From the NCBI GenBank assembly GCA_029558535.1, contig JAKQEK010000144.1:1-64000 (forward strand): a DNA stretch of 64,000 nt, read 5' to 3'. Source of the stretch: Bacteroidota bacterium (GTDB lineage: Bacteria > Bacteroidota > Bacteroidia > Bacteroidales > ML635J-15). Below are positions 1 to 64,000 of this stretch, in pieces. The stretch's first letter is position 1. Each line of letters starts with the position of its first letter. Under the pieces are notes generated by a model. The model saw only the letters and a program-made list of their open reading frames with translations. It had not been told where the DNA came from and did not search any database. Made by a program: the position numbers and the translations under genes.

Positions 1-1
1 C

Positions 2-2953
2 ACCCAGACTTCTATTTCAGTAACAGCAACAGGAGGTGGGACATATACATGGAGTGGAGGAGCAACAACAAATACTGCTGCAAACACATTTAATACTGCC
101 GGAACATACACTGTAACGGTAACTGCGGCAAATGGTTGTACAGATACCGAATCAATTACTATTACTGAAAACACAACACCACCAACGGCAGCTATTACAA
201 ATAATAGCGGAACCACTGCTATAACTTGCACTCAGACTACTATTTCAGTAACAGCAACAGGAGGTGGGACATATACATGGAGTGGTGGAGCTACAACCAA
301 TACTGCTGCAAATACATTTAATACTGCCGGAACATACATTGTAACGGTAACTGCAGCAAATGGTTGTACCGATACCGAAACAATTACTATTACTGAAAAT
401 ACAACACCACCAACTGCAGCTATTACAAATAATAGCGGAACTACTGCTTTAACTTGCACTCAGACTTCTATTTCAGTAACAGCAACAGGAGGTGGGACAT
501 ATACATGGAGTGGTGGAGCTACGACCAATACTGCTGCAAATACATTTAATACTGCCGGAACCTACACTGTAACGGTAACTGCAGCAAATGGTTGTGCAGC
601 CACCGAAACAATAACGATTACACAAGATGTTGACCTTCCTGTAGTAACAATAACAAATAATACCGGGACAAACGAATTAGACTGTAATATATCAACAATC
701 TCAGTAATAGCAGAGGGTGGTGATAGTTATCTATGGAATGGAGGTTTAACGCCGAGTTCTCAAAATAATAGTTTTATTGCAGCAGGCAGCTACATTGTAA
801 CAGTTTTCGACTCCAATGGGTGCACGAGTTCAGGAGCAATAATTATTACAGAAAATACCGACACCCCAAATATTTCAATTCTGAATAATACAGGAATTTA
901 TGAACTAGACTGTAATATTACTGAAATTTCAGTTACTGCAAATGGTGGAATAAGTTATTTGTGGAATTCTGGCACATCAATAAATACTCCTCAAAACAGC
1001 TTTACTATACCCGGAATATATACTGTAACAGTTACAGGATCAAATGGTTGTACTTCCTCTCAAGACATCTCACTAACTCAGAACACAAACCCTCCGGTAG
1101 TGCTCATTACCAACACAACTGGTACAAACGAGCTAAATTGTACAACAACTGTAATTGAGTTATTAGCTTCTGGTGCAGGGACATATGCATGGAGTGGAGG
1201 ATCCGCTCCTGCATCTGCCTTAAATTTATTTAATTTACCTGGCACTTATACTGTTACTGTAACAGGAACAAATGGATGTACTGCTATGGAAACTTATACT
1301 ATAACTCAGAATATTACTATTCCATCAGCGACAATCATTAATAACACTGGCACGTTACAACTTGATTGTAATAATGCGAGCATAAATTTGACTGCTGCTG
1401 GCGGAGTTTCGTTTATTTGGAGTTCTGGGTCAACAGTCAATAGTGCTACAAATGTTATTTCCAGTCCGGGAACTTATACTGTCACAGTTACGGCTCTAAA
1501 CGGGTGTATTGATACCGAAAATATTACAATTAGTTATGTCAGCCCACCAAATGTAATATTAACACCAACTTCTGCTATTTGTGGTGGAACGGGAGGATCT
1601 GTTATTGCTGCAATTTCTGGTGGATCAACTCCATATAATATTGTGTGGTCAAACAATCAAACTAATACAAATCTAAATAATTTATCACCAGGAGATTATA
1701 TAATTACTGTTACTGATGATGATAATTGTACAGCTACAGCTACAACAACAATTGCAGTAAGCGGAAATATCAATGCTTCAATTTCTCAAATACATGCAAT
1801 TGGTTGCAGTGGCGAGAATACTGGTTCATTACTAGCTGAGTCAACTAACGCGGTTGCTCCAACACAATATAATTGGAGTAATGGTTCAACTAATCAAGCT
1901 ATTAGTGACTTATATGCAGGAATTTATTCTGTTACTATTATGGACAGCTGGTCGTGTACGGCAGCTGCTAATACAGAGTTGGTAAGTCCTGCATCAATGC
2001 AGATAGATGCAAATATTTCAGGCATTTCATGTAATGGAGAAGCTGATGGTTCTATTCAAATTTTTGTTACAAATGGTAATTCTCCATACTTTTATTATTG
2101 GAACAATATGGGTAACACAGCATCGCTAAGCGGATTAGAGGCCGGAACATATTCAGTTACCGTAACAGATAATATGAATTGTAGCAAAATAGAATCTTAT
2201 ATTATTGACGAACCTGAAATACTTTTTCTTGAAGAAAATCATGAACCTGTAAAATGTTATGGCACAGCCACCGGAAGCATAAATTTAAGTGCGATTGGAG
2301 GTACAGCACCTTATTCATTTATTTTAAACTGGGGAATACAATATTCGAATAAAACAATGTATGAAAATTTATATGCAGGTACATATAGCGTAGTTCTAAC
2401 AGATTCGAACGGGTGTGAAATTATTGATGAAATAATTATAGACGAACCAGCTGAATTGGCAGCAAGTATCATTACAACTAATCCGAGCTGTAGAGGAGGA
2501 AGTGACGGTTCTATTGAATTTTTTACATCTGGTGGGACTGAACCATACCTTTTCTCATGGGATAGCAATGTAATTGATATAAGTTTTATATCAGGATTGG
2601 GACAAGGAATATATGATATAAGTATTATTGACGCAAATGAATGCGTTAATCAAATTCAAGCTATTAGTTTGACAGACACAGAAATTGATTGTATAAAAAT
2701 ACCAGATGCATTTACTCCAAATTCGGATGGTATAAACGATCAATGGATGATTGACGGGATAGAATTATTCCCGGATTCACATATTTCGGTGTTTAATCGT
2801 TGGGGACAACTCTTGTATCAGATGCGCGGAGATGGTGAATTCTGGGATGGTACATACAATGGAAAATTCGTACCTACAGGTTCATATGTGTACATAATCA
2901 AATTAAACAAAAATAACTTATCATACAGTGGCATTGTTTCAGTAATTTATTAA
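2..2953 (+). CDS. Repeat-rich T9SS adhesin, 3' part (5' end outside window)
   Basis: The reading frame is open from the first bases of the window to the TAA at 2951-2953, giving at least 983 residues; the start lies upstream. The protein is a chain of Ig-like beta repeats rich in Thr and Asn. Three near-identical 76-residue units come first (each with TYTWSGG, GTYTVTVT and NGC motifs), then diverged units, then several SprB-like repeats with the pattern 'GGT.PY.Y.W' followed by 'G.Y.VTVTD'. The last roughly 85 residues (DAFTPNSDGIND, FNRWGQ, WDGTYNG, PTGSYVYII) are a gliding-motility-type C-terminal domain, the T9SS type B sorting signal. It is therefore a secreted, cell-surface protein, probably an adhesin. 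An ATG at 959 could be mistaken for the start, but coding continues well upstream of it. Confidence 0.9.
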   Translation, partial: TQTSISVTATGGGTYTWSGGATTNTAANTFNTAGTYTVTVTAANGCTDTESITITENTTPPTAAITNNSGTTAITCTQTTISVTATGGGTYTWSGGATTNTAANTFNTAGTYIVTVTAANGCTDTETITITENTTPPTAAITNNSGTTALTCTQTSISVTATGGGTYTWSGGATTNTAANTFNTAGTYTVTVTAANGCAATETITITQDVDLPVVTITNNTGTNELDCNISTISVIAEGGDSYLWNGGLTPSSQNNSFIAAGSYIVTVFDSNGCTSSGAIIITENTDTPNISILNNTGIYELDCNITEISVTANGGISYLWNSGTSINTPQNSFTIPGIYTVTVTGSNGCTSSQDISLTQNTNPPVVLITNTTGTNELNCTTTVIELLASGAGTYAWSGGSAPASALNLFNLPGTYTVTVTGTNGCTAMETYTITQNITIPSATIINNTGTLQLDCNNASINLTAAGGVSFIWSSGSTVNSATNVISSPGTYTVTVTALNGCIDTENITISYVSPPNVILTPTSAICGGTGGSVIAAISGGSTPYNIVWSNNQTNTNLNNLSPGDYIITVTDDDNCTATATTTIAVSGNINASISQIHAIGCSGENTGSLLAESTNAVAPTQYNWSNGSTNQAISDLYAGIYSVTIMDSWSCTAAANTELVSPASMQIDANISGISCNGEADGSIQIFVTNGNSPYFYYWNNMGNTASLSGLEAGTYSVTVTDNMNCSKIESYIIDEPEILFLEENHEPVKCYGTATGSINLSAIGGTAPYSFILNWGIQYSNKTMYENLYAGTYSVVLTDSNGCEIIDEIIIDEPAELAASIITTNPSCRGGSDGSIEFFTSGGTEPYLFSWDSNVIDISFISGLGQGIYDISIIDANECVNQIQAISLTDTEIDCIKIPDAFTPNSDGINDQWMIDGIELFPDSHISVFNRWGQLLYQMRGDGEFWDGTYNGKFVPTGSYVYIIKLNKNNLSYSGIVSVIY
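5..688 (+). repeat. Three tandem 228-bp coding repeats
   Basis: The motif CAGACTWCTATTTCAGTAAC recurs at 5, 233 and 461, a period of exactly 228 bp (76 codons). The first three units are almost identical at the nucleotide level; from about 689 the units are diverged. This points to recent unit duplication or homogenisation inside the adhesin gene. More copies may lie upstream of the window. Confidence 0.9.
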
Positions 2954-3097
2954 AGTTTTATGTAGGATAAGTTCAGGATTTTAAATCTATTTTCAGATTA
3001 AGTATTATTGTTTAGTTAAATTCATAATTAAATATTTGTTTTTCTTATGGTAAAAATTTTGATAACTTTACCATTCGAAATTTTAATAAATATAATT

Positions 3098-3754
3098 ATG
3101 AAAAAATGTGTTTTTACTTGTGTTATAAGCTTGATAGTTGTAGCGTCTTCTTTTAGCCAAACTACAAAGGTTTTAATCGAAACATCAAAAGGCAATATCA
3201 CAGCAATTCTTTATGATGGAACTCCTTTGCATAGGGATAATTTCATTAAACTTGCTGAAGCCGGATTTTATGATGGATTGTTGTTTCACAGAGTTATAAA
3301 TTCATTTATGATACAAGGAGGTGATCCCGATTCAAAAGATGCACCTGCTGGTAAAATCTTGGGCAATGGCGGACCCGGTTATACTATTCCTGCCGAAATA
3401 AATCCACAGTATTTTCATAAAAAAGGCGTTTTAGCTGCTGCCAGAACCGGAGATCAGGGTAACCCACAGAGACGTAGTTCAGGCTCACAATTTTATATTG
3501 TACAGGGAAAAACCTACACCGATATGCAAATGGACAGTATGGAAAAACAAATGAATACGAAATTTACAAACGAACAGAGAGATACTTATGCCAATGTAGG
3601 AGGCGTTCCTCATCTTGATGCTCAATATACTGTTTTTGGCGAAGTGATTGAAGGTCTTAATGTTGTTGATATTATTGCCGGTGTCGAAACTGGTGCAAAT
3701 GACAGACCGGTTGAGGATGTTAAAATTATCAGAATTAGCGTTATTAAAGATTAA
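3098..3754 (+). CDS. Secreted cyclophilin-type peptidyl-prolyl isomerase
   Basis: This 218-residue protein has a signal peptide (residues 1-20, ending SSFSQ) followed by a cyclophilin domain. Family motifs are visible: FHRVI with the catalytic Arg, the QGGDPDS segment, GSQFYIVQG, and HLDAQYTVFGEV near the end. It should catalyse proline isomerisation during folding of exported proteins in the periplasm. I chose the ATG at 3098 over the in-frame ATG at 3047 because the shorter form begins with a normal MKK signal peptide, while the extra 17 residues are not family-like. It stands alone downstream of the adhesin. Confidence 0.9.
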   Translation: MKKCVFTCVISLIVVASSFSQTTKVLIETSKGNITAILYDGTPLHRDNFIKLAEAGFYDGLLFHRVINSFMIQGGDPDSKDAPAGKILGNGGPGYTIPAEINPQYFHKKGVLAAARTGDQGNPQRRSSGSQFYIVQGKTYTDMQMDSMEKQMNTKFTNEQRDTYANVGGVPHLDAQYTVFGEVIEGLNVVDIIAGVETGANDRPVEDVKIIRISVIKD

Positions 3755-3819
3755 GGCTGTTTCTAGCGTTTTTTTAATTTGGTTTAAAATTCTTATCGGT
3801 TAAGGTAATATGTGTATTT

Positions 3820-4119
3820 ATGGATTATAAAGAAAAAGATTTTTCAAACCAATATAGAGAGCAGGTTAAAAAGTTTAAACCTTGGGGAATTCTGATTTTC
3901 GTTGATTTTATTTTAATTATTGCAGGTTTGCCGTTTGCATATTTTGTTTTTAATTTAAACTCGACAGGAATAATAATATATTTGGTTTTTTGTGCTTTAT
4001 TATTGCTTGTTTGTGTCCCATTTTTTATAAATGTATTAAAATGTCCGAATTGCGGGAAATTTATGGGTCGTGATGTTGGTAAATATTGTTCTCAATGCGG
4101 AGTTAGGATAAGAGAGTAA
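3820..4119 (+). CDS. Small two-span membrane protein with C-terminal zinc ribbon
   Basis: A 99-residue protein with a charged N-terminus, two hydrophobic segments (about 22-45 and 50-71) and a C-terminal four-cysteine zinc-ribbon (CPNCGKFMG then YCSQCGVRI). The architecture resembles many small bacterial zinc-ribbon membrane proteins of unknown function. It ends 25 bp before the TauE-family gene and may be co-transcribed with it. No function is claimed. Confidence 0.7.
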   Translation: MDYKEKDFSNQYREQVKKFKPWGILIFVDFILIIAGLPFAYFVFNLNSTGIIIYLVFCALLLLVCVPFFINVLKCPNCGKFMGRDVGKYCSQCGVRIRE

Positions 4120-4144
4120 ATAATTTGTTCTGAATTTATTGTTG

Positions 4145-4906
4145 ATGGAATTTTCAATATTTACCATTGTTCTACTTTGTTTGGCTTTTTTTGTCGCCGG
4201 ATTTATTGACAGTATAGCCGGTGGAGGAGGCTTAATTACCCTACCATCCCTTCTTTTTGCAGGAATCCCTCCACAGTTTGCTTTAGGCACAAACAAACTT
4301 GCAAGTACTTTTGGAACAGGAACTGCCGTATTTAACTTTGTGAGAAGCAAAAAAGTAAATTGGAAGGTTATTGCTTTTGGAATTGCATTTTCATTGGGAG
4401 GCTCTTTTATTGGATCTCAGACAGTAATGATATTTAATCAGGAAATTGTCGGTAAAATCATAGTTTTTATGTTGCCTCTGGGTGTGGTTGCGGTTCTTAT
4501 CCCTCGAAAAGGAATTATAAGCGGAATCGAACTTACAAGAAAAGATCTGCTACTGAAAATACCACTCATTTGCCTCATTATAGGATTTTATGATGGCTTT
4601 TTCGGACCGGGAACAGGCTCTTTTCTAACTCTTTCATTTTTCTTTTTTACCCGCATGAAACTTATTGATGCCACTGCAAATGCGAAAGTATTTAATCTTA
4701 TGTCCAACGTGGGTGGTCTGACTGCTTTTATTTTAGGCTCAAAAGTTCTCTTTTTACTGGCAATTCCAATTGCAGTTGCTAACATGGCCGGCAACTTTCT
4801 GGGAAGCCGTCTCGCAATAAAGAGGGGCGAAGGTGTTATCAGAGTTTTCCTGATCTTTGCCTTTGTTATGCTGCTGGTAAGTCTGGTTTGGAAATATTAT
4901 TTTTAG
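4145..4906 (+). CDS. TauE/SafE-family sulfite/organosulfonate exporter-like permease
   Basis: A 253-residue inner-membrane protein with about eight hydrophobic helices. The N-terminal GFIDSIAGGGGLITLPSLL segment and the second-half GFYDGFFGPGTGSFLTL segment are the paired hallmarks of the TauE/SafE family, which moves sulfite, sulfonates or other small anions. The substrate here is unknown. The ATG at 4145 is preferred; an in-frame TTG at 4139 lies two codons upstream and would add only M-L. Confidence 0.9.
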   Translation: MEFSIFTIVLLCLAFFVAGFIDSIAGGGGLITLPSLLFAGIPPQFALGTNKLASTFGTGTAVFNFVRSKKVNWKVIAFGIAFSLGGSFIGSQTVMIFNQEIVGKIIVFMLPLGVVAVLIPRKGIISGIELTRKDLLLKIPLICLIIGFYDGFFGPGTGSFLTLSFFFFTRMKLIDATANAKVFNLMSNVGGLTAFILGSKVLFLLAIPIAVANMAGNFLGSRLAIKRGEGVIRVFLIFAFVMLLVSLVWKYYF

Positions 4907-4977
4907 AAAATGCCAATTTTTTTGAGAATTATTATTTGTCTTTGTTTTTTTTGTATTTTTACATAAACATTTTTGCT

Positions 4978-7437
4978 GTGAACAAGTATTTTTATTTAAT
5001 AGTAAATCTTCTATTTCTTTCGGTTTTATCAAATTTTTCATTTTCTCAAGTTGTTTACTACGATATACAACCCGATTTGGAGCTTTCAACTGGAAGATTC
5101 GGACCAAGCACGAACCTTTATTGCAGTTTACAAGAATTAGGTATAGACGACAGCATTTATTTCAGCATTAGCTTTGCAGCTATTCCTCATGGAGTGCTTC
5201 AATTTGGGATGTCTCCCTCAGATAGCATGTACATGGCAGGATATGGATTTGACATATATGAATTTGAAGCCACTAATATGGAACCATTAACAGGAATTGT
5301 TGATGAAATAGATTTTTCAAATACAATTGGATGGGTTTATTTATATTGCGATAATATTGGTTGTAATCACTATGAATTTGAAAATGTTGAATCAGGATTT
5401 CTTGGATTTGCTTATGTGATGAATGGAGATACTCTTTATGGTTGGATAAGACTACGCACAAAAACTCCTGATATAAATTATATGTATTCGTTATCGGTTG
5501 TTGATATGGCGATTAATCAGCAAAACGCAGGTGCGATTTTTACTGGAGAAGGGATCCCTCCGCTGGCCGAATATCTAGTAGCCCAAGATGTTTCAGATTT
5601 TAGAGATGAAAGAGATATTCAAATTAAATTCTCAAATGCAATAAACTATTTAGGTGTATCGGAATATCGAGTATTTGTTGTTCCATCGGAACTGGCTGAA
5701 TCATTTGATTTGTCAGATGCTCAGGTAGTTCCGGCAGGGAATTATTTTTCAGTAGTACAAACGGACACAAATTTTATTGGAAATGTTCCTGCAGGAACAA
5801 AAGATTATCTAGGTAACGATATCCAAGAGCTAGTTCCATACAAATTATTTGTTATGAGTGTTGCGGATGGATTAAATATGATTGAGGATTATATTTCAAT
5901 ACCTTCAAATGAGATTGTTCTTGCTACATCGGTACATTCGGTTCAAAATGCTGAAGCAAATAGAATTTATAATGGGGGAAATTCATATACTGTTAATATT
6001 GGTTTTAGTTCTCCTGAAATAACTACAGGGATTCTTCATCACAGAATTTTATTTGTTGATTCAACAAATATGGATAGTTTAAATGTTGAAGCATTTCTTC
6101 AGGTTTTACCAGAAAATTATATTGAGGTTGAACTTTATAATCCTGTTTACTCAAATTCTTTTGATTATTCAATTTTAAAAGATATTGATGGTAATTCTCT
6201 GACTTATGACAAAGTTTATAAGGTTGTTATACTTACAGTTGCCGATATGATTGATGCAAATATTTCTGTTATTGTAATACCGGAATCAGATTTAATATTT
6301 GCTACTCCATGTAATTATGTTACAAATGTAAGTGTTTATGATAACGAAAATAGTGGGAATGCTTCTGACATTAAAGTTAGTTTTAACAAAGTGGACGAAA
6401 CACAGATTTCATCATACAGAGTTTTTGTAGTTAAAAATGATTTAGCTGATAGTTTTAACCTTGAAATTGCGAATCATACTCAACATGAAAGTTATTTTGA
6501 AATTATTCCATCAGGAACAAATATTGAGATAAGCCTGCCGTTGGAATTAAAAGCCAGCGATGGGGATTTTATTATTGAAAATGAAATTTATAGAATATTT
6601 GTTCAATCTGTTGCAGATTTGGTAAATACTGACATAAACGCTTTGTCTCCACCGTCATATTTGTTGGTTTTGCATAATCCGGATTATTTTAAAGCAGGTC
6701 AATCGTATGGAGATTCTGTTAGTTATTTTGATTTTAATCCAGATTTAGTATTGACCTCACCCATGTACCCTGAAACTGAAGATTATATAGATTTGTTTAT
6801 TAACAATGATGCTGTACCTGATGCTCAAATTGTTATGAGAAAAACACCAATGTGGCATGGAGACAGATGGGATGTTTATTTAAAAACACTTGATAATACA
6901 GAAGTTTGCGTAGTTGAAAGTCAAATAAATAGTTGCATGGTAATGCATGAATTTCAAATGATAGGACCTTATAATACATGGCACAGCGGAAATATAGAAA
7001 TGGCTTATGAGTATCACAGTTGGGAAGGTGAAGGTTTGGGAGGTAGTTGGCACAACCTGGATAATGGTTATTTGGCACTGGCAAAATTTTCAGAATCTGA
7101 TACAATTTGGGCGTGGTATAATATTTCCTTATACAAGGCCTATTCTGTCACAATACATAATTATGCTAAAAGTATTTACAGCTCGGTTCTAGATTTAGTT
7201 TACGATGCAGTTAAAATATTTCCAAATCCTGCAAATTCTTACGTAACAATATGTTTGCCTAATGACTTGATTGGCTCTGAAATAGAATTATATAGTATTC
7301 AAGGAAAACTTATAAGATCTTTTTTGGCAGCTAATGACGAAAATATTTTAAGTACTTATGATTTGAATTCTGGTATTTATGTAATTAAGATCATAGGTAG
7401 TAATCAGACTGTGTCATACAAATTAGTGGTTGAATAA
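4978..7437 (+). CDS. Secreted multidomain protein with T9SS type A sorting domain
   Basis: With a GTG start at 4978 the product has 819 residues and a good signal peptide (NKYFYLIVNLLFLSVL...FSQ). An in-frame TTG at 4888 overlaps the upstream gene and would bury the signal, so I rejected it. After an N-terminal beta region there are three tandem domains of about 120 residues (roughly 200-322, 325-444 and 446-565), each beginning with a short 'V..V' strand and ending in a 'Y+.FV.SVAD' motif, probably fibronectin III-like. The last roughly 75 residues (VKIFPNPANSYVTI, YSIQGKLI, GIYVIKI) are a T9SS type A sorting domain. It is a surface or released protein of unknown binding or enzymatic role. 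Confidence 0.85.
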   Translation: MNKYFYLIVNLLFLSVLSNFSFSQVVYYDIQPDLELSTGRFGPSTNLYCSLQELGIDDSIYFSISFAAIPHGVLQFGMSPSDSMYMAGYGFDIYEFEATNMEPLTGIVDEIDFSNTIGWVYLYCDNIGCNHYEFENVESGFLGFAYVMNGDTLYGWIRLRTKTPDINYMYSLSVVDMAINQQNAGAIFTGEGIPPLAEYLVAQDVSDFRDERDIQIKFSNAINYLGVSEYRVFVVPSELAESFDLSDAQVVPAGNYFSVVQTDTNFIGNVPAGTKDYLGNDIQELVPYKLFVMSVADGLNMIEDYISIPSNEIVLATSVHSVQNAEANRIYNGGNSYTVNIGFSSPEITTGILHHRILFVDSTNMDSLNVEAFLQVLPENYIEVELYNPVYSNSFDYSILKDIDGNSLTYDKVYKVVILTVADMIDANISVIVIPESDLIFATPCNYVTNVSVYDNENSGNASDIKVSFNKVDETQISSYRVFVVKNDLADSFNLEIANHTQHESYFEIIPSGTNIEISLPLELKASDGDFIIENEIYRIFVQSVADLVNTDINALSPPSYLLVLHNPDYFKAGQSYGDSVSYFDFNPDLVLTSPMYPETEDYIDLFINNDAVPDAQIVMRKTPMWHGDRWDVYLKTLDNTEVCVVESQINSCMVMHEFQMIGPYNTWHSGNIEMAYEYHSWEGEGLGGSWHNLDNGYLALAKFSESDTIWAWYNISLYKAYSVTIHNYAKSIYSSVLDLVYDAVKIFPNPANSYVTICLPNDLIGSEIELYSIQGKLIRSFLAANDENILSTYDLNSGIYVIKIIGSNQTVSYKLVVE

Positions 7438-7494
7438 TTATAGGCATAAAAATCATTTTATTTTGTTGGTTTTTTCTAACTTGCACCCAAAAAC

Positions 7495-8490
7495 TTGCGA
7501 TTTATCACAAATATAAAATATTTCAGTTTTGTTAAAATTCTGAACTATCTCAGATTAAAAAGCTGTTACAGTAAACTTAAAAAAACAAATCGAGATAGTA
7601 AAGCTTTTGTATTGCCTTCACCATCATTCCTTTCATTTGAACCGACAAATTATTGTAATCTTAAGTGTCCTGCGTGTCCATCCGGAAGTGGAAAACTGAC
7701 AAGAGAAAAAGGTTTTGCCGATTTTGAACTTTTCAAAAAAATAGTTGACGAAAATAAAAAGTATCTGATAAATATTTTACTCCATTTTCAAGGTGAGCCA
7801 TTGATGCATGATCAAATTGGTGAAATGATAAACTATGCCCGGAAAAATAAAATTTTCACAGAACTTTCAACAAATGCAAATTTACTTCCTGATGTTTTCG
7901 ATTCTTTGAAAAATTCATTGCCTGATAAATTAATTATCTCATTTGATGGCTTAACTCAGGATATTTACTGTATTTACAGAAAAGGAGGGGATATCAATAA
8001 GGTTTTTAAGTCACTGGAGTTGCTGTCTGGGTTATCAAAGAAACAAAGACCTTTTGTTGAATTACAGTTTTTGGTTTTTAGACACAACGAGAATGAAATT
8101 TCAAATCTCAAAAAAATCAAAGCGAAATACAAAATTGACAATCTCAGCCTTAAAACTGCCCAAATTTGTGAAAGTAGTCAAATTCCAATGTTACCTAAAA
8201 ATGAAAAATATTCCCGTTACATTGTTGATGAAGAGACATTCACTCCCAAATCCAAATTGCATAACGATTGTCGCAGAATAGTTTTCGGTTCTGTTATTTG
8301 CTGGGATGGAAAACTTGTTACATGTTGTTTTGATAAAAATGCCGAATTCGTTATGGGAGATACAAATTTGCAAACTGTTAATGAAATTCGGAATTCAGAA
8401 AAGTACAAGCAATTTATTAAAACTGTATTTTCGCAACGAAAAAGTATCGAAATGTGTAGAAATTGCACTGAAGGGCTAAAAAATGAATGA
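7495..8490 (+). CDS. Radical SAM/SPASM-domain protein
   Basis: A 331-residue protein with the radical SAM cluster motif CNLKCPAC (Cys 54, 58 and 61) and a C-terminal cysteine-rich auxiliary-cluster region (CRR, ICWDGKLVTCCFD, MCRNC) typical of SPASM or twitch domains. These enzymes use SAM radical chemistry on peptides or carbohydrates; the substrate is unknown. The first possible start is the TTG at 7495. No in-frame ATG exists before the cluster motif, and a weak TAACTTGC box just upstream fits a short leader. The end overlaps folK by 8 bp, so the two are probably translationally coupled. Confidence 0.85.
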   Translation: MRFITNIKYFSFVKILNYLRLKSCYSKLKKTNRDSKAFVLPSPSFLSFEPTNYCNLKCPACPSGSGKLTREKGFADFELFKKIVDENKKYLINILLHFQGEPLMHDQIGEMINYARKNKIFTELSTNANLLPDVFDSLKNSLPDKLIISFDGLTQDIYCIYRKGGDINKVFKSLELLSGLSKKQRPFVELQFLVFRHNENEISNLKKIKAKYKIDNLSLKTAQICESSQIPMLPKNEKYSRYIVDEETFTPKSKLHNDCRRIVFGSVICWDGKLVTCCFDKNAEFVMGDTNLQTVNEIRNSEKYKQFIKTVFSQRKSIEMCRNCTEGLKNE

Positions 8491-8980
8491 AATTTATCTT
8501 GGCATAGGAGGAAATTTGGGGGACAGACTGAAAAATATCAGTACTGCGATTGGATTGATATCAAAGAAAGTTGCTGTGCCACAGAAAATTTCATCAATAT
8601 ATCTCACAGAACCCTGGGGATTTTTTCATAAGAAATATTTTGCAAATGCTGTTTTGATGTTAAGATCAAATAAGCCTGCAGAAGAAATCTTTAAAATAGT
8701 CAGTGGTATCGAAATTGAAATGAAAAGACAGAGAAACGGTACCGGATATCAAGGGCGAACAATGGACATTGACATCTTGTTTTACGGTTCGGAAATTATT
8801 AAAACCGAAGCTCTGACTGTTCCCCATCCAAAAATTCACCAAAGATTATTTGTGCTTTTACCAATGGCAGAAATTGCAGCTAATTTCGAACATCCGCTAA
8901 TGAAAAAACACATTTTAGAATTACTACATGAGTGTAATGATAAATGCAAAATCAGAATATTAAAAAACGCCGGCAAATGA
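8483..8980 (+). CDS. folK: 2-amino-4-hydroxy-6-hydroxymethyldihydropteridine diphosphokinase
   Basis: A 165-residue protein of normal HPPK length. The diagnostic segments are GIGGNLGDR near the N-terminus, RQRNGTGYQGRTMDIDILFYG in the middle (with the Mg-binding DID) and VPHPKIHQRLFVLLPMAEI towards the end. It transfers pyrophosphate from ATP to hydroxymethyl-dihydropterin in folate synthesis. It overlaps the radical SAM gene upstream by 8 bp and tadA downstream by 4 bp, which indicates one transcript. Confidence 0.95.
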   Translation: MNEIYLGIGGNLGDRLKNISTAIGLISKKVAVPQKISSIYLTEPWGFFHKKYFANAVLMLRSNKPAEEIFKIVSGIEIEMKRQRNGTGYQGRTMDIDILFYGSEIIKTEALTVPHPKIHQRLFVLLPMAEIAANFEHPLMKKHILELLHECNDKCKIRILKNAGK

Positions 8981-9411
8981 ACCACGAACAATATATGAAA
9001 ATGGCTCTTCAGGAGGCACACAAAGCCCTGGAGAAAAACGAGGTACCGATAGGGGCAGTGATAGTGTGTAATAATAGAATAATTGCCCGTGGACATAATC
9101 AGACCGAAATGCTGAAAGATGTTACTGCTCATGCCGAAATAATTGCAATTACCGCAGCATCAAACAATTTAGGCTCAAAATATCTTACAGATTGCACCAT
9201 TTATGTTACACTCGAACCCTGCGTAATGTGTGCCGGAGCTTTAGCATGGTCGCAAATTTCAAATGTAGTATTTGGGGCTTACGACGAAAAAAAAGGTTTT
9301 ACAAACACTGACCCGAAAATTTTACACCCTAAAACTACTCTCACCGGCGGAGTACTTGCTGACGAATGCAGCGAATTGTTAAAGGAGTTTTTCGCGAGAA
9401 AGCGAAAGTGA
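8977..9411 (+). CDS. tadA: tRNA-specific adenosine deaminase (TadA-like)
   Basis: A 144-residue zinc deaminase. It carries the HAEI motif (zinc ligand His and catalytic Glu) and the PCVMCAGA motif with two zinc-binding cysteines. TadA converts A34 to inosine in tRNA-Arg(ACG). The ATG at 8977 forms an ATGA overlap with the folK stop and gives the normal length; an in-frame ATG at 8944 would lie inside folK. A role as a free-nucleoside deaminase cannot be excluded from sequence alone. Its stop codon directly abuts the stop of the convergent gene at 9412. Confidence 0.9.
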   Translation: MNHEQYMKMALQEAHKALEKNEVPIGAVIVCNNRIIARGHNQTEMLKDVTAHAEIIAITAASNNLGSKYLTDCTIYVTLEPCVMCAGALAWSQISNVVFGAYDEKKGFTNTDPKILHPKTTLTGGVLADECSELLKEFFARKRK

Positions 9412-10347
9412 TTATGGCTTTTCTCCATAATACTCATCCGGAATCTTTCCCCCAAACACTTTCAAATCTTCTTCAATTGTTTGCAATCCTATTTCTGCTC
9501 TTCGCTTGTTTAGGTTTGAAAAATCTTCGACTGGTAAAAGAACTGATTTAATACTTCCATCCGCATTTTGTTCCTGCGAAAATATTGTGCCATACAATTG
9601 CAATTTGCCGTTTTGAGTTAACCAGCGGTCGGTAATCCATGCATAATGAGCAGGTAAATATTCTCCTTCTTCGAAGGCCTTCTGTAGCATTAGATAATTT
9701 TTTTCTTTAATAGGTGGGTGAAGAATAATTTCTATGCTCGTATAAAGAGCATCATCCCCAACCAGTGATTGAGTTGGGAAACCATATTTGCGCACCAGCT
9801 TGTCAAAATCTTTTATTGCTTTCGACTGTTTTTTCCAAATCTGGTTAGTTGACAGCTTTTCACTTTTATCGAAACTAACATCAAAATAACTGTATTTCAT
9901 TCTTTCTACTCCGAGTCGAAAAAGCGACAAAGCATATTCCTTATTTGCAGATATTGTAAGACTATCAAGAAATTTACTTTCTATCTTTTCTGTAATTTTT
10001 GCCCATTCCGTATTGTTCTTTCTCAGTATTTCAAAATCATCATCAATTAAAACAACTCGGCAATCGAAACTTATTTCATCAATAAATCTATTGAGATAAA
10101 GGTACGCAGAATCAGATTTGTTAAGCAGAGCGTAGCATTGAGCAATACTGTATAAATCGTGATAAGAAAGATTGTCGTTTTGTAAACTGTTAGCAATCGA
10201 TTTCTGATAATCGCCAGCTTCGTAAAAACTATCATTTATCGGAATAAACATCATGTGAAATAGCATTCCCGATTGAGCTTTTACCGTGCTATTTAAAAGA
10301 AATAATGTAAAACCCAAAACGATTGCGCAATTAATTAATTTCTTCAT
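9412..10347 (-). CDS. Secreted DUF6624-like protein
   Basis: With an ATG at 10347 the product has 311 residues and a signal peptide (MKKLINCAIVLGF ... VKAQ). The longer reading to 10413 adds 22 residues before this signal and was not chosen. The N-terminal half has a TPR-like region (YHDLYSIAQCYALLNKSDSAYLYLNRFI). The C-terminal half has the pattern 'LTDRWLTQNGKLQLYGT', 'PVEDFSNLNKRRAEIGL', which I associate with the DUF6624 family. No catalytic function is known to me. Its TAA (9412-9414) abuts the tadA TGA with no intergenic base. Confidence 0.7.
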   Translation of the reverse strand: MKKLINCAIVLGFTLFLLNSTVKAQSGMLFHMMFIPINDSFYEAGDYQKSIANSLQNDNLSYHDLYSIAQCYALLNKSDSAYLYLNRFIDEISFDCRVVLIDDDFEILRKNNTEWAKITEKIESKFLDSLTISANKEYALSLFRLGVERMKYSYFDVSFDKSEKLSTNQIWKKQSKAIKDFDKLVRKYGFPTQSLVGDDALYTSIEIILHPPIKEKNYLMLQKAFEEGEYLPAHYAWITDRWLTQNGKLQLYGTIFSQEQNADGSIKSVLLPVEDFSNLNKRRAEIGLQTIEEDLKVFGGKIPDEYYGEKP

Positions 10348-10720
10348 AGTAATAAGAATGTTTTGTTCGATAAGTATTGTAAACAATAAAAATGCTTTTT
10401 CCATCGAAAACAAAGATAAATTATTATAACTGAGATATGTCGTGTTTTATTATTTGTGCCAATAATTTCCTGACTTTTTGGTCATCGTTATTTTTTTTAT
10501 AATGTGATTAATTATAATCGAATCTGGCTCAACATATTAAATTCATCGTCAACTAAGTAAAGCAATCTGTTAAACGTTCTATTGGTTTGCTTTAATCCCA
10601 AATCCCCAACTCTAGGCACTTTAGACACTTTTCCCCCCCATTGTTAATAAACTTTTTAAATTTTCTATGGTTTTACCAATTGTGAAAATTATATTTGTCT
10701 GACCTAATATTGATTATAAT
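10348..10720. other. Intergenic region between divergent genes
   Basis: A non-coding, AT-rich 373-bp gap between the minus-strand exported-protein gene and bcp. Positions 10608-10631 carry the reverse complement of a repeat seen again near 48.0 kb (core AAGTGTCTAAAGTGCCT). A C-run follows at about 10633. The bcp promoter box is annotated separately. No other structure was recognised. Confidence 0.6.
10690..10697 (+). promoter_or_regulatory. Bacteroidota -7 box upstream of bcp
   Basis: TATATTTG matches the TAnnTTTG -7 consensus of the Bacteroidota primary sigma factor and lies 23 bp before the bcp ATG. I see no convincing -33 TTTG at the ideal distance. Confidence 0.5.
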
Positions 10721-11182
10721 ATGAGCAAACTTGAGATTGGTTCCAAAGCCCCTGATTTTAAAGGGAAAAACCAAATTGGGAAAGAAATCAAATTATCTGA
10801 TTTTGTCGGAAAAAATCTGATATTGTATTTTTATCCCAAGGATTCCACTCCCGGTTGCACTGCCGAAGCCTGCGATCTGAGAGATAATTATAATATGTGG
10901 TTAGCTAAAGGATATCAGGTATTGGGCGTAAGTCCTGATTCGGAAAAATCTCATCAGAAATTTATTGAAAAATATAATCTGCCATTCGACCTTATAAGCG
11001 ACACTGAAAAAGAAATATTAATTGCTTATGGGGCCTGGGGCGAAAAATCAATGTACGGGAAAAAATATATGGGTGTTTTACGAAAGACTTTTGTAATAAA
11101 TAAAAACGGAATTATTGAGAATATTTTCGAAAAAGTTGATACTAAAGCACATACTGAACAAATACTAAAAGAAACAAAATAA
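10721..11182 (+). CDS. bcp: Thioredoxin-dependent thiol peroxidase (BCP/PrxQ)
   Basis: A 153-residue peroxiredoxin of standard length. The motif [19 protein letters not shown] contains the peroxidatic Cys46 and a second Cys51 five residues later, the arrangement of atypical two-cysteine BCP enzymes. The protein reduces hydrogen peroxide and organic peroxides using thioredoxin. It sits 10 bp upstream of recA and is probably co-transcribed with it, which would link peroxide defence with DNA repair. Confidence 0.95.
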
Positions 11183-11192
11183 ATATAAAATT

Positions 11193-12197
11193 ATGGCAAA
11201 TTCACCTGAAGATATCAGAAAAGAAAAAATGAAAGCCGTTCAGTTGGCTATGGGAAAAATCGAAAAAGATTATGGTAAAGGATCAATTATGATGCTTGGT
11301 GCCCAACCTATCGAAAATATTCCGATTATTAAATCGGGTTCAATCGGACTTGATGTTGCTCTAGGCGTTGGAGGATATCCACGTGGTAGAGTTGTTGAAA
11401 TTTATGGACCTGAATCTTCGGGAAAAACAACCTTGGCAATACATGCTATTGCAGAAGCTCAAAAAGCAGGAGGAATTGCTGCAATTATTGATGCCGAACA
11501 CGCTTTCGACAGAGCTTATGCCGAAAAACTTGGCGTAGATGTTGAAAATCTTATTATTTCTCAACCCGACAACGGAGAACAAGCTCTCGAAATTGCTGAC
11601 AACCTTATCCGTTCCGGTGCAATTGATATCATCGTCATTGACTCAGTCGCAGCTTTGACACCAAGAGCCGAAATTGAAGGCGAAATGGGCGATTCCAGAA
11701 TGGGACTTCAGGCAAGACTTATGTCTCAGGCATTGAGAAAACTGACAGGAAACATCAGCAAAACTCAAACTTGCTGCATTTTTATTAATCAACTTCGTGA
11801 GAAAATCGGTGTTATGTTTGGTAATCCCGAAACAACAACCGGAGGTAATGCACTTAAATTTTATGCATCAATCCGTCTCGATATAAGGCGTACAGGACAA
11901 CTAAAAGAAAGCGAAGATATTACCGGTAACAGAACAAAAGTTAAAGTAGTTAAAAATAAAGTTGCACCTCCTTTTCGTAAAGCCGAATTTGATATTCTGT
12001 ATGGTGAGGGGATAAGCAAAATGGGTGAAATAATTGACCTGGGAGTGGACTTTGAAATTATTAAAAAGAGTGGCTCATGGTTTAGCTATAATGACACTAA
12101 ACTAGGGCAGGGCAGAGATGCAGTCAAGACAATTTTAAATGATAATCCGGAATTGATGCAGGAAATCGAAAACAAAATTGTAGAAAAACTTAAGTAA
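11193..12197 (+). CDS. recA: Recombinase A
   Basis: A 334-residue protein with the complete RecA core: Walker [10 protein letters not shown] (residues 72-80), the IDAEHAFD segment, Walker B-like [22 protein letters not shown], and [29 protein letters not shown] including the DNA-binding L2 loop. It catalyses homologous strand exchange and supports LexA-type cleavage. It is well conserved along its length, with only a short C-terminal tail. Confidence 0.98.
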
Positions 12198-12200
12198 GAT

Positions 12201-13229
12201 ATGCTGAGAATTTTTTTTATTCTTCTTTTATTTGTTGCCACACTTACTGTAACATCTTGTAATAATGGAAATAATGGTTCTGTTAACGAAGATGTTTTAA
12301 ATGACACAACATTAACTATTGATAAGCTAAATAAGTTGATTAGGCAAAATCCTAAAAATGCTGATTTGTTTATTAAAAGGTCTGAGTTGTATCTTGAGTC
12401 AAAAAATTTCGAAGAAGCAATTAATGATCTTGAAATTGCTCTTAAGGTTGACACTTTAAGACAAGATGTTTACGTTCGTTTGTCCGATCTTTATTTGTCT
12501 GTTGGCAAATCGGAAAAAGCTAAAAATATTCTCAGTTTATGTCTTCACAGATTTCCGTTTAATGTCAAAGCCCGAGTAGAATTAGCCAAGCTATATTTGT
12601 ATGTTCAGATGTATTCCGAAGCAATGAAGGAAATTATGAATCTGGAAGCAAATAATCTTCAAAATGCTGATTCTTATTTTGTAAAAGCTTTAATATTGAA
12701 TGAAACTGAAATGTATGATGATGCAATAAAATCATTGAAGAAAACAATAGAGTATAATTCGAATCATTGGGAAGCATATAATTTGCTGGGTATGATATAC
12801 GCAAGACAAGAGAATCCTTTGGCAATGGAGTATTTTAAAACTGCTGTAAGATTATTTCCCGACAATAGTGAAATAAGATTTAATGCAGCATATGTATTAC
12901 AGCAATTTGGTGAGACAGACAAGGCAATAGCAGAGTATTTCGAAGCCATAAATCTTGATTCATTATATTATCAGGCATATTTTAATCTAGGTTATATATA
13001 TGTAAATGACATAAAGGATTATAATAAAGCGCTTGAATATTTTACTGAGGCTATCAATTGCGACTCGGTGGCTTATAAAGCTTACTATAATCGTGGCTAT
13101 ACTTACGAATTGTCGGGTAATTTTAAAATGGCAGAAGCCGATTATCGTAAGGCACTTAAAATAATACCAAATTACGACCCAGCAGTTAACGGACTTAATG
13201 ATGTAATTGATAAAATGAGAGTAAAATAA
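12201..13229 (+). CDS. TPR-repeat lipoprotein
   Basis: A 342-residue protein with a lipoprotein signal (lipobox TVTSC, lipidated Cys20). From about residue 48 to the end it consists of tandem tetratricopeptide repeats (for example 'DLFIKRSELYLESKNFEEAI' and 'YKAYYNRGYTYELSGNFKMAE'). TPR lipoproteins act as protein-interaction scaffolds in the envelope. It starts 3 bp after recA and precedes the S9 peptidase by 25 bp, so these may form one transcript. The partner is unknown. Confidence 0.85.
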   Translation: MLRIFFILLLFVATLTVTSCNNGNNGSVNEDVLNDTTLTIDKLNKLIRQNPKNADLFIKRSELYLESKNFEEAINDLEIALKVDTLRQDVYVRLSDLYLSVGKSEKAKNILSLCLHRFPFNVKARVELAKLYLYVQMYSEAMKEIMNLEANNLQNADSYFVKALILNETEMYDDAIKSLKKTIEYNSNHWEAYNLLGMIYARQENPLAMEYFKTAVRLFPDNSEIRFNAAYVLQQFGETDKAIAEYFEAINLDSLYYQAYFNLGYIYVNDIKDYNKALEYFTEAINCDSVAYKAYYNRGYTYELSGNFKMAEADYRKALKIIPNYDPAVNGLNDVIDKMRVK

Positions 13230-13254
13230 AAGTTAAAATTAATAATGAATTAGT

Positions 13255-15366
13255 ATGAAAAAGAACTGGCTGTACCTTTTGATTATTTTTGTCATAGTTT
13301 TTTCGTGTGGTCCAAAAGCAGAAAAGAAGAATTTCGATCCCGGATATTTTCCGGAAAACCAGTTGACCGAAGAAGAAATACAGAATGGGATTCTTACCCC
13401 CGAAATTTTATGGAAGTTTGGTCGTGTAAGCGATCCGCAGGTTAGTCCCGATGGTAAACTCATTGCGTATAATGTTACAAAATACAATATTGATGAAAAT
13501 AGAGGTTATACACATATCTTTGTAGTGCCGGTAGAAGGTGGCGAGTCTTTGAGAATAACAGGAGGAGAGTATTCATGTTTTAATCCAAGATGGATTAATG
13601 ATGGAAAAACGATAGCTTTTTTATCTTCCGAAACCGATACTGTTCAAGTTTGGAAAATAAACGCTGACGGAACGGGTAAAACAAAAATATCGGATTTTCC
13701 AATGAGTGTTAATGCATTTAAAATTTCTCCTATCGGCGATAAGATGTTGTTTTTGTCAGATGTAAAACTTGATGATACACCTCAGGATATTTACACCGAC
13801 TTGCCCAAATCAAATGTTATAATGGCTGATGACTTGATGTATCGTCATTGGAATAGCTGGACAGACTATATGTATTCTCATATTTTTGTGTCAGATTTTA
13901 ATGGAGAATCTGTGTCAAATCCTATTGATATTATGGAAAATGAAAAGTTTGACAGTCCATTAAGCCCGTATTTTGATGATGGAGAAATATCTTGGAGTCC
14001 GGATGGTACAATGATAGCTTATACTTGTAAAAAACTCAACGGCAAAGAATACGCGTTAAGCACAAATTCCGATATATATCTGTACTCGCTTGAAGATAAA
14101 CAAACCAGAAATTTAACAGAGGGAATGCCGGGTTACGATAAATATCCGGTTTTTAGTCCCGATTCAAAGAAAGTTTCGTGGATAAGTATGGAAACGCCTG
14201 GCTATGAAGCAGATAAGGAAAGGTTATTCGTTATGAACCTTGAATCAGGATCCAAGGAGTATTTGACAGTTGATTTTGATTATAATGTTGCTGGTGTCGT
14301 TTGGCCCGAAATTGAAGGAAGCCATAATTCGATATTTTTTATTTCATGTATTAATGCTACTCATCAGATTTTTAGTATAGACATAATAACACATGAGGTA
14401 AGACAATTAACCGAAGGACAACATGATTTTACCGGTTTTGACTACAATAATGGTTCTTTAATAGCACAAAAAATGTCCATGTCTATGGCAACAGAACTGT
14501 TTGAAGTAGGGATGGACGGAACAGAAAGACAAATTACATTTACTAATCAGCATATATATGATAAAATCGAATTTGGTAAAGTAGTTGAAAAGTGGGTTAA
14601 TACTACTGATAATAAGCAAATGCTTGTTTGGGTAATACTGCCTCCCCGTTTCGATTTTGAGAAAAAATATCCTGCTATTTTATATTGTCAGGGCGGTCCT
14701 CAAAGTGCTGTATCACAGTTTTTCTCATATAGATGGAATTTTCAGATGATGGCAGCAAACGGATATATTATTATTGCACCAAATCGGCGTGGTTTGCCAG
14801 GGTTTGGCTCCGAATGGAATGAGCAAATCTCCGGTGATTACGGAGGCCAGAACATGAAAGATTATCTGTCAGCAGTAAATGCATTTAAAGACGAGCCATT
14901 TATTGACGCAGATAGAATTGGTGCAGTAGGTGCAAGTTACGGAGGTTTTTCTGTTTTTTGGCTTGCAGGACATAATGAAGATAAATTATTTAAAGCTTTT
15001 ATTGCTCATTGTGGAATGTTTAACCTCGAATCTCAATATGCTGCAACGGAAGAGATGTTTTTTGTGAATTATGATCTTGGTGGAGCTTACTGGGAACATA
15101 ATAATAAAACTGCACAAAAATCATTTGAAAATTCTCCTCATAATTTTGTACAGAAATGGAATACTCCTATTTTAATAATTTCCGGCGGTAATGATTTTCG
15201 TATCCCATATACAGAAAGTCTTCAGGCATTTAATGCAGCACAATTATTGGGAGTGGAGAGCAAATTGCTTATATTCCCCGAAGAAACACATTTCGTGCTT
15301 AAACCTCAAAATAGTATTCTGTGGCAAAGGGAATTTAAAGCTTGGCTCGATAAGTATCTGAAATAG
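13255..15366 (+). CDS. S9-family prolyl oligopeptidase-like lipoprotein
   Basis: A 703-residue protein with a lipobox (VFSC, Cys18). An N-terminal seven-bladed propeller made of WD40/TolB-like units ('SPDGTMIAYTC', 'FSPDSKKVSWIS') precedes a C-terminal alpha/beta hydrolase. The catalytic triad is visible: Ser561 in GASYGGF, Asp647 in GGNDFRIP and His679 in EETHFVL. S9 enzymes such as dipeptidyl or acylaminoacyl peptidases cleave short peptides. Here it is likely anchored in the outer or inner membrane facing the periplasm or the outside. The exact specificity is not determinable. Confidence 0.93.
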   Translation: MKKNWLYLLIIFVIVFSCGPKAEKKNFDPGYFPENQLTEEEIQNGILTPEILWKFGRVSDPQVSPDGKLIAYNVTKYNIDENRGYTHIFVVPVEGGESLRITGGEYSCFNPRWINDGKTIAFLSSETDTVQVWKINADGTGKTKISDFPMSVNAFKISPIGDKMLFLSDVKLDDTPQDIYTDLPKSNVIMADDLMYRHWNSWTDYMYSHIFVSDFNGESVSNPIDIMENEKFDSPLSPYFDDGEISWSPDGTMIAYTCKKLNGKEYALSTNSDIYLYSLEDKQTRNLTEGMPGYDKYPVFSPDSKKVSWISMETPGYEADKERLFVMNLESGSKEYLTVDFDYNVAGVVWPEIEGSHNSIFFISCINATHQIFSIDIITHEVRQLTEGQHDFTGFDYNNGSLIAQKMSMSMATELFEVGMDGTERQITFTNQHIYDKIEFGKVVEKWVNTTDNKQMLVWVILPPRFDFEKKYPAILYCQGGPQSAVSQFFSYRWNFQMMAANGYIIIAPNRRGLPGFGSEWNEQISGDYGGQNMKDYLSAVNAFKDEPFIDADRIGAVGASYGGFSVFWLAGHNEDKLFKAFIAHCGMFNLESQYAATEEMFFVNYDLGGAYWEHNNKTAQKSFENSPHNFVQKWNTPILIISGGNDFRIPYTESLQAFNAAQLLGVESKLLIFPEETHFVLKPQNSILWQREFKAWLDKYLK

Positions 15367-15382
15367 CATTTAATTGATTCTC

Positions 15383-15420
15383 AAAAAAACCTGCTTAATC
15401 AAGAATTTAGCAGGTTTTTT
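15383..15420. terminator. Bidirectional terminator between convergent genes
   Basis: Inverted arms AAACCTGCT (15387-15395) and AGCAGGTTT (15409-15417), flanked by an A-run on the left and a T-run on the right. It ends the S9 peptidase transcript on the plus strand and the glycosyltransferase transcript on the minus strand; the latter's TGA (15399-15401) lies in the loop. Confidence 0.85.
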
Positions 15421-16577
15421 ATTTGGTTACGAAATAAATCAGAGATATTATATTTCCTTTTGTCAAATTTGATTTGAGTGTTTAGCATTGTAGAAATACT
15501 TTTTAAAATATTATCCTCGCTGTCTTCGGGAAAAACAACTTTGCATCTTTGTGCCTTCTCAAATGCGTATGCATTCCATTCTTGTTCGAACATTGATGGT
15601 ATTGCAAGTATTTTCTTCCCGGCTTCAATTGCCTGATAAAAACTTCCGTTGCCAGCATGACAAATGTACAAATCAACATATTCGGAAATGGCTAAAAAAT
15701 TTACAAACCTTCTGTAAATTACTTTGCCCGATATTTTGTCCTCTTTCGACCCGCTTACTATAACAGTATAATCATGAAGTAATTCTTCAGATATAAGCTC
15801 CGGTACAATTTTTCTCCCCGAGCTTCCACTTGTAATAAAAATAACCGGCTTCTCCGAATTGACTTTCAGAGTATTGATAAGATCATTTTCATTTTCTTTG
15901 GAACGAAAAACAATTGGACCAATATTTATAAAGTTTTCCGGTAAATCCTTTAGAGGGAAGAATCTTTTATCATCACATAGAAGAGTAATATCACCGCTAA
16001 ATTCATCAAATAAATCAAAGTATGGTTTAAGACCATGCTTAATTCTCAATAAACGGAATGGCCTATGTACTTTATACAAAGTGAATTTTTCTACTGAGCG
16101 GACAATCTTTTTCCACATTTCGGGCGAGACTTTGCTACTATATTGCATTGCCCGATGATTATGAGGAACTGGCCTGTAACCGTCGTATTGCTTTGTTATG
16201 TAGGAGTTTGCAATTGCTGCAAAAGGTGTTTTTGTAAGGCTGCAGGCTATTTTTAAACCTAGATATGTGTCTCCAATTACTAAGTCGGGTTTGTGCTTTT
16301 GTATTATTTTGTTGAGATTATTAATTACAAGCGAAACAGATTTGTAATTAATCCATGTAAAATCAAAGTTACGTGTTTTGTTAATAACATTTTCGAAACT
16401 TTGCTCAAAAGGCTCAGTCATTTTAAAATGTTCATGTCTAACATATTTGCCATGTTCTGAAGAGTATAAAAAAACAATTTCAAATTCATTAGATAAATAC
16501 TTGGCTAGCTCGATGCACCTTAGATAATGAGCCATTAAATTATATGGTGCAAATAAAATCAGCTTTTTGTTTTCCAT
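15399..16577 (-). CDS. GT1/GT28-like glycosyltransferase
   Basis: A 392-residue protein. The N-terminal half has a Rossmann-like start (KLILFAPYNLMAHYLRCIELAKYL) and a DLVIGDTYLGLKIA segment. The C-terminal half has the nucleotide-sugar-binding motif 'YICHAGNGSFYQAIEAGKKILAIPSMFEQEWNA', typical of GT-B enzymes related to UDP-glycosyl and MGT-type transferases. It probably glycosylates a lipid or small molecule; the acceptor is unknown. It is transcribed alone, opposite to its left neighbour. Confidence 0.85.
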   Translation of the reverse strand: MENKKLILFAPYNLMAHYLRCIELAKYLSNEFEIVFLYSSEHGKYVRHEHFKMTEPFEQSFENVINKTRNFDFTWINYKSVSLVINNLNKIIQKHKPDLVIGDTYLGLKIACSLTKTPFAAIANSYITKQYDGYRPVPHNHRAMQYSSKVSPEMWKKIVRSVEKFTLYKVHRPFRLLRIKHGLKPYFDLFDEFSGDITLLCDDKRFFPLKDLPENFINIGPIVFRSKENENDLINTLKVNSEKPVIFITSGSSGRKIVPELISEELLHDYTVIVSGSKEDKISGKVIYRRFVNFLAISEYVDLYICHAGNGSFYQAIEAGKKILAIPSMFEQEWNAYAFEKAQRCKVVFPEDSEDNILKSISTMLNTQIKFDKRKYNISDLFRNQIKNLLNS

Positions 16578-16619
16578 CAGCTTATTTGAAGCCTAATAAA
16601 ATCACTTTTTAGAAAAAAA

Positions 16620-16651
16620 AAAGACTGCTCCCCGTTTGGAAAACAGTCTTT
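16620..16651 (-). terminator. Rho-independent terminator of the ferredoxin gene
   Basis: Arms AAAGACTG (16620-16627) and CAGTCTTT (16644-16651). On the minus strand the hairpin is followed by a run of T residues. It lies directly after the ferredoxin stop codon. Confidence 0.85.
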
Positions 16652-16669
16652 GTCTGAAATGTTTTTCGA

Positions 16670-16837
16670 CTACTCAGGATGAATTGCTTCAACCGGACAT
16701 ACATCAGCACATGCACCACAATCTGTGCACTGATCCGGATCAATTTTATAGATATCACCTTCAGAAATAGCCTCTACCGGGCATTCATCAATACATGTAC
16801 CACAAGCAGTACAGTCATCACTAATTTTGTAAGCCAT
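16670..16837 (-). CDS. 2[4Fe-4S] ferredoxin
   Basis: A 55-residue gene read by hand on the minus strand (ATG at 16835-16837, TAG at 16670-16672). It contains two clostridial-type cluster motifs, CTACGTCIDECP and CTDCGACADVCP, each followed by VEAI. This is a complete small soluble low-potential ferredoxin. It has its own terminator. It could serve radical SAM enzymes or pyruvate:ferredoxin oxidoreductase; the sequence does not show its partner. Confidence 0.97.
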   Translation of the reverse strand: MAYKISDDCTACGTCIDECPVEAISEGDIYKIDPDQCTDCGACADVCPVEAIHPE

Positions 16838-17012
16838 TTTTCTTATAATTTAAATTAATAATAGTATAATTTATCTTTACAAACTTATATTACATTTTCT
16901 TAATCAAAAAGCAATTGCGGTTATTTTTTCCAACACCATACATATTTATAATCATTCTAAATAGAGAAAATAGACATAAAAAAACGCCTTTAAAAAAGAC
17001 GTTTAAATATTA

Positions 17013-19115
17013 TTAAAAATACTTGGCTCTAAAATCGGAAATTTCTGCTTTTTTCTCAACAGCTCCAAATATTTTATAAGTTTGAGTGGCATAGTTTCTC
17101 ATACTACTGAGCTGATCAGATGAAAAGTCGGTTTTTTCAGGAGCTTGTACAGAATTAAATACTTTAACAATAAATACTCCACTATTTCCTTTGATTGGTT
17201 TCGAGATTGTATTTAAAGGTATTGAAGATATAATACCATTAACATTAGGTTCTATTCCAAAGCCGGGTAATGAAAGTGAACTAAAACTTACATTTGTTAA
17301 TGTGTCAAACTTCAGTTCGTATTTCTCAGCGATTGTTTTTAGATCTGCTTTTGCACTAAGGTCTTTGTTGAAGTCAGCCATTATTTTTTCAGCCTTTTTA
17401 TTATTTAATACAATAGGTTCAATAATTGTTTTAACATCCTCCAAAGGTAAAACGCCTTTTTCCCGAACTGCCGAAACTTTTACAACAATATATTTGTCTG
17501 GAAAATTGAATACCGTTGACACATCTCCTTTTTTTGTATTTTCGTCATAAACCCAACGGACAATATCTCTGGCGTTTTCAATACCACTTATTTTGTTATC
17601 AAGTTCATTCAATTTGCTTGCAATCCTTTTAACGAGATTGTTTTTAATGATAGCATCGTCAAACTTCTTTGCGGTGGTATTGTCAGCAGCAAAATTACTA
17701 GCTATTGAAAAATAGTAGTTAGAAGTGCGATCAGAAAAATGGATTTCTTTATTTAGCATCGCAAGTTTTATTTTTCTATGAGGTTTTGTTTGATCTGTTA
17801 TTTTAATCAAATGAACTCCGAATTGCGATTCTATAACCACTAAATCTCCTTTTTTATTAGAAAAACATGCTTCATTAAATTCTTTAACCATCATCCCGTC
17901 GGTAAACCAACCTAAATCACCGCCTTGATTTTTAGATCCCGGATCTTCAGAATTCATTACAGCTAAAATTGCGAACTCATCTCCTTTCTTAACCATATTC
18001 ATCAAACTGTCTGCTTTTAAACGGCATTGTTCAATAGTAACTGAATCATTAGGAATGAATAAAATATGACTTGCCATAACAGAATCGGGACGTTGTGCTA
18101 CTTCAACTATTTTAGCAAAATAGAACATATTTCTGTCAAGTATTATTTCGGAGGTAGCACCCTCATCAAGTTCGAAAAAGTCTTCAGGTAGTCCTAATGG
18201 TAAATTGTCTTTTCCAATAAACATTTCTTGTGTTCTGTGTTCAGTATATCTATTTGCATAATCAAGATGTCCGTTATCCAATTCAATAAATTCTTTATAC
18301 AATTCGGTTATGCCGTTTAGTGTTGCCAATGTATCTTCGGCTGAAGGTATAATGCTGAAAACTACATATTCAATATCTCTACTAGCTTTAGTTTCCATAA
18401 ACATATATTGATGTTCATCGTAATATGCTTTGTAGTCCGATTCTGTAAGTTTAATGTCTTCGTCAGGGATAGATTTATAGGGTTTATATACAAACTCAAA
18501 ATCGAAAAGAGTATTTCTTTCTTTATAATCCATCTCTGCTAATGCTTTTGGCGTATAAAAACCTTTAGCAACCATATTATTATATTTGGTGCTTAAACGG
18601 TCTTTTTTAATTATCAGCTTCCAATAATCCGCAATTATTTGATAACCGGGGTCGTCACCTGCTTTTTCGAAAAATCTTCTAATGGAGGCTGTATCGACTT
18701 GCCCTGTTTGTTGATTTGTAAAATTTTGCAAGATGATGTAATGAATATTGGCTCCGTAAAGCATGTCATTTAATTCTTCTTCGCTTACAGATAAACCTAC
18801 TTCTTTATAATAAGGTTCCATCAAATACTTTTGCAGAATATCGTTCCATGATTGCTCACGAATTTGCTCATCTTCACTAGTTTCGAGGTTTTCTTTACGT
18901 TGAGCCACCTTTAGGAAATCACTATGCAATTTGTAAAATTCCATGAATTCTTGGTATTCTACATCTTCTCCGTTAATTTCAGCTACATCATTACTATTCT
19001 TGTTAAATAAGCTCTGAAATGTAGAAGGATCGATGATAAATAAAAAGAGTGCAACACCTACGAAAATTATTACAAATATTCCCGCTCTGTTTCTAATCTT
19101 TTGTAATACTGCCAT
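17013..19115 (-). CDS. PpiD/SurA-type membrane-anchored peptidyl-prolyl isomerase
   Basis: A 700-residue protein with the PpiD-like start MAVLQKIRNRAGIFVIIFVGVALFLFII, one N-terminal membrane anchor, followed by a SurA-N-like chaperone region and a parvulin (PPIC) domain at about residues 340-445 ('ASHILFIPND', 'SEDPGSKNQGGDLGWF', 'FGVHLIKI'). A long C-terminal region follows. It should help fold outer-membrane and exported proteins in the periplasm. It is transcribed divergently from coaX across a 137-bp gap. Confidence 0.9.
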   Translation of the reverse strand: MAVLQKIRNRAGIFVIIFVGVALFLFIIDPSTFQSLFNKNSNDVAEINGEDVEYQEFMEFYKLHSDFLKVAQRKENLETSEDEQIREQSWNDILQKYLMEPYYKEVGLSVSEEELNDMLYGANIHYIILQNFTNQQTGQVDTASIRRFFEKAGDDPGYQIIADYWKLIIKKDRLSTKYNNMVAKGFYTPKALAEMDYKERNTLFDFEFVYKPYKSIPDEDIKLTESDYKAYYDEHQYMFMETKASRDIEYVVFSIIPSAEDTLATLNGITELYKEFIELDNGHLDYANRYTEHRTQEMFIGKDNLPLGLPEDFFELDEGATSEIILDRNMFYFAKIVEVAQRPDSVMASHILFIPNDSVTIEQCRLKADSLMNMVKKGDEFAILAVMNSEDPGSKNQGGDLGWFTDGMMVKEFNEACFSNKKGDLVVIESQFGVHLIKITDQTKPHRKIKLAMLNKEIHFSDRTSNYYFSIASNFAADNTTAKKFDDAIIKNNLVKRIASKLNELDNKISGIENARDIVRWVYDENTKKGDVSTVFNFPDKYIVVKVSAVREKGVLPLEDVKTIIEPIVLNNKKAEKIMADFNKDLSAKADLKTIAEKYELKFDTLTNVSFSSLSLPGFGIEPNVNGIISSIPLNTISKPIKGNSGVFIVKVFNSVQAPEKTDFSSDQLSSMRNYATQTYKIFGAVEKKAEISDFRAKYF

Positions 19116-19226
19116 TACTATAATTTTTAAATCAAATTCTTACTAATATTGCTCTAAATAAATTCAGGCTGCGAAGATAATAAATAAATATTATTTATGA
19201 ACAATGAAATTAAAATAATTAAATAG

Positions 19227-19234
19227 TATTTTTG
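19227..19234 (+). promoter_or_regulatory. -7 box upstream of coaX
   Basis: TATTTTTG fits the TAnnTTTG consensus and ends 18 bp before the coaX ATG, the right distance for a short leader. Confidence 0.5.
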
Positions 19235-19252
19235 CATACTTAAAAAATATAG

Positions 19253-19993
19253 ATGTTCAGGCTTATTTTTGACATAGGAAATACTAATCTCAAACTGTAT
19301 GTTTTTCATAATCAAAAGATATTACGAAAACAAGTTTTGACAAGTGATGCAGAAGCAATCTCTTTTTTGGATAATATTGAATTTAAAAGCAAGATTTCTT
19401 TTTGTATTGTTTCAAAAGTAAGAGAGGTTTCAGAAGAGTTAAATCAATATTTACTCGAAAATTATTCTGTATTTTTTCTTAATTCAGATTTGATATTGCC
19501 TTATAAAATAAAATATAATACTCCCGAAACTCTTGGTCAGGATAGAATGGCTTCAGTGGCCGGAGCTTCAGTGCTTTTTCCGGGAGCAAATGCTTTGATA
19601 ATTGATGCGGGAACTGCGATTACTTATGACTTCTTGTTTAATGGAAGTATTTATTTTGGTGGTACCATTAGCCCCGGTATTGGTATAAGATTTCGTTCTT
19701 TAAATACTTTTACCGGTAAACTTCCGTTATTGAATATTGATATGGATAAAGAATTATTATTTGGACAAACTACCAATGATGCGATTATTATCGGTGTGCA
19801 AAATGGTATTTTACATGAAGTTAGAGGCGTGATAGAATCATATCAGAAAAAATATAAAGATATTGTTGTCATTCTAACAGGAGGATATAGCTTTTTCTTT
19901 GAAAAGTTGTTAAAAAATCGCATATTTGCAGCGCCGGATTTGATAGCAGTCGGCTTAAATAAAATTTTGGAATTAAATGTTAAAGAAAATTAG
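19253..19993 (+). CDS. coaX: Type III pantothenate kinase
   Basis: A 246-residue protein with the CoaX motifs DIGNTN at the N-terminus (phosphate-binding loop), TLGQDRMASVAGA, and IDAGTAITYDF, then ISPGIGIRFRSLN. It phosphorylates pantothenate, the first step of coenzyme A synthesis. Its 3' end overlaps the next gene by 17 bp, so it probably leads the coaX-OMP-TPR-lptC operon. Confidence 0.95.
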   Translation: MFRLIFDIGNTNLKLYVFHNQKILRKQVLTSDAEAISFLDNIEFKSKISFCIVSKVREVSEELNQYLLENYSVFFLNSDLILPYKIKYNTPETLGQDRMASVAGASVLFPGANALIIDAGTAITYDFLFNGSIYFGGTISPGIGIRFRSLNTFTGKLPLLNIDMDKELLFGQTTNDAIIIGVQNGILHEVRGVIESYQKKYKDIVVILTGGYSFFFEKLLKNRIFAAPDLIAVGLNKILELNVKEN

Positions 19994-21263
19994 TTTATTA
20001 TTATTCCTAACCTTGGTGTCGTTTACCATTTTTTCACAGGGACGGGTCGGCTCTCCATATACAAGATATGGAATAGGTGATATTTATAGCTGTACTTCGG
20101 TACGAAACTTAAGTTTGGGAGGATTGAGCTATACATTACCTTATAACAATGACATAAACTTCATTAATCCTGCTGCAACAGGTCAGATAGATACATTAAC
20201 TTTTATTTTTGATTTTGGTATGAATGGTGGAGTAAGGAAGTACAGTATTCTAGAACCCGAAGCAAATCATATTAAATCCGATTTTCAGCTCACACATTTG
20301 TTATTCGGGTTTTCAGTTTCAAAATGGTGGAAAACAAGCATAGGCCTGTTGCCATATAGTAATGTGAGCTATTTAATAAGAGCAAATGATACTTTGTTAA
20401 ACGTAAATAAAGATTATTTGTATTCCGGTAACGGTGGTGTTAATAAAGTTTTTTGGAATAATTCTTTTACACCGATTAAAAATATGTCATTAGGAATTAA
20501 TGTGTCTTATCTTTTTGGTAAAATATATCAGTCAAATGCTATTGATTTTGATGATGATAGTGGAGCTTATCTAAACATTGTTGAGCAAAATACTATAAGA
20601 ATAAGCGACTTTGCAATTGATGCCGGTTTGAATTATACAATTAATTTTAAATCTGACAATTCGTTGATTTTGGGGTTTGTTTACGGTCATAATTCTGAAC
20701 TTGATAGTCAACGAAGCACGATTGTGTATAATACGCTGAGCACGGGCAGTTCGGCTATTGTTGACACTGTATATCAATCAGATAAGGAAGATGGAACAGT
20801 TGGTTTACCACGCAAAACAGGTTTTGGAGTAGGCTTTAATCATAATAATAAGTTTTTTGTGGGGATGGACTACACAATTTTTAACTGGCAAAATTCAAAA
20901 CACTTCGGGATTTCAGATAGTCTTAGTAACGGTATGGATTTATCATTCGGAATTGAATATAAGCCTAATGGTTTTAATGAAGTCTCTTATAATAAATTTT
21001 GGGAAGGAGTTAGCTACAGAGGAGGTGTACATTTTAATAATACATACTTTGCTTTGGCCTCAGGAGAAACTTTGATTTCTGATTTTGGCATAAGTTTTGG
21101 TTTGGGATTGCCAATGAAACGTTCTAAGACATCATACAATTTGTCTCTGCAATTAGGACAGAGAGGGACTCTGGAAAATAATTTAATTAAAGAAAATTAT
21201 GCTATTTTTGGTGTCAGTTTTAATATTGCAGATATGTGGTTTGTGAAAAGTAAATATGATTAA
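19977..21263 (+). CDS. Outer-membrane beta-barrel protein
   Basis: A 428-residue protein with a signal peptide (MLKKISLLLFLTLVSFTIFSQ) and a body of alternating amphipathic strands, typical of Bacteroidota outer-membrane proteins related to the FadL/PorV-like group ('GSPYTRYGIGDIYS', 'SYTLPYNNDINFINPAA'). Function is not known. It lies in an operon with envelope-related genes (TPR protein and lptC). Confidence 0.75.
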   Translation: MLKKISLLLFLTLVSFTIFSQGRVGSPYTRYGIGDIYSCTSVRNLSLGGLSYTLPYNNDINFINPAATGQIDTLTFIFDFGMNGGVRKYSILEPEANHIKSDFQLTHLLFGFSVSKWWKTSIGLLPYSNVSYLIRANDTLLNVNKDYLYSGNGGVNKVFWNNSFTPIKNMSLGINVSYLFGKIYQSNAIDFDDDSGAYLNIVEQNTIRISDFAIDAGLNYTINFKSDNSLILGFVYGHNSELDSQRSTIVYNTLSTGSSAIVDTVYQSDKEDGTVGLPRKTGFGVGFNHNNKFFVGMDYTIFNWQNSKHFGISDSLSNGMDLSFGIEYKPNGFNEVSYNKFWEGVSYRGGVHFNNTYFALASGETLISDFGISFGLGLPMKRSKTSYNLSLQLGQRGTLENNLIKENYAIFGVSFNIADMWFVKSKYD

Positions 21264-21275
21264 AATAAAAAGATT

Positions 21276-22601
21276 ATGAGAACTAAGATTTATTTACCTT
21301 TATTTTTGGGATTAATGTTGAGCATAAGTGTTATTGCTCAAGATGAGAAGTATGGAGACGATCCGGAATCTTGCAGAATAAACTTGTCAACTTATACTGA
21401 ATTCTTCAATCAAAAGAATTATAAGGATGCTATGCCGGCATGGAGATGGTGTTTTCTAAATTGTCCGGAAGCTACAAAAAATATTTATATTCATGGGACA
21501 ACAATCATTGAATATTATATTAATTTACAAACAGATTCTTTGAGCAAAGAAGCATATATTGATACTCTGTTGATGGTTTTTGATAATAGGATTAAATATT
21601 TTAATCAAAAACCTATGGTTTTGGGTAGAAAAGGAACTTCTATGCTAAAATACAGACCCTCACTAGTTAAAGAAGCATATGATGTATTTACTGAGTCATT
21701 TAACCTTGCAGGGAATGAGAGCGAGTATTTTGTTTTGGGATTTTACATGAACACAACAGTCGTTTTGTTTACCGGTGGGGTTATTACAAAAGAAAACGTA
21801 GTCGAAAATTATTCTAAAATTAGCGATGTCCTTAATTATCAGATTAGTAATGAACCTGATGAAAAGAAACGCGAGAAGATTGTCGAAGTTGCAAAATCTG
21901 TTGAAGATATGTTCGTTAATAGCGGTGCTGCAGATTGTGGAGCGATAATCAGTCTTTTTGGACCTAAATTCGAAGCTGAACCTGAGAATATAGAGCAAGC
22001 TAAAAAAATTCTTTACTTGCTTGATAGAGGAGATAGTGATGAATGCAAGCTTTCGGACCTTTATATTAAGGCTGCTGTTGCTGTATATAATTCTGATAAA
22101 TCATCAACTTCTGCTCATCAGATTGCACAAGGCTACTTTAAAAGAGGAGATAGTGAAAATGCAGAGAAATTCTATATTGAAGCAATTGAACTGGAAACCG
22201 AATCATTAAAGAAAGCCGATATGTTTTATGAGTTAGGATTATTGTATTATAGTAATTTTAAAAATTTTCCTAAAGCAAGACAAGCTGCTCGTAGTTGTGT
22301 AGCTAATAATCCAAATCATGGCAAAGCATATATATTAATCGGAAGATGTTATGCTGCCGGTGGATCTTGCGGTGAGACTGCTTTCGAAAAGAAAAGTATT
22401 AATTGGCTGATAGTTGACCAATTTGTTAAGGCTAAAAGTGTGGATCCTTCTGTTAGTGATGAGGCTAATGAATTAATCGGAAGATATTCAGGAAGTTTCC
22501 CGACTCAGGAAGAAGGTTTCTGGGTTAATATTAACGAAGGGCAAACAGTTACTATTGGTTGTTGGATTAATGAAACTACTGTTGTTAGATACATCAAATA
22601 G
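21276..22601 (+). CDS. Exported TPR-containing protein
   Basis: A 441-residue protein with a signal peptide (MRTKIYLPLFLGLMLSISVIAQ). Helical repeats run from about residue 25; the clearest TPRs are near 300-375 ('GDSENAEKFYIEAIELE', 'FPKARQAARSCVANNPNHGKAYILIGRCY'). It sits 12 bp after the outer-membrane protein gene and abuts lptC. It is probably a periplasmic scaffold; the role is inferred only from context. Confidence 0.75.
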   Translation: MRTKIYLPLFLGLMLSISVIAQDEKYGDDPESCRINLSTYTEFFNQKNYKDAMPAWRWCFLNCPEATKNIYIHGTTIIEYYINLQTDSLSKEAYIDTLLMVFDNRIKYFNQKPMVLGRKGTSMLKYRPSLVKEAYDVFTESFNLAGNESEYFVLGFYMNTTVVLFTGGVITKENVVENYSKISDVLNYQISNEPDEKKREKIVEVAKSVEDMFVNSGAADCGAIISLFGPKFEAEPENIEQAKKILYLLDRGDSDECKLSDLYIKAAVAVYNSDKSSTSAHQIAQGYFKRGDSENAEKFYIEAIELETESLKKADMFYELGLLYYSNFKNFPKARQAARSCVANNPNHGKAYILIGRCYAAGGSCGETAFEKKSINWLIVDQFVKAKSVDPSVSDEANELIGRYSGSFPTQEEGFWVNINEGQTVTIGCWINETTVVRYIK

Positions 22602-23171
22602 TTGAAATTTTCTGTAAAACATAATACAAACTCTATAATCGTGCTGATTCTTTTAATCAGCACGATGTTTGTTTGTTGCAAGAATGATATTGAAACTGTT
22701 AATCGAATTACTGAAACTAATAAATTACCTTCTTTTATAGTTACAAATCTCGAGACATGCTTTAGTGATTCAGGTGTCGTTAAAATTAAGATATATGCCC
22801 CGGAACTTGTCAGATATGATAAAACTGAAGTTCAATATGATGAATATCCCCAGGGTATAAATGTAGAGTTTTTTAATGATGCGATGCAAGTTACAGGAAC
22901 GCTTAAGTGTAATTACGCCAAATATCTTATTGCTGACGAAATTTGGGAAGCCAAATCTGATGTCGAAGTAAACAGCTTTGAAAAGGAAGAAAAAATAAAT
23001 ACAGAATTGTTGTATTGGGATATGAAAAAGGAAATAATATATTCAGATAAATTTGTTAGAATAACAACTGCTGACGAAATATTATTCGGAGAAGGCTTTG
23101 AGTCAAATCAAGAATTTACAAAATGGAAGATTTTAAAACCAACAGGTACAATAAAAATAAAAGATGAATAA
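22602..23171 (+). CDS. lptC: LPS export protein LptC-like lipoprotein
   Basis: A 189-residue protein with an N-terminal hydrophobic segment ending in a lipobox-like FVCC (Cys 25/26). The rest matches the LptC/OstA-like beta pattern: 'GVVKIKIYAPELVRYDK', 'GTLKCNYAKY...EIWEAKSDVEV', 'INTELLYWDMKKEIIYSDKFVRI'. LptC connects the inner-membrane LptBFG pump to the periplasmic LptA bridge. The start is the TTG directly after the upstream stop; I see no alternative ATG. Confidence 0.85.
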   Translation: MKFSVKHNTNSIIVLILLISTMFVCCKNDIETVNRITETNKLPSFIVTNLETCFSDSGVVKIKIYAPELVRYDKTEVQYDEYPQGINVEFFNDAMQVTGTLKCNYAKYLIADEIWEAKSDVEVNSFEKEEKINTELLYWDMKKEIIYSDKFVRITTADEILFGEGFESNQEFTKWKILKPTGTIKIKDE

Positions 23172-23382
23172 AACTAAATTTAAATTTGTTGTTCTAATAG
23201 AGTATGCATGGATTCTAATGGCAGTTTTTTGTTTGATTGTAGGAATATACTACCATGGGAAAATTGGAATTAGTAAAGTTTGGCTTATATATTCAATGAG
23301 TGTAGTTAGTGTTGGCATGTTTGGTGTTCGGAGAATGCAAAGAAAAAATCTGGAAAAGAGAAACAGAAGAAATTTAAACTAA
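23164..23382 (+). CDS. Small membrane protein between lptC and CorC-like gene
   Basis: A 72-residue protein with two hydrophobic helices (about 7-29 and 37-54) and a very basic tail (RRMQRKNLEKRNRRN). It overlaps lptC by 8 bp and the next gene by 1 bp, so it is translated as part of the same operon. Function is unknown. Confidence 0.75.
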   Translation: MNKTKFKFVVLIEYAWILMAVFCLIVGIYYHGKIGISKVWLIYSMSVVSVGMFGVRRMQRKNLEKRNRRNLN

Positions 23383-24644
23383 TGGACTGGGTAGTATTAA
23401 TTATTGCTATAATTTTTTCCGCTTTTTTTTCTGGAATGGAAATCGCATTTGTAGCTTCGAATAAACTTAGACTGGAATTAGCATCAAAAGAATCAGGTCT
23501 TAGCTCCAGAATTTTATCGTTGTTTAACAATAATCCTTCGCGTTATATTTCTGCAATGCTAATCGGAAATAATATTGTTTTAGTGATTTATGGTATTTTT
23601 ATGGCAAAAATGCTTGCCTCTCCAATAAATCAATATGTAAATAATGAATTCTATGTTTTATTATTACAAACAATTATTTCTACATTAATTATTTTATTTG
23701 TCGGTGAATTTATTCCTAAAACTTTATTTAGAGCTGTTAGTAATTCGGCATTGAGAACATTTTCAGTTCCTCTAGTTGTATTTTACTATCTGTTTTATCC
23801 AATTGCAACAGCAACAGTATGGTTTTCGGCAAAAGTAATCAGGCTGTTTTCAAAAGCAAATATTGATTACAAAATAGAAGATAGGGTATTTGGAAAGATT
23901 GATATTGAGGACATTATTGAAAAGAGTAAATCAGATAATAAGCTGTCACAATCATCTCAGGAACTTAGAATTTTTCAGAATGCGATGGATTTTTCAACAA
24001 TTAAACTTCGTGAGTGTATAATTCCGCGAAATAACATTGTAGCTGTCCCAATTAATATCGAAATTCCGGAGCTTAGAGATCGATTCATTGAATCTGGTCA
24101 TTCAAATATCTTGGTTTATAGAGATAATATTGATCAAATAGAAGCTTATGTAACCGTTAAAGATATTTTCAAAAACCCCCAAAAGTTAAGAAATATAATG
24201 CGGCAGGTATTAATAGTCCCAGAAACGATGTCAGCAAAAAAACTCTTCGAGAATCTTGTTAAAGAAAATAAGAGTCTCGCTGTTGTTGTTGATGAATTTG
24301 GAAGTACAAGCGGTATGGTTACAATCGAGGATATTTTAGAAGAGATTTTTGGAGAGTTTGAAGATGAACATGACGCTCCTGAAATGGGAGTTCAGATTAC
24401 AAATGATGGTAATTTTATCTTGTCCGGACGTCAGGAAATAGATGTCTTTAATGAAGAATATGGATTTGATCTTACGGAATCGGAAGAATACGAAACTATG
24501 GCAGGGTATATTTTGTATCATACTGGGGTTTTTCCCAAAGAAGGAAACGTTTTAACAATTAGTGATAATGGAAAAACATTTAAATTTAAGATATTAAAAG
24601 TACAGGAAACAAAAATTGACAAGCTTATGCTTTTTGATATTTAA
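23382..24644 (+). CDS. CNNM/CBS-domain CorC/HlyC-family transporter-like protein
   Basis: A 420-residue protein: an N-terminal DUF21/CNNM membrane domain (about 1-180, with several helices), two CBS domains (about 205-320, 'MIPRNNIVAVPI'-like start and 'DEFGSTSGMVTIEDILEEIFGE'), and a C-terminal CorC_HlyC domain (about 340-415). Family members affect magnesium or cobalt efflux. In flavobacteria the gliding-associated GldE has this same architecture, so GldE-like is a possibility. It overlaps the preceding small gene by 1 bp. Confidence 0.88.
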   Translation: MDWVVLIIAIIFSAFFSGMEIAFVASNKLRLELASKESGLSSRILSLFNNNPSRYISAMLIGNNIVLVIYGIFMAKMLASPINQYVNNEFYVLLLQTIISTLIILFVGEFIPKTLFRAVSNSALRTFSVPLVVFYYLFYPIATATVWFSAKVIRLFSKANIDYKIEDRVFGKIDIEDIIEKSKSDNKLSQSSQELRIFQNAMDFSTIKLRECIIPRNNIVAVPINIEIPELRDRFIESGHSNILVYRDNIDQIEAYVTVKDIFKNPQKLRNIMRQVLIVPETMSAKKLFENLVKENKSLAVVVDEFGSTSGMVTIEDILEEIFGEFEDEHDAPEMGVQITNDGNFILSGRQEIDVFNEEYGFDLTESEEYETMAGYILYHTGVFPKEGNVLTISDNGKTFKFKILKVQETKIDKLMLFDI

Positions 24645-24708
24645 ACACAAGATTGTTTTCGAAGATTATTTTGTGATTTTTATCTTTATATCCTCATACA
24701 TTTTTTTA

Positions 24709-24716
24709 TACATTTG
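24709..24716 (+). promoter_or_regulatory. -7 box upstream of the cysteine synthase gene
   Basis: TACATTTG fits TAnnTTTG. It overlaps a possible GTG start at 24716, which argues for the ATG at 24737 as the real start. Confidence 0.5.
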
Positions 24717-24736
24717 TGCCTCAAAAAGACACAGTT

Positions 24737-25639
24737 ATGATTAATGAAAGCATTTTACAAACTATAGGCGAAACCCCGATAATAGAAATAAACAAATTAA
24801 ACCCAAATCCTCAGACTTCGATTTTTGTGAAAGTAGAGGGGCGAAATCCCACTGGAAGTATTAAAGACAGGATTGCTTTGAAAATTCTGGAACTTGCCGA
24901 AGCAGGAGGTCAACTGACAAAAGACAAAACCATAATTGAAGCTACATCAGGAAATACAGGAATTTCATTAGCTATGATAGGAGCTATTAAAGGTTATAAA
25001 GTCGAAATTGTCATGAGTGCGGCAGTTTCGGTAGAACGTATTAAAATGATTGAAGCATTTGGAGCGAAGGTGGTTTTAACTGATGCGAAAAATGGCACAG
25101 ATGGAGCAATTCGGAAAGTTAGAGAGTTGGTTGAGTTAAACCCGTCAAAGTATTTTATGACAGATCAGTTTTCTAACAAATATAATGGTGTAGCGCATTA
25201 TAAAACGACCGGAGAGGAAATATGGAAACAAACTAATGGAAGAATTGATTATTTTGTTTCTGCAATTGGAACTTCCGGAACAATAATGGGAGTGGGAAAA
25301 GTTCTGAAAGAATATAATCCGAACATTAAAATTGTATGTGCCGAACCGGTTGAAGGACATTATATTCAGGGTTTGAAAAATATGAATGAAGCAATAATTC
25401 CGGCAATATATGACCCCGAAAAAATTGATATTAAAATAATGGTAAATTCTAAACAAGCTTTTGCAATGACCAGAAGAATAGTCAGAGAAGAAGGAATATT
25501 TTGTGGAATGAGTAGTGGCGCAGCCATGTTTGCGGCTATTGAAATTGCCAAAACTATTAGCAAAGGCAGAATTGTTACAATTTTCCCTGATCGTGGTGAG
25601 AAGTATTTAAGTACAGAATTGTTTCAAAGCCAGGATTAG
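24737..25639 (+). CDS. cysM: PLP-dependent cysteine synthase (CysK/CysM family)
   Basis: A 300-residue fold type II PLP enzyme. The PLP lysine lies in NPTGSIKDR, the substrate loop is EATSGNTGISLAM, the phosphate-binding glycine loop is AIGTSGTIMGVG, and the late MSSGAAM segment is present. It makes cysteine from O-acetylserine (or a related activated serine) and sulfide. It could be CysK or CysM; the short length slightly favours the CysM group. It has its own promoter and terminator. Confidence 0.85.
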   Translation: MINESILQTIGETPIIEINKLNPNPQTSIFVKVEGRNPTGSIKDRIALKILELAEAGGQLTKDKTIIEATSGNTGISLAMIGAIKGYKVEIVMSAAVSVERIKMIEAFGAKVVLTDAKNGTDGAIRKVRELVELNPSKYFMTDQFSNKYNGVAHYKTTGEEIWKQTNGRIDYFVSAIGTSGTIMGVGKVLKEYNPNIKIVCAEPVEGHYIQGLKNMNEAIIPAIYDPEKIDIKIMVNSKQAFAMTRRIVREEGIFCGMSSGAAMFAAIEIAKTISKGRIVTIFPDRGEKYLSTELFQSQD

Positions 25640-25665
25640 AAATTTTAGATAAATAATTATTTAGT

Positions 25666-25696
25666 AAAAAAGCCAACACAAACCGTTGGCTTTTTT
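25666..25696. terminator. Bidirectional terminator between cysM and tRNA-Ser
   Basis: Perfect 12-bp arms AAAAAAGCCAAC (25666-25677) and GTTGGCTTTTTT (25685-25696) with a 7-nt loop. It serves cysM on the plus strand and the tRNA-Ser transcript on the minus strand. Confidence 0.9.
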
Positions 25697-25700
25697 ATTG

Positions 25701-25787
25701 CGGAGAGACAGGGATTCGAACCCTGGGTCCGCGTGAGCGGACAACGGTTTTCGAGACCGCCCCGATCGACCACTCCGGCATCTCTCC
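25701..25787 (-). tRNA. tRNA-Ser(CGA)
   Basis: Read on the minus strand, it is an 87-nt class II tRNA: acceptor GGAGAGA paired with TCTCTCC, D arm GCCGGAGTGGTCGATCGGGGC, an anticodon arm with loop CTCGAAA giving anticodon CGA, a long variable arm (TGTCCGCTCACGCGGAC) and T arm GGGTTCGAATCCC. CCA is not encoded. It reads UCG codons. Confidence 0.95.
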
Positions 25788-25865
25788 TGAAAATATGTTA
25801 TTTATTAACTTCAGTTAAAAGTACTGACTTTTCAAGTTAAAAATATTTAATAAATATAAGAACGT

Positions 25866-25955
25866 ACAACGGTTTTACTCCTTTCAGTCGTGAGCTCACC
25901 GCCAAATGGCGATTCGGTTCGAGACCGCCCCGATCGACCACTCCGGCATCTCTCC
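25866..25955 (-). pseudogene. Broken copy of tRNA-Ser with a 42-bp insertion at the anticodon loop
   Basis: Positions 25918-25955 repeat the first 38 nt of the intact tRNA-Ser exactly (offset 168 bp). A 42-bp unrelated tract follows on the minus strand (25917-25876), holding a CGCCAAATGGCG hairpin, and then ACAACGGTTT (25866-25875), which matches the bases just after the anticodon of the intact gene. The variable, T and acceptor 3' parts are absent. It cannot fold as a tRNA and looks like an insertion or integration scar. Confidence 0.8.
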
Positions 25956-26106
25956 GGTTTCAGTAAAGCGAATGCAAAATTAACATTTTTTATTTAATGC
26001 CCAAATATCATTGTAAAATGGTGTTTTGTGCTGTAGATTCTGCACTCCGAAACCAGCCCGAACACAAATCCCGAAAACGCCATTGCCTAACTTTTTTCCC
26101 TCGTCT

Positions 26107-26169
26107 GCGCGGATTTAACTTCATTGAGCTCAACACCAGTCGGCGTTTTCGGTTGCAATCCGCGCCCTC
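26107..26169. repeat. 59-bp palindromic dispersed repeat, copy 1
   Basis: The 59-bp core is 26111-26169. The outer arms GCGCGGATT (26107-26115) and AATCCGCGC (26157-26165) form a perfect 9-bp inverted repeat, and TTGAGCTCAA in the interior is itself palindromic. A second copy with four mismatches lies at 27165-27223. Confidence 0.85.
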
Positions 26170-26562
26170 CAAGGGAATTGGAGTAATTTTGCTTGAGTCA
26201 TAACTAAGTTACAGCTCATTTTGAAAGAAAATACGGCTCAATATTGCGATTATATGAACCATAATGATTATATTTGTGAGCCGTAAATTAAAACTCTATG
26301 ATTGATAAAAGAGAATTAGAAATAATGCTATTCTGATGCATTATAAATATTGCCCGATTTCATTTAGAACGGTTGACTCAGTTGAATATAAGAAAGCAAT
26401 GCTTTTATTTTATGAACAGAATAGCATTTCAAGTTTTAAAGAAATATTTATTGACCAATTTAGATTTGCTGTAAATACCTACTTTTAACAATACTAAGTT
26501 TACAATAGTAATATTTTATTGGTTTTTAAATAATTAGCCAACTATTATTCAAAGATAATTCT

Positions 26563-26570
26563 TATATTTG
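26563..26570 (+). promoter_or_regulatory. -7 box upstream of the CARDB-like gene
   Basis: TATATTTG matches TAnnTTTG and ends 22 bp before the ATG at 26593. Confidence 0.5.
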
Positions 26571-26592
26571 TTGTAAGTTCAATTTCAACAAC

Positions 26593-27147
26593 ATGAAACT
26601 GTTTTATATAATTCTGATTTGTACATTGTTTGTGGATCATAAAATTCCAAATGTTACGCATAGAAAACATAAATGCTGTGATCTTATAGTCAAGAAAATT
26701 GATGCCCCAGATTGGATTAATGGGCGTACTGTAGTTTTTGTTGAAATAAAAAACATAGGTAATTCAGAATCGAAACCAACTAAAGTCAAACTCTTTGATT
26801 TAGATTTGAGCATTACTGAAGCACTTAAATTGGAACTTGATAATTCAATTATAGAAATAATTGAGGAGAATGCCGAAAATCATGGTCATTATTGTCAGGA
26901 AGACTCATACCTGTTTGACACTATATTTATGAATAATACAGGTGATTATGATTCTGATAAATATTTTGAGGCGTTTAAAGAAATACCAAGTCTTAAACCA
27001 AGAGAAAGTATAAGGATTGAATTCCAAATTGAAAACTATTGGATATACGACCCAAATTGCGAAATAGAAGTTATTATCGATCCCGATAATGCAATCGAAG
27101 AATGCGATAAAACAAATAATAAGCTGCAGTTTTTTGCCTGGGGATAA
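26593..27147 (+). CDS. CARDB-like secreted protein
   Basis: A 184-residue protein with a short hydrophobic N-terminus that may be a signal peptide. The body reads as one CARDB-type beta-sandwich: 'DLIVKKIDAPDWINGRTVVFVEIKNIGNSES' at the start, 'IPSLKPRESIRIEFQIE' in the middle and 'EVIIDPDNAIEECDKTNNKL' at the end. CARDB domains mediate cell-surface adhesion or substrate binding. It is a lone gene between two copies of the 59-bp repeat, which suggests it arrived or moved with them. Confidence 0.75.
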   Translation: MKLFYIILICTLFVDHKIPNVTHRKHKCCDLIVKKIDAPDWINGRTVVFVEIKNIGNSESKPTKVKLFDLDLSITEALKLELDNSIIEIIEENAENHGHYCQEDSYLFDTIFMNNTGDYDSDKYFEAFKEIPSLKPRESIRIEFQIENYWIYDPNCEIEVIIDPDNAIEECDKTNNKLQFFAWG

Positions 27148-27164
27148 AAGTACATCGTAGGCGA

Positions 27165-27223
27165 GGATTTAACTTCGTTGAGCTCAACACCTGTCGGCGT
27201 TTTCTGTTGCAATCCGAGCCCTC
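27165..27223. repeat. 59-bp palindromic dispersed repeat, copy 2
   Basis: It matches 26111-26169 at 55 of 59 positions. The outer arms are GGC..GGATT and AATCC..GCC here, so the terminal stem is kept although the bases between differ, as in a structured element. It lies 17 bp after the CARDB-like gene. Confidence 0.85.
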
Positions 27224-27358
27224 ACATTATTGTATGGAATACTACTAGTACAAATTTTGTTTCACAAAATTTGCAACAGTATGAGGTTTTTAGGATTACA
27301 AATTTCGCTTTCGCAAAATTTGTGATCCCAAGGGGGGAGGCATTTAAAAGTTAAAACT

Positions 27359-27384
27359 CAGCTAACATAGTTAGCTGGTTTTTG
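27359..27384 (+). terminator. Terminator-like hairpin after the CARDB-like gene
   Basis: Arms CAGCTAAC (27359-27366) and GTTAGCTG (27370-27377), loop ATA, followed by GTTTTTG. It lies about 210 bp downstream of the CARDB-like gene. Confidence 0.6.
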
Positions 27385-27431
27385 TTTGTTAAAATTTGCT
27401 ACAAAAAGGAGTTTTTGGCGATTTTTAACAA

Positions 27432-27460
27432 ACAAAAACCCATCGCGAAGCGATGGGTTT
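27432..27460 (-). terminator. Terminator-like hairpin downstream of the radical SAM maturase
   Basis: An 11-bp perfect stem AAACCCATCGC (27436-27446) with GCGATGGGTTT (27450-27460). On the minus strand it is followed by TTTTTG, so it would stop transcripts running out of the maturase gene, which ends 320 bp upstream. Confidence 0.6.
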
Positions 27461-27781
27461 TAACTTTGGCGGAGAGAGGGGCTCTTTGAACCCACAACTC
27501 AAAGCACTACAATATCTGATTTCTTATAGTCAAAAGATGCTAGTCCACCGATTAGCACACCTTTTTTACTTTATACTTTACAACATCTAAATGAACCTAT
27601 ATGCATTACTATGCATAACATTACAAAAATACAAAATAATGTAAAGGAATGCAAGAAAAAAAAAGGAGAATTTAAAAGATTTTTGATTTTTTTGCGGTTT
27701 GCTTGTATGAAACGAAGTGGATTGTAGAGTTATAAATTTTAATTAATAAATTTAATGAAATTATCTTATCAAATACTAGCA

Positions 27782-29260
27782 TTAATAATTTATAAGTTTT
27801 TTCTTCCATTCAAGCATTATTTGTCTATTGAGTTTTGCGATATTACAAAAAAACTCATTAACGACTAACGGATCTCCCTTTGGATTTTCATTTGCATTTC
27901 TAACCATACACATGGTACAAAAATCTTTATCGGGGCATTGAATACATTTAGGAAAGTCTTTATTGCGCAAGTCTCTTAAATATTGGACTTTTTCAGAATT
28001 ATTCCAAATGTCATTGAGAGAATTTTCTTTTACATTACCAACAATATAATCCTGCCAGCCAGCACATGGATAAACATTTCCATTGTCTGCTATGCAAATA
28101 GATGAATGACAAACGCTACAAACAAAATCGTTTAAAGTTGTATTTTTTTTCTTCTCAACTTCTATTTCCATTTGCTCTAAATATTTTGGATCATTCGTAA
28201 CTTTGTCCTTAAGCATTTCTTTGATTTCATTAATTGATAAACGGCAACTCAGATTTTGTGTTGTATGGTTATATCTTGCTATTATGACATAATCATCGCC
28301 GACATGAATTTTATTCTTTTCTGCCCATTTTATTACTTCACCATAACAGTTCTTATTTTGCTTCATTATTGGACAACTAATTTGCAAAGGAATATCGTTT
28401 TCAACCAGCTTTGAAATTGCATTTTTTGTTTTTTCAAAACTTCCTTTCATTTGGGTAATTTCATCATGAATAATTGGATTCATAGAATATAATGAGACTT
28501 GAACACCTAATAGAGGGTTCGCCTTCATTTCTTTAATAATATCATCATTAAGTAATGTTAAATTACTAAGAATATTTACTGAGAAATCATATTCTTTACA
28601 TTTTCTTAAAAAATCACAAAAGTTTTTGTGTAACATAGGTTCACCACCACTTAACGTCAAATGCAATAACCTCATATTTTTACATTGTCTTAAAATATCA
28701 TAAAATAAGTCAGGTTCAATATGGCTTACTTTATTATCATGTGGGATGTAACAATGTACACATCTTTCGTTGCACTTGCTTGTAATTTCAATGTGCAAAT
28801 TTGTAAGCTGAGGTTTGCCTTCAAAGTGTTCTTCTAAAAAATCCTGTGTGAATTTTTCGGGATGCATAAAAGTCTTAGAAAAATCCTTTTTTATTATTTC
28901 GGATTTTAATGTCTTGTATGAAAATCTCGTGTCTTTTTCTTCGCACTCCTGCAATGTTTCGCCAGATACAATAAATCCATCCCGCTCAAGACTGCTATAA
29001 AATTCTAAGGCATCATTTTTTATTGTTCTAATGTCAACATCAGTATATAGCGTATTTATTTTTTTTGCAAGCTCATCAATGGTTTGTGGTTTTCTACCTA
29101 AAATAGATAAAAAAACGGCACCACTTTCTGATAGAATTTTGTCACCGATGTAGTTATCGTTATTACTAGTTTGTCTATATTCGAAATTCCTATTGTCAGT
29201 TAGATAACCAAAGGATTCATAATTTCTAAATATAACATTTGATTTTTGCTTGAAAAACAT
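27782..29260 (-). CDS. Radical SAM/SPASM RiPP maturase with PqqD-like N-terminus
   Basis: A 492-residue protein. Residues 1-100 form a PqqD/RRE-like winged-helix region ('SESGAVFLSILGRKPQTIDELAKKI...' to 'FYSSLERDGFIV'), which in this enzyme class binds the leader peptide. The radical SAM motif is CNERCVHC (Cys 163, 167, 170), followed by LTLSGGEPMLH. The C-terminal third is a SPASM domain with about nine cysteines (CSVCHSSIC, VYPCAGW, KCIQCPDKDFCTMC, FFC) for two auxiliary [4Fe-4S] clusters. It lies 70 bp downstream of a 41-residue peptide gene, which makes it a peptide-modifying enzyme. The chemistry (thioether, C-C or other crosslink) cannot be read from sequence. Confidence 0.9.
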   Translation of the reverse strand: MFFKQKSNVIFRNYESFGYLTDNRNFEYRQTSNNDNYIGDKILSESGAVFLSILGRKPQTIDELAKKINTLYTDVDIRTIKNDALEFYSSLERDGFIVSGETLQECEEKDTRFSYKTLKSEIIKKDFSKTFMHPEKFTQDFLEEHFEGKPQLTNLHIEITSKCNERCVHCYIPHDNKVSHIEPDLFYDILRQCKNMRLLHLTLSGGEPMLHKNFCDFLRKCKEYDFSVNILSNLTLLNDDIIKEMKANPLLGVQVSLYSMNPIIHDEITQMKGSFEKTKNAISKLVENDIPLQISCPIMKQNKNCYGEVIKWAEKNKIHVGDDYVIIARYNHTTQNLSCRLSINEIKEMLKDKVTNDPKYLEQMEIEVEKKKNTTLNDFVCSVCHSSICIADNGNVYPCAGWQDYIVGNVKENSLNDIWNNSEKVQYLRDLRNKDFPKCIQCPDKDFCTMCMVRNANENPKGDPLVVNEFFCNIAKLNRQIMLEWKKKLINY

Positions 29261-29280
29261 AATAATGACTCTTTTAAAAT

Positions 29281-29317
29281 CAGGCGACGAGTTTTAATTG
29301 AATAAAATCGTCGCCTG
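29281..29317 (-). terminator. Hairpin between precursor peptide and maturase genes
   Basis: Perfect 10-bp arms CAGGCGACGA (29281-29290) and TCGTCGCCTG (29308-29317), with further A/T pairing in the loop. It lacks a strong T-run on the minus strand, so it is probably a leaky attenuator or an mRNA-stabilising hairpin that gives more peptide than enzyme. Confidence 0.75.
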
Positions 29318-29330
29318 AAAAATTTGTTCA

Positions 29331-29456
29331 TTAACGTCCACCTGGTTTTGGTGGATTACAAGGTCTTCCACTGGGCTTACTGTTTGGTCGGCATTCCGCC
29401 ATCAGTACAGTACTTTGTGCCAAAATTTCCGGTTTTTTGTAAATTACTTTTTTCAT
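29331..29456 (-). CDS. RiPP precursor peptide (41 residues)
   Basis: The gene was read by hand on the minus strand: ATG at 29454-29456, TAA at 29331-29333. The leader MKKVIYKKPEILAQSTVLMA contains a YxxPxI motif (residues 6-11), the kind of signal recognised by RRE/PqqD domains. The core ECRPNSKPSGRPCNPPKPGG then R is rich in Pro and Gly and has two cysteines (22 and 33) and two Arg/Pro clusters. It has a canonical promoter upstream and a hairpin downstream and precedes the maturase. No protease or exporter gene is adjacent. Cys22 and Cys33 are candidate crosslink sites; that is an inference. Confidence 0.85.
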   Translation of the reverse strand: MKKVIYKKPEILAQSTVLMAECRPNSKPSGRPCNPPKPGGR

Positions 29457-29497
29457 TTTTTTTCATTTTAATGAGTAATTTTATATTATGTATTAAG

Positions 29498-29528
29498 CAA
29501 AGATACAGAACTATAATCACTTTTCAAA
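29498..29528 (-). promoter_or_regulatory. Canonical Bacteroidota promoter of the RiPP precursor
   Basis: On the minus strand: TTTG (29528-29525), exactly 19 bp, then TATCTTTG (29505-29498). Both boxes and the spacing match the sigma-ABfr consensus. The predicted start site is about 35 nt before the ATG. Confidence 0.8.
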
Positions 29529-29900
29529 ACTTTATTTTGCATTGTTTTTAATATAAAAATACTGCCTTATTGGTTGTAGTTATTTTACAGTAGTCTGTAT
29601 ATATGCGGATAAAAATAATTATTATATATAGAAATATTATGTGCAATAATTATTATTAACCCTAATCCTTCTACTGGAGGCTTTTTCAATCTATTTTAAT
29701 CTTCATATTATTGCGTTGTCAAAATTGTTAATAAAAAACCACCCATTGATTATCAATTACTTAAGATTTCAACTATTGATTATCAGACACTTACACGACT
29801 ATACAATTTATTAACAATTGATGCAATATAATGCTATCTGATGTAGTTTTGTGTTAGTGAATGAATAGAAGGATAGTACAATGTTATTTGTAGGTTAATC
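29529..29900. other. Intergenic region between RiPP locus and mobile-element gene
   Basis: Non-coding and strongly AT-rich. The word ATTGATTATCA occurs twice, at 29745-29755 and 29775-29785 (30-bp spacing), upstream of the plus-strand gene at 29901; these could be operator sites. Nothing else was recognised. Confidence 0.5.
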
Positions 29901-30908
29901 ATGAATCAGGAAGCGTATAGAAGTATTGACGTTGATGTATTTAAAGAAATTTTAGAAAATGAATTATTCAACAGTGATGAAAGCAAAAATGTAGATGTTT
30001 TAAAATTAGTAAAAAGAATAAGCACTGTAGAAATAAAGCTACAGGGATTAAATCTGGATATTAAAAAAGAATCATCAAGAATAAAGTTTAAACAGTATGG
30101 GTTTCGGGTAAAAGCTGATTTTAATATTGAAACAAAGTCGGATGTTTTTGAAAATGAAACTATTATAAAACTGATTCCGCAAACTGTGTATGAGCTGGAA
30201 GATGTAATTAAAAAGCTTCCTGTGCCTTATTGCGATAATGGTAAGAAACTCAAAATGTTGATGGGAGATTCATTCGAGAGGTTGAAAATTAAATCCAAAA
30301 ACATATTACGAAATTCTGCAAATGATGATCAGATTGTTCATTATGCAAAAAAGAATATTCAGGTAGCACAACGAAACTGCTATGATGCCCGAATGTTTTT
30401 GGTTAAAATTCAAAAAACTGGAAATAGAGATGCAATTTTTCTTGTTTTTATGGCAAACGTCTTTATGATTAACGTTCATGCTTATCTGCTAAAAATGTTC
30501 AGTTCATATTATGACGACACGAAAAATGAAAAGGATAAACAAAAAGCTGAATTATATGATATAATAGATCTTAATGTGATAATGGAACCAGAGATTGAAT
30601 ATAAAAGAAGAAACGAAAAGAAAGAAGTGGAATATGACTTTGTTTTTCCAAAGTTTAAATGGAATCTACAAGTAAATCAACTTTTAACAATGATTTACGA
30701 CCTCCAGCATGAAAAAGATGGAGATAGCCACCCGATACTTGAAGCTGACCCAAAAGACATCCAGGAAGCTTTAAATAGGATGTTTGTGGATCGCAAAGGA
30801 AAACAGTTGAATAAACTAACAATAAAGACATGCTTAAGTGAGAGTAGAAGTGACAAAAGAGCACAAGGCAACAAAAGAATTGACGTTAAGAAGTATTTTG
30901 ACCTCTAA
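29901..30908 (+). CDS. RteC-like mobile-element protein
   Basis: A 335-residue soluble, lysine-rich, mostly helical protein. The C-terminal part (LNRMFVDRKGKQLNKLTIKTCLSES... with a final SDKRAQGNKRI motif) resembles the end of RteC-type and related proteins from Bacteroidota integrative elements, which control excision and mobilisation; I am not certain of the family. It is followed by the AAGTCTTC box array and the replication genes, which supports a mobile-element role, possibly as the protein that binds those boxes. Confidence 0.55.
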   Translation: MNQEAYRSIDVDVFKEILENELFNSDESKNVDVLKLVKRISTVEIKLQGLNLDIKKESSRIKFKQYGFRVKADFNIETKSDVFENETIIKLIPQTVYELEDVIKKLPVPYCDNGKKLKMLMGDSFERLKIKSKNILRNSANDDQIVHYAKKNIQVAQRNCYDARMFLVKIQKTGNRDAIFLVFMANVFMINVHAYLLKMFSSYYDDTKNEKDKQKAELYDIIDLNVIMEPEIEYKRRNEKKEVEYDFVFPKFKWNLQVNQLLTMIYDLQHEKDGDSHPILEADPKDIQEALNRMFVDRKGKQLNKLTIKTCLSESRSDKRAQGNKRIDVKKYFDL

Positions 30909-31278
30909 AATTGCAAAAAAAAGTCTTCCAAAAATGTGAAAAAAGTCTTCTGAAATACCTGAGACTTTTTGATTTTTTGCGAAGACTTTTTTGTTTTCTA
31001 GAAGACTAATTTTGAGATAAAAAGTTAAATGATTAAGAATCTGTAGTTTAGCTATTTAAAAAGTCTTCTCAGAATATAGAAGACTTTTTTTGCAGAAAAT
31101 CAGAGTATTTGTCTGTTTATCAGTTATTTAAAAATAGTTTATAAAAAGTCTTCGCAGAAGACCATTTAGACTTTTTTGATGTTATACTATTGCAAAAGGT
31201 TTTTGTTGCAACAAACCGATAAGCCTAAAAGGTATTGGCCATACCCGGGCAATTGTTTAATTTTTAAAACCTTTTGAT
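30909..31278. repeat. Array of AAGTCTTC/GAAGACTT boxes
   Basis: AAGTCTTC occurs at 30921, 30943, 31061 and 31146. The reverse form GAAGACTT occurs at 30981 and 31079, with partial boxes at 31001 (GAAGACTA) and 31157 (GAAGACC). Several pair into hairpins, the best being 31058-31090 (11-bp stem followed by T-run). The array lies between an RteC-like gene and a helix-turn-helix/primase pair. It could be an origin with iterons, an operator array or serial terminators. The remaining 100 bp hold TTGTTGCAACAA-type palindromic sequence. Confidence 0.75.
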
Positions 31279-31569
31279 ATGAATGTAATAACTATTGAAT
31301 CGGAAGCTTTCAAACAAATAATTGATAAGCTACAGGGACTAGAAGACAGATTTGTTAAAATGAAAACGGAAGCTGAAACTCCACTTAGCGAACGCTGGCT
31401 TGACAATCAGGATGTACTACTATTGTTGAAAATCAGTAAAAGAACTTTACAAAGTTATCGTGATGAACGCAAAATCCCTTTTTCTCAGGTTGGGAATAAA
31501 ATTTACTACAAATCTTCGGATGTAGATAAATTTCTGAAGAGAAATTACAGAAAAATCAACAACTTTTAA
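31279..31569 (+). CDS. Helix-turn-helix (excisionase-family) DNA-binding protein
   Basis: A 96-residue protein with a short N-terminal coiled segment and a HTH_17/MerR-like domain at residues 38-90 ('SERWLDNQDVLLLLKISKRTLQSYRDERKIPFSQVGNKIYYKSSDVDKFL'). Proteins of this type are common at the start of replication modules of Bacteroidota integrative elements, where they act as excisionases or regulators. It precedes the primase gene by 9 bp. Confidence 0.85.
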   Translation: MNVITIESEAFKQIIDKLQGLEDRFVKMKTEAETPLSERWLDNQDVLLLLKISKRTLQSYRDERKIPFSQVGNKIYYKSSDVDKFLKRNYRKINNF

Positions 31570-31578
31570 GGAGAAGCA

Positions 31579-33612
31579 ATGATGACAAATGTAAGCATAT
31601 ACGAAAAATTTAATAAGATTATTGCAAATAGATCTATTGAAACAATACTCGAGTTAATTAGAAGCGAAAAGTTTAAGCATCATATTGACACATTACGAAA
31701 ACTTATAAGTGAGCAAAAAGAATCTGAGTACACGGCAAAGAAAAAGTCTTTGCCGGCTTTTACTCCTTCCGGAATGTTTAGCGGAGGGCGAAAAAGCAAT
31801 CTTCTCGTCGAGTATTCTAGGATAATAATTCTTGATATTGACAAACTTGAAAGCATTAAAGATTTACGCGAAAAAACAGAAAAATGTATTTATACTTTTG
31901 CCTGTTTCGAAAGTCCGAGTGGCAAAGGTTTGAAGATTCTAATCAAAACAGACAACAGCCTTACAAAACATCGAGAAGCATTTCTGAAAGCACAGGCATA
32001 TTACGAAAAACTTCTTGGGGTAAAAATTGATCCTTCAGGTAAAGATGTTACTAGACTTTGTTTTATGTCTTATGATCCAAACTTATATTATAATGCAAAC
32101 TCCGAAATTTTCAAAATTTTACCTGAGAGAGCAATGAAGAATGATGTGGAAAAACTTATTGAACAGCTTGAAGGCAAACGCATTGACATTACCAGGAATT
32201 ACGAAGATTGGCTTAAGATAGGTTTTGCATTGGAAAGCGAATTTGGAGAAACTGGACGTTCGTATTATCATGAAATAAGCAAATTTAATACTGATTATAA
32301 TTCCGAAAATTGTAATGAGCAATACAACAGATGTCTAAAAAACAACAATAGCGGAATAACAATTAAAACCTTATTTCATATTGCAAAACAACATGGGATA
32401 GTAATTCGTTCAATAAATCAAAATTCTGTTGAAAGCACAAATAGTAATGTGCAAAACGATAATTCAGCAAACAAAAAAGTTACCTCAAACAAGTTTATTA
32501 TTACTGAAGAATATCTGAGCAAGAATTTCGATTTGCGTTACAATGTAATCAGTAATAAGTTTGAGTATAAGAAAAAGGATGATCGTGAATGGCAAGAAAT
32601 GAACGAAAACAATATGTTTATCCAGCTTCAGAAAGACAATATAAACATAAGTCTAAACCATTTGATAGCATTATTGAAGTCAGATTTTGTACAAAGATAC
32701 CATGTCTTTCGAGAATATTTTGAAAGTCTTCCGGAATGGGATGGTACAACAGATTATATTTTAAAACTCACTTCATTTTTGATTACAAATGACAGAGCAC
32801 GTCTTGAGAAGCATTTCAAAAAGTGGCTTGTAAGAGCAGTAAAAACTGCAATTGATGATAATTACTTCAATAAGCAGGCATTTGTTTTAGTGAGTACAAA
32901 ACAGAATAGTGGTAAGTCAACTTTTTGTCGTTTTTTATGCCCCACTGAGCTCAAAGATTACATTACAGAGAGTATTACCACAGACAAGGACAGTATGATA
33001 GCAATAACAGAGAATTTCTTGATAAATCTGGATGAGTTATCACAAGCCGACAAAGCTGAAATAAATGCTTTTAAGTCGATGTTTTCAAAAGACAAGGTAA
33101 AAGCAAGGTTAACTTACGATAAACGACCAACAGTACATTCAAGGCGTGCGAGTTTTATAGGTTCTACAGACCGATGGGAATTCTTAACAGATGAAAACGG
33201 CTCTGTTCGCTGGTTATGTTTCGAGATAGAGCGAATTGATTGGAATTATAGCAACGAAGTTGATATTGATGATGTTTGGTCTCAAGCGTATCACCTGCTA
33301 ACCAAAGTAAAATATGAATTCGAGCTTACGGCCGACGAAATAAAAGAAAACGATTACATCAACAAAAAGTACCAGGTCTCAACTCCGGAACGTGATCTTT
33401 TAATGAAATTCTTTACACCTGCAGACGAAAAAACCGGTGAATTTAAAACTGCCACGGATATTCTCGAATTTATTTCCGAAAGGACTTCAATAAATTTAAG
33501 TCCGGTTAAGATTGGTAAGGAGTTGAGGTTTTTGGGGTTTGAGAGGGTGTCGAAGAGGGTTAATGATAACTTGCCTGCTTATGGCTATTTTATCAGATGC
33601 ACTATTGATTAG
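31579..33612 (+). CDS. VirE-type primase-helicase of a mobile element
   Basis: A 677-residue protein with three regions: a VirE N-terminal/BT4734-like domain (about 1-175, 'IIILDIDKLE', 'CFESPSGKGLKILIKT', 'DVTRLCFMSYDP'), a PriCT_2 domain (about 185-265, 'EDWLKIGFALESEFGETGRSYYHEIS'), and a virulence-associated E helicase domain (about 375-600) with a Walker A-like NSGKST near residue 445 and NLDELS as Walker B. Such proteins initiate and unwind DNA during replication of integrative elements. Two adjacent ATGs begin the gene; the choice matters little. Confidence 0.88.
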   Translation: MMTNVSIYEKFNKIIANRSIETILELIRSEKFKHHIDTLRKLISEQKESEYTAKKKSLPAFTPSGMFSGGRKSNLLVEYSRIIILDIDKLESIKDLREKTEKCIYTFACFESPSGKGLKILIKTDNSLTKHREAFLKAQAYYEKLLGVKIDPSGKDVTRLCFMSYDPNLYYNANSEIFKILPERAMKNDVEKLIEQLEGKRIDITRNYEDWLKIGFALESEFGETGRSYYHEISKFNTDYNSENCNEQYNRCLKNNNSGITIKTLFHIAKQHGIVIRSINQNSVESTNSNVQNDNSANKKVTSNKFIITEEYLSKNFDLRYNVISNKFEYKKKDDREWQEMNENNMFIQLQKDNINISLNHLIALLKSDFVQRYHVFREYFESLPEWDGTTDYILKLTSFLITNDRARLEKHFKKWLVRAVKTAIDDNYFNKQAFVLVSTKQNSGKSTFCRFLCPTELKDYITESITTDKDSMIAITENFLINLDELSQADKAEINAFKSMFSKDKVKARLTYDKRPTVHSRRASFIGSTDRWEFLTDENGSVRWLCFEIERIDWNYSNEVDIDDVWSQAYHLLTKVKYEFELTADEIKENDYINKKYQVSTPERDLLMKFFTPADEKTGEFKTATDILEFISERTSINLSPVKIGKELRFLGFERVSKRVNDNLPAYGYFIRCTID

Positions 33613-33983
33613 TGAAAAGATTAACAAGACTACAAAGACATTATAAGTCGAAAAATGTGTATAAATTAAAATACTCGCATGGCATTAATATTAAAAAAGC
33701 TTTTGAAGCAGTAAAGAAATCCTAATGGTGAGATATGAGAGATTGTGAGAGGTTTGATTTAACGGTTGCAGCTATGTGGAGTGCGAGAAAGGAATAACGA
33801 TTCTTTCGTAAAAGTTCCCACTGAGCAAGAATTTTTTATTTTGTTTTTAATTTTTATAGCAAAAGCCAAATCAAAAAATTTGGCGATGTTTTGAAACGCG
33901 ACTCACGACCAAGTTTCCACGCTTCGAGCATTACATACAGGTATTGTTTGCTGCTGCCCTTTTATATAAGAATTTGACTAAAT
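33613..33983. other. Intergenic region downstream of the primase
   Basis: A GTG-started basic 37-codon frame overlaps the primase stop (33612-33725) but has no other support. GGTTGCAGCTA at 33764-33774 recurs at 34968-34978, so the two copies flank the nuclease gene. GCTGCTGCC near 33950 is a rough inverse of GGTTGCAGC. This may mark the border of a gene cassette. Confidence 0.45.
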
Positions 33984-34916
33984 TTAAATACATCCATTAA
34001 AATAACGACAAATGAAATCCTTTAACCATTTTTCTTTGCAAATTTGCTGTAAATCTGACACAAACGTTTCTATATGCTTAATATAAAAACCTGTTTTATG
34101 TTCATTATATTTAGTTGTCGCATCATCAAAAGAAATAAATTGTTCTGTATATTTACTTACAGCATCTTGACACTGTTGATTTTTTTTCGGGAATAAATAA
34201 ACAAAAAATCCTTCTGCATATTTTGTATTTTCATGTCTTATGTGAGATATTGAAAGCAAATGGTCACGCCATATTTGCTCTAAAGGTTTTTCTTTTAGAT
34301 ATTGAATACTGTTTTGTTTGAATAGTCCAGAGTCATTTGTAAGTTCTGCATATCTTGTTTTATATTTGGCAGGTGCATCATTTAAACTTTCAGCATATTT
34401 TACTTCAATGCCTATAAAACCGATATGACCTGTATAAGAAATATATTCAATAAAAACATCAAATGCAGAATGGTCACAAGTATAACTACAATCTCCTCTT
34501 CCATCAGAATGTTCAAAAATTATTTTTTGAACACTCTTGATTCTATTTGGGAATTGACCATTAAGAAACTCAGTAGCTAAATCTAAATTAAGCGATAGTT
34601 CTGCGAATAAATTAAAGGCTAAAGGCTGACTTGATAGTAAGTTTGTGTAAAGCCTTGTTTTTAATATTTTAGCCCCTTTCTCTTTCGTTTTAAGAGCATT
34701 GGCTACTACTGATCTAATATTATCTGACAAAAAATTATACTGCTTATCAAAAGCGAAAGTTTTTTCAATGTAGTTACCTAATTCAACATCTTTGCATGTT
34801 CCATCCTTTTGTTTTTGCTTATATGTACCAATTGGAAATTTACATTCGATTCTCCAAGAGTTTTGTTGTTCTCTTGCCCAAGCTGAAAACTCTGTATCTC
34901 CTTTTACTTTTTTCAT
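33984..34916 (-). CDS. PGN_0703-like PD-(D/E)XK restriction endonuclease
   Basis: A 310-residue protein. Around residues 135-173 it shows a nuclease core: Glu135, then Asp153 in DHSAFDVFIEY, then Glu171-Val-Lys173 in FIGIEVKYAE. That D...ExK spacing is typical of the PD-(D/E)XK fold, and the overall pattern resembles the PGN_0703 family of putative restriction endonucleases. No partner methyltransferase is directly adjacent; the nearest is the MTase-HNH fusion beyond the IS element. The gene is flanked by two copies of GGTTGCAGCTA. Confidence 0.65.
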   Translation of the reverse strand: MKKVKGDTEFSAWAREQQNSWRIECKFPIGTYKQKQKDGTCKDVELGNYIEKTFAFDKQYNFLSDNIRSVVANALKTKEKGAKILKTRLYTNLLSSQPLAFNLFAELSLNLDLATEFLNGQFPNRIKSVQKIIFEHSDGRGDCSYTCDHSAFDVFIEYISYTGHIGFIGIEVKYAESLNDAPAKYKTRYAELTNDSGLFKQNSIQYLKEKPLEQIWRDHLLSISHIRHENTKYAEGFFVYLFPKKNQQCQDAVSKYTEQFISFDDATTKYNEHKTGFYIKHIETFVSDLQQICKEKWLKDFICRYFNGCI

Positions 34917-35020
34917 TTTTAAATATTTAATTGTTATGTACTTCTATTGTCATTGGAGGCTTCTTAGGGTTGCAGCTAACTCGTTTATATATTTACATCA
35001 GTGCACGAACCTATCCAACA

Positions 35021-35085
35021 AAAATAAATATGATACACCTTTTAATTATAATTCGTAAAGCTATACAAAAATTTTAAATTTATTT
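35021..35085. repeat. 65-bp target-site duplication, left
   Basis: Positions 35021-35085 are identical over all 65 bp to 36715-36779 and directly flank the IS inverted repeats. Very long, variable duplications are a known trait of the IS1634/IS1549 group. Confidence 0.95.
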
Positions 35086-36714
35086 CCTGACTTCATACGC
35101 TTCTCAAAATTAGTGCGGTAAAGAAAGTCTAACTTATTGATAATAAGTCAAATAAAGTTTGTAATTTTGCATATTTACCGCACTAACGGTCTTTTTGCTA
35201 TGCTTAGAATTAGAAAAGTAAAAACAAAATCTGGTGCAATTGCAATTCAAATTGTTCAGTATGTTGGTCACAATGTTAAAATTATAAAGCATATTGGAAG
35301 CGCTCACAACAAAGAACAATGTAATGCCCTGCTTTCATTAGCTACCGAATGGATTGAAAAACAACTTGCTCAGACAACTTTGTTTCCGATTGAAAAACAA
35401 AAAGTACTTTTTGTTGAAAAGGCCAATTGCATTGCAGTTACACACAATTTTGCTTATCAGTTCTTTTTAAAATGTATTGAGGCTTGTGGATTGTTGCAAT
35501 TACCACAATTATTGATAGATTTGGCGATTATGAGATTAATAGAGCCTTCATCTAAATTACAAGCAATAAATCTACTGTCTCGCTATTTTGGGAAGCAATA
35601 TTCTCAGCGTATTTACCAGACTATTCCCAAATTTATTGATTACAAATCGACCATCGAAATTCACGCATTCAACACCGCTAATGAGGTTTTTGAAGAGCAA
35701 TTCTACTATGTGCTTTATGATGTTACGACTCTGTATTTTGAGTCTTTTAAATCTGATGAATTAAGGATTCAGGGTTTCAGTAAAGACAATAAATCTCAGC
35801 AACCACAGATAGTAATTGGATTGCTGGTTACTCAATCAGGCTTTCCATTATCATACAATGTGTTTCCAGGCAACACTTTTGAAGGCAAAACAATGCTTCC
35901 TGTCATTGAAAATTTTATTGAGATGCATCCAAATACAAAGCCCATTGTTGTTGCCGATGCAGCAATGCTTGATAAGGAAAGATTAGCAGAATTGCGAGAT
36001 ATGAAAATATCATACATTGTCGGAGCTCGATTGGCAAACGTAAATATAAAGCTGGTAAAACAGATTCATACGTCTTTAAATACTAACAAGGGGGCAACAA
36101 TTCGTATGAAAACACAGCACGGCGACCTCATTTGTGACTTTTCAATGAAGCGCTACAAGAAAGAGTTGAACGACTTGACCAAGCTGATTCAAAAAGCAGA
36201 AGATCTCGTATCTAAGCAGTCTTTAGGCAATAAAGCCAAGTTTGTTAAGCGTGTGTCAAAAGAAAAAATAGAACTTAATACAGGACTGATTGAGAAAAGA
36301 AAATTGTTATTGGGGATAAAGGGCTATTGTACAAATTTGTCTGAGGTACAGCTGTCAAACAGTACTGTGATTGATAGATACCATCAACTCTGGCATGTAG
36401 AACAATCTTTTAGGATGAGTAAATCTGATCTTGAGGCACGACCTATTTACCACCGTAATGAAGATGCAATCCGCTCACATGTCCTTATTTGTTTTGTGGC
36501 TTTAATGGTCGAAAAATACCTTGAGCTAAAAACAAATACATCTCTTAAGAAAATCAGAATACTGGTTTGGAACCAGACTGAATCACACATTCAAGATACA
36601 ATAACCAAAGAAGTATTCAAGTTCTCTTCACCAACTTCAGAAATATTGAATACTCCATTAGCATCTCTGATAAAAGAATGGAATCTTCTACCGCACTAAT
36701 TGTATGAAGTCAGG
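35086..36714 (+). mobile_element. IS1634-family insertion sequence (1,629 bp)
   Basis: The element is bounded by perfect 13-bp inverted repeats, CCTGACTTCATAC (35086-35098) and GTATGAAGTCAGG (36702-36714). A further inner pair, AGTGCGGTA (35111-35119) and TACCGCACT, lies close to each end. One intact transposase gene fills it. The flanking 65-bp duplications are identical, so the insertion is recent and complete. Confidence 0.95.
35200..36699 (+). CDS. IS1634-family transposase
   Basis: A 499-residue DDE transposase. The acidic residues sit in YDVTTLYFES, IVVADAAMLDKE and the C-terminal YHQLWHVEQSFRMSKSDLEARP (the YREK-like motif of IS4-related enzymes). I took the ATG at 35200 (MLRIRKVKTKSG), the normal start for this family; the frame is open to a TTG at 35137, but that adds 21 non-family residues. 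The gene appears intact and functional. Confidence 0.93.
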   Translation: MLRIRKVKTKSGAIAIQIVQYVGHNVKIIKHIGSAHNKEQCNALLSLATEWIEKQLAQTTLFPIEKQKVLFVEKANCIAVTHNFAYQFFLKCIEACGLLQLPQLLIDLAIMRLIEPSSKLQAINLLSRYFGKQYSQRIYQTIPKFIDYKSTIEIHAFNTANEVFEEQFYYVLYDVTTLYFESFKSDELRIQGFSKDNKSQQPQIVIGLLVTQSGFPLSYNVFPGNTFEGKTMLPVIENFIEMHPNTKPIVVADAAMLDKERLAELRDMKISYIVGARLANVNIKLVKQIHTSLNTNKGATIRMKTQHGDLICDFSMKRYKKELNDLTKLIQKAEDLVSKQSLGNKAKFVKRVSKEKIELNTGLIEKRKLLLGIKGYCTNLSEVQLSNSTVIDRYHQLWHVEQSFRMSKSDLEARPIYHRNEDAIRSHVLICFVALMVEKYLELKTNTSLKKIRILVWNQTESHIQDTITKEVFKFSSPTSEILNTPLASLIKEWNLLPH

Positions 36715-36779
36715 AAAATAAATATGATACACCTTTTAATTATAATTCGTAAAGCTATACAAAAATTTTAAATTTATTT
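36715..36779. repeat. 65-bp target-site duplication, right
   Basis: This is the right copy of the duplication at 35021-35085, with 65 of 65 identical bases. Removing the IS and one copy restores a continuous AT-rich intergenic sequence. The 280 bp beyond it, up to the next gene, are AT-rich and without a recognisable gene. Confidence 0.95.
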
Positions 36780-37058
36780 TTCAAAAAAACTAAAAAAATA
36801 CCAAAAAATACCAAAACCACTTACTACATTACTACTATCCTCTATAAGTATTGAAAATAAAGAAGTATTATGTAGTATGTTTATTTTTTTTATTTACTAC
36901 AAGTTACAACAAAAATAAAAAATAAGTAAAATAGTAAGATGAGTAAGTAGGTTTTTGACCTTACAACAGTATTTAAGATATTGATTACCAATTGGTTATG
37001 TGGCTAGTAGTAAGGTAGTATGTGATTTTTTGAAAAAAAGTTTTTATTACGATTTTTT

Positions 37059-38717
37059 TTAAGGTTCCCATCGAGAGATACCTCTTTTGAGAGCTGTGTA
37101 CTCAACTGCTTCTGCTAATGTATTAAATAATGAATTCTCCCAGTTTTCATTTGTTGTATTTTCTCCAGTAAACCTGGCAGAATCATTAAAAAAACGAATT
37201 GGATAATTTTCCTTGTAGATTTTCCAATAATCAATTATGACATCTTTTCTTTTTACAATAATGTTTCTAGTTGGCAATCTATCTCGTTTTTGATTATTAA
37301 CTTGAGGACTTGTTGGCAAAAGATTCCACAAATCGTTGTTGTACCATAAACTGTAAGGTATAACATGGTCGATATCAAAACTATTTGATAATTCTTTTCC
37401 AGACCATGCACATTCTAAATTTGTGTAGTTTTTAAAAGTATTTCTTGCTAATAACACATCACGTTTGTCAATATTTTCCATGGTTAGTAAATCAATTATA
37501 TGACCAGCTGAGACTTCGTCTTTAGAGAGCTTTTTTGTAAGTTCTGCCCATCTTAGTAATGATGCATCGTATATCCAAGATCCCATTAAAACAAACTCTT
37601 TCCATAAATCGGATGATAGTTCCAAACATTTAAATTGCTTATTATAGGTAAATATATCAATGTCATTATCTATTCCACCAGAATGTTTAATTGGACCATC
37701 AATAATTGTCCGCTTAATGATTTGACGCAGACGATTTAAATAATTGTGCATATCTGAAGGAACCGAGTTGTTTTGTAAATCCATTATAAAACGTGACAAA
37801 AAACCATCATTTGATTTGTAATGATTAATTATGGGAAGCATTGGTTTTCTAAACGCAACTGGCTTATCAAACTCAATAGATTCATTTTGTATTTGTGGGA
37901 TAAAAACTTTTGATTCAAATATTGGCCAATAATATTTAATCCATTTATCAACTATAAAATCAATTGGAATATGAACTTTGTTGTTACTATGCCACAATAC
38001 AGAATTGTAATTATTATTGGCAATATCAGCAATTGATCTTATTAAAGCTAACTTATATGTTGCTACTTTTTTATCCTTGTTAATTATAGATTCAATTATT
38101 GAAATTGGTTTCGTACCACAGTTACTATCAAGATTAAATAACAAAACCAACCATTTTTTTTCGACTCTACCAAGACTATCAGGATTGCACCATTTATTTA
38201 TTAATCTAAATCCAATTCTTTCACATAAAAGGATTAACTTGTTTGGAATTATTTGATTCAAAAATACATTATGATGATTTACTGGTTGACTGTTTTCATA
38301 AATGGGGATAGAAAGTAACAATTTGCCATTATCTTCAAGCAATTCTCTGAAGCGGAAGATGCTATTAAAAATTTCATCATTGCTAAGATGCATTAAAACA
38401 GCAGTACAAATAATAGATTCAAATTTGGATGAGACATTTGTCAGAGAGGGTAAAGAATCTACTGATATTTTATCTTTTAAATGAGGAAATTTTTCACCAG
38501 CATATTTAACAAATCCACTGGAAGCATCAACACCATATGTGTCATATCCTTGATTATAGAGAATATTTAAATCTCTTCCTGATCCAAAACCAACATCGAG
38601 GACTTTACCTTTTTGTAAATGCTGAAAGTACAAGGAGATTCCATCTTGAGCTGTCAGGTAATAATCACCTAATTTGTCAGCATTTGCGTCATAATAACTA
38701 ATTGTTGATGAATTCAT
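37059..38717 (-). CDS. SAM methyltransferase-HNH endonuclease fusion
   Basis: A 552-residue two-domain protein. Residues 1-190 form a class I SAM-dependent methyltransferase (motif I VLDVGFGSGRDLN at 39-51, 'YGVDASSGFV', 'ESIICTAVLMHLS', 'GKLLLSIP'). After a central region of about 240 residues, the C-terminus has an HNH nuclease: CAWSGKEL, then SFDIDHVIPYSLW with His451, and LWNLLPTSPQVNNQKRD with Asn465. The methyltransferase belongs to the small-molecule/type 11-12 group rather than to DNA N6A methylases (no NPPY). The combination suggests a self-contained modification and cleavage factor, perhaps defensive; this is inference. Confidence 0.8.
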   Translation of the reverse strand: MNSSTISYYDANADKLGDYYLTAQDGISLYFQHLQKGKVLDVGFGSGRDLNILYNQGYDTYGVDASSGFVKYAGEKFPHLKDKISVDSLPSLTNVSSKFESIICTAVLMHLSNDEIFNSIFRFRELLEDNGKLLLSIPIYENSQPVNHHNVFLNQIIPNKLILLCERIGFRLINKWCNPDSLGRVEKKWLVLLFNLDSNCGTKPISIIESIINKDKKVATYKLALIRSIADIANNNYNSVLWHSNNKVHIPIDFIVDKWIKYYWPIFESKVFIPQIQNESIEFDKPVAFRKPMLPIINHYKSNDGFLSRFIMDLQNNSVPSDMHNYLNRLRQIIKRTIIDGPIKHSGGIDNDIDIFTYNKQFKCLELSSDLWKEFVLMGSWIYDASLLRWAELTKKLSKDEVSAGHIIDLLTMENIDKRDVLLARNTFKNYTNLECAWSGKELSNSFDIDHVIPYSLWYNNDLWNLLPTSPQVNNQKRDRLPTRNIIVKRKDVIIDYWKIYKENYPIRFFNDSARFTGENTTNENWENSLFNTLAEAVEYTALKRGISRWEP

Positions 38718-38760
38718 TTAACAAAAATAAAACAATTTTGTTAAATACATACTTTTTCTA

Positions 38761-39258
38761 TCACCACCTCACCCCCTCCAAATAATCCTCTCCTATTCCA
38801 TAGAGTGAAAATATCTCCCGCTTCAACCGGACAAGGTTTACAACATCCTCCATATTATATTTGAGAACCTGTTGCTTTTTGTATGGGTTGTTCCAGTCTT
38901 CGGAGAGTTTGAAGATGTTGGATTTATATTGTTGTTGTGAGCGTTTTATTTCGAATATTTCTTCGAAGTATGCAAGTTTGTAGGAGTCCATTCCCGGCAT
39001 AATGTCACGGAAGACTTTGAGGAGATTTATGCAACGGAAGTTATTGCGGATATCGAGTCCTGTGGATTTTTCGAGCATTCCGATATCTGGTCCGTAAAAA
39101 TAAATATAGCCATTAACTGGTTGAAGCATGCGTATTATATTATCAATATTGAGGCTTTCGTCATAGAGTTGAGCATAGTTTGTAATTGAGTAGGCATATC
39201 CTACCAAAAAAAGCTCTTGGTTAAAAAACCATTCGAGATCAATATATAAATCTGTCAT
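38761..39258 (-). CDS. RNase H-like DEDDy exonuclease
   Basis: A 165-residue protein with a DEDDy-type active site: Asp7/Glu9 in LYIDLEW, Asp58 in YFYGPDIGML, and Tyr134-x3-Asp138 in KYNMEDVVNLVRLK. This matches the YprB/RNase H-like exonuclease superfamily. It lies 43 bp downstream of nothing else on its strand and upstream of the MTase-HNH fusion gene, so the two could share a transcript. The substrate is unknown. Confidence 0.7.
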   Translation of the reverse strand: MTDLYIDLEWFFNQELFLVGYAYSITNYAQLYDESLNIDNIIRMLQPVNGYIYFYGPDIGMLEKSTGLDIRNNFRCINLLKVFRDIMPGMDSYKLAYFEEIFEIKRSQQQYKSNIFKLSEDWNNPYKKQQVLKYNMEDVVNLVRLKREIFSLYGIGEDYLEGVRW

Positions 39259-39365
39259 TTGTATTTTTTTGTAAAGTTAGTTTGTAAAAATTAGGATAAT
39301 TAGCATTATGTTGCGATAGCATTCGTTGAAGCCCCTTTGCATTTTGCATTTTACCACATACACTT

Positions 39366-39373
39366 TATATTTG
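39366..39373 (+). promoter_or_regulatory. -7 box close to the HTH gene start
   Basis: TATATTTG ends only 5 bp before the ATG at 39379. If this box is used, the mRNA would be leaderless or nearly so. Confidence 0.45.
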
Positions 39374-39378
39374 TAACA

Positions 39379-39561
39379 ATGGAAACAAAGCCAACATATA
39401 CCATCCAAGAACTCGCGGATTACTACGAAACCACACCCCGCACAATCTACAATTGGCTTACTCCAATCCGCAAACAACTCCTCGAAATGAGTCCAGGAAA
39501 ACAAAGATTAAGGATTTTGTTGCCGAAACAGGTGAAGATGATTAGGGAGTTTTTGGGATAA
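39379..39561 (+). CDS. Small helix-turn-helix protein
   Basis: A 60-residue protein starting METKPTYTIQELADYYETTP. Residues 8-40 form a MerR/excisionase-like helix-turn-helix ('IQELADYYETTPRTIYNWL'). The ATG at 39379 is chosen; the frame extends to 39337 but that leader (MHFAFYHIH...) is unlike the family and overlaps the promoter box. It is probably a regulator of the surrounding element. Confidence 0.7.
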   Translation: METKPTYTIQELADYYETTPRTIYNWLTPIRKQLLEMSPGKQRLRILLPKQVKMIREFLG

Positions 39562-39718
39562 ACAGTAGTTTTTGTAATAGTTTTATACATTATTCAAAAA
39601 ATGTGGGATTTTGTTTGGTGGTTTGGGAGGGATTTTGTATGTTTGGGAGAGGGAAAATTGTAAATAAAAAATGCTTGTGTAATTAAGATGGAGTATTTGA
39701 AATATTAATTAATAGATT

Positions 39719-40777
39719 ATGACAAAGAATTACAGACAATTAGCAGAAAGTATTCGAGGACGACTAAACCCTGAAAATTTCGCATTAAAAAAAGCGTTTT
39801 TGGACGAACTTTCAACAATTTCATATAGTGATGTATTGACCTACATAAGACTTGCAATGAAAGGTGTTGAGCCTGAATATACACAGAAAAGTAAAGACGC
39901 AGGAGAAAGAGTAAAAGAACATCTAGGAAAAGTGTTAGAAGATGTTTCATTTAAATATCAGGGTTCTGTAATGACAGACACCCACATTAAAGGATATAGC
40001 GATATTGACTTGCTAACGATTTGTGAAAAATTCTACCAACCCGACACAAGGAGCTTTAAGTCGATTATTGAAACTCCTGAAAGAAGAGCGAAATATAGAC
40101 AAACCTATATTGACAAACTTCAAAGAGAAATAAACTTAACCTCATATACAGGAAATGCATTAGACGATTTAAGAACATTAAGAAGAGACAGCGAAAGAAT
40201 TCTTTCAGACGTTTATAAAATTCATGACTTGACAAAGCCAAAAGCTATAAAGATAAAAAACCTTAGTCTAAATCGTGAAGTTGATATTGTTATTGCCAAC
40301 TGGTATGATGATGTTTCTTCTGTAATCAATGATAAGGGCGATTATAGGGGTATTCAAGTTTACAACAAAGAATCACATTCAAGAGAAAGTGCTGATTTTC
40401 CGTTTCTGAGTATTAAAAGAATAAATGAGCGTAGTTCTGAAACAAATGGAAGACTAAAAAAAATGATAAGATTCTTAAAAAACAGCAAAGCTAATTCTAA
40501 CCTCGAAATTGATTTAAGCAGCTTTGATATTAATGCAATATGTTATGATATTAAAGTATCAGATTATCAGAACTTGTCTTTCTATGAACTTGTTCCAGTA
40601 TTGTATAATCAAATAAGAAGCATAACCACAAACCAATCACATTCTGATAATTTAGTTTCTGTTGATGGTAAAGAATATATTTTCAGAAACAAGTCAGCCA
40701 AACTCACAAACCTCAAATTACTTTTAGCAGAGGTTGAATCAATCTTTATGGATTTTAAAACCACAGTAAGAGTATGA
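39719..40777 (+). CDS. CBASS CD-NTase (cGAS/DncV-like nucleotidyltransferase)
   Basis: A 352-residue protein with the nucleotidyltransferase signature GS (82-83), followed by YSDIDLL with catalytic Asp95 and Asp97, and a third acidic residue Asp189 in REVDIVIANW. This is the CD-NTase arrangement of CBASS anti-phage systems. The cyclase makes a cyclic oligonucleotide when phage infection is sensed. Its stop overlaps the start of a TIR-STING gene (ATGA), so this is a two-gene CBASS operon. In known TIR-STING systems the cyclase is CdnE-like and makes 3'3'-cyclic di-GMP; the product here is inferred by analogy. Confidence 0.88.
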   Translation: MTKNYRQLAESIRGRLNPENFALKKAFLDELSTISYSDVLTYIRLAMKGVEPEYTQKSKDAGERVKEHLGKVLEDVSFKYQGSVMTDTHIKGYSDIDLLTICEKFYQPDTRSFKSIIETPERRAKYRQTYIDKLQREINLTSYTGNALDDLRTLRRDSERILSDVYKIHDLTKPKAIKIKNLSLNREVDIVIANWYDDVSSVINDKGDYRGIQVYNKESHSRESADFPFLSIKRINERSSETNGRLKKMIRFLKNSKANSNLEIDLSSFDINAICYDIKVSDYQNLSFYELVPVLYNQIRSITTNQSHSDNLVSVDGKEYIFRNKSAKLTNLKLLLAEVESIFMDFKTTVRV

Positions 40778-41712
40778 TAAAAAAGAAATTATTCATTGGC
40801 TCATCAACAGAGGAACTTGGACTTGCCCAAGTTGCAAAATCTATTTTAGAAAAGGACTTTAATGTTTCAATTTGGAATGAGAAAGTTTGGGATACTTCTG
40901 TTTTCAAAATAAACCAAAACTTTTTGTCAGACCTTTTGAAAGCCTCACTTCAATTCGACTTCGGTATTCTATTAGGGACTAATGACGACAAAGTTCTTTT
41001 CAGAGGCAAAGAAGTTATGCAACCAAGAGACAATGTATTATTTGAGCTTGGTTTATTCACAGGAAGACTAGGAACTACAAAATGTGCATTTCTTATTGAT
41101 AAAGAGGTTAAACTACTATCCGATTTCAATGGACTTAGTTTAGCATATTTTGATAAATCACAAATGGATACATTTACTTCTGCTGTAAACGACATAAGAA
41201 GTTTATTTATATCAAGCTCTGATGATGAAATAAACTTCTTCCCATCTGCAACTCTTGCATCCGTATATTTTGAAAATTTAATTGTTCCCATTTGTAGATT
41301 TATAATTGAAAACAGTGGCTTTACTTCAAAAGATATTCATTATAAAAATTGCAAAATCAATGTAATAATTCCAGACAGAATTAATGAAGATGTAAACCTT
41401 CAATTTGAAAAATTGAAATCATCTATATCTACAGAGAATGTTTCCTTCAAGTATGCTGGTCGACCAAGACACATTAGCATTGAAACTCAAATTAAAAATG
41501 ACACGCTTGAATTTATTGACTTTCCGACAATAATTACGGGGATTAACCATGCCATTTCTAATTTGTTACCTAACGACTTTAATAAATTAAGCCCTGATTA
41601 CAACTCAATACTTGAAAGAGAGCTAAGGCGTTTTATAACAACACTAAAAAAACTATTAATAAGAAATGGGTTTGATGAAATGGTGTTTGTTAAGCGTGAA
41701 AAAGAAATTTAG
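40774..41712 (+). CDS. TIR-STING effector of CBASS
   Basis: A 312-residue protein. Residues 1-150 are a TIR-like domain (KKLFIGSSTEELGLAQ at the start; PRDNVLFELGLF with Glu91 as the likely NADase catalytic residue). Residues 155-312 fit the prokaryotic STING domain: 'FPSATLASVYFENLIVPICRFI', 'CKINVIIPDRI', 'LEFIDFPTIITGINHAI' and a terminal helix. This order matches Sphingobacterium faecium TIR-STING, which on binding c-di-GMP forms filaments and depletes NAD+. It is translationally coupled to the CD-NTase. No membrane segment is present, unlike TM-STING effectors. Confidence 0.85.
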   Translation: MIKKKLFIGSSTEELGLAQVAKSILEKDFNVSIWNEKVWDTSVFKINQNFLSDLLKASLQFDFGILLGTNDDKVLFRGKEVMQPRDNVLFELGLFTGRLGTTKCAFLIDKEVKLLSDFNGLSLAYFDKSQMDTFTSAVNDIRSLFISSSDDEINFFPSATLASVYFENLIVPICRFIIENSGFTSKDIHYKNCKINVIIPDRINEDVNLQFEKLKSSISTENVSFKYAGRPRHISIETQIKNDTLEFIDFPTIITGINHAISNLLPNDFNKLSPDYNSILERELRRFITTLKKLLIRNGFDEMVFVKREKEI

Positions 41713-41781
41713 TAAAAAAAATATTTAAATATAGACTCAATTGGATACTCGTAACTTTTAAAACAATTAAAATTAATTATT

Positions 41782-41985
41782 ATGGCAAAAATTATTACAA
41801 TTATTTCTTATGATATCATAAGTAAAAAGACGAAAACAAAGCACATTAATGTTGAAAATGTATTTGAAATAGAAGAACAGCTTTCTTATGATGGCAAACC
41901 ATTGACAAGAATTGTCATGTCAAATGGCAGTCTAATAGATGTTCAAGAAACTGTTGAAAACTTAATTGTACAAATTAATAATTAG
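41782..41985 (+). CDS. Small hypothetical protein downstream of CBASS
   Basis: A 67-residue protein (MAKIITIISYDIIS...) with beta-rich character and no cysteines or membrane segments. It starts 69 bp after TIR-STING on the same strand. It may be a third gene of the CBASS operon or an unrelated cassette gene; nothing in the sequence decides this. Confidence 0.5.
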   Translation: MAKIITIISYDIISKKTKTKHINVENVFEIEEQLSYDGKPLTRIVMSNGSLIDVQETVENLIVQINN

Positions 41986-42179
41986 ATAAAAACTAGTTTA
42001 TCACAGGCTACCTGCAATAAGGTTTTTTGTGGCAAATCAAGGACTTCTCCTAGCATTAAAACATGAGATGGTGAATATAGATGAACGCCACAATCCTATA
42101 CTACCGCTAAACACATCAGTTTTAGCTTCAATCATAAAGTACTCGTTTATACTATCATTTTTATAATTATGTAACTATT

Positions 42180-44714
42180 ATGGACATTCAAAAAAATATT
42201 ACAGATTGGTTGAAAACTTTGAAAGGTTGGCAAACAGAATTAGCATATCGAATTCTTACGAAAAAAATTGAAGAAGCTGATTTGTCTTATATTCTTGCAA
42301 TGATGAAATCTAATACAAATTTTGAAGCAAAAGAATTTCCTCATTTTTTAAATTCACAAAATGAAAAACAAATAAAACTATTATCAATTGAGTCTATTCA
42401 AAATATTGAAAGATTAGCTCCGCGAAATTCTTTAAAATTTGAAAAAGATAAAAATTTAGTAGTTATATATGGCTCTAATGGATCGGGAAAATCTGGTTAT
42501 ACAAAAATTATCAAGAAAATTAGTGGAAAACCTCGTGCAATAGATCTAAAATCTAATGTCTTTAGTCCTAATCCAAATGGAAAGTGTGTAGTTAAATATT
42601 CGGTTGATGGTTCCGAAATTGAAGAAGAATGGTATATAAATAGTCCCCAAATTGCAGGTTTAAAAAATATTGATGTTTTTGATACAACAACTGGAAACTG
42701 CTACATTGATGAAGCAAATACTGTTACTTACAAACCAATGTTCATAAAAATATTTATTGCTTTATCACATTACTATTCTAATATTCAAGATAAATTAGAA
42801 CAAGAGAAACTAAAGTTAACTAAATCACTGTCTAATATTCCTAATGAATATTTTGCCACAGAATCTGCTAAATTATATAATGGTTTAAGAAAGGAGCATA
42901 CGGAACAGCAAATTGCTAAAATCTTAATATGGAATGAAGAAAAAGAGAAAACTAGATTAGATATTGAGAATCGGTTGAAAGAAAAAGACCCTGTAAAAAG
43001 TGCAGTTGAAATACAAAAGCGAAAATTAGAGATTGATAAAATCATAAAGGAAATTACAGACGCTTATTTACAAGTAAATATTGATGCGACCAATGAAATA
43101 AATGCATTGAGAGCTAATTCAATTGATAAGCGAAAAATATCTCAAGAAAGCATAAAAATAATTGCTAGTAAATCTGAATTACAAGGTGTTGGAAGTCAGG
43201 TGTGGAAGTCTTTATGGGAAGCAGCTAGAGCTTTTTCAATTCAGGAAGCATATAAAAATGTTGGTTATCCAAATATTGAAGATGAAGCAAAATGTGTATT
43301 GTGTCATCAATCGTTGAATGATGATGCAAAACAAAGATTGTTCTCTTTTGAAAACTTCGTAAAAAGTAAGTTAGAGAATGAAGCTTCCAGAGCTGAAATA
43401 ATGTATTCTGAAAGAATTAGCAAATTGCCTATTGCTTTAAGTAAAGATGTTCTATTAACTAAATGTAATGCTGCTAACCTAAATGAAGATTGGTTAGACT
43501 GTTTTGTTGATATTTGGAAACAAATTGAAAACGCCTCAGATTCAATAAAGAAGGAAATTGAATATACGATTGATGAAAAGTTTATAAAAGATAATGTTGA
43601 CATATTAAGTTCTATTTCAAAGAAATGCGAAGCATCTGTATCACAATTTGAATTAGATGCAAAAAAATTCGACAGAGCAGAAGTATACAAAGGTTTATTA
43701 GAATTGAATGCTCAGAAGTGGTGTTCTGAACAAAAAGAACAAATTCTAAAAGAAATTGATAGATTAAAAAAAGTTGCTGATTTTGATGTTTGGATTTCAC
43801 AATGTAATACGCGTTCTATTACAGCGAAAGCGAGCGAAATTTCTGAAACAGCTCTAACAGAAGAATATATAAAAAGATTTAATTCGGAATTATCCTTTTT
43901 TAATGCAAGTAAAATAAAGGTCGAATTAGTTAAAGAAAGAGCAGTAAAAGGTACGATTACACACTCTCTTAAATTAAAAGGCATTAACGATTACAAACCT
44001 TCTGACATACTAAGTGAAGGTGAACATCGTATAATTGCTCTTGCATCATTCCTTGCTGATGTCACAGGAGGGAATAACAAAAACCCTTTCGTTTTTGATG
44101 ACCCGATTTCTTCACTAGACCAACAATACGAAGAAAAAGTAGTAAAACGTTTAATAGAATTAAGCGAAAATCGGCAAGTAATAGTATTTACACACAGATT
44201 AAGTTTGTTAGGACAACTTAACGAAAATTGCAATTCAAACGTTATTCAAATAATTGGCATAAGAAATGAAAATTGGGGAGCAGGAGAAATTGGAGAAACA
44301 CCTCTTTTCGCGAAGAAGACAATTCCTGCTTTGAACAACATAAAAAATGACAGAATTGCAAAAGCAAGAAAAATCTTTAATGAACAAGGATATGAAGCAT
44401 ATTATCCTTATGGAAAAGCTTTATGTAGTGACATAAGGATATTAGTGGAACGTATAGTTGAACTTGATTTTTTGGCAGATGTCATTCAGAGATATAGACG
44501 AGCTGTAAATACGATGGGGAAAGTTCAACATTTAGCAAAAATTAAAAAAGAAGACTGTGATTTGGTAGATGGTTTTATGACACGTTATTCTTGTTATGAA
44601 CATAGTCAACCCTCAGAAACACCAGTTGAAATTCCTGAACCATCTGAAATAGAAAAAGATGTTGATGATTTATTAAAATGGCTTAGTGAGTTTAATACTA
44701 GAGATCTCAATTAA
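42180..44714 (+). CDS. RloC/PrrC-like ABC-type ATPase with zinc hook
   Basis: An 844-residue SMC-like ATPase: Walker A GSNGSGKS (98-105) near the N-terminus, a long coiled-coil interrupted by a zinc hook CVLC (Cys372/375), then the ABC signature LSEGEHR (611-617), Walker B PFVFDDPISSLD and an H-loop VIVFTHR. The last roughly 110 residues contain R-I-L-V-E and a later His, similar to the RxxxE...H arrangement of PrrC/RloC anticodon nucleases. This predicts an anti-phage ATPase that cleaves tRNA, but the nuclease assignment is tentative. It is a single gene following the CBASS operon, about 200 bp downstream of its last gene. Confidence 0.75.
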   Translation: MDIQKNITDWLKTLKGWQTELAYRILTKKIEEADLSYILAMMKSNTNFEAKEFPHFLNSQNEKQIKLLSIESIQNIERLAPRNSLKFEKDKNLVVIYGSNGSGKSGYTKIIKKISGKPRAIDLKSNVFSPNPNGKCVVKYSVDGSEIEEEWYINSPQIAGLKNIDVFDTTTGNCYIDEANTVTYKPMFIKIFIALSHYYSNIQDKLEQEKLKLTKSLSNIPNEYFATESAKLYNGLRKEHTEQQIAKILIWNEEKEKTRLDIENRLKEKDPVKSAVEIQKRKLEIDKIIKEITDAYLQVNIDATNEINALRANSIDKRKISQESIKIIASKSELQGVGSQVWKSLWEAARAFSIQEAYKNVGYPNIEDEAKCVLCHQSLNDDAKQRLFSFENFVKSKLENEASRAEIMYSERISKLPIALSKDVLLTKCNAANLNEDWLDCFVDIWKQIENASDSIKKEIEYTIDEKFIKDNVDILSSISKKCEASVSQFELDAKKFDRAEVYKGLLELNAQKWCSEQKEQILKEIDRLKKVADFDVWISQCNTRSITAKASEISETALTEEYIKRFNSELSFFNASKIKVELVKERAVKGTITHSLKLKGINDYKPSDILSEGEHRIIALASFLADVTGGNNKNPFVFDDPISSLDQQYEEKVVKRLIELSENRQVIVFTHRLSLLGQLNENCNSNVIQIIGIRNENWGAGEIGETPLFAKKTIPALNNIKNDRIAKARKIFNEQGYEAYYPYGKALCSDIRILVERIVELDFLADVIQRYRRAVNTMGKVQHLAKIKKEDCDLVDGFMTRYSCYEHSQPSETPVEIPEPSEIEKDVDDLLKWLSEFNTRDLN

Positions 44715-44960
44715 ATTGAAAAGAAAAATAAAATTGGCTAACTAGTTTTTAAATATTTGGTTATAATTGGTTAAATTAAACTACTATGAGTTGATGTTTG
44801 TTTAAATGGTGAATACCAAACAACTAAATTGCCAACTTTTCATACTCAATCATCCCCCCCCCTTACCAGAAATCACTCCCCATTACTCCCAAATAACTCC
44901 ATTTAACAGAAAACACTAATTTCACTTACCATATTATTGCATTAAGAATTTAATGCGAAT

Positions 44961-45518
44961 ATGCCAAAGCTGAAACATATTCTTATAGTTGTAGCGGTTA
45001 TTCTGACTTTCGGAATGGCCTGGAAGTTTTTTAAGCGGGTGAAGGACACCGAAAAGCTGAAGCTTGGTGATACTTCGCTGAAAGCGGCAAAGAAACTTGA
45101 AAGTTTTAACGATCTCAAGGATATTTTTATCAATGGATTTCGCATGAAAGGATATATTGAGATCCGCAATTTCTCAGGGAAAGATTACACCCTAAATCAA
45201 CTTAGTTTGGATTGCTATTCACCTAAGAGCCAGAAGCTGGTAGCAGAGCAAACCAATATACTTCCGGGAAGCATAGTCCTAAAAAACAGTCAGGTAACAA
45301 ATATTCCATTAGAGTATAATGTTGACTTGCTAAATTCATTGTCGCTTTTTAAGGAATCGGAAGTAATACCTGCAGATGCAACAGTGTGGCAAGTAGTTTC
45401 AAAACCGGCAACATATTGGTCTGAAATAAACCTAAAAAAGCTAAAAGTAAAACTTATTGGCTTTATCCAGGCAGAGGGAATCACACTTAGTGTTAACGAA
45501 GACTATCTGCTGTTATGA
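44961..45518 (+). CDS. Membrane-anchored beta-domain protein, first gene of virus-like module
   Basis: A 185-residue protein with an N-terminal membrane anchor (HILIVVAVILTFGMAWKFF) and a soluble domain that looks LEA14/WHy-like ('MKGYIEIRNFSGKDYTLNQLSLDCYSPKSQKLV', 'NIPLEYNVDLLN'). It overlaps the next gene by 4 bp (ATGA). The region upstream (44715-44960) has no gene. Function is unknown; it may be a virion membrane protein. Confidence 0.65.
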   Translation: MPKLKHILIVVAVILTFGMAWKFFKRVKDTEKLKLGDTSLKAAKKLESFNDLKDIFINGFRMKGYIEIRNFSGKDYTLNQLSLDCYSPKSQKLVAEQTNILPGSIVLKNSQVTNIPLEYNVDLLNSLSLFKESEVIPADATVWQVVSKPATYWSEINLKKLKVKLIGFIQAEGITLSVNEDYLLL

Positions 45519-47800
45519 GAAATTATGCTGTATCCGGAAAAACAACAACATTGAAAAATTATGCCAATGTGCATGATACAATAGATGCTGCTCGCCGAAT
45601 TGTCAGAGAAAACTATCCGGCAGTTCAGGATCTTGCATATAGTCTTGAGGGAAATAATTGTCAAGAAACATTTCAGAATATCTGGAGTTTTGTCAGGCAA
45701 AATATTAGATATCAAAACGACGAACCCGGCAAAGAACAGCTTCGTACACCTCAAAGAACAGTTCACGACCAGACAGGCGATTGCGATGATATGAGCATTC
45801 TTATTTCAAGCATTTTAACAAATCTTGAATTCAATCACGAACTTGTTGTTGCAGCATATAAAAAAGAAAATCTCTGGCAACATATTTATCCGGTAGCATA
45901 TAGTATCAGAGGCGATAGATATGTAATTGACTGCGTTCCTGAAATTCCACATTTTAATTATGAAGCACAACCGATTAAAAACAAAATAGTAATAAACATG
46001 AATTCTGCCTACGAGAATAATTATTCTGAAACAAGAGGTATTGTAGGCGGACTAAATGACACATATAAAAATCAAATTAATAATATCATGAAATTAGAAC
46101 AATTAGGCTCAGTTTCCGCTGAAATGATCAGCGAGCTCACAGAAGATTTTGACATAAATAATTTGTCAGCAGATTTAAGTGAGGAAGACCAACTGCAAGC
46201 AATACAAGGCATACTTGGTAATGTTGCAATAGTTGGTCCGGAAGACGAATACGACACTGTTATCAGTGGTTCGGAATTACAACAAAACATTATTCTAAAG
46301 CAGTTGATGGAGGCAAAACAAACACTTGAAAAAGAAATAAGCGATCCATCTGAAATGTCACAATTAAACGATAATCAAACAGAATTGGATTTGATTAACG
46401 AAATCATTCTCAACTTTTATGACGAAGAAGAACGTGAGCAAGCTATTCAAAAAGCTATCAGTAAAGGGACGCTTTATAAGAATTTCTACAAGGCTATTCA
46501 GTTTGGTTTTGATGAATCTATCAACGGGCTTTTAGGAGATTCAGATGAAGAGCTATATTATTTGAAAGTACTGTCTGAAAACGGTATGTTAGAAGAGCTT
46601 ATAAGCGATGAATATACTGAGGAAGATCTTGAAGGATTGGCAGCAATTAAGCTTAATAAGAATCCCAAAGCACCGAAATCTGGAGGATTGCTAAAGAAAA
46701 TCGGAAACAAAGTTAAACAAGGCGTTCAGAAGTTTAAGGAAAACAATCCAAAAATTGCCAAAGTAGGACATGCACTTAACAAATACAATCCTGCAACTTT
46801 CACATTACGTAAATCAATGGAAGCATTTCTGAGAGCAAATGTTTTTAATATGGCAGAAAAACTCGCCATTGGTTATGCCAGCGAATCAGAAGCGAAGAAT
46901 CTGGGCTACAGCACAGCCGAATGGAAACAATTTGTGGATGTTAAAAACAAGGCAGAGCAGAAATGGCATTCACTTGGAGGCGACAAAGCTTATTTCAAGC
47001 AAATGGTTATGAATGGTCGTGGAGCAAAAAAAGCAGGATTGAAAGGACAATTAGGCCTTGCTCCGGCAATAATTGCAGCAATAACCAAAGTTTTCGGAGG
47101 CATTATAGAATTGGTTAAAAAACTAAAATTGAGACGAAAAGACGGAAGTATTGTTGATGAGACAAAGGAATTAACAACAACAAATCTAATAACAAATAAA
47201 ACAAAGAGTATGACAACCGGTACAGAAAAAGATGCTTCGGATGGAACAAGTGCTGAAAATTCAGCCAATGTACAAATTGATGAAAAATCAGGTGCAAGTG
47301 TAGAAACACAAACAGACGAAGAAGGTAAAGAGATAAAAGTTTATCGCGATAAAGAAGGAAATGAGATAAGCAGATTTAAGTATTTTCTGATTAAGAACAA
47401 AACTATGATAATCATAGTATCTGTTGTTCTTACAATTGGAATTGCTGCACTTGTAATTTGGAAAGTCCGCCAGAGATCACTACGTGGACTTGGCGAAGTT
47501 GGACTTTCACGAAAACAGGAAAACTTTATCAAGCGAAAAGGTTTAAACAGCAGAGCTTATGCTTCCCTGATAAGAGAAGAAATCAAAAAAGACAAAAAAC
47601 CTTATAATGATGTAAATCGAAAATCATATTACAAAAAGGTTTTCAGTGATGCTTTCAACAGACCATTAAGCACAAAGCAGGTTTCAGCAGCACAGAATTA
47701 TAACCAGATGTATAGCGAAGTAAGGAAACTTGCTAAATCGAAAGGTGGAGGATCTTCAGCCTGGAGAGAAGCTTGGGCAATAGTTAAAAAAAAAAGATAA
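45515..47800 (+). CDS. Large transglutaminase-like protein with C-terminal membrane span
   Basis: A 761-residue protein. Residues 15-140 form a transglutaminase-like domain with a plausible triad: Cys90 in QTGDCDDMS, His123 in WQHIYPVAY and Asp139 in RYVIDC. A long acidic helical stretch follows (about 190-390), then basic helices (400-540), a Thr/Glu-rich linker, one membrane helix near 628-650 (TMIIIVSVVLTIGIAALVIW) and a basic tail. Such proteins occur in phage-like clusters of Bacteroidota; it could be a virion protease/crosslinker or an entry protein. It is the largest gene of the module. Confidence 0.7.
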   Translation: MRNYAVSGKTTTLKNYANVHDTIDAARRIVRENYPAVQDLAYSLEGNNCQETFQNIWSFVRQNIRYQNDEPGKEQLRTPQRTVHDQTGDCDDMSILISSILTNLEFNHELVVAAYKKENLWQHIYPVAYSIRGDRYVIDCVPEIPHFNYEAQPIKNKIVINMNSAYENNYSETRGIVGGLNDTYKNQINNIMKLEQLGSVSAEMISELTEDFDINNLSADLSEEDQLQAIQGILGNVAIVGPEDEYDTVISGSELQQNIILKQLMEAKQTLEKEISDPSEMSQLNDNQTELDLINEIILNFYDEEEREQAIQKAISKGTLYKNFYKAIQFGFDESINGLLGDSDEELYYLKVLSENGMLEELISDEYTEEDLEGLAAIKLNKNPKAPKSGGLLKKIGNKVKQGVQKFKENNPKIAKVGHALNKYNPATFTLRKSMEAFLRANVFNMAEKLAIGYASESEAKNLGYSTAEWKQFVDVKNKAEQKWHSLGGDKAYFKQMVMNGRGAKKAGLKGQLGLAPAIIAAITKVFGGIIELVKKLKLRRKDGSIVDETKELTTTNLITNKTKSMTTGTEKDASDGTSAENSANVQIDEKSGASVETQTDEEGKEIKVYRDKEGNEISRFKYFLIKNKTMIIIVSVVLTIGIAALVIWKVRQRSLRGLGEVGLSRKQENFIKRKGLNSRAYASLIREEIKKDKKPYNDVNRKSYYKKVFSDAFNRPLSTKQVSAAQNYNQMYSEVRKLAKSKGGGSSAWREAWAIVKKKR

Positions 47801-47826
47801 ATGAACCACAACTTCAATTTAACGGT

Positions 47827-48012
47827 ATGTATAAAAAAAGAACAACATCAAAGCCAAAGAAGTACAAAACACTTTCGGGCAGCAAGAAAAACAGTGAAGC
47901 ATCAGCCAGATTTAAGATGATTACAGAAAGGGCAAAAAAGATCAGGCAGTCAAGTCCAAAGATGAAGTGGAAAAACTGTATAAAGCAAGCGTCGAGAGAA
48001 TTGTATAGGTAG
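47827..48012 (+). CDS. Small very basic protein
   Basis: A 61-residue protein, extremely rich in Lys/Arg (MYKKRTTSKPKKYKTLSG ... KMKWKNCIKQASRELYR). It starts 27 bp after the transglutaminase-like gene. Its charge suggests nucleic-acid binding or packaging, as for small basic virion proteins. No family was recognised. Confidence 0.6.
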   Translation: MYKKRTTSKPKKYKTLSGSKKNSEASARFKMITERAKKIRQSSPKMKWKNCIKQASRELYR

Positions 48013-48439
48013 AAGTGCCTAAAGTGTCTAAAGTGCCTAAAGTGCCTAGAGTTCCGAAGAATCCAAAAATCTCAGATTTTTGTAATTCTTCGAGAATCCT
48101 CGAAAAAATATGAAATTGCTTGCAAGATTTCATATTAAACGAGGTTGTGAGAGGAAAAACTGTAATTAGCTAACATAGTTTAAGCAATTTCTGTTTTTTC
48201 GGGATGCCTAGAGTACTTAAGAGGAATGATGATAAAAAAATAAAAAATTGTGAAAATGAAAAGCATGGAGCATGGAGCTCAAATAGCAGTGAGCAGGGCA
48301 TTTGTCCCGATAATAGCATTATGCAAAATCTGCATAAAAAATATGTCAAAATTCTGGACAAATAGCCCCATGCCCCATGCCCCATGCCCCATGCAAAAAT
48401 ATAAATTACTTACTAATGTTTAACTAAATAATTATCAAA
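48013..48439. other. Repeat-rich gap inside the virus-like module
   Basis: It has no gene. It begins with four 9-bp units of GTGCCTAAA type (48015-48050). Several inverted pairs follow (for example TGAAATTGC/GCAAGATTTCA near 48111-48132, AGCTAACATAGTT near 48167), and the gap ends with four perfect CCCCATG units (48366-48393). It interrupts an otherwise gap-free gene cluster and may hold a promoter or an origin. Confidence 0.6.
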
Positions 48440-48643
48440 ATGAGTGAAATGACAAACGAGGAAATTATCCTCAGCGGATTAAGCGGCAATATTGAAGCCG
48501 GAGCTGAAAGCAGAAAAAAAGCTGCACAGTATTCAAAACTTGGAGCTAGCATGTTCAGAAAGCAAATGATCGAAAGAATTCCAAATCTTCCGGCCAACAT
48601 GCAGAAAATGCTAAAAGAAGACAGAGCACAAATTTCCCGATAA
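48440..48643 (+). CDS. Small helical protein, possibly N-terminal part of the next gene
   Basis: A 67-residue helical protein (MSEMTNEEIILSGLSGNIEAG ... MQKMLKEDRAQISR). It ends 10 bp before the annotated start of the next frame. That frame is open upstream into this gene, so the two may be one protein joined by a frameshift. Alone, no function is seen. Confidence 0.55.
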   Translation: MSEMTNEEIILSGLSGNIEAGAESRKKAAQYSKLGASMFRKQMIERIPNLPANMQKMLKEDRAQISR

Positions 48644-48653
48644 GGAATATTTT

Positions 48654-49082
48654 GTGATTCGTGAACTTGCGGGCACCAGTACTGATGTGATTAAGAAAAA
48701 CGAAAAGAGTGAAGCAGGTCTTCGCAATATTGATGATGCCGAGTTGGCAGAAAACCAGTATTTTCTGTTATCTGCAATCAGTTTGCAATATCGCAGTGGC
48801 AACTCAGGACGTTTTGACGAACTGTTCCCTGATTTTCTAGCAAATGCAGTGTTTACATTTAAGATTGCGACACGTGAGATTATGAGTAAAAATCCTGTGG
48901 ATATGTTTCAATCTCCGGTGTTTGGATATAATGTAAACAGAGATTTTGGGGTTATCATTTTAAATAATCCAAAACTAATTGTTCCAAAGAAAACCATCTC
49001 TTTCGACATCGAAGATGCACCGGCAAGCATGAGTGGACAGGTAAAACTGAAACTCATCGGAACAGAGATAAAGAGCTACTAG
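48654..49082 (+). CDS. Beta-rich structural-type protein
   Basis: A 142-residue product if the GTG at 48654 is the start. The frame is open upstream to a TAA at 48612-48614, with coding-like residues (FPDKEYFVIREL) before the GTG and no ATG. The C-terminal half is beta-rich (FGVIILNNPKLIVPKKTISFDIE ... VKLKLIGTEI) and would suit a capsid or spike protein. That role is inferred from context only. Confidence 0.55.
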   Translation: MIRELAGTSTDVIKKNEKSEAGLRNIDDAELAENQYFLLSAISLQYRSGNSGRFDELFPDFLANAVFTFKIATREIMSKNPVDMFQSPVFGYNVNRDFGVIILNNPKLIVPKKTISFDIEDAPASMSGQVKLKLIGTEIKSY

Positions 49083-49143
49083 TAAATGAGGATCCGGGCA
49101 ACCGGACCTCTTTATTGAATTTCAAACTAATAAATTTAATTAA

Positions 49144-49575
49144 ATGAAACCAAGAGAAATAAAATCACTGTCAAAGGAAGACAGACAAGAATTAGCAAAA
49201 GCAATTCGTCAAGATCCTGAGTTATTTAATGCGATAAACGGAATTGGAGGATTAAGCTTAAATTCTCCGTTTGGCTTACTTCAGGGAACAATCACAAAAT
49301 TTGGTGTACCTGTAACAAATGCTATGATTTATATAAAGCTTAGTGCTGAACAAGAAATTAAAGCATTTACTAATCAATATGGCTATTACAAAATGACTCT
49401 TCAGGATGGAGCATATTCTGTAAAAGTAATATACCAAGGAGATTCTACTTCTGTAGAAGTGAAAATCAATAAAGGAAGAACCACAAGTTTTGATTTTGAT
49501 TTTTACAAAGAAAAGCTAGATATAGTAATTGAATCAGAAACAAGCAGTACTGAGCAAGAGATAATCAGCGAATAA
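49144..49575 (+). CDS. Carboxypeptidase-regulatory-like beta-domain protein
   Basis: A 143-residue protein. After a helical N-terminus (KSLSKEDRQELAKAIRQDPELFNAI), residues 45-120 form a carboxypeptidase regulatory-like (transthyretin-type) beta-sandwich: 'LQGTITKFGVPVTNAMIYIKL', 'FTNQYGYYKMTLQDGAYSVKVIYQG'. Such domains decorate surface and virion proteins. It belongs to the co-directional module. Confidence 0.7.
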   Translation: MKPREIKSLSKEDRQELAKAIRQDPELFNAINGIGGLSLNSPFGLLQGTITKFGVPVTNAMIYIKLSAEQEIKAFTNQYGYYKMTLQDGAYSVKVIYQGDSTSVEVKINKGRTTSFDFDFYKEKLDIVIESETSSTEQEIISE

Positions 49576-49591
49576 AAGAAGAGCCAAAAGC

Positions 49592-49834
49592 ATGAGTTTA
49601 ATAAAAAGATATCTAGAAGAGCGTAAAGGAATAGACTCCCTGATGCGTTTGCAGTCGTTGATGACGCTAATTTTTGCATTTATCATCATAACCTGGCAAA
49701 TGATTGAAGGGGAGATCTATTTCAATCTGGATGCACTACTGATAACAGCAGGATTTGCTCCGAAAGCCCTTCAGAAATTTGCTGAAGCAAGTCTTTATAA
49801 AAACAGTAAAAACAAAGGAGAAGAAAATGAATGA
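49592..49834 (+). CDS. Small membrane protein, holin-like
   Basis: An 80-residue protein with one clear hydrophobic helix (LMTLIFAFIIITWQMI) and a second weaker one, then a basic and acidic tail. Size and position, just before a coiled-coil membrane protein and upstream of an amidase, fit a holin. It overlaps the next gene by 8 bp. Confidence 0.55.
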   Translation: MSLIKRYLEERKGIDSLMRLQSLMTLIFAFIIITWQMIEGEIYFNLDALLITAGFAPKALQKFAEASLYKNSKNKGEENE

Positions 49835-50090
49835 CGATAGAATATTTGGAATTATTATCAGTGTACTTTTATCATTAAATGGAGTAACACTCACCTTTTT
49901 TGTTGCAAATGTTCGAGAGCTGAAGAAAATCATCCAGGATCTTGCATTAGCGATAAAAGGAAGTCAAAAAGACATTGAATATCTTAGCAAATCATTACAA
50001 CTGCATGAAAAAGTACTTGAAAAGCACAGCGAAGAAATTGATGAACTCAAAATCAAAGCAGAACAAATCAAAGGAGGAAAAGTAAAATGA
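49827..50090 (+). CDS. Single-span membrane protein with coiled coil
   Basis: An 87-residue protein using the ATG at 49827 (MNDDRIFGIIISVLLSLNGVTLTFFVANV), one N-terminal membrane helix and a coiled coil of about 55 residues. The shape recalls XhlA-type phage lysis proteins. An earlier in-frame ATG at 49755 would overlap the preceding gene deeply and was not chosen. Confidence 0.6.
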   Translation: MNDDRIFGIIISVLLSLNGVTLTFFVANVRELKKIIQDLALAIKGSQKDIEYLSKSLQLHEKVLEKHSEEIDELKIKAEQIKGGKVK

Positions 50091-50488
50091 CAGAATTAAG
50101 TAAGACAAGTTTTATCATTCAATGTATTGATAAAGAGATAAGCTCAAATAAGGTTCACGAACTAAAAGAAGAATTGGACAAAGATTACAAATATGTTGTC
50201 GGCATTGCAATATCAAATGTAAATGCAAGCGAAAATTCGATTCTTGAACAGGTAAAGATCAAGGGCATGGATGTATTACCTGAAAAATTTGAGGCAGCAC
50301 ATATTATGAGTTCCGGAGCCGTTGCACCTAACAAGAGATTTTTCTCCTGGTTTAAACCCGTTCCTGTTTCAGGAGATGAGTTGATAATTCGTTTCTATGA
50401 TCCGGATTGGGCAATAAGTTATAATCTTCAGGTTCAGATACTATTAACAAATAATTTAGAAGAAATTATCAATGTACTCTTTGCATAA
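50087..50488 (+). CDS. Hypothetical beta-rich protein A of the virus-like module
   Basis: A 133-residue soluble protein (MTELSKTSFIIQCIDKEISS...). The pattern of strands in 'YKYVVGIAISNVNASENSILEQVKI' and 'DELIIRFYDPDWAISYNLQVQILLTN' suggests a beta-sandwich. It overlaps the previous gene by 4 bp and the next by 17 bp. It could be a minor capsid or spike protein; no family was recognised. Confidence 0.6.
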   Translation: MTELSKTSFIIQCIDKEISSNKVHELKEELDKDYKYVVGIAISNVNASENSILEQVKIKGMDVLPEKFEAAHIMSSGAVAPNKRFFSWFKPVPVSGDELIIRFYDPDWAISYNLQVQILLTNNLEEIINVLFA

Positions 50489-50777
50489 GATATATGAAGG
50501 AAAACTGCAAAATCAGGGAAGTGAATCTTTTAGGTTCACTATCAAAGATTTTAAGAGAGTACAAGCTGTTTTTTGTTCAGGCGGTGTCAATTTGTCGCTG
50601 GCTTTTGACAATGGAAAGAAAGTTCTGTTGCATGGATTTGAGTTTAGCAAAAACACAGATTGCCCGCCGAACAAAAGACCTGTAATATTTAGCGAAGCAA
50701 TAGAAATGGAAATTATCAGCGGAGTAATTAGCGGAACAATGGGAAAAGATTCATCGGTGTATTTAATACTTGAATAA
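50472..50777 (+). CDS. Hypothetical beta-rich protein B of the virus-like module
   Basis: A 101-residue soluble protein (MYSLHKIYEGKLQNQGSESF...), mostly predicted strands, with two cysteines. It starts inside the end of protein A and stops directly before the next ATG. Function is unknown; it is one of three consecutive small beta-rich proteins. Confidence 0.6.
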   Translation: MYSLHKIYEGKLQNQGSESFRFTIKDFKRVQAVFCSGGVNLSLAFDNGKKVLLHGFEFSKNTDCPPNKRPVIFSEAIEMEIISGVISGTMGKDSSVYLILE

Positions 50778-51116
50778 ATGAGTAATACTGACAGCATATT
50801 AAAAACAATGATAGAAAATGAGCTTGGCGAAAACATGGCTTTTGTACTATCGCATCATCAGGCAGAAAATCCACACAGGATAGAAGTTGCACGTGATGAA
50901 ACAGTTTTTATTCATAAAATCAGCATTGAAGCTTCGATAAATTTTTGGCTAGAGTTTCATTCGGCCACCGAAAGCGGAATTATACAAAGAGATATCAGTT
51001 CAGCACAGAAAATTGATTATGATATTATCAGCAGACATAAGGGAGCAATTAATTTCTCAAAATCACATGCATTTGACTACACAGTTCAATATGTAAAATT
51101 AAAAATAATAAAATAA
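50778..51116 (+). CDS. Hypothetical beta-rich protein C of the virus-like module
   Basis: A 112-residue soluble protein (MSNTDSILKTMIENELGEN...) with a strand-rich centre ('VFIHKISIEASINFWLEFHSAT', 'FDYTVQYVKLKII'). It begins immediately after protein B's stop and overlaps the next gene by one base. No family was recognised. Confidence 0.6.
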   Translation: MSNTDSILKTMIENELGENMAFVLSHHQAENPHRIEVARDETVFIHKISIEASINFWLEFHSATESGIIQRDISSAQKIDYDIISRHKGAINFSKSHAFDYTVQYVKLKIIK

Positions 51117-52159
51117 TGCAGCATATTTTCGACATACACGATTACGATGAAAACTTTGCAGAACGTTTTTGCAGTCATACCATCCCAATTTATGATTTAT
51201 GGAGTGTTCGTCCACTGCAGAACCAGATGAAAGAAATCATTTCCGGTAGCTCAGAAGAAATAGAAAAGTTTCGTAATTTTTTGACCGATCATGCAAACAA
51301 AGATTATCCGCATGAGCTTGTGATAGTGATTGGTAACGCAGAAAAATCCAATCCCGGCAATATGCTTAATTCCACAAAAAAATATTTCAAGCTAAAGTTT
51401 GACAAATTTAAAGGAAATGATTTGGGACAACCATTATTTTTAGGATCAGCAACAGCTTATCCGACAGGACAAGAACAGTTGATGCCTTTAAGTTTTTCAG
51501 GATTTCCTACTCGACAACAAAATGGAGTTGGCGGACTATCATATCAGGATTTGCAAGGAATAATTGACAAAAATGTATCAGATGCCACACGCTCTATTAA
51601 AGCTGAATATGATGAAATATCTGCAAAGAGAGAGACAGACTCCATCAAAAGAATTGCCGAGCTTGAGATGAAAATGGAGCTTTACAAACTTGAGCTTAGA
51701 GCAAAAGAAATAGAAGAAAAGGAACGTAAACTTCTTGAGGAACTAGAGGAATTTGAAGAAAGAAAAGCTGAAGGTTTGGGCAATGTAAAAGAATATACAA
51801 AAACTATTGCCGGTGGTTTGCTTGAGCTCGGTAAGTCAGCATTAGGATTGTCCGAAGCTGATGATTTGCTCAGAAAAACATCAAAAAAGAAAGTAGGAGA
51901 AGCTATAAATTCTGCTACAAATTTAAGAGGAACATCAGCAGGATTTGATGATGACGGGTTCAAATCAAAATCGGAAAAAGAAGATGATAATGAAATTGCA
52001 TTTGGACAATTACTAGATGTAGTAAAAGGATTATCAGTTGAACAAAGAATGCAACTTATGGATGTTCTTATTCCTGAAGATGAACAGGAAGAAAATGAGG
52101 ATAACAAAAATGAAATATTGAAGCAAAATTTAAATTCAGAAGAAGATGAAAACTTATAA
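51116..52159 (+). CDS. Coiled-coil protein of the virus-like module
   Basis: A 347-residue protein. Residues 1-150 are mixed; 160-215 form a strong charged coiled coil ('KRIAELEMKMELYKLELRAKEIEEKERKLLEELEEFEERK'-type heptads); a glycine-rich amphipathic stretch follows (YTKTIAGGLLELGKSALGL), and the tail is very acidic. It could be an elongated spike or scaffold. It overlaps both neighbours slightly. Confidence 0.6.
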   Translation: MQHIFDIHDYDENFAERFCSHTIPIYDLWSVRPLQNQMKEIISGSSEEIEKFRNFLTDHANKDYPHELVIVIGNAEKSNPGNMLNSTKKYFKLKFDKFKGNDLGQPLFLGSATAYPTGQEQLMPLSFSGFPTRQQNGVGGLSYQDLQGIIDKNVSDATRSIKAEYDEISAKRETDSIKRIAELEMKMELYKLELRAKEIEEKERKLLEELEEFEERKAEGLGNVKEYTKTIAGGLLELGKSALGLSEADDLLRKTSKKKVGEAINSATNLRGTSAGFDDDGFKSKSEKEDDNEIAFGQLLDVVKGLSVEQRMQLMDVLIPEDEQEENEDNKNEILKQNLNSEEDENL

Positions 52160-52445
52160 TTTATCAATTACAATCAAAGAAGGAGAAAGAGAGCTTCACA
52201 AAGAAATACAGTTAAAAGCTGTTGATATTAAAGAGCTTTCACAAAAGTTAAACGCATTAAAAATTTTAAATCAGTCGGTAAGTCATGAAGATTTGATGAG
52301 TACAGTTGAGATGATTTATGAAAAACCGGAGCTGATTCCAGTTGTTAAAGAAATGCTTGACGAAGGAGAAGAACTTAGCGAGGCACAACTAATGTTAAGG
52401 CTTCCAAAATATTTAAGAAAAGTATTAACGATATTAAAATCATAG
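52146..52445 (+). CDS. Small helical acidic protein
   Basis: A 99-residue protein with a beta start (YNLSITIKEGERELHKEIQLKAV) and helical remainder. It overlaps the coiled-coil gene by 14 bp. No family was recognised; it resembles small phage assembly or chaperone proteins only in size and composition. Confidence 0.55.
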   Translation: MKTYNLSITIKEGERELHKEIQLKAVDIKELSQKLNALKILNQSVSHEDLMSTVEMIYEKPELIPVVKEMLDEGEELSEAQLMLRLPKYLRKVLTILKS

Positions 52446-52448
52446 AGA

Positions 52449-52928
52449 GTGTATCAGTATTTGATAGCAGCCAGCTTAGAGGCAAAAAGAAGGTATAATT
52501 CTATCCCGCCCGACCGAAAACGTAAGGCATGGATGATAATACTCTTTATTTTACTCTATTTGATATTTAAGAACAAAATAGAATTTGCCATACGCCGGAT
52601 GTTACACAAGGACATTGATAAGATTGATTTTGCCACAGAAAACCTCAGTTATGAACGTGGAGAATATTTTTCGATGTGCACAACTTTAGAATCATCAATG
52701 AATGGTACCGGAACTCAGGAAGACAGTATTTATGATGTGATGATGAGATTAAGAACTCAAGATGATTGGAACTTTCTTCAAAAGTGTTTTGGAACTAGGA
52801 AAAAAGATGGAGGAACATTTTTCGCAGATCTTACTGGAGATTTAAAAGCTTGGCTTGCTGATGATTTGGATGGTGGCGAAATGGAGGAAGTCAGAGATAT
52901 TTTAAGACAAAGAGGAATAAATTATTAA
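52449..52928 (+). CDS. Single-span membrane protein
   Basis: A 159-residue protein with a GTG start, a basic N-terminus and a membrane helix (AWMIILFILLYLIFKN) near residues 28-43, then a soluble helical domain (about 60-159) containing 'MMRLRTQDDWNFLQKCFGTRK'. The same arrangement of short N-terminus, one span and soluble domain recurs in the neighbours. Function is unknown. Confidence 0.6.
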   Translation: MYQYLIAASLEAKRRYNSIPPDRKRKAWMIILFILLYLIFKNKIEFAIRRMLHKDIDKIDFATENLSYERGEYFSMCTTLESSMNGTGTQEDSIYDVMMRLRTQDDWNFLQKCFGTRKKDGGTFFADLTGDLKAWLADDLDGGEMEEVRDILRQRGINY

Positions 52929-52938
52929 ATCGAAAATA

Positions 52939-53343
52939 ATGAAAACAAATAAAGTAATTGTATTAATAATCATACTTATTCTTGGTGGGATTATCTTTTG
53001 GAAAAGAGAAGAAATAAAGAAAAGATTTGGATTTGGAAAAGACTCAGATTCTGAAGGAACAAACAGCGATTCAGGGACAAATTTATTGCCATCACCTTCT
53101 CCTTCCCCACTACCAGTGAGCACAGGGATAAAATACATAGAATGTAACAACTATCCATTAAGATTAGGTTGTAAGGGAAACAATGTTCTAAATCTTCAGA
53201 AAGCATTAAACAGGGCTTATAAATCAGGATTAACAGAAGACGGGTATTTTGGTCAAAAAACCGAAGCAGCTCTTATTACAAATGGTTATGGAAATACATT
53301 GGAAATGGATGATATGCTTAAAATAACCAGAGCAATGGTATGA
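52939..53343 (+). CDS. Membrane-anchored peptidoglycan-binding protein
   Basis: A 134-residue protein: an N-terminal membrane helix (VIVLIIILILGGIIFW), a Ser/Pro/Asp linker, and a C-terminal PG_binding_1-like domain ('YPLRLGCKGNNVLNLQKALNRAYKSGLTEDGYFGQKTEAAL'). It would attach to peptidoglycan and probably works with the amidase whose gene overlaps it by 4 bp. Confidence 0.8.
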   Translation: MKTNKVIVLIIILILGGIIFWKREEIKKRFGFGKDSDSEGTNSDSGTNLLPSPSPSPLPVSTGIKYIECNNYPLRLGCKGNNVLNLQKALNRAYKSGLTEDGYFGQKTEAALITNGYGNTLEMDDMLKITRAMV

Positions 53344-53918
53344 AAAACATTCTGATAGACAATGTCAAGAAATACAAAAAATGGTATATCATCGGTATTC
53401 TGGCACTTGTAACAATTATTGTTTTACGAAAACTAAAATTATTAAATATGATAACAGATATAATCAATCAATTACCCAGCAAGGGTGAGTATCAGCAAAG
53501 AAATATTGACAGTATAGACAGAATAATAATTCATCATTCGGCTTCTCCTGCAGGTAAATTTACAGTTCAGGATTTTGCAAGGTGGCATATTGATCCCAAT
53601 GGATATTTAAAAGCCCCACGAATTGCATATCATTTTTGTATCGAGCCGGATGGAAAGATTTATCAAACAAATAAACTGACTGCCATTAGTTGGCATACAA
53701 TAAATGCAAATGCGACCGGCATAGGAATAGTACTAAACGGAAATTTCGAGAATGAGCAAGCAAGCGATACACAGAAAAAATCACTCAAAAATTTAATCAA
53801 GTATCTGAATAATAAGTTTAATAAAAAACTGACAGTTTATGGTCACAAAGAAATACCAGGCAATGCTACAGCCTGTCCCGGCAGAAACCTAAAACTTGAT
53901 GAATTTAGAAATCTTTAA
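53340..53918 (+). CDS. Membrane-anchored N-acetylmuramoyl-L-alanine amidase
   Basis: A 192-residue amidase_2/T7-lysozyme-like enzyme. A membrane helix (WYIIGILALVTIIVL, 15-29) precedes the catalytic domain. Likely zinc ligands are His65 in IIIHHSAS, His169 in YGHKE and Cys179 in ATACPG; 'ARIAYHF'-like and 'SWHT' motifs of the family are also present. It cleaves the lactyl-amide bond in peptidoglycan and should act in lysis or in entry. N-terminal anchoring is unusual for an endolysin and recalls membrane-containing tailless phages, in which lytic enzymes can sit in the virion membrane. Confidence 0.88.
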   Translation: MKNILIDNVKKYKKWYIIGILALVTIIVLRKLKLLNMITDIINQLPSKGEYQQRNIDSIDRIIIHHSASPAGKFTVQDFARWHIDPNGYLKAPRIAYHFCIEPDGKIYQTNKLTAISWHTINANATGIGIVLNGNFENEQASDTQKKSLKNLIKYLNNKFNKKLTVYGHKEIPGNATACPGRNLKLDEFRNL

Positions 53919-53922
53919 AAAA

Positions 53923-54474
53923 ATGAAAAACTATATTATTCTGATTATTTTGATTATTTCGCTTACTGCCGTAATAATGATATATCGAAAGAGAAAACAG
54001 GATCAAATATCAGCTTTAGGGAAAGCTACTATACCAGCACGACCGCCAAAAGTAAGGATAGTTTACAGTAAAAATCAAAAGCCTGAAGACAGGTTAAAGA
54101 TAACAAGCTCCAAAGATGCTTATGAAATTCTAAAAAGCATTTGGAGTAACCAAATTGAAACCAGGGAAGAAATGCTAATACTTTTACTTGACCGCTCAAA
54201 TGCAGTTTTGGGCTATGATTTTTTAAGTATGGGTGGTATTACAGGAACTGTTGCCGACATCAGGTTACTTTACAGTGCAGCATTAAATACATTAGCCACA
54301 AGTATTATAATGTGTCACAATCACCCATCCGGAAACATGAAACCTAGTCAATCGGATATTGATTTAACCAAGAAAGTTAAGGGAGCCGGTGAAATTATGG
54401 AAATAAAATTACTCGATCATTTGATTATCTCAAACAACTCGTATTATTCATTTGCAGACGAAGGACTATTATGA
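53923..54474 (+). CDS. Membrane-anchored RadC/JAMM-domain protein
   Basis: With the ATG at 53923 the product has 183 residues: a membrane helix (YIILIILIISLTAVIMIY, 4-21), then a RadC-type MPN domain with a perfect JAMM motif, HxH at 132/134, Ser142 and Asp145 (CHNHPSGNMKPSQSD). Usual RadC proteins are soluble and have an N-terminal HhH region; this one replaces it with a membrane anchor. It may be a metalloprotease. In-frame TTG/ATG codons at 53896-53899 overlap the amidase and are less likely starts. Confidence 0.8.
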   Translation: MKNYIILIILIISLTAVIMIYRKRKQDQISALGKATIPARPPKVRIVYSKNQKPEDRLKITSSKDAYEILKSIWSNQIETREEMLILLLDRSNAVLGYDFLSMGGITGTVADIRLLYSAALNTLATSIIMCHNHPSGNMKPSQSDIDLTKKVKGAGEIMEIKLLDHLIISNNSYYSFADEGLL

Positions 54475-54941
54475 AAACAAAATTTAAAATAATGCAATTT
54501 TTATTTTGCTTGTTTTTGGCAGCAATTTCAATAACATCCTGCACACCCCAAAAGCGACTAACTCGACTAGTTGCTCTCCATCCAGAACTCGCACAAACCG
54601 ACACCATCCACATCCGGGACACAACCATCATCCCTGCAACCAGGATCGATACATCCTTCCACGAAAGCAAATTAAATGACACCGTAATCATCACCAAAGA
54701 AAAGTTGATAGTAAAGCTACATCGAGTGAAAGATACTGTTTATGTGGAGACTGAGCATGGAGGGGATACTGTTATTGTGGAGAGGAAAGTGGCGGTGGAG
54801 AGGGTTGTAAATAAAATGCCTGAAAATGATGAATATAAAATTATTTCTCATTTGTTTAATTTATATAAGTCAAGATGGATTATCTTTTTTATTCTTGGAA
54901 TACTATTTATAGTGTTAGTTAATAGAGCTAATACGAAGTAA
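54471..54941 (+). CDS. Candidate unimolecular spanin (lipoprotein with C-terminal membrane span)
   Basis: A 156-residue protein with a lipoprotein signal (lipobox ITSC, Cys24) at the N-terminus and a single membrane helix near the C-terminus (WIIFFILGILFIVLV). An outer-membrane lipid anchor plus an inner-membrane span in one chain is the defining topology of u-spanins, which fuse the two membranes in the last step of phage lysis. The middle is strand- and charge-rich ('DTIHIRDTTIIP', 'DTVYVETEHGGDTVIVERKVAVERV'). It overlaps the JAMM gene by 4 bp and is the last gene of the module. Confidence 0.75.
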   Translation: MKTKFKIMQFLFCLFLAAISITSCTPQKRLTRLVALHPELAQTDTIHIRDTTIIPATRIDTSFHESKLNDTVIITKEKLIVKLHRVKDTVYVETEHGGDTVIVERKVAVERVVNKMPENDEYKIISHLFNLYKSRWIIFFILGILFIVLVNRANTK

Positions 54942-55280
54942 AGTCTCAGATACTTCGGATTATATAATTCAAAACATTTCTTCAACATCAAGTTAATTAT
55001 TTCAGACGAAATAACTGATAAGAAAAACTTATCAACAGTTAAAAAAAGCTATTAAACTGAATGTAGAGATATATTAAGGATAAAACAAATTCGCTTAAAT
55101 ATCAACTAAAAACAGATAAACAGCAAAATAGATACTAATAATTATGTTTTACTATTATTTGCGTTATTAACCGATTATAAACAATGCGGTTTATATTTTA
55201 GCTTGTCAAAAAGACTTTTTCAATCAAAATTCATATATATTTACTACACCAAAATAATTACAAACTTAAATATTACTGCT
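54942..55280. other. Intergenic region after the virus-like module
   Basis: About 340 bp of AT-rich sequence without a gene or clear terminator. It separates the module from the exported-protein genes and may contain the right border of the acquired region. No direct repeat of the tRNA-Ser region is seen here. Confidence 0.5.
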
Positions 55281-55724
55281 ATGAAAAAGAGGACACTGCT
55301 TTTTGTTTTTGTTTCCTTATTATTTTTAGGAAATGTTTTTTCTCAAACCGATGTACAGATATTAGACATTGTTGTTAATCCGGTTTTTGAGTATGACACT
55401 GTTACAGAACAACCGATTGTAACGGAGAATGAGCAATTGAACATTATGTTCAAGATTAACTCGGCTGCAAATGCCGATAAGGTTTATGTTTTATTTGGCA
55501 CAGCTCAGGACACAGGTGATGTGTTAAGCCTAGAAGCCGACATAGAACAAGAAAACAGCACCTACTATATAGTATTTAACGGAATACAGGAACAGATAGT
55601 CGGTTATACTGCACAATTGTTTCTCGAACTCACGCCTGCACAAAAGGACGCATACAACGACATAAGTCTGTATGTTAAAGACAATCAGGCAGAGGAGTCG
55701 AACAGATTATATTTTGTTAAATAG
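55281..55724 (+). CDS. Small exported protein
   Basis: A 147-residue protein using the ATG at 55281, with a signal peptide (MKKRTLLFVFVSLLFLGNVFSQ). The mature part looks like a single beta-sandwich ('VQILDIVVNPVFEYDTVTEQPI', 'ADKVYVLFGTAQDTGDVLSLEADI', 'YIVFNGIQEQIVGYTAQLFLEL'). The frame extends to 55203 but that places 26 residues before the signal. No sorting domain is seen. It lies just upstream of the giant subtilase gene. Confidence 0.75.
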   Translation: MKKRTLLFVFVSLLFLGNVFSQTDVQILDIVVNPVFEYDTVTEQPIVTENEQLNIMFKINSAANADKVYVLFGTAQDTGDVLSLEADIEQENSTYYIVFNGIQEQIVGYTAQLFLELTPAQKDAYNDISLYVKDNQAEESNRLYFVK

Positions 55725-55725
55725 T

Positions 55726-55864
55726 GTCTGTCCATAAAGTCCGATTTCTGCGTTATGCTCATTTTTAATCACAGTCATTTACATCAGTAAACTCCTGATA
55801 ATTAAAAATTTCGCAAGCCTTGAACTCGAACTTTCTGAATCAGACACTGATATTATGAACAGAC
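55726..55864. repeat. 139-bp long palindromic element
   Basis: Outer arms GTCTGTCCATAA (55726-55737) and TTATGAACAGAC (55853-55864) pair with one mismatch. Inner arms, starting AAAGTCCGA on the left and ending TCGAACTTT on the right, and ATTTTTAAT against ATTAAAAAT, extend the palindrome. It begins 2 bp after the stop of the small exported protein and ends 26 bp before the giant gene. Confidence 0.8.
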
Positions 55865-55889
55865 TTTAAATAATTTAAACCAGAAAATC

Positions 55890-58800
55890 ATGAAAAATTT
55901 AAAATATATTATAATAAGTATCGCATTAGTTTTGGCATCAGTTTTCACTAATGCACAAACAGTTTATACCGTTACAAAAACTACCGATCCAGATCCATTT
56001 GAACATCCTTACAATTTTGAAGATTCGCTTTGCGACCCCGAAATGTATGGAACATTGCAGTGGGCTGTAAGGAAAGTGAATGACACCTATGGCCCACGTG
56101 TAATAAACTTTAACATTTCAGGAACCGGACCGCATACTATTTTATTGAATAGTTATTTGCCACAAATAACAAAAGATGTTATAATTGATGGAACAAGTCA
56201 ACCCGGTTATACCGGTGAAAATCCGGTAATTACAATAGACGGACAAAGTCTTGTGTCTTGGGGTTTTAATGCATCTAGTTTAAATAGTCTTGAAATCTCC
56301 GGATTAGATTTTGTTGGATTTATAAAAAACGGTATTACTCTGGGTGGATGTCACAACGTAATCATTAAATCAAATAACATTGCTTTAAAAAATTCTAATT
56401 ACGACAGTTATCTCAAAAAAGGATATTTCGCTCGTATAACTGCTTATAATTGTGAAAACATAGGTTTTTACAACAATATACTGAATACCACTTATGAAAA
56501 CATTCCCACACCCGGACCTTACAATTACGGGATTATGTTAACGAATACTACCAATTGCAATATTGGTTCAACAGAACAGGATTTTTCAAACAAAATCGTT
56601 GACTGTTATAACGCTGTGTATTTAGATAGTTCTCAAAACATAAGAATATCAGCAAATGAGATTTTCGACAATGTAAATGGGATATTACTTGAATATGGTT
56701 CTAACAACTCCAAAGAAAAGCCCATGATATTAAGCTACGAGGAAGGAATAATAAGAGGAGTAGCAGAAATCGGCGATATTATTGAAGTTTTTGGAGGTAC
56801 CGGAGGCGAAAACGCAAATGAATTTTTAGGCACAGTACAAGCGAACGAAAACGGAAATTGGTCTTTAACTGCAATAACAAGTTATGATTATTTAATTGCA
56901 ACCGCAACCGACCAAAATAACAACACTTCTATGTACAGTGATGCAATTTTAGTTTACCCCACATGTGCAAAACCGACAAATTTAAGTTCAACCGAAGGCA
57001 TTTCGACCAGCCACACTTTAACTTGGGATGGAACAACAGGAGTTACATATAATGTCGCAGTTGGTGTAAAAGGCTTAAGTCCAATAGATGAAAATTGGGT
57101 TGTAGGCTATAATACAAACTATGCTGATAATCAGATTACAATTTCAGGATTGGACGAAAACACCGTTTACGAGTTTTATGTAAGCACAAACTGCGTTGAT
57201 GAGGTAAGTCATTGGGCGGGACCGGTGGAGTTTAATCCGACAATAACAAGTCAAATAACAGGTCTGCTTACCATGTTTCAAAATGCCGACTCAGTTGACC
57301 TAGATGATTTTTTATATGCAAGAAAACTTGATGGTGCATTACAATATCAATTTAATGTTGTGCAAGTTGATTCAGGAGTTAATCAAATTATAACAAAGGA
57401 TGTAAACTATATTAGTTTGCTTGAACTTGTAAATGATGAAGCTTATTATGATAAAGAATATAGGATAAAAGTTAGGGCTGTATTTGAAAATGATACTTTG
57501 GATTGGGGGTATGAAGTTGCATTGCAAACAATTCCAAAGCAAAGGTATTATTATGGTCAGATATTTCTAAAAGTATTACCCGAACATGATGGTTTAATTT
57601 ATCCATTTGATAACTCAAAGACAGCCGTTACCTCACTTTCTATAGAAGGGATTGAGGACTTAAACAATACTTTTCAAATTGTTGAAATTCAGCAAACTTT
57701 TAAAGAACTAATATCAAAACTTCCTAGTTTAAGTAACATTTATAGTTTGAATTTCAAAAATGAAACTTCAACAGATAGCCTAATTAATTATTTAAACTCA
57801 ACGGGATATTTTGAATATGTTGAAAAAAATCCGGTTGTAGAAATGTTTTATAACGATCCAATATATAATGCATCACCTCCACCGAGTTGTTATGAATGCA
57901 TAAATGGAAATACTCAATGGTATTTACAATCTGACCATTTAAATTCACTTGAAGCTACAAATATCGTGAATAACGATAATATTGTTACTATAGCAATAGT
58001 TGATGATGCAGTTCGTCTTGATCATGAAGATATCCAAAACAATATATTTATAAATACTGGAGAGTTGCCAGAAGATGTAATAATTGAAATCTTAAGTGAA
58101 CACGATAATAATTCAAATGGATATATTGATGCAAATGATTTAATTGATTATTGTAACGATTATCTTCCATTAATTGATATAACTAGTTTAGTTGATATAT
58201 TTAACAACTCCGATGATTTAGATAATATCTTTAATGGAGTAAGTAATGACGGTAACACTTATGTAGATGATCTATTTGGTTGGGATGCAACTCAAGGCAA
58301 CACCTTTGCTCAACCCGGATTTATTGCAATTCCTGGCGACCCATCCTTCTCTCATTCATTTTGTCATGGGACACATGTAGCTGGAATAGCTGCAGGTGTA
58401 ACTGACAACTCTTTTGGAATTGCTTCAATCTCTAACAACCATGCAAGAATTATTCCTGTGAAAACAAAAAATAACAATGATCCTCATTCTATGGCTTTGC
58501 ATAGTGCACTGGACGGGCTTATATATGCGGTAGCAATTGAAGCTGATATTGTAAACATGTCATTTGGTTTTGCTGTTAACCCTGAAATAGGATTTTCCAC
58601 ATATCAAGATTTGATTGATAATGCTCATAATGAATTAGGTATTGTTTTTATTGCATCTATGGGGAATGACAATAATCAATTCATTACTAATTGTCCCGCA
58701 TGTATTGAAAATGTTGTAGCTATTGGTGCAACAAATATTGATAATGAAATAGCACCCTTTTCAACACTTGGTACTTATATGGATTTCTGGGCTCCTGGTC

Positions 58801-61800
58801 AAGATATAATAAGTACATATTCTGCATCACAAAACGCATACATTTGTCTAGATGGAACATCTATGTCCTGTCCTATGACATCTGCTTTATGGGCATTAAT
58901 GTTATCTATAAATCCAAATGCTGAGTTTAATGATATATATAATTGCATAAAAGATAATGTTAGACTAGATATTGTTGATTGGGATCCAAACGAACAAGGA
59001 GGACATGGTTTAATTAATCCACTTGAATCAATTCTTTGTTTTAATAATCTACCTCCAGTAGCTTCGATAAGTACAGATGCACAATTAATTTGTCCTGGAA
59101 ATAATTTTCATTTCTATTCTAATTCATCTGGTGGTCCAATAACAAATGAAATGTCATTTTTATGGTCATGCTCAGATCCTTTAGTAGAATTTAGCAACGT
59201 AAATGGATTGGATACAGATATTACATTTCCTTATGAAGGTTCATTTGCAATTGTATTTTCAATATTTGATGGTGATAATGATTTAATTAGTAGCACAGAA
59301 GAAGAAATTCTTGTCTCAAATCCATCTCTAATTATTAACAATTCTGATAATTTTTTAGTATGTGAGGGATGCGAAGCAAGTGTTTGTGTTGAGCTAATTG
59401 GAACACCACCTTTTAGTTTACAATATAGTATAGACGGTGGAATTACTACAACGATATCCAATATTGAATCGCAGGTATTTTGCATCAATATTGAAAACTC
59501 AGATATTTACTCTGCAGGGACAAATCAAATTATTACCTTAAGTAATATTAGTGACCAATTTTGTTCAAATAACGATGGTGTCTTTGAAATATCTTTTAAA
59601 GTTGAAGAATGCAATATCTGTAGTCGAAAACATAACCAGTTAATATGTTGGCGTGGTGGACAACTGTTCTTTAACTCAGATGTCCCTGAATTACAAACAA
59701 TCGATAATATATGGGCTGAAAGTTATTGTATAATTTCAGATGCTCAAGGTAGTCCATTATTGAGATTTGAAAGAAGCCAAATTTTTGATATTACTGATGG
59801 AGCAAATGATTTAATTAATAACCCTTCAACATTTGGCTTTTCTTCAAGTCAAGGGATGTTGCTTTTACCTCACGATACTGGTAATCCAAGTTTATATTAT
59901 GCTATTTCAATAGGAGCAGTATTTCATGCACACCAACCTGGTCTTTTATTTAATATTGTTGATATTAATAATCCTAACGACTTTACCGTAATACATAGTG
60001 AATTTTTCAACAATTCTGATGATGAAGTGCTCAATGCTTGTAAAATAGACGGTGATAATGGATATTGGATCATTGCAAGATCAGCTATGTCTCTTAACTA
60101 CCTTAAATTATATAGACTACAAAATAACATCATCAGCTTCATCGGAGAATTGCCAATAGAATCGGCTTACACTACTGGTCATCTTATATTTAGTCTAGAT
60201 ATGAGTATGTTGGCTATGCAAACTTCATCACATGAAACAAGTATCTTTTCTTTCAATAGCACTTTAAACTGTCCTATAGAAAACCGATTAAGCCTAATTA
60301 AGACGATTTATCACTCCGATATAGGTTATAATATCTGTGAATTTTCACCTAATAATGAGTATTTATATATAATCAACCTTTATGCTAATGAATCAAATGT
60401 ATTTAACGGATTAGAACAGCATTCAATAAATGAAACGTCTAACAATCCCAATTTTGTAATTCAAGATGATTACTTTTATGACATGCGTTTAGGTCCGGAT
60501 GGAAAGATATATTTAATAAATAGAAATTATTCTATTTGTGTAATAAACTCCCCTAATGAATCTAGTTTTATTGATTGCGGCTATGTACCTGATGTATTTG
60601 AAGAAATTGGAGGTACTTCTCTGTCAGCTAGAATTCCCGAAACAGAAATGAGTTTTAATATTGAAGTTGAAACAACATTAAACTGTAACCACAATCTAAA
60701 TATTATTAACTTATTAGGCTTTGCTCCATATACATATTTATGGAATACGGGTAGCTTAGATGAAAGTTTACAGAATGTTGATCCTGGATATTATTCTGTT
60801 ACAATTACTGATGCATATGGTTGTTCTTACACAAGAGACATTACTGTTACAGAATCAGGGATGGATATTAATAATATATTAATAAACAATATATGTTTAG
60901 GAAATCAAGATTATGGCTCTGTAAGTTTTGAGTTTGATGGTGGTCATCCTCCTTATTTGATTACTCTTGAATACAATAGCGAAATAATCGATAATATAAA
61001 TACTAACTTTGTTGGAGAATTCAATTTTGTGAACTTAGTAGCAGGACAATATATTTTACAAATATCAGATATTATTGGTTGTGTATTGATAGAGGAATTC
61101 TCTATTGAGGAATTTCCTGAAATTTTTATAACTACCGAAACTACTTTGTCTTGTGATTATGATTGTAATGCAACAGCTACAGTAAATGCAAGCGGTGGCG
61201 GTGGTGGCTTTTCTTATTTGTGGAATAATGAGCAAACAACTGCTGTAGCTACTAATTTATGTGCAGGTGATTATTACGTCACAGTTACAGACGTAAATGG
61301 TTGTACTGTTCAGACAAATGTAACATTGTCAGAACCAGCAATTCTTACTGCAAATGCTGCTGTAACTTCAAGCTACAACGGAGCGGATGTCAGTTGTTTT
61401 GGCTCAACTGATGGGTCTGCTATTGTTAATTCAGCTGGTGGAACAGGTTCATACGATTATCTATGGGATGCTACTGCTGGTAACCAAACTACTCAAGAAG
61501 CTATTGATTTAAGTGCTGGCACTTATAGTGTTACTGTAACTGATGACAACGGTTGTACTGTTCAGACAAATGTAACATTGTCAGAACCAGCAGTTCTTAC
61601 TGCAACTACTGCTGTGACTTCAAACTACAACGGAGAGGATGTCAGTTGTTTTGGCTCAACTGATGGGTCTGCTATTGTTAATCCAATTGGTGGAACAGGT
61701 TCATACGATTATCTATGGGATGCTGCAACTGGTAACCAAATTACTCAACAAGCTATTGATTTAAGTGCTGGTAATTATAGTGTTACTGTAACTGATGCCA

Positions 61801-64000
61801 ACGGTTGTACTGTTCAGACAAATGTAACATTGTCAGAACCAGCAATGCTTACTGCAACTACTACTGTAACTTCAGACTATAACGGAGAGGATGTTAGCTG
61901 TTTTGGCTCAACTGATGGGTCTGCTATTGTTAATCCAACTGGTGGAACAGGTTCATACGATTATCTATGGGATGCTGCAACTGAAAACCAAACTACTCAA
62001 GAAGCTATTGATTTAAGTGCTGGTACTTATAGTGTTACTGTAACTGATGCCAACGGTTGTACTGTTCAGACAAATGTAACATTATCAGAACCAGCAATGC
62101 TTACTGCAACTACTGCTATAACATCAAGCTACAATGGAGCGGATGTCAGTTGTTTTGGCTCAACTGATGGGTCTGCTATTGTTAATCCAATTGGTGGAAC
62201 AGGCTCATACGATTATTTATGGGATGCTTCAACTGGTAACCAAACAACTCAAGAAGCTGTTAATTTAAGTGCAGGAACTTATAGTGTTACTGTAACTGAT
62301 ATTAACGAATGTCAGTATATTACTTCTATTACACTTTTTGATCCTGCGCATCTTACAGCTAACATTTACACCTATTCAGATGTGACATGTTATGGTGATG
62401 AGGACGGTTCAGCAACTGTAGAAGCAACCGGAGGAGTAGGTTCTTATACTTACCTTTGGGATGATCCACTGGCACAAACAACCCCTACTGCTTCTGGTTT
62501 ATCTGGAGGAATATCTAATGTGACCATAACAGATGCTAACAATTGCGAAGTATCAACTAGTGTAACTATTGGCGAAGGCGGTCTAATTAAACCAAGTATT
62601 GACGAAATAATTAATGTTACTTGTTTTGGCGATTGCGATGGATCTGTTACTGCAAGTGCTACCGGTGGAGTCCCGCCATATTCTTATGAATGGAGTGACC
62701 CAAATAATCAAACAGGTGAACAAGCAGTTGATCTTTGTGCCGGTGAATACACAGTAACCATTACAGACTACTATGGGTGTTCTGCAACAGCTGACGTAAT
62801 TGTTACCGAAAACCCACAGTTGGTAGCGACAATAACATCAAATACACTTTCATGTTTTGGAAGTAACAATGGAGAGGCAACCGTAACTGCTTCTGGTGGT
62901 GATGGGAATTATTCCTATTTATGGAGCACTGGCGGACAAACAACAGCTACTGCTATAAACCTTGCTCCGGGCGTTCATACGGTTACTGTATATGATGGAA
63001 ATATGTGCGAAGCTTATGCAAGTGTTATTATTGAAGAAAACACTGAAATAATTGCTAATATAACGGAATATACAGATTGTGTTTGCTATGAAGATTTGGA
63101 CGGCTCAGCAACAGTTACAGCAAATGGTGGAGTGGAACCATATAGTTATTTTTGGGATGATGAACAAAGTTCAACTTCTCAAACTGTTACTGGTTTATAT
63201 GGAGGCGTTTACAATGTTACGGTTACAGATGAAAACGGATGCGAAGCATATACGAGTGTTACAATTGGAGGTCCAACTGAAGAGTTTATAGCTATTGTTG
63301 ATTTTACCGAAATTGACTGCTATGGTGAGACAAGTGAAGTAACGATTACAGCAACAGGAGGCACTGAACCATATACTGGAACAGGAGTTTTTACCGAACT
63401 TGCGGGAACATATTCTTATACAGTAACTGACGCTAATGGATGCACAACCTCAACTACAGTGATTATTTCCGAGCCATCAGAATTAAATTTAAGTCTTTAT
63501 GGAACAAATGACGTTAGTTGTTATGATTACAGCGACGGAATATTAATGGTATCTTTTGGAGGTGGAACACCTAATTATAATTTTAGTATAATCGAAAATA
63601 TTTGGCAAGAAAGTGCTTGGTTTAATGAACTACAAGCAGGTACATATACAGTAACGATTAGTGATGTAAACGGATGTACGGCACAATCTGAATCAATAGT
63701 TATTAATCAACCTGAAGAAATCGCAATTGAATATAGTATAATAAATAATTTATGCACTGGTGATTGCTTGAGTGCAATAGCAACGACTGTTGTTGGTGGA
63801 ACAAGTAATTTTTATTATCATTGGGATTACAATTATTTAAACACACCAACGATAGGATACTTATGTGACGGAACTTATAATCTTACAGTAACTGAAATAA
63901 ACAACCCTAACTGCTATCAAACAGTTACTGTACATGTGCAGAGTCAGTACACAACTCCCTTAGCACCAGAATTTGAGATTCCTTCATGTTTATATACAGG
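55890..64000 (+). CDS. Giant subtilisin-like secreted adhesin with SprB-type repeats (3' end outside window)
   Basis: I read the frame by hand from the ATG at 55890 (MKNLKYIIISIALVLASVFT signal) and found no stop to the window end, giving at least 2,703 residues. Order: signal peptide; a parallel beta-helix-like region (about 25-330); a fibronectin III domain (about 360-450); an S8 subtilase domain with catalytic Asp705 (AIVDDAV), His826 (CHGTHVAG) and Ser991 (DGTSMSCPM); a propeller-like region (about 1250-1600); then many SprB repeats ('W..G..Y.VTVTD.NGC'), four of them almost identical. It is a surface protease-adhesin. A T9SS type B C-terminal domain is expected beyond the window but not seen. 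Confidence 0.88.
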   Translation, partial: MKNLKYIIISIALVLASVFTNAQTVYTVTKTTDPDPFEHPYNFEDSLCDPEMYGTLQWAVRKVNDTYGPRVINFNISGTGPHTILLNSYLPQITKDVIIDGTSQPGYTGENPVITIDGQSLVSWGFNASSLNSLEISGLDFVGFIKNGITLGGCHNVIIKSNNIALKNSNYDSYLKKGYFARITAYNCENIGFYNNILNTTYENIPTPGPYNYGIMLTNTTNCNIGSTEQDFSNKIVDCYNAVYLDSSQNIRISANEIFDNVNGILLEYGSNNSKEKPMILSYEEGIIRGVAEIGDIIEVFGGTGGENANEFLGTVQANENGNWSLTAITSYDYLIATATDQNNNTSMYSDAILVYPTCAKPTNLSSTEGISTSHTLTWDGTTGVTYNVAVGVKGLSPIDENWVVGYNTNYADNQITISGLDENTVYEFYVSTNCVDEVSHWAGPVEFNPTITSQITGLLTMFQNADSVDLDDFLYARKLDGALQYQFNVVQVDSGVNQIITKDVNYISLLELVNDEAYYDKEYRIKVRAVFENDTLDWGYEVALQTIPKQRYYYGQIFLKVLPEHDGLIYPFDNSKTAVTSLSIEGIEDLNNTFQIVEIQQTFKELISKLPSLSNIYSLNFKNETSTDSLINYLNSTGYFEYVEKNPVVEMFYNDPIYNASPPPSCYECINGNTQWYLQSDHLNSLEATNIVNNDNIVTIAIVDDAVRLDHEDIQNNIFINTGELPEDVIIEILSEHDNNSNGYIDANDLIDYCNDYLPLIDITSLVDIFNNSDDLDNIFNGVSNDGNTYVDDLFGWDATQGNTFAQPGFIAIPGDPSFSHSFCHGTHVAGIAAGVTDNSFGIASISNNHARIIPVKTKNNNDPHSMALHSALDGLIYAVAIEADIVNMSFGFAVNPEIGFSTYQDLIDNAHNELGIVFIASMGNDNNQFITNCPACIENVVAIGATNIDNEIAPFSTLGTYMDFWAPGQDIISTYSASQNAYICLDGTSMSCPMTSALWALMLSINPNAEFNDIYNCIKDNVRLDIVDWDPNEQGGHGLINPLESILCFNNLPPVASISTDAQLICPGNNFHFYSNSSGGPITNEMSFLWSCSDPLVEFSNVNGLDTDITFPYEGSFAIVFSIFDGDNDLISSTEEEILVSNPSLIINNSDNFLVCEGCEASVCVELIGTPPFSLQYSIDGGITTTISNIESQVFCINIENSDIYSAGTNQIITLSNISDQFCSNNDGVFEISFKVEECNICSRKHNQLICWRGGQLFFNSDVPELQTIDNIWAESYCIISDAQGSPLLRFERSQIFDITDGANDLINNPSTFGFSSSQGMLLLPHDTGNPSLYYAISIGAVFHAHQPGLLFNIVDINNPNDFTVIHSEFFNNSDDEVLNACKIDGDNGYWIIARSAMSLNYLKLYRLQNNIISFIGELPIESAYTTGHLIFSLDMSMLAMQTSSHETSIFSFNSTLNCPIENRLSLIKTIYHSDIGYNICEFSPNNEYLYIINLYANESNVFNGLEQHSINETSNNPNFVIQDDYFYDMRLGPDGKIYLINRNYSICVINSPNESSFIDCGYVPDVFEEIGGTSLSARIPETEMSFNIEVETTLNCNHNLNIINLLGFAPYTYLWNTGSLDESLQNVDPGYYSVTITDAYGCSYTRDITVTESGMDINNILINNICLGNQDYGSVSFEFDGGHPPYLITLEYNSEIIDNINTNFVGEFNFVNLVAGQYILQISDIIGCVLIEEFSIEEFPEIFITTETTLSCDYDCNATATVNASGGGGGFSYLWNNEQTTAVATNLCAGDYYVTVTDVNGCTVQTNVTLSEPAILTANAAVTSSYNGADVSCFGSTDGSAIVNSAGGTGSYDYLWDATAGNQTTQEAIDLSAGTYSVTVTDDNGCTVQTNVTLSEPAVLTATTAVTSNYNGEDVSCFGSTDGSAIVNPIGGTGSYDYLWDAATGNQITQQAIDLSAGNYSVTVTDANGCTVQTNVTLSEPAMLTATTTVTSDYNGEDVSCFGSTDGSAIVNPTGGTGSYDYLWDAATENQTTQEAIDLSAGTYSVTVTDANGCTVQTNVTLSEPAMLTATTAITSSYNGADVSCFGSTDGSAIVNPIGGTGSYDYLWDASTGNQTTQEAVNLSAGTYSVTVTDINECQYITSITLFDPAHLTANIYTYSDVTCYGDEDGSATVEATGGVGSYTYLWDDPLAQTTPTASGLSGGISNVTITDANNCEVSTSVTIGEGGLIKPSIDEIINVTCFGDCDGSVTASATGGVPPYSYEWSDPNNQTGEQAVDLCAGEYTVTITDYYGCSATADVIVTENPQLVATITSNTLSCFGSNNGEATVTASGGDGNYSYLWSTGGQTTATAINLAPGVHTVTVYDGNMCEAYASVIIEENTEIIANITEYTDCVCYEDLDGSATVTANGGVEPYSYFWDDEQSSTSQTVTGLYGGVYNVTVTDENGCEAYTSVTIGGPTEEFIAIVDFTEIDCYGETSEVTITATGGTEPYTGTGVFTELAGTYSYTVTDANGCTTSTTVIISEPSELNLSLYGTNDVSCYDYSDGILMVSFGGGTPNYNFSIIENIWQESAWFNELQAGTYTVTISDVNGCTAQSESIVINQPEEIAIEYSIINNLCTGDCLSAIATTVVGGTSNFYYHWDYNYLNTPTIGYLCDGTYNLTVTEINNPNCYQTVTVHVQSQYTTPLAPEFEIPSCLYT
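61299..62306 (+). repeat. Four tandem 252-bp SprB-type coding repeats
   Basis: The word GGTTGTACTGTTCAGAC occurs at 61299, 61551, 61803 and 62055, a period of exactly 252 bp (84 codons). Units differ at few positions, unlike the diverged SprB-like repeats before and after. This indicates recent expansion. Confidence 0.9.

Follow-up and report, generated by a model that had tools for sequence, protein, structure and literature searches.

A probable mobile two-gene RiPP pair of Bacteroidota and distant bacteria, with precursor genes also found in phage contigs

A tiny gene and the radical SAM maturase gene beside it, both located on a 64,000-nucleotide stretch of a contig from a Bacteroidales bacterium (JAKQEK010000144.1, positions 1 to 64,000; the window), are inherited together and have been transferred horizontally as a pair, the sequence of the peptide being under strong selection. 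The tiny gene very probably encodes the substrate of the adjacent enzyme, and we consider it highly likely that the two genes constitute a self-contained RiPP pair that is mobile between distant bacteria. As to the role of the product, phage-host conflict is the most likely one, although we give it somewhat less than an even chance. The most far-reaching reading, with a probability of only about 0.35, is an anti-phage system with an intracellular radical-modified peptide effector, which phages of Bacteroidota would counter with decoy precursors that keep the leader and carry an altered core.

The peptide gene and its control region

The original prediction had proposed an unannotated precursor of 41 residues with two cysteines in its core (Table 1). 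Minus-strand translation of the gene gives 41 codons and a stop, reading MKKVIYKKPEILAQSTVLMAECRPNSKPSGRPCNPPKPGGR; the plus-strand reading is an unrelated sequence. The translated peptide contains Cys22 and Cys33 as expected, and the predicted YxxPxI leader motif is present as Y6-K-K-P9-E-I11. As regards the lack of annotation, seven of seven plasmid records have no feature under the peptide, but the gene table consulted is by its own account incomplete. Searches of NCBIfam and Pfam with the peptide gave no match. The border between leader and core at residue 21/22 is inferred.

Table 1. Coordinates of the peptide gene, the maturase gene and associated features in the window
Feature	Position	Strand	Basis
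Bacteroidota-type promoter (presumed), TTTG-N19-TATCTTTG	29498..29528	-	sequence and scan
Precursor peptide gene, 41 codons plus stop	29331..29456	-	translation, 24 type A peptides, selection
Putative leader, residues 1-21, motif YKKPEILAQST..MA	29394..29456	-	conserved letters; like leader in sister peptides
Putative core, residues 22-41: ring CRPNSKPSGRPC and tail NPPKPGGR	29334..29393	-	pN/pS, ring length
Intercistronic hairpin, 11-bp stem	29280..29318	-	fold in loci and covariation
Radical SAM/SPASM peptide maturase, 492 aa	27782..29260	-	PF04055 4.6e-22, PF13186 3.1e-11; fold matches
Putative PqqD-like recognition domain for the RiPP leader, residues 43-97	28970..29134	-	PF05402 22.0 bits, gathering score 23.4
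Radical SAM core, CxxxCxxC, C163/C167/C170 invariant	28325..28792	-	Pfam and alignment
SPASM region, C381, C389, C399, C439, C442, C448, C451 and C472 invariant	27845..28120	-	Pfam match, residues 381-443; alignment

Peptides of the same kind, termed type A, were selected by the leader pattern and the letters GRPC. The 24 sequences share the consensus xYxKPxILAQSTxxMAECRPNSKPSGRPCNPPxPGGR, with small changes between loci. Both cysteines are present in all of them, and the ring from cysteine to cysteine is 12 residues long in 22 peptides and 10 in two (L010 and L013). Of the 24 bacterial-type peptides, 23 have the ring Asn and only L010 lacks it; Cys replaces the ring Ser before Gly in L014, L036 and L056. 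The leader Tyr was found in 23 peptides (Phe in L036) and the leader Pro and Ala in 24, the search pattern itself having required [YF]..P and A; upstream ORFs of the loci were also listed unfiltered, without the leader pattern. None of the residues W, F, Y and H occurs in core residues 22-41. Intermediates between type A and other cores were absent among the 27 peptides found.

The pN/pS ratio, calculated for 18 non-identical DNA sequences, all of standard length, was 0.229 over 36 codons, with values of 0.40 for the leader, 0.049 for the ring (pS 0.74) and 0.31 for the tail; each of the 36 columns of this alignment contained 2 to 8 different codons. The alignment comprised 19 of the 24 type A peptides, L009, L010, L011, L013 and L036 being omitted because of length or leader letters. 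Since the rows were chosen by the leader letters and GRPC, the constancy of these positions results partly from the selection of rows, which lowers pN there. As far as can be judged from sequence, a translated peptide under selection is by far the best reading of this gene.

The predicted promoter and hairpin were likewise found at their places. The string TTTG-N19-TATCTTTG, which we take to be the Bacteroidota-type promoter consensus, is matched exactly, and the peptide starts 41 nt below it. This strict form occurs in two of the 15 loci scanned, the window included, against 0.05 expected in all of them from shuffles; a promoter common to all 15 loci was looked for, and only these two had it. 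On this evidence the putative promoter is real at the window locus and not conserved across loci.

The hairpin lies between the peptide gene and the enzyme gene, and a hairpin in the intergenic region was found in every one of the 22 short-gap type A loci; this gap amounts to 437 nt in L006 and 266 nt in L027, neither of which was folded. Seven of the 11 hairpin pairs vary on both sides, a degree of compensatory change that none of 500 shuffles reached (17 aligned sequences; of the 22 short-gap loci, those on plasmids apart from L030 were omitted, as were L013 and L036). In the plasmid copies, the hairpin is followed by a T run. The hairpin is likely a partial terminator or attenuator that probably stops most transcripts after the peptide, and the substrate would therefore be made in excess of the enzyme.

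One could also read the small ORF as nothing more than a regulatory leader peptide, in which ribosome stalling at proline codons and the hairpin attenuate the enzyme gene; the order of short ORF, hairpin and gene and the Pro-Pro stretch of the peptide are compatible with this. We give this explanation very little weight, given that selection acts on residues along the whole peptide, that a locus of a sister family (L026) has tandem precursors before one enzyme, that the gaps of 266 and 437 nt occur in two loci, and that the phage copies described below have no gene to regulate.

The maturase and its relation to known systems

The radical SAM neighbour named in the original prediction is a 492-aa protein with radical SAM and SPASM domains, which begins after a gap of 70 nt. 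The cysteines expected of a radical SAM/SPASM maturase, those of the CxxxCxxC motif and of the SPASM region, are present: C163, C167 and C170, as well as eight cysteines from 381 to 472, were invariant in 27 of 27 maturase rows. The PF05402 match is borderline, being below the gathering score; in the AlphaFold2 model the PqqD-like region is predicted to consist of a strand (41-43), three helices (45-53, 61-69 and 77-93) and a further strand (97-100). The mean pLDDT of the model is 85.4; the confidence is low for residues 163-171, the loop of the CxxxCxxC motif. The frame of the maturase gene is interrupted in L014. With named radical SAM peptide systems of NCBIfam, the best 25 of 60 maturase matches were all below the cut-offs, the top match having 102 bits against a cut-off of 500.

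The solved folds closest to the predicted model are SuiB (5v1t), CteB (5why), SkfB (6efn) and anSMEcpe, the substrates of which are peptides or proteins. In the ranthipeptide and sactipeptide systems CteB/CteA, PapB/PapA and SkfB/SkfA, a radical SAM/SPASM maturase with an N-terminal recognition domain is encoded beside a short Cys-containing precursor. CteB and SkfB are among the best fold matches of the window maturase, at an identity of about 16%, and its scores against the PapB and SkfB models are 59 bits (cut-off 340) and 67.5 bits (cut-off 300), respectively. Unlike the peptides of these systems, the window peptide has two cysteines 11 residues apart in a ring of Pro, Gly and Arg, and its loci have no shared exporter. 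The two conserved cysteines and the enzyme class allow a thioether of the ranthipeptide or sactipeptide type, a linkage that is inferred. When the entire length of the maturase is considered, its fold is matched best by SuiB; streptide, the product of SuiB/SuiA, links Lys to Trp, and the aromatic partner required for a cross-link of the streptide or triceptide type is absent from the window core. The fold match to the anaerobic sulfatase-maturing enzyme anSMEcpe is accompanied by the Cys in place of the ring Ser before Gly in the three peptides mentioned above; unlike a sulfatase, however, the window substrate is a 41-residue peptide, and the sulfatase motif, as generally known, is absent. The best PADLOC match of the maturase is to prokaryotic viperins (pVip; 2.2e-19) and covers only residues 157-319, the radical SAM core; to our knowledge, pVip has neither a SPASM domain nor a peptide partner.

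From what is known of the family, the N-terminal PqqD-like domain would bind the YxKPxI leader, for which there are no binding data, and the radical SAM centre together with auxiliary Fe-S clusters would modify the CRPNSKPSGRPC ring. One or more Cys thioether links are the most likely modification, because the core has no aromatic residue, which speaks against Trp or Tyr cross-links, and the two cysteines in all 24 type A peptides favour thioethers. In the absence of mass data, that the peptide is modified at cysteine is an inference towards which we lean.

A lasso peptide would require cyclase and protease genes, and no third gene was widely common to the loci. The Bacteroidales cluster BGC8 is similar in being a radical SAM/SPASM RiPP of this order with a two-Cys precursor; it has a YcaO protein, a leader of the GG type and an exporter of the PCAT type (PMC10352776), none of which was seen with the window pair. 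No paper with the core strings, the leader strings or this pair was found in an open-access library from which most subscription papers are missing. The cassette is thus a radical SAM RiPP type not found in the literature searched.

Pairing, mobility and host range

A search of genome contigs with the enzyme found 21 maturase relatives. Homologous maturases without a similar peptide gene upstream would have refuted the original prediction; all 21 loci have an upstream peptide with a like leader, and 17 of them the same type A core. The remaining four (L015, L016, L018 and L020) have a different core, termed type B, with CxxC near the end in two loci, CxC in one and a single Cys in L020; in L015 the peptide is 1.07 kb from the maturase and separated from it by another ORF. 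Seven conjugative plasmids with the maturase (five of E. coli, one of Salmonella and one of Photobacterium) are the same seven that have the peptide. Further type A pairs were identified in genomes L033, L034 and L036 and in the viral-collection contigs L027 and L056, while L032, L035 and L038, whose contigs are as long as those of L003, L011 and L010, respectively, were not counted again. No peptide was seen in 1.5 kb of upstream sequence in L024.

The core type follows the maturase tree, as would be expected of enzyme and substrate: 21 type A rows form one branch (100/100) against eight others with a type B core or, as in L024, no peptide seen. The tree comprises 29 rows and its bootstrap is not fully settled; L014 was left out because its frame is interrupted, L021 because the contig ends within it and L031 as a close copy of L030, and L033 and L034 were likewise left out. 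The L036 maturase is only 47% identical to the window enzyme, and yet the core of its peptide is CRPNSRPCGRPCNPPGPGG; the core changes far less than the enzyme. A short precursor gene adjacent to a modifying enzyme and conserved with it as a pair, as expected of a RiPP, is thus present. Beyond the maturase, no gene family was found in more than four of the 27 loci compared, although the flanks of some loci are short and a third gene common to them could have escaped notice.

Sister systems occur in L025, L026 and L037, where the peptides have a similar leader, the string GSYAAGCP and a CxxC motif close to their end. An amidohydrolase-like gene, recognised by eye, follows the maturase in these systems, and L026 has two tandem precursor copies before one maturase.

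On the E. coli plasmid NZ_LT985265, inverted repeats of 49 nt (94%) enclose the pair together with genes for a resolvase and a transposase of the Tn3 family, and the 5-bp target duplication TTATA stands on either side of this element. The Photobacterium plasmid NZ_CP150463 carries the pair in a like Tn3-type element with different repeats (55 nt, 89%) and the 5-bp target duplication TATAT. The transposase pieces of the two elements are 23-36% identical and the resolvases 28%, against 77% for the maturases; the peptides are identical, with differences at 17 of 117 nucleotides. From the maturase to the right repeat, the E. coli element has no ORF of more than 47 codons, and in the Photobacterium element this distance is 177 nt. 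The pair thus seems to be the only evident passenger of both Tn3-type transposons. The same right repeat is found on one Salmonella plasmid and one further E. coli plasmid. The elements correspond to L030 2898-9035 and L028 3478-8660, both on conjugative plasmids, and the L028 transposase is split over two frames.

Other host labels include Bacteroidota, Deferribacteraceae, Pectobacterium, Oscillospiraceae and more; many of these hosts are metagenome bins, the labels of which may be wrong. Carriage is patchy. A maturase relative was found in seven of 393 genomes of the order, six of them with a type A core, and in two of 395 genomes of the phylum sample, the window's own genome being included in both counts. 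The precursor core pattern was present in six of the 393 genomes of the order, five times in cassettes and once without an open leader, so that the real core matches all lie within cassettes (5/5). A megablast search with the E. coli cassette against 5,426 E. coli genomes gave no match.

A peptide-derived cofactor or metal-binding compound, like PQQ, mycofactocin or methanobactin, would be in line with the near-fixed core and with the PqqE-like matches of the enzyme. We regard this as improbable: the loci do not widely share any additional gene for biosynthesis, transport or a client, the cores of the sister family are quite different, and the Tn3-type transposons carry no other evident passenger.

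The surroundings of the pair in the window were also inspected. The region 25700-25955 contains a tRNA-Ser(cga) gene and, 168 nt on, an exact second copy of the 38 nt at one end of it, where an element lying to the right may possibly be attached. At 31279-33612 (+) are genes for an HTH protein and a BT4734-like/PriCT_2/VapE-like protein, types of protein that are known from integrative elements. They are followed by a PD-(D/E)XK nuclease gene (33984-34916, minus strand; PF20796, 1.4e-78), a gene at 37059-38717 (minus strand), the product of which matches methyltransferase and HNH families and, weakly, Cas9, and a CBASS pair at 39719-41712 (+) composed of an oligonucleotide cyclase (PADLOC 3.3e-154) and a TIR effector (1.5e-116). 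In L002 the same CBASS pair starts 2.4 kb after the maturase start.

Phage precursors and the possible role of the product

A scan of IMG/VR with core and leader DNA patterns revealed the real peptide in eight contigs. The maturase is present in two of them (L027 and L056); in the other six, the precursor occurs without a maturase in the record. These six represent three lineages, with no blastn similarity between the loci compared. The first is a 94-kb crAss-like contig with the peptide MIYTKPKILAQSTVQMAECRPNSRPSGRPCNPPKPGGV, assigned by its muzzle-protein match and by its nearest DNA polymerases among the matches listed. The second comprises three contigs with the peptide MNYSKPRILAQSTLPMAQCITPSRPSGRPCNPPTPSGR; among the 48 records that match their terminase, 43 carry Bacteroidota genus names. 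The third comprises two faecal-phage-like contigs, in which genes for a primase and a head protease adjoin that of a 66-residue peptide ending in KYKKPEVLAESTNMMVLCRPVSIPSGSPCNPPKPAGR. Of these lineages, two are akin to phages of Bacteroidota. Phage-type genes flank the peptide on both sides in five of the six loci, and in L066 the sequence ends beside the peptide. A maturase elsewhere in the phage genomes is not excluded, because the records may be fragments. The crAss-like contig (L068, record G802, 22898-26131) encodes a further radical SAM protein of 290 aa, which lacks a SPASM match and resembles the maturase only weakly, over residues 156-230 (2.2e-5).

No maturase was found in 50,697 isolate phage records, and comparison of the phage peptides with the same records gave no credible match, only hits with E of 2-6. 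A scan of the viral contigs for type B precursors gave 23 stretches with the core pattern and none with the leader. Fourteen further stretches (L061 and L069-L081) have a core-like pattern without the leader and were taken as chance matches.

The leader is kept in all three phage lineages. The ring Asn is missing in the second and third, and the third has also lost the Arg of GRPC, while the crAss-like peptide has the ring of the bacterial L011 peptide. Because this ring occurs in bacteria, the crAss-like peptide could be a working substrate and not a decoy. One could hypothesise, therefore, that the phage peptide is matured by the host enzyme and serves the phage, for example, by excluding rival phages or helping lysogens; peptides are known as agents of lysogenic conversion, and the crAss-like peptide retains the entire ring and leader. 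The loss of the ring Asn in two of the three lineages and of the GRPC Arg in one argues against such a function, although GRPC was itself the letter test for type A, so that the constancy of its Arg in bacteria is partly due to selection of the sequences. Hosts with a type A cassette are also few, at six of 393 genomes of the order, and we find this explanation unlikely.

Another possibility is a secreted antibacterial or signal RiPP, in which the product of the same pair is exported and trimmed by house-keeping machinery and acts on other cells. The core is cationic, Pro-rich and Cys-containing, as is typical of secreted peptides. A Bacteroidales RiPP cluster, BGC5, is also described without transporters (PMC10352776). 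Against secretion, the loci do not widely share genes for an exporter, a protease or immunity, the ring hardly diversifies, and a precursor alone would be of little gain to a phage; we consider it a rather doubtful, if conceivable, alternative.

In the reading that we prefer, the leader would be cut off by a house-keeping protease and the mature product would act within the cell that makes it, on a target that is conserved. Intracellular action on such a target is most likely, since no exporter, protease or immunity gene is shared and the ring hardly diversifies. A role in phage-host conflict is a tentative inference, to which we give somewhat less than an even chance, drawn from the finding that phages, two of the three lineages being akin to those of Bacteroidota, carry the substrate without the enzyme. 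The phage precursors would then be decoys, occupying the host maturase or spoiling its product. The evidence for anti-phage action is indirect only, consisting of the maturase-free phage precursors and the CBASS pair in the window and L002. PADLOC recorded 215 families in 140 neighbour proteins and 31 in 115 control proteins; the link to defence islands is weak, because this comparison counts families and not proteins. The neighbour scan covered 140 of 166 proteins, the plasmid loci L028 and L030 being omitted for size, and 14 of the 20 control stretches requested existed, two of them shortened.

The pair represents a RiPP reduced to two genes, which travels as a unit on two distantly related Tn3-type transposons of Enterobacterales and Vibrionales plasmids. 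It is present in assemblies labelled with several phyla and its core hardly changes, a fixity that suggests a fixed target. The maturase-free precursors in three phage lineages make the role of the product directly testable with laboratory phages. If the decoy reading is true, phages fight a peptide-based defence by giving its enzyme a false substrate; this would amount to RiPP-based intracellular immunity and to an anti-defence strategy, substrate mimicry of a RiPP maturase, that, if proven, would be new in kind.
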